A program made the translations under genes and the position numbers. The notes under the pieces were generated by a model, which saw nothing but the letters and a program-made list of their open reading frames with translations, was not told where the DNA came from and did no database searches. 10,561 bases of DNA from an uncultured Alistipes sp. (GTDB lineage: Bacteria; Bacteroidota; Bacteroidia; Bacteroidales; Rikenellaceae), in the NCBI GenBank assembly GCA_947174575.1, contig CAMWJM010000020.1, positions 1-10,561 of the forward strand, given 5' to 3'. Position 1 is the first letter of the stretch; each line of letters starts with the position of its first letter. This document shows, one piece after another, positions 1-10,561 of this stretch.

Positions 1-430
1 GGGACGGAATGCCGATGCTTGTTGGTGAAGTTGTTTTTCCGTTGATGATATTCTTTACGGCCTGCGATACCTGTGGGCGAATAGCATCCTGAACTTCAAA
101 TGAAGGTCGCGCCAATTCTTCAACGGCTGCTTCTTGCGGTTCATCGAACATTCGGCGTGTCTGGTCGAAAAAGGCCTGCTTTTTCGGATTCCGAGAAGTC
201 CATTCGGGGAGTTCCTCGGCATCGTTTGCAGGTGTTGCATCGGCCCAAAATGCGGCCGCTTTGGCCATGCTGTCTTGCCGAGAGCGCTCATCTGGGGATA
301 ATTTATCCCGTTGTTCGAGTTTATCCAATAAAGGATTCCGACGAGTATTTGCCGCGATCGGCTGTGAGGACGGAGCAATGCTTGCATCCGTTTTTCGTTG
401 TTCGAGTTTTTCTAAAAGGGGATTACTCAT
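1..430 (-). CDS. Partial phage protein, N-terminal 143 residues, probable virion/ejection protein
   Basis: An open frame begins with ATG at 430 and stays open to the left edge, so only the N-terminus is present. Its start overlaps the upstream gene's stop as ATGA, indicating translational coupling. The protein is polar and mostly charged, with a duplicated motif: NPLLEKLEQR at residues 3-12 and NPLLDKLEQR at 32-41, 29 residues apart. A weaker echo is SRNPKKQAFFDQTRR at about 79-93. No signal peptide or membrane segment is visible. The position after two ejection-type proteins suggests the large third member of an internal or ejection protein set (T7 gp14/15/16-like organisation). That is inference from context, since no catalytic motif is visible in the part present. 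Confidence 0.75.
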   Translation of the reverse strand, partial: MSNPLLEKLEQRKTDASIAPSSQPIAANTRRNPLLDKLEQRDKLSPDERSRQDSMAKAAAFWADATPANDAEELPEWTSRNPKKQAFFDQTRRMFDEPQEAAVEELARPSFEVQDAIRPQVSQAVKNIINGKTTSPTSIGIPS

Positions 431-1581
431 CTTTGGGCTTTTCTCAATTCCGATAATATATCTTCTACGGAATAACCTTTATTCAGCACTTCGTCGACAT
501 CTTGCCATGTTATATTGTCCGAAGCAGCAGAAAGCATTCGATCCAATTCGATAACATCGTTTTTAGCAAGATTATATTTCCGAACTACGGGAGCCATTTT
601 GCGAGCCCGAGCTTCGACAGCAGCATCCAACTGTTTAGGATACGAGGTATAAGGCGTTTTAGTTCGTTGCTCACCGCGGAATGTTTCTTTTACGGTTTCT
701 TTATCTTTGGGGAGCAACCACTCTTTGATTTCTGCGACATCATCAGAAATCCATTCCTTGCCGCCTTTTACCGATCCACTTTGAACGCTTTTTAGATAGA
801 CACGTCCTCCCTGTCGTTGACGTTCGAGTTCCCGGCGCCCTTCCTGTTTTGTATTTTCCAAATCAATCCGGCCCTGCTGCAGTTGTTGATTCGTTTTCTC
901 TTGTCGGGCACCTATGGCTCCTTGCCTGGCTACATAGTCATCCAACGCATCGAGGCGCTGCAATTCAGCTTCGGCCTTATCATATTCATGCCGGGCTTGA
1001 TTGGCTTTGGCTGCGGCCATTCCGGAAAGAATATTATTCATACGAGCATTGTATTCGCGGTCGGCGGCAATACCTTGATCCTTGAGTTTCATCAACCGGT
1101 CGAGCGTTTGCCATGCTAATCCCGTTCCGGGTTGAACATATCCTTGTCCGCGACGACCAAATGCTATACCTCCACTTACCCCTGCTCCAATCAATTCTCC
1201 CAACGCTTGGCCAAAAGCCAACATACGAAGATTGCGCTCTTCCTTCGTCGTATCTTGAGGCTTTATGTTTCGCGCAAGTGCCATCGTAGCACTCCCCGAC
1301 TCATCGATGATTTGCCGCCAGCGCTGCGCAGCCTCATCACGGCGTGTAGTCGCCGCTTGCCGGCGTTGCGTCAGCGTTCTGCTCAAACCATCGAATGCTG
1401 TAGAAGAGGCCGGCTGTTGCTCAACCGGCGCTATGGTGGAATCGGAAGTTGCAGAAGTACTCGGGGCCGTGGTTGCAAGTTGTGTTATCGGTTTTTCTGT
1501 AACATCTACAACCAATTGTCCCCGTTTATTTCGAGTGGTTATCGGACGCTCTTTGATGATTACCTCTTCGGTTGTATCCAT
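427..1581 (-). CDS. Coiled-coil phage virion protein (internal/ejection protein candidate), 384 aa
   Basis: The ATG at 1581 overlaps the preceding stop as TAATG, and the TGA at 427-429 overlaps the next start. The layout is: a polar Thr/Ser/Pro/Gln-rich N-terminus (about 1-65); a basic helical region (66-118); a Gly/Ala-rich hydrophobic stretch at about 119-142 (LAFGQALGELIGAGVSGGIA) that could insert in or cross a membrane; then a long charged, probably coiled-coil region (about 170-260) rich in Gln, Glu and Arg; and an acidic, helical C-terminus. The N-terminus has a short echo, ERPIT at 11-15 and EKPIT at 29-33. No enzymatic motif is visible. The composition and the neighbouring gp14-like gene suggest a structural protein that travels in the capsid and enters the host envelope with the DNA. 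I do not recognise a named family. Confidence 0.8.
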   Translation of the reverse strand: MDTTEEVIIKERPITTRNKRGQLVVDVTEKPITQLATTAPSTSATSDSTIAPVEQQPASSTAFDGLSRTLTQRRQAATTRRDEAAQRWRQIIDESGSATMALARNIKPQDTTKEERNLRMLAFGQALGELIGAGVSGGIAFGRRGQGYVQPGTGLAWQTLDRLMKLKDQGIAADREYNARMNNILSGMAAAKANQARHEYDKAEAELQRLDALDDYVARQGAIGARQEKTNQQLQQGRIDLENTKQEGRRELERQRQGGRVYLKSVQSGSVKGGKEWISDDVAEIKEWLLPKDKETVKETFRGEQRTKTPYTSYPKQLDAAVEARARKMAPVVRKYNLAKNDVIELDRMLSAASDNITWQDVDEVLNKGYSVEDILSELRKAQR

Positions 1582-2312
1582 TACAGAGTGATTTTATAGT
1601 TTTTGGGGATACCGTATCCAGCCGCAGCTTTCTCTCCCGTTGCGGCGAGTGCTTGGGCACCTTTGACTGCCATGCTCGGGGTTTTAACGCTTGTGCCGCC
1701 CATGCCTCCGACAACCGATCCGAGGGCATTGCCAGCACTTGAAATCGTATTTCCCAGAGCTTGAGCACCTGAAGTATCCATCATTCGACCTATCTTCATG
1801 TTTTCAATATTTCCCAATTCAGCCATATATTGTTGTTGCACTTGGTCTTTATGCCGTTGGCCGGAGGCAACGATTTGTGCGACGGCATCTGCATATCCTC
1901 TGTTCAATTTTGCAGCCTGGGCAACTTTCGCTTCATCGGTCATTCCGCGCTTGATCGCATCAGTTTCCGCAACTTTCATTGCTTCGCGATTATTTTCACG
2001 CACCTGTCGCAAGGCTGCTTGGGCATCTGGCCGATCCAATGTATTAGCGCCCATCTCCGCCTGATACCAATCGCTCAACCGCTTTTCTTTGTCCGAAGTC
2101 ATTCGATCTGCTTTACGCAGTCGCTTGTTGGCTGCAGATGTCGACGCGACGCTGCCGGCAATGGATGCTGCAGCAGCGATGCCGGCCACAATCAAAGGAA
2201 GAAAGCACTGCTGTGCGGATAAATGATTTTCCGACCCAATGTAATAGTCGCAGATACAACAGAAAAGCCATATCGCGATCACGGATATACGGCTTTTATT
2301 GATTGTTGTCAT
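1581..2312 (-). CDS. Podovirus internal virion protein, gp14-like (DNA ejection), 243 aa
   Basis: The protein has two hydrophobic N-terminal segments: about residues 9-24, and the Ala/Gly-rich stretch 38-60 (PLIVAGIAAAASIAGSVAST). An alpha-helical region follows, rich in Ala, Gln, Lys and Arg (about 62-175), and the C-terminus is Gly/Ser/Ala-rich (about 183-235). A hydrophobic Ala/Gly segment followed by a long helix is the usual look of small podovirus ejection proteins such as T7 gp14, which form a channel in the host envelope. The assignment is by composition and context, not by a diagnostic motif. The ATG at 2312 lies about 23 bases past a TAnnTTTG box on this strand. Residues 1-37 are atypical for the family, so a downstream TTG or GTG near residues 40-42 is an alternative start. 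It is the first gene of the leftward module. Confidence 0.7.
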   Translation of the reverse strand: MTTINKSRISVIAIWLFCCICDYYIGSENHLSAQQCFLPLIVAGIAAAASIAGSVASTSAANKRLRKADRMTSDKEKRLSDWYQAEMGANTLDRPDAQAALRQVRENNREAMKVAETDAIKRGMTDEAKVAQAAKLNRGYADAVAQIVASGQRHKDQVQQQYMAELGNIENMKIGRMMDTSGAQALGNTISSAGNALGSVVGGMGGTSVKTPSMAVKGAQALAATGEKAAAGYGIPKNYKITL

Positions 2313-2333
2313 AATTTTCGCACGTTTATTCGC

Positions 2334-2363
2334 TCAAAAATAAACTATTATATTTATTTTTGA
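2334..2363. promoter_or_regulatory. Divergent promoter region with perfect 11-bp inverted repeat
   Basis: TCAAAAATAAA (2334-2344) and TTTATTTTTGA (2353-2363) are exact reverse complements separated by 8 bases (ctattata). Each arm contains TATTTTTG, a match to the Bacteroidetes -7 consensus TAnnTTTG: 2355-2362 on plus and 2342-2335 on minus. The boxes face outward toward the plus-strand tail module and the minus-strand ejection module. No convincing -33 TTTG/TTG element is visible at the usual spacing on either strand, so the sequence may need an activator or may instead be an operator. Confidence 0.5.
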
Positions 2364-2392
2364 CGAAAATATTTCACAAAAGAATTTCAACC

Positions 2393-2905
2393 GTGGCTGC
2401 ACGTAAAAAAGCGAAACAGCGAGAAAAAGAAACCGATCTGCAAAGTCGTCAAGAGCGAGACAAACTCATATGTTACCGTTATGCCCAATGCCGTAATGCA
2501 AGCACTGTAGGCAAGGAGTTCGGCGTGAGCCGCATGTATGTTACCCGTGCTTGGGGCCGGTTATCCGAAGACGAGCAGAATGCGTTGCTCGACACCTCGC
2601 AACAGGTTGATGAGGAGCTGAACCAGAAGATTCTCGATGCCGAGCGGATTGCCGGCGATGCTTTTGTCCGGAAGATCGTGCAGGCCCGGGAGATCGCGGC
2701 CGAGGAACTGCTGCGGCGTTTTACAGGCCCGAATATCAAAATGATTTCCAATAAAGACTTCACCTCCATGCTGCGACTTATAGCGGCCATATCCGCAACG
2801 GAGAAAGCCGATGAACACACCGAAACGCAAGACACATTCAGGTTGCACCGCGAATCCATCCGCGAAGACATAGATAATCCTCAAAACATCGATAGCCATG
2901 AATAA
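2393..2905 (+). CDS. Helix-turn-helix phage protein, possible small terminase subunit
   Basis: A basic N-terminus (ARKKAKQREKE) precedes a helix-turn-helix of the form NASTVGKEFGVSRMYVTRAW, about 37-56 residues after this start. A long charged helical region follows, then an acidic tail. A sequence-specific DNA-binding role is well supported. Small terminase is plausible because such proteins combine an HTH with a helical oligomerisation region, but no large terminase is present here to confirm it, and a regulator of the late genes fits equally. No in-frame ATG exists upstream. A TTG at 2360 would give 181 residues but lies inside the -7 box at 2355-2362, so I prefer the GTG at 2393 (170 residues), preceded by the A-rich leader AAAAGAA. 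The C-terminus overlaps the next gene's ATG by 8 bases. Confidence 0.75.
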   Translation: MAARKKAKQREKETDLQSRQERDKLICYRYAQCRNASTVGKEFGVSRMYVTRAWGRLSEDEQNALLDTSQQVDEELNQKILDAERIAGDAFVRKIVQAREIAAEELLRRFTGPNIKMISNKDFTSMLRLIAAISATEKADEHTETQDTFRLHRESIREDIDNPQNIDSHE

Positions 2906-5696
2906 GAAAAACAATCGCATCCAGACTTCTTTGCCCATCACTGGTCTCGATATCTCCACGCCGGATAACCTTGTTGCCGACGGCAAGCAATCGACCCTCC
3001 ATAATGCGCGATTCTCGGGGAGTGCATGGCGAAATATTCGGCCCTTTGCATTTGAGGATGTCACGGTTCCAAGTGAACTTTCGGGGATAGAGATTATCTA
3101 TCATCATCCGGCTGCGGGTGATAATACCAACATTGCATCCCGTCCTATGAACAACGGAATGATAGATCTTTATTTTATAAAAATCGAAGATTCCTCCATG
3201 GTCGGAACCGTCATTGCATCTGCATTGCCGCCAAAGATCAAAATATCGCACTTCGGGAATATCCTTATTGTAGCAGATGTTATCAATGAAGTTGTTAGTT
3301 ATTATTATTTTAACTCTGGAGCATATGAGAAGTTTTCAGTTCCGAAACCGCCCGTGATTGGGGTCAAATCAAACTATCAAAACAACATATCTAACTTGGG
3401 TCGCACACTTCAGTTTGTCGGAACGGTAAATGACAATAATCGTATTCCCTTTTTCGACATGCAAAATGGGACATTCTATTTTCCTCAATATTCAGAGAAT
3501 GGCGGATTCTGGGGTGAAATATGCTATTTCGCAGCATTTCAAATGAGTGACGGAACAATTTTGGCTCCATCCGCTTTACATATTTGTTCGTCAGAACCAT
3601 TAGATTGCTCACAAGAAAGCCGGAGATTCGAGTTTGGCGATAATGAAATAATGAGAGTAGCTCTTTTTTATATTGATAAAAACAACAAGAAAATATTCAT
3701 CGAACCTATTGCCGTACAAGAAGATGATGACTTCAAATATCCAAATTTCAAATCTACTGTTTATAATGCAACTGTTCGACAACACATAAGAATAAGTTTA
3801 GCTAACACTTGGATTAAACGTACAATAGGAAGCACTACTGCTTACACCGCCAAAGTAGATGTGAATGATACATTGATAACACATGTCAATATATATTCTA
3901 CACGAATCAATCCGCTCTGGGATGCTGAAAAATTAAAGAACCCTCCTGTTCGTGGCGAGCTAATAGACTACGACTCGGCAAATGCGTCAAATAACCATGT
4001 TGCAGTCAATAGCTGGGTTGCCGATATGAGAAAATATCGTATTGACAATAAATTACCCGAGCAACCTTTTTATTTGATAAAATCGATTCCTATTGATTCT
4101 TTCGAGCATAGCACAATGCAATATCCTGAACCCTATGAATCCCCCTGGGATTATTCGGGAAACCCTGGAACATCCTATGTGGACATTGTTTTGGATAAAG
4201 AAACATTGGATAATATCGAGATGAAACCCATGTACGATCCAATTAACGTTCACCGCACTTATTACGATTCATTAAAGATATACAATGACCGTGTACATAT
4301 AGGGGGAAGAATCAAGACAACGCTATTTAAGGGGTTCGCAAATGGGTTCTTTGCGAATTGTCCTCAAAGTGGTGACTATATGATGACGACAGTACTCAAT
4401 ATTGACAATGAGGAATATCATGCAAATGCACCAACAAATTACACATTATCTAATGCTATATATTCTCGGATTCTTTCATACCCGGACTATAGAGCGAAAA
4501 AGATATACGATTTATTAGAAAATAAAATAATTGGTAGCGTTGATCTTATAGAAGCAAAGGCAAATAACTTTGCTTATGCCTATGCTGATACATCAAGTAA
4601 AGGAGAACTTCTTCACTTCAATCGGAATATAACAGGTATACCTGGAGTTACTACTCTTGCATATGAGTTCTATTATGTGAAAAATCCCGTTGATTTCAGT
4701 GCTATTATTAAAACGCCAAATGTGAAACGCTCATTGAGCGAGATGAAAAATTGGTATGTCGAATATAATAAGATTCTTGTTTCTGCTTCAAACAATCCAT
4801 TATCATTTCCGCTGGGCAACAGCTATGTTATAGGTACGGATTCAAATCGCATTCTTGCACTCAACTCCGCCGCCTTGGAGATGTCAGATGCCAAGTTCGG
4901 CGAGTTTCCGCTTTACGTATTCACGGAGGAAGGTATCTTCACGCTGCAGTCCGGCAGCGGCGAGGTGCTGTATAGTGCCGTCATTCCCCTCAACTACGAC
5001 CGCATCATCAATCCCGATACGCTGGCTGTGAACTACAACGTGATCTACATTACAGAGCGCGGCATCCATGCGTTGTTCTCGAACGAATCATCTCTTATTT
5101 CGGGGCCAATCAACGACAGCAACAACCATCCTCTACTCGATTTCCTGCGCACCGCACACTTATGCTACCAGCATATCAACAACGAGGTAATGGTCTACAA
5201 TACGGAGGAGAAGAGCAACCGAGCATTCGTTTTCTCTCTGGACAACAAAACGTGGTCTACACGACAGTTCGTCGGAACCAAGATCAATAACGACGACATC
5301 ATCTTTCCGCGAACGGACGACCGAATTCGCATTCAGCGGTTGAACGAAGAGATCGCGCCGAGCGCGCATCCGGACGGTTCTGTTTTCGTGAAGTTCGTGT
5401 CGCGGCCCATAAAGCTCGGATCGATGGAGTTCAAACGCCTGGAGACGTTCATCGCACGGTTAGTCGCCTCGGGAAGCTATTCGACGACGATCACGCTGGA
5501 GGGTTCCGTAGATCTGAAAACGTGGATAACGCTGCGCGAAGTTGCTACATCTGCCGATCGGGACATCTCCATCCGGCGCACACCGAATTCGTTTCGCTAT
5601 CTGCGAGCCTCGTTTAGCGTCATAGTTCCGGACGATTTCGAATTATCGGGCTATGACCTTGAATACTACACGCGATTCCTGCACCGATTGAGATAA
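2898..5696 (+). CDS. Tail nozzle / packaged-DNA stabilisation-like protein, 932 aa
   Basis: The N-terminus has the pattern GLDISTPDNLVADGKQSTLH followed by a motif with WRNIRPF. I associate this with the large beta-rich stabilisation or nozzle proteins of Bacteroidales podovirus-like and crAss-like phages, analogous in role to P22 gp10 and T7 gp12. These sit below the portal, close the tail channel and hold the packaged DNA. The C-terminus also fits: SRPIKLGSMEFKRLE, then a short beta domain with GSVDLKTWITL, ending in FLHRLR. The residues are mostly beta-strand-forming, with no signal peptide or membrane segment. Composition is mosaic: sampled 60-base lines are 58% GC at 2941-3000, 28% at 3661-3720, 35% at 4441-4500, 62% at 4921-4980 and 53% at 5461-5520. 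The gene is followed 4 bases later by the zincin gene. Confidence 0.78.
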   Translation: MNKKNNRIQTSLPITGLDISTPDNLVADGKQSTLHNARFSGSAWRNIRPFAFEDVTVPSELSGIEIIYHHPAAGDNTNIASRPMNNGMIDLYFIKIEDSSMVGTVIASALPPKIKISHFGNILIVADVINEVVSYYYFNSGAYEKFSVPKPPVIGVKSNYQNNISNLGRTLQFVGTVNDNNRIPFFDMQNGTFYFPQYSENGGFWGEICYFAAFQMSDGTILAPSALHICSSEPLDCSQESRRFEFGDNEIMRVALFYIDKNNKKIFIEPIAVQEDDDFKYPNFKSTVYNATVRQHIRISLANTWIKRTIGSTTAYTAKVDVNDTLITHVNIYSTRINPLWDAEKLKNPPVRGELIDYDSANASNNHVAVNSWVADMRKYRIDNKLPEQPFYLIKSIPIDSFEHSTMQYPEPYESPWDYSGNPGTSYVDIVLDKETLDNIEMKPMYDPINVHRTYYDSLKIYNDRVHIGGRIKTTLFKGFANGFFANCPQSGDYMMTTVLNIDNEEYHANAPTNYTLSNAIYSRILSYPDYRAKKIYDLLENKIIGSVDLIEAKANNFAYAYADTSSKGELLHFNRNITGIPGVTTLAYEFYYVKNPVDFSAIIKTPNVKRSLSEMKNWYVEYNKILVSASNNPLSFPLGNSYVIGTDSNRILALNSAALEMSDAKFGEFPLYVFTEEGIFTLQSGSGEVLYSAVIPLNYDRIINPDTLAVNYNVIYITERGIHALFSNESSLISGPINDSNNHPLLDFLRTAHLCYQHINNEVMVYNTEEKSNRAFVFSLDNKTWSTRQFVGTKINNDDIIFPRTDDRIRIQRLNEEIAPSAHPDGSVFVKFVSRPIKLGSMEFKRLETFIARLVASGSYSTTITLEGSVDLKTWITLREVATSADRDISIRRTPNSFRYLRASFSVIVPDDFELSGYDLEYYTRFLHRLR

Positions 5697-5700
5697 GACC

Positions 5701-6069
5701 ATGAGCGTAAAAATACATCAGTTCAACCCGCAAATATATCCCCGTCTAATATGGGTCGTAATCGGCGAAAAGAAATCGGCACCGCTATCCGATCGATTCG
5801 AGGGAATAGATGATATGGACGAATCTACCGAAGCATGTGTCGATCCGACCTATGATCGGATCAATAACAAAGGGGGAGTGCTGATCCGTTTTGCAGCGCA
5901 CAAGTATGCCCGAAATGTCTCAATAGTCTGCCATGAAGCTGCGCATGCGGCCCTCGACATATTTGACTATACCGGCTGCATAATATCCTCGGATAATCAA
6001 GAACCGTTCTGCTATCTGATGGGGTGGATTGCGCAATGTATTAGAGAAGCCGTAAAGTCTAATCGATAA
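5701..6069 (+). CDS. Small zincin-like putative metallopeptidase, 122 aa
   Basis: The protein contains HEAAH at residues 78-82, matching the HExxH zinc-binding and catalytic motif, within a helix (IVCHEAAHAALDIF). A glutamate follows at residue 101 in NQEPFCYLMGWI, 19 residues after the second His, which could be the third zinc ligand as in gluzincins. Three cysteines in the C-terminal half (77, 93, 104) are notable. There is no signal peptide. It starts 4 bases after the nozzle gene stop, so the two are probably co-translated. A virion or assembly role is likely: maturation cleavage, or a wall or envelope step at entry. The substrate cannot be told from sequence. The motif is clear; enzymatic activity is inference. 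Confidence 0.78.
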   Translation: MSVKIHQFNPQIYPRLIWVVIGEKKSAPLSDRFEGIDDMDESTEACVDPTYDRINNKGGVLIRFAAHKYARNVSIVCHEAAHAALDIFDYTGCIISSDNQEPFCYLMGWIAQCIREAVKSNR

Positions 6070-6087
6070 CCTATGTGCAGTATGCAC

Positions 6088-6135
6088 AAATAGAGGAGTT
6101 CTGCACAAAACGATGCACAAAACTCCTCTATTTTT
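6088..6135 (+). terminator. Rho-independent terminator of the plus-strand tail module
   Basis: A perfect 13-bp stem, AAATAGAGGAGTT (6088-6100) with AACTCCTCTATTT (6121-6133), is followed by a T-run ending at 6135. The loop is long for a terminator (20 bases) and contains two copies of TGCACAAA. The stem sits 19 bases after the stop of the zincin gene. On the minus strand the T-run is short (TTT), so termination of the opposing operon here is less certain. Confidence 0.7.
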
Positions 6136-6139
6136 GTCA

Positions 6140-6166
6140 AGATACTTCTACATAGTAGAAGTATTT
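6140..6166. terminator. Second hairpin in the convergent intergenic region
   Basis: ATACTTCTAC (6142-6151) pairs with GTAGAAGTAT (6155-6164) around a 3-base loop. The stem can extend by a G-T and an A-T pair to 6140/6166. Only a short T-run follows on plus and none on minus. It may act as a back-up terminator or 3'-end stabiliser between the two convergent operons; a protein-binding palindrome is the alternative. Confidence 0.4.
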
Positions 6167-6224
6167 CCAACGTGTGCACTTGAAGTTTGCGCACGCCGGC
6201 ATGCACAAATTCATAGAATCCGAC

Positions 6225-6461
6225 TCACTCTTGCCATATCATTCCGGCATCCAGCGAAGTGTCCATCTTGGCACTATATCGCCCCGTTTGTGTCAAAAAT
6301 TGACACACTATACCGCCGAAATATTCTACCTCGATGTATTCTTTGCCATAAAGGCCATAGCGGCTTTTGATAGTACCTTCCAACACTTCTCCTTTATGAT
6401 TCGGATAGCTGGCCACTCGGGCGCCTGGCTGGGCGAATTCTGCATTGTATGTAATCCACAT
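6225..6461 (-). CDS. Small hypothetical phage protein, 78 aa
   Basis: I do not recognise a named family. The protein has a compact beta-rich look, with GTIKSRYGLYGKEYIEVEYF in the middle, reminiscent of small SH3-like or KOW-like barrels, but the similarity is only of pattern. There is no membrane segment and only one cysteine. The ATG at 6461 follows the stop of the upstream small gene by 4 bases, and the gene ends facing the convergent intergenic region, making it the last gene of the rightmost operon. The coding call rests on its tight spacing with the gene before it and on protein-like composition. Confidence 0.6.
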   Translation of the reverse strand: MWITYNAEFAQPGARVASYPNHKGEVLEGTIKSRYGLYGKEYIEVEYFGGIVCQFLTQTGRYSAKMDTSLDAGMIWQE

Positions 6462-6465
6462 AAGT

Positions 6466-6636
6466 TTACTCGCTTAAGTTCATTTCAATGATTCGGTATA
6501 TTTCGTAGTCTCGAATCTTCACTCCGGCCAGCATCCGCGGAATACGATACAGCACGCGTGCCGGCGCGAAGTCGTAGCGGCCGGTCAGAAAACTGTTCAG
6601 CTTCAGCAGGCGTCGAGTATCTTTTTCATACTGCAA
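6466..6636 (-). CDS. Small hypothetical phage protein, 56 aa, TTG start
   Basis: The frame from TTG at 6636 to TAA at 6466-6468 encodes a basic, protein-like peptide with segments RRLLKLNSFLTGRYDF and ARVLYRIPRMLAGV, ending EIYRIIEMNLSE. An in-frame TAA sits three codons upstream of the TTG, so no earlier start is possible without a frameshift. The leader is A-rich (AAAAAAGA). An ATG at 6630 in another frame overlaps an upstream TGA as ATGA but dies after eight codons, so an indel here, or an error, could have displaced the usual start. Family not recognised. The next gene begins 4 bases after its stop. Confidence 0.55.
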   Translation of the reverse strand: MQYEKDTRRLLKLNSFLTGRYDFAPARVLYRIPRMLAGVKIRDYEIYRIIEMNLSE

Positions 6637-6642
6637 TCTTTT

Positions 6643-6714
6643 TTACCGTCCAAAAATCATCATCGCCGCGTCACGTCCGTGTTCGGTCGTGCGTCCCGTC
6701 CACTTGGTCAGCAG
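6643..6714 (-). pseudogene. Short open fragment without its own start, possible frameshifted remnant
   Basis: Between a TAG at 6715-6717 and a TAA at 6643-6645 one minus-strand frame reads LLTKWTGRTTEHGRDAAMMI and then FGR. The composition looks protein-like, but no plausible start or RBS is present apart from ATG codons five and six codons before the stop. It lies between a 38-residue ORF and a 56-residue ORF, in the same frame as the latter. I read it as a likely 3' remnant of a gene whose 5' part may be the 38-residue ORF. It could be chance. Confidence 0.25.
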
Positions 6715-6824
6715 CTACTTACCGCCGGGTGGGCAGCTGCATGGGCCCACCCGATAGCAGTGGGCGTATTAAACCCCTGGTTTTCCCGGAGGTACTCCAA
6801 AATCCATTGTTCGTTTTTTGTCAT
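6708..6824 (-). CDS. Short 38-aa ORF, possibly the truncated 5' end of a small phage gene
   Basis: The ATG at 6824 overlaps the upstream stop as ATGA, a strong sign of a genuine start. The peptide begins MTKNEQWILEYLRENQGF and continues with NTPTAIGWAH, resembling the first two helices of small winged-helix phage proteins (E..IL.YL....GF..PT.IG). It then stops abruptly at TGA 6708-6710, so no wing or recognition helix is completed. A 9-bp GC-rich hairpin (6726-6734 with 6745-6753) lies inside the coding sequence just before the stop. An indel caused by that hairpin is a reasonable explanation for truncation. The family link is a guess from pattern. Confidence 0.4.
   Translation of the reverse strand: MTKNEQWILEYLRENQGFNTPTAIGWAHAAAHPAVSSC
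6726..6753. repeat. GC-rich 9-bp inverted repeat inside the 38-aa ORF
   Basis: On the plus strand CGGGTGGGC (6726-6734) and GCCCACCCG (6745-6753) are exact reverse complements with a 10-base loop. No T-run follows on either strand, so it is not an intrinsic terminator. It may be a translational or mRNA stability structure, or a mutation hot spot. Confidence 0.6.
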
Positions 6825-7261
6825 AACGTTATTTCCTTTTCGATGCCTGCGCGGCGCAAGGCGTGCTGTAGCTCGTGGACGGAGTTGAATAGTTGGGTTA
6901 CCGCCATAGCCGGCCAGACGTATTCGCGGAACGTCCAGTGCCAATGCGCATCCCGCCGTATAATAGAAATTTCATGCGTTAGGCTTTTCTCCTCGGAACA
7001 GCTCCACGCAAACTCATACCGATCCGTCCGGGTTTGCCACTCGATGAAGTTTTCGAACATTATATCCGCGGTTAGCGGCACGGGGCGAATGTCCTCGATG
7101 TCGTACTCGTCGGGGTCACCGGCCTCCGGGTCGCTCAACAGGTGTACCCATGTTTCCCCGATTGCTACCACCCGCATCGGAGGCGTTAGTCGTTCTTCGC
7201 CGTCCAATACCATCATCTTGGCACATACCCAGTCGCCGACGGATAGTTCATTAGCTTTCAT
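6821..7261 (-). CDS. Conserved phage hypothetical protein (MKANEL-type), 146 aa
   Basis: The N-terminus MKANELSVGDWV and the C-terminus VHELQHALRRAGIEKEITL match a small protein I remember as common in Bacteroidales phages and prophages. Known examples start MKANELRIGNWV and end VHELQHALR.CGIEKEI. The middle contains the typical DIRPVPLTADIMFENF segment. No enzymatic motif or membrane segment is seen, and the function of the family is not known to me. The start lies 2 bases after the stop of the upstream gene, and the stop overlaps the next start as ATGA, so it sits firmly within the operon. Confidence 0.85.
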   Translation of the reverse strand: MKANELSVGDWVCAKMMVLDGEERLTPPMRVVAIGETWVHLLSDPEAGDPDEYDIEDIRPVPLTADIMFENFIEWQTRTDRYEFAWSCSEEKSLTHEISIIRRDAHWHWTFREYVWPAMAVTQLFNSVHELQHALRRAGIEKEITL

Positions 7262-7263
7262 AG

Positions 7264-7659
7264 TTATCTATTTTTGAAGTGTTCGATGATTTCCGCGACC
7301 GTAGCCTTGTGATATAGTGCATAACTTGGGATCACCATTTTCGTAACAACTTCGTCATGGCACAAGCACCAATCGATACCATCCGTAAACCACTGCTCAC
7401 AGTCATTATAGACATTCATTGCGGCCAGCGCCTTGAACAGCTCGACGTTGGTGCCGCAGTCGACTATCCCCCAGGATACGAGTGTCGCACTCATATTCTC
7501 TACCTCCAGTGCTTCCCATTGGGTTTGCGTGATCCCAACGACCACTATGCAATCGTAGAAGTGTATTTGTGGGTACTTCAACGAAAAGCACCAGTTTATC
7601 AAACTACATCGCTCCTCCACATTCTCAACGCGGATAAAGCAGGGGGTTGTAAATTTCAT
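7264..7659 (-). CDS. Conserved phage hypothetical protein, 131 aa
   Basis: The protein begins MKFTTPCFIRVENVEERCSL and ends YHKATVAEIIEHFKNR, a pattern I associate with small Bacteroidales phage proteins that open MKFT.PCFIRV and close KAT..E(I/L)IEHF. It has several aromatic residues and cysteines, including WCLC at about 96-99, but no clear metal site. There is no membrane segment or signal peptide. The start overlaps the methyltransferase stop as TAATG, which implies coupled translation. Function unknown. Confidence 0.8.
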   Translation of the reverse strand: MKFTTPCFIRVENVEERCSLINWCFSLKYPQIHFYDCIVVVGITQTQWEALEVENMSATLVSWGIVDCGTNVELFKALAAMNVYNDCEQWFTDGIDWCLCHDEVVTKMVIPSYALYHKATVAEIIEHFKNR

Positions 7660-8729
7660 TATCTTTCGTATTCGTTAATCGTTTCTGCAATCTGATAGAA
7701 CACCTGCGGGACTATCGCGTTTCCGTAGGCTTTGATGGACTGGCGACGCCATGCAGGAAAGGTGATACCGTCCAATCCGGCGGAAAGCCCATCATCTCCG
7801 CCACAAACAGGGGGTTGAGTTGGGAAGTTTTCCCAGGCCTCTGCCGGCAGTGTTCGCCGATCAGCACGGGCAAGTTGCTCAGCATATCCGTCCGCAACTT
7901 CCCGTCTTTCCGAATCAATGCGGCCGGCGATACTGATGACTTGAAGTCGCGGGCTTTCGGTGTCGGCAGCAGAGACATCGTTGCTGCTTTCGCCAGCGTT
8001 GGGCGTTCTGCGCTCCCCGGCGACAGGCTTTTGTTGACGCGGCCCGACCCTGAATCTATAGCCGTCGGTGTCGGCAGCAGCGCCGTGCTCATAGGCCTGC
8101 TCTTGCCGTTTTCGCAGACCTTCAGACCCTGTGTCTGCACGGTTGGCAAAAGAGCCGTCACGGAGTATGGATTCAGGTTGCTCATGATCTTCCGCGTTCG
8201 CTCGGGGTTGCCGTTCGGTTTGCGCCGATCCTCCATCACGGCGGGCGTGGGCAACAATCCAGACGCGGTCTCGCCGGTGGGGAGCGCCGACAGCACAAGC
8301 TGGAAGTATAAACGGCTGGACTTCGTAGCCGAGAGCTTCCAGGTCAGCGAACACCGTGTCGAGAACCATGCTCTCCGACCAATTAACGAATCCGCGAACG
8401 TTCTCGCCCACGACCCAGCGGGGGAGAATCTCGCGAATTGCTCGCAGCATCTCCGGCCAGAGATAGCGGTCGTCGTCCGTTCCCTTTCGCTTGCCGGCGA
8501 CGCTGAACGGCTGGCATGGAAAACCTCCTGTGAGGACGTCGATGCGGCCCCGCCAAACGGTAAAGTCAGTTGTTCGGATGTCTTCATATTGGACAGCATT
8601 CGGAAAGTGATACTTCAGTACGCGGCGGCAGAACGCGTCGATCTCGCAGTTGAACATATTCGTCCAGCCTGCCCATTCGGCTGCGAGGTCGAAGCCGCCG
8701 ATTCCGCTGAATAAGGATGCGTGCGTCAT
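7659..8729 (-). CDS. DNA (cytosine-5) methyltransferase, phage orphan type, 356 aa
   Basis: The enzyme transfers a methyl group from S-adenosylmethionine to C5 of cytosine in DNA, most likely to shield phage DNA from restriction. Motif I is FSGIGGFD (7-14); motif IV GGFPCQPFS (68-76) has the catalytic Cys72; motif VI is ENVR (109-112); motif VIII lies in HRRDRVWIVA (151-160); motifs IX/X are at RQSIKAYGNAIVPQV (329-343). All catalytic residues are present, so an active enzyme is expected. Residues about 161-300, where the target-recognition domain belongs, are unusually polar, with repeated ADT-type units (198-200, 219-221, 255-257). This is also where a second frame runs on the same strand. 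No restriction endonuclease gene is adjacent. The ATG at 8729 is 30 bases after the previous stop. Confidence 0.95.
   Translation of the reverse strand: MTHASLFSGIGGFDLAAEWAGWTNMFNCEIDAFCRRVLKYHFPNAVQYEDIRTTDFTVWRGRIDVLTGGFPCQPFSVAGKRKGTDDDRYLWPEMLRAIREILPRWVVGENVRGFVNWSESMVLDTVFADLEALGYEVQPFILPACAVGAPHRRDRVWIVAHARRDGGSAQTERQPRANAEDHEQPESILRDGSFANRADTGSEGLRKRQEQAYEHGAAADTDGYRFRVGPRQQKPVAGERRTPNAGESSNDVSAADTESPRLQVISIAGRIDSERREVADGYAEQLARADRRTLPAEAWENFPTQPPVCGGDDGLSAGLDGITFPAWRRQSIKAYGNAIVPQVFYQIAETINEYER
7712..8587 (-). CDS. Candidate overprinted ORF nested inside the methyltransferase gene, 291 aa
   Basis: This frame, shifted +1 relative to the methyltransferase and on the same strand, is open from ATG 8587 (or ATG 8599, four codons earlier) to TAG 7712-7714. 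It starts MKTSEQLTLPFGG, then STSSQEVFHASRS and TAISGRR, followed by an aromatic and basic region with STRCSLTWKLSATKSSRLYF. LLPT occurs four times (about residues 111, 146, 170 and 206 from the 8587 start), three times as LLPTP. Near the end it has LNPLFVAEMMGFPPDWT. This pattern (S.SW or LTWK core, repeated LLPTP, terminal LNP...MGFP..W) matches proteins I remember from many phages, often mislabelled as methyltransferases. It lacks the catalytic PCQ motif. It may be a real overprinted gene, or its apparent conservation may simply shadow the methyltransferase. Confidence 0.5.
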   Translation of the reverse strand: MKTSEQLTLPFGGAASTSSQEVFHASRSASPASERERTTTAISGRRCCEQFARFSPAGSWARTFADSLIGRRAWFSTRCSLTWKLSATKSSRLYFQLVLSALPTGETASGLLPTPAVMEDRRKPNGNPERTRKIMSNLNPYSVTALLPTVQTQGLKVCENGKSRPMSTALLPTPTAIDSGSGRVNKSLSPGSAERPTLAKAATMSLLPTPKARDFKSSVSPAALIRKDGKLRTDMLSNLPVLIGEHCRQRPGKTSQLNPLFVAEMMGFPPDWTVSPFLHGVASPSKPTETR

Positions 8730-8759
8730 GATATATTCGTTCGTCTCGCTCGCGCTCGC

Positions 8760-9485
8760 TCACTTGACATTCCGGACGCAGCGCACGGACAAGCCGTACT
8801 CACAGGAGCTATTATTATCCGGGCACACACGATCCGAATCGAAGCCAAGACAGCCCTCGTAGACATCACCCGCTGCATGGGACGATGACGACACCCAGTA
8901 GATGCCCCACGTGCCGACGTACGACAAGGCTCCCGTCGCGAAGTGGCGGACGCCCGCGGCCTCAAGAAAGAGGCCGCCGCCGAATAGACGCCCGGACAAC
9001 CTATGGGGGCCGTTCTCCTGCCATTCGCTACCCAGGTCGGCGACGACCTTCCGTTCTTCGGGTTTGGGTAATCTCCAGCCATTCCCCAACTGCTTGACCG
9101 CCTCAACAACCTCGTCGTAGGTGTAATACCAGCGGCCGTCTACCTCCGTACCGCCGAAGCCCGTCAAGTTCTCCGTCATCCATTCGAGATTGGGCAGGCC
9201 CGGCAGGATGATCGTATCGCGAGCTTTCTCCTCGGATTTCGATTGCCCGATATTGCACGGGGCAGTCTCTGGTCGTGATTCGGACTGCTCGGCCTCCTCG
9301 TACGTTTCGAGCGGACACCAGTCGGGGATTTTTAGAAAGTGTTTCGGCCCGTCAAATCCAGCTAATCGGCAAGGATTTACCCGCGTACAAATGCGTGCAG
9401 GGATTTTATTAATATCCTCATGGATGTATTTTTCGCAAAACATGCAATCTATGCAGCTGTCAATTATGTTTTCAATCTTTCTCAT
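8760..9485 (-). CDS. Cys-rich head fused to FISUMP/C-type-lectin-like domain, 241 aa; DGR-target-like
   Basis: Residues about 8-60 carry cysteines at 11, 14, 17, 33, 39 and 57 (CIDCMFC, then CTRVNPCRL, then PDWCPL), a probable metal-binding module seen in small Bacteroidales phage proteins. A linker rich in Glu and Ser follows. From about 94 the sequence is typical of the FISUMP / lectin-fold family: LEWMTENLTGFGG, then GRWYYTYDE, NGWRLPKPEE, LFLEAAGVR, GALSYVGTWGIYWVSSSS, ending YGLSVRCVRNVK. Such domains in Bacteroidales phages are often targets of diversity-generating retroelements, which vary ligand-contact residues near the C-terminus. Variable-looking positions here mostly use codons ending in C or T, as expected from AAC/AAT template codons. 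No reverse transcriptase or template repeat is visible in the window. Confidence 0.8.
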   Translation of the reverse strand: MRKIENIIDSCIDCMFCEKYIHEDINKIPARICTRVNPCRLAGFDGPKHFLKIPDWCPLETYEEAEQSESRPETAPCNIGQSKSEEKARDTIILPGLPNLEWMTENLTGFGGTEVDGRWYYTYDEVVEAVKQLGNGWRLPKPEERKVVADLGSEWQENGPHRLSGRLFGGGLFLEAAGVRHFATGALSYVGTWGIYWVSSSSHAAGDVYEGCLGFDSDRVCPDNNSSCEYGLSVRCVRNVK

Positions 9486-9500
9486 AATGCTACGTTTTAA

Positions 9501-10151
9501 TTATTTGACCAATTCATATTCGTATGCCACGACCCACGGATTGCGGGCCCACGTACCACGTCCGGACACCTCGTCGATCAAAGCCGCAAAGGCTTCGCGA
9601 GGAGTGTCGAAAATTTTTAAAGAGCCATTATATGCCTTATCATGACAATTTTTATAAACAATCCCGTCAACCATATAGCCGCTATATGGATGTTCTATTA
9701 CACCCTCCTTGATGCAACACTCGTCCGATATGTCTTGCAGACGCTCGGCGCGGCTGCCCGTAATGCGGATGCGGTGCGGCATCAACTTCGCCTTTACGAA
9801 CATTTTGTTTCTCCAACCGGGTTCGTCGGCGATGTCCTCCTCCTCGAAATACGATTCATGAAACGGGTTGCGTTGGAGCATCGCCAGCTCCTCAATCTCG
9901 GCGTATCGTTGCGCCACGGCGACCACCTCGCCTACCTTGTAACGGGTAGGTTTGGAGAATAAAAGGGTCGCGTCTTCAGCGTACACCTTCACGCAGTCGT
10001 CCTGAATAACCAGACGATAGCCCGCGTTCACCAAGGTTGTGAGCCGGGTCTGTTCTGCTTTGGTGAACTCATTACGCCGCGTGTTCTTCTTGTAGACCTC
10101 GATCGTCGCCTGCGTCAACCCGTAGGCATCGTTGAACATGATTTTCTTCAT
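9501..10151 (-). CDS. ASCH/PUA-like phage protein, 216 aa
   Basis: The N-terminus MFNDAYGLTQATIE with NTRR at 23-26, RYKVGEVVAVAQRY at 70-83, KAKLMPHRIRITG at 120-132, AERLQDISDECCIKEG at 135-150, and the C-terminal FDTPREAFAALIDEVSG and NPWVVAYEYELV match an ASCH-like (PUA-fold) family common in phages. The fold is associated with RNA or modified-nucleotide binding; the actual ligand in phages is not established. Conserved positions include the TRR motif and the NPWV strand near the C-terminus. Its start overlaps the stop of the upstream radical SAM gene as ATGA, and the next gene starts 15 bases after its stop. Confidence 0.75.
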   Translation of the reverse strand: MKKIMFNDAYGLTQATIEVYKKNTRRNEFTKAEQTRLTTLVNAGYRLVIQDDCVKVYAEDATLLFSKPTRYKVGEVVAVAQRYAEIEELAMLQRNPFHESYFEEEDIADEPGWRNKMFVKAKLMPHRIRITGSRAERLQDISDECCIKEGVIEHPYSGYMVDGIVYKNCHDKAYNGSLKIFDTPREAFAALIDEVSGRGTWARNPWVVAYEYELVK

Positions 10152-10561
10152 TTCTCAAAGTATTTTTTGCAGTTGCAAGGCACGATTTTGTGGTTGGCCC
10201 ATTCTCCTTGAAAGCGGCGCCATTCTTTGTTGTAGTCGCCCGTCTTGTCTCGGTAAAGCATTGCGAAAGGCAGGAAGCCCGCGCGCCACGCTTCGCCCAG
10301 TCGTGCAAGGGCTTTCTCCTGCGTATCGCCCGGATAGCCGATCAGTACGTAGCATTGCAGGACGTTGCTCGCTTTCGTGAAACCCGCATCCAGCAGCATC
10401 TTGCCCGCCGCTTGCAAAGGTTCGAGGTCGTTCGGCGTGTCGTAGGCGAAGAACATCGATTCGGGCTTCAGCCCCCGAAGCCGCACGGCCATTTCCGGGG
10501 TCAGCAGCGCCGCTTCCAGTCCGCCAACAAACTGCGGCCGATGCGGCTGCCGGGCCAGCAT
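10148..10561 (-). CDS. Radical SAM-like phage protein, C-terminal part (137 aa in window)
   Basis: The frame is open to the right edge, so the N-terminus, including any CxxxCxxC iron-sulfur motif, lies outside the window. The visible part has GGLEAALLTPEM, ESMFFAYDTPNDLEPL, SNVLQCYVLIGYPGDTQEKA and AWRAGFLPFAMLYRD. These correspond to the later strands of a radical SAM TIM barrel in a phage family I recall with the same YVLIGYPGDT and FAMLYR segments. A radical SAM enzyme would cleave S-adenosylmethionine to start radical chemistry; the substrate cannot be guessed here. The ATG at 10561 falls on the window edge and is probably internal. The gene is translationally coupled to the ASCH-like gene by ATGA. 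Confidence 0.65.
   Translation of the reverse strand: MLARQPHRPQFVGGLEAALLTPEMAVRLRGLKPESMFFAYDTPNDLEPLQAAGKMLLDAGFTKASNVLQCYVLIGYPGDTQEKALARLGEAWRAGFLPFAMLYRDKTGDYNKEWRRFQGEWANHKIVPCNCKKYFEK

Follow-up and report, generated by a model that had tools for sequence, protein, structure and literature searches.

The window, a 10,561-nucleotide stretch of bacterial DNA in which several open reading frames (ORFs) match phage families, contains a cytosine methyltransferase gene with a long second frame nested inside it. This locus raises the question of whether the second frame is a gene and, if so, whether its product belongs to the methyltransferase or is a separate protein. Hereafter, the methyltransferase frame is designated alpha and the nested second frame beta.

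A long second frame nested in a methyltransferase gene

The 295-codon +1 frame of the original prediction was found at 7712-8599 on the minus strand, starting with ATG and lying within the alpha ORF, such that alpha codon positions 1, 2 and 3 are beta codon positions 3, 1 and 2.

7659..8729, minus strand: alpha, predicted C5-cytosine methyltransferase large subunit, 356 aa, motifs I-VIII and X (PF00145, TIGR00675, alignment A1)
7712..8599, minus strand: beta, predicted nested second subunit, frame +1, 295 aa (ATG 8599) or 291 aa (ATG 8587) (phrog_1008, relatives, constraint)

Alpha matches PF00145 (E 1.1e-45, residues 1-193) and TIGR00675 (E 2.5e-39, residues 4-351), and beta matches phrog_1008, labelled 'DNA methyltransferase' (E 7.3e-24). 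Four LLPT occurrences were counted in beta, as predicted, each heading one block, and the described pairing of LLPT in one frame with VAHA or ADT in the other is correct; GCTGCCGACACC, for example, reads AADT in the alpha frame and LPT in the beta frame. The sequence LNPLFVAEMMGFPPDWT, proposed as the C-terminal end of beta, is present there, but 18 residues come after it.

For the window alone, the length of the beta opening is only modestly unusual: when alpha codons were shuffled synonymously 20,000 times, 3.6% of the shuffles reached its 300 open codons. In all 80 viral loci retained from a search with beta, beta lies within an alpha gene in frame +1. Because this set had been selected through beta, relatives were re-collected via an alpha alignment, itself built from alphas having beta plus L092, and the best 80 viral and best 80 genome loci among the matches listed were taken. 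A beta homologue is nested in the same +1 frame in 152 of these 160 loci (79 viral, 73 genome); of the remaining eight, six overlap partially (1 viral, 5 genome), L222 has the frames fused in one ORF and L232 has no overlap. With five of the 160 omitted from shuffling, the frame +1 opening lies at 5% or less of 300 shuffles in 149 of 155 loci and is matched by none of the 300 in 106, compared with 5 and 1, respectively, for frame +2, kinship making the loci non-independent. Frame +1 openings among the alpha-chosen relatives are far beyond chance. A six-frame search of 12 canonical one-chain C5 methyltransferases, used as controls, gave no beta match, and their +1 openings span 42-125 codons, with 3 of the 12 at 3-4% of shuffles.

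Spread and gene architectures

A total of 3167 database relatives of beta were found at E<=0.001, out of 6065 candidates. The nested loci in our tree come from at least 11 bacterial phyla as named in database records, many of which are metagenome bins: Bacteroidota, Bacillota, Pseudomonadota, Planctomycetota, Acidobacteriota, Chloroflexota, Verrucomicrobiota, Gemmatimonadota and three candidate phyla. Within the host family of the window, beta is patchy, occurring in 7 of 150 genomes, a distribution that fits a mobile gene. Elsewhere in the window, the 932-aa ORF at 2898-5696 (plus strand) matches phrog_32516, of unknown function, with no Pfam domain found, and the 241-aa ORF at 8760-9485 (minus strand) has sub-threshold matches to Fib_succ_major and Lcl_C; the part encoding its C terminus has nine more DNA matches at 70-80% identity in the same genome, which looks like the pattern in variable lectin-like families.

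A search for homologues outside nested overlaps, named beforehand as a check, found single-ORF, partly overlapping and separate alpha/beta versions among other relatives (291 loci classified by architecture, of which 19 are unresolved and 12 'other'). Split relatives are L221, L297, L303, L306 and L300. In a quick-method tree of the alpha N-part (153 rows), a fully supported branch separates 132 of 133 nested rows and split L221 from the single, split and separate rows and nested L255, with no direction of change implied. Four loci (L257, L259, L267 and L281) encode a single-ORF enzyme with a beta N-part and units also in frame +1, as if the frames had been swapped via indels. Some sequences start as alpha and continue as beta (P0046, which represents 81 sequences, P0073, P0096, P0110, P0114, P0115 and L222:2950-4068), with differing break points; these alpha-beta fusions may be sequence errors or alpha-inactive alleles.

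Existing annotation treats the two frames unevenly. That of Bacteroides phage BS-TP4 covers alpha only, and in a Porphyromonas phage record (L093:2421-3287) beta (2599-3213) is a 'hypothetical protein' and the surrounding alpha frame is unannotated. In Paenibacillus phage Diva, the nested frame is already annotated as internal gene DIVA_50.

Selection assigns each region of the overlap to a frame

The main test of selection used 37 disjoint pairs of relatives, reduced from 308 usable pairs because relatives are non-independent; the window is not among the 37. For each frame we computed N/S, the ratio of nonsynonymous to synonymous change among changes that are nonsynonymous in the other frame, with the flanks outside beta as internal controls. 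The unused third frame gives 1.5-3.0 instead of 1, so the contrasts in N/S rather than its absolute values carry weight.

Upstream of beta, N/S is 0.10 for alpha and 1.27 for beta, and downstream of the beta stop it is 0.09 and 0.76. Over alpha motifs IV-VIII, the values are 0.15 for alpha and 0.50 for beta (beta bootstrap 0.42-0.61), and over the last 40 beta codons 0.40 and 0.27. In the LLPT region, alpha rises to 1.46 (bootstrap 1.00-2.42) and beta falls to 0.16 (0.11-0.21), and variation peaks at alpha first positions, equivalent to beta third positions. The pattern holds with transition weights 1 and 4, and a beta-guided alignment yields much the same ratios in the overlap. In the LLPT region, beta is the selected protein and alpha is unconstrained; in the flanks of beta, constraint is in alpha alone, and around the C terminus of beta it is in both frames. 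Since beta is constrained over its LLPT repeats and alpha is not, the ADT repeats of alpha are a shadow of them.

7830..8243, minus strand: alpha residues 163-300 including the ADT repeats, unconstrained (alpha N/S 1.46 in relatives), read as a linker

Alpha third positions change less inside the overlap: they differ by 0.179 (region M) and 0.140 (region C) per codon inside the overlap and by 0.317 and 0.387 outside it (37 disjoint pairs). Frequent disruption of beta in close relatives was not seen, both frames being open in the closest one among those listed, and 33 of 36 beta stops inside relatives' matches come after motif IX, with 3 near the N terminus. The count of alpha-frame stops given beta is zero by construction of the set and hence is not evidence. 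When the window is set against this closest listed relative, alpha positions 1, 2 and 3 show 3, 2 and 12 differences before beta; 2, 1 and 17 over motifs IV-VIII, an alpha-type pattern only; 28, 23 and 20 in the poorly alignable array; 7, 2 and 4 at the beta C terminus, which leans to beta; and 1, 1 and 4 after beta. The proposal of a fully overprinted gene pair is supported by frame-specific constraint and by the relatives, and none of the outcomes named as refuting it appeared. The accompanying idea was that beta may shape the target-recognition region of the methyltransferase; the shaping goes further than proposed, since alpha lacks constraint over the repeats and is the shadow there.

Methyltransferase motifs divided between the two frames

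Alpha contains motifs I-VIII and X and lacks motif IX (PF00145, TIGR00675, alignment A1). The missing motif is found by profile comparison in the beta frame.

7772..7819, minus strand: motif IX, beta frame, LNPLFVAEMMGFPPDW (profile comparison)
7701..7739, minus strand: motif X, alpha frame, SIKAYGNAIVPQV (conserved in A1; alpha N/S 0.09 past the beta stop in relatives)
8258..8587, minus strand: beta N-terminal part, over alpha motifs IV-VIII (beta N/S 0.50 in relatives; conserved A3 columns)

The assignment of motif IX runs through the other architectures. The nested beta alignment (A3) matches that of the split and single forms (A5) at 98.7% (E 4.2e-16, 22 columns), and A5 matches canonical motif IX-X at 67.9% (E 4.8e-5); taken by itself, the direct comparison of nested beta with canonical motif IX is weak (14%, E 0.002). 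In single-ORF relatives, beta-like sequence stands in frame between motifs VIII and X. Neither nested betas nor the beta alignment matched anything in Pfam or PDB, the lone weak PDB row being an antibody chain, and the split/single alignment retrieved a single, irrelevant row from PDB. The predicted structure of beta is poor (mean pLDDT 61, pTM 0.27). The N-terminal part of beta probably docks on alpha.

From these sequence comparisons, we consider it likely that the locus encodes a two-subunit C5-cytosine DNA methyltransferase of the M.EcoHK31I kind, with both chains from one gene. The original prediction had beta as a second phage protein near a methyltransferase. The evidence points to a protein gene, but beta holds motif IX and most probably supplies what alpha's enzyme lacks, rather than being a separate phage protein alongside it.

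An array of exchangeable units

Ahead of motif IX, clustering of units resolves the LLPT region of the window into four unit types.

8153..8257, minus strand: unit type I, LLPTPAVMEDRR...
8081..8152, minus strand: unit type A, LLPTVQTQGLK... (type in 98 of 222 betas)
7973..8080, minus strand: unit type B, LLPTPTAIDSGSG... (type in 71 of 222 betas)
7820..7972, minus strand: unit type D, LLPTPKARDFK..., reaching motif IX (type in 26 of 222 betas)

Among 218 betas with recognizable motif IX, cut at LLPT-like heads, there are 0-5 units per beta, nine having none by this rule; the other 27 of 245 loci were omitted, their motif IX not being recognized by the pattern used. In a set of 222 betas (102 aligned plus 120 listed database proteins), units number up to 7 and form 114 distinct arrays, with untyped units taken as one kind, and unit types recur. 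A comparison of 206 distinct betas gave 448 unit pairs with identity of 70% or more outside the head, in betas whose N-parts are less than 55% identical, and 350 of the 448 are at another position or in an array of another length. Conversely, 99 beta pairs drawn from 38 loci combine N-part identity of 85% or more and a unit in common with at least one unit lacking a counterpart; a single inserted unit separates L019 from L048. In the closest relative of the window among the matches listed, which is of the same genus, the DNA flanking the array is nearly identical and both frames are open, but its array is unit A plus one other unit, compared with I-A-B-D in the window. Relatives in the host family display further arrays. 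Units are gained, lost and exchanged as whole blocks between relatives, and in alpha this exchange alters only the length and letters of an unconstrained stretch.

Their place, which in C5 methyltransferases is that of the target-recognition domain, their conservation and their exchange, together with a faint likeness to the TL motif of recognition domains, given as P(STCA)PT(ILV)(TASV) in PMC2413257, suggest that the units read DNA, for which we put the chances at about one half; the LPT[PVL] heads share just a few residues with the TL motif, and models do not fold the units. The wider proposal, to which we give even chances, is that beta is a combinatorial specificity subunit: LLPT units would be traded DNA-recognition modules, the array would set alpha's sites, and alpha there would be a free linker, open solely so that motif X is reached.

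Somewhat below an even chance stands the alternative that the units are spacers, docking sites or decoys (against host restriction or sensing, for instance) and that target choice is set elsewhere in beta or in alpha. A 275-aa single-chain relative without LLPT units (L309) and the nine betas with none would fit it, as would the L262 model, in which units are mostly at pLDDT <50 and another conserved stretch ahead of motif IX is confident. The target-recognition domain (TRD) of M.EcoHK31I, too, is predicted in the large subunit, according to PMC3404938. On the other side, the units lie between motifs VIII and IX, are under strong constraint and are swapped as whole blocks, and their heads faintly resemble the TL motif (PMC2413257).

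Stop codons before the catalytic cysteine of alpha

An in-frame stop lies within the alpha N-part in 11 of 247 loci, with beta still open. Nine of the 11 stops are at one place, GGFP-stop-x-CQP, where six or nine bases are inserted directly before the catalytic cysteine codon; relatives with the stop insertion are L035, L043, L045, L047, L056, L074, L132, L136, L138 and L340-L361. Scanning viral contigs, some of which repeat those of the earlier stop loci, for any six-base insertion at the GGFP/CQP site gave 22 stretches. All 21 in methyltransferase context start with a stop (TAA 16, TGA 4, TAG 1), and the 22nd, outside that context, starts with TCA. Past the stop, alpha is open for 196-351 codons in 19 distinct loci and is still under constraint, with alpha N/S of 0.22 to motif VIII, 0.40 near the end of beta and 0.10 after beta in 41 non-disjoint pairs, and 0.22, 0.38 and 0.43 in 5 disjoint pairs with few changes in the last region. 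A quick tree has at least five changes of the stop trait, two of which are forced by well-supported branches. Alpha of the window is intact here (GGFPCQP). In L189 and L190, a TGA replaces a conserved tryptophan in the alpha N-part, and alpha ends early with beta open.

Regulated readthrough or bypassing may account for the stop before the cysteine, or these may be inactive alpha alleles that persist by exchange with intact ones; stop-bearing alphas are also a point against the simple picture of both chains always being produced. Open betas at the 11 stop-bearing loci would also suit a beta with its own function, unrelated to alpha catalysis. We regard that as very unlikely: motif IX is in beta and missing from alpha, and single-ORF relatives fuse beta in frame with motifs I-VIII and X. 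That these relatives have beta-like sequence between their motifs VIII and X also disfavours an unrelated protein beside a methyltransferase.

Initiation of beta and a model for the enzyme

Under the two-subunit reading, alpha (7659-8729) would be the catalytic core, with motifs I-VIII and X and a linker without sequence constraint between VIII and X. Ribosomes would initiate beta internally within alpha, in frame +1, and beta would join alpha via its N-part into an active enzyme combining alpha's core with motif IX and, for target choice, the array of beta. A phage could use such an enzyme for marking or protecting its own DNA.

The start of beta is not settled: ATG 8599 and ATG 8587 each have counterparts in relatives. 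At an alpha tyrosine codon examined as a start site, 76 of the 199 motif-bearing loci have ATG as the +1 codon, and a Shine-Dalgarno-like sequence is absent at 75 of the 76 loci having ATG there. The same tyrosine is TAT in 92 of 125 cases versus 269 of 431 tyrosine codons outside the overlap, a small excess that we do not count as evidence.

Programmed frameshifting out of alpha would produce beta without internal initiation, and the database fusions (P0046, P0073, P0096, P0110, P0114 and P0115) with L222 could be cited for it. Their break points vary, however, and the fusions are possibly sequence errors. Because beta is constrained across the motif IV-VIII region and nested forms keep motif X in the alpha frame, so that a shifted product would be without it, internal initiation is preferred, and frameshifting seems a slim prospect. 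Least probable is the rival view set beside the original prediction, that the second frame is only a shadow ORF, open through the codon make-up of the methyltransferase: frame +1 is stop-poor here and 3.6% of window shuffles open as far, but purifying selection in the beta frame (N/S 0.16-0.50 within the overlap versus 1.27 and 0.76 outside), the lack of alpha constraint where beta constraint peaks and the existence of single-ORF and separate forms all contradict it, and it was rejected on the test of frame-specific constraint.

Relation to known systems and implications

Multispecific phage C5 methyltransferases such as SPR and phi3T are single chains with tandem target-recognition domains. 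Beta resembles them in having a modular variable region, in which exchangeable blocks precede motif IX; unlike in these single chains, the array of the window is in a second frame, the enzyme would be two polypeptides and DNA reading by the units is putative. The layout itself is of a known kind. Lee, Kam and Shaw reportedly found in 1995 that the large gene of M.EcoHK31I encloses the small one in a different frame, as alpha encloses beta in the window, in frame +1. To our knowledge, the wide spread, the reversal of the selected frame in the middle and the modular unit array are unfamiliar for this kind, and few long, fully nested same-strand gene pairs of clear function are known in prokaryotes.

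M.EcoHK31I (YGGCCR, two polypeptides), called naturally split in PMC3439449, has motifs I-VIII, X and a predicted TRD in its large subunit and motif IX in its small one, as PMC3404938 describes it; by that description, the division of motifs is the same as between alpha and beta. It differs from the present family, in which the VIII-X region is selected in beta, not alpha, and beta has exchangeable units; the unconstrained VIII-X stretch of alpha in relatives speaks against a TRD placed as predicted for the large subunit (PMC3404938). M.AquI (CYCGRG), according to the same paper, is split in the variable region, with motifs IX-X in the distal part, resembling the split relatives L221, L297, L303, L306 and L300; the window, by comparison, has motif X in alpha and full nesting. 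PHROG 1008 and DIVA_50 of Paenibacillus phage Diva are of the same family as beta, and their labels state no mechanism and no array.

Annotation tends to omit the second gene of such pairs, beta in BS-TP4 and alpha in the Porphyromonas phage, and in annotated methyltransferases of the alpha type the 'target recognition region' may be a shadow. Here, each overlap region can be assigned to the frame under selection. If the units read DNA, the family would offer a natural stock of interchangeable specificities for cytosine methylation, and if the reading is combinatorial, one gene would provide a modular, quickly reprogrammable methylation specificity, in a nested form present in at least 11 phyla.
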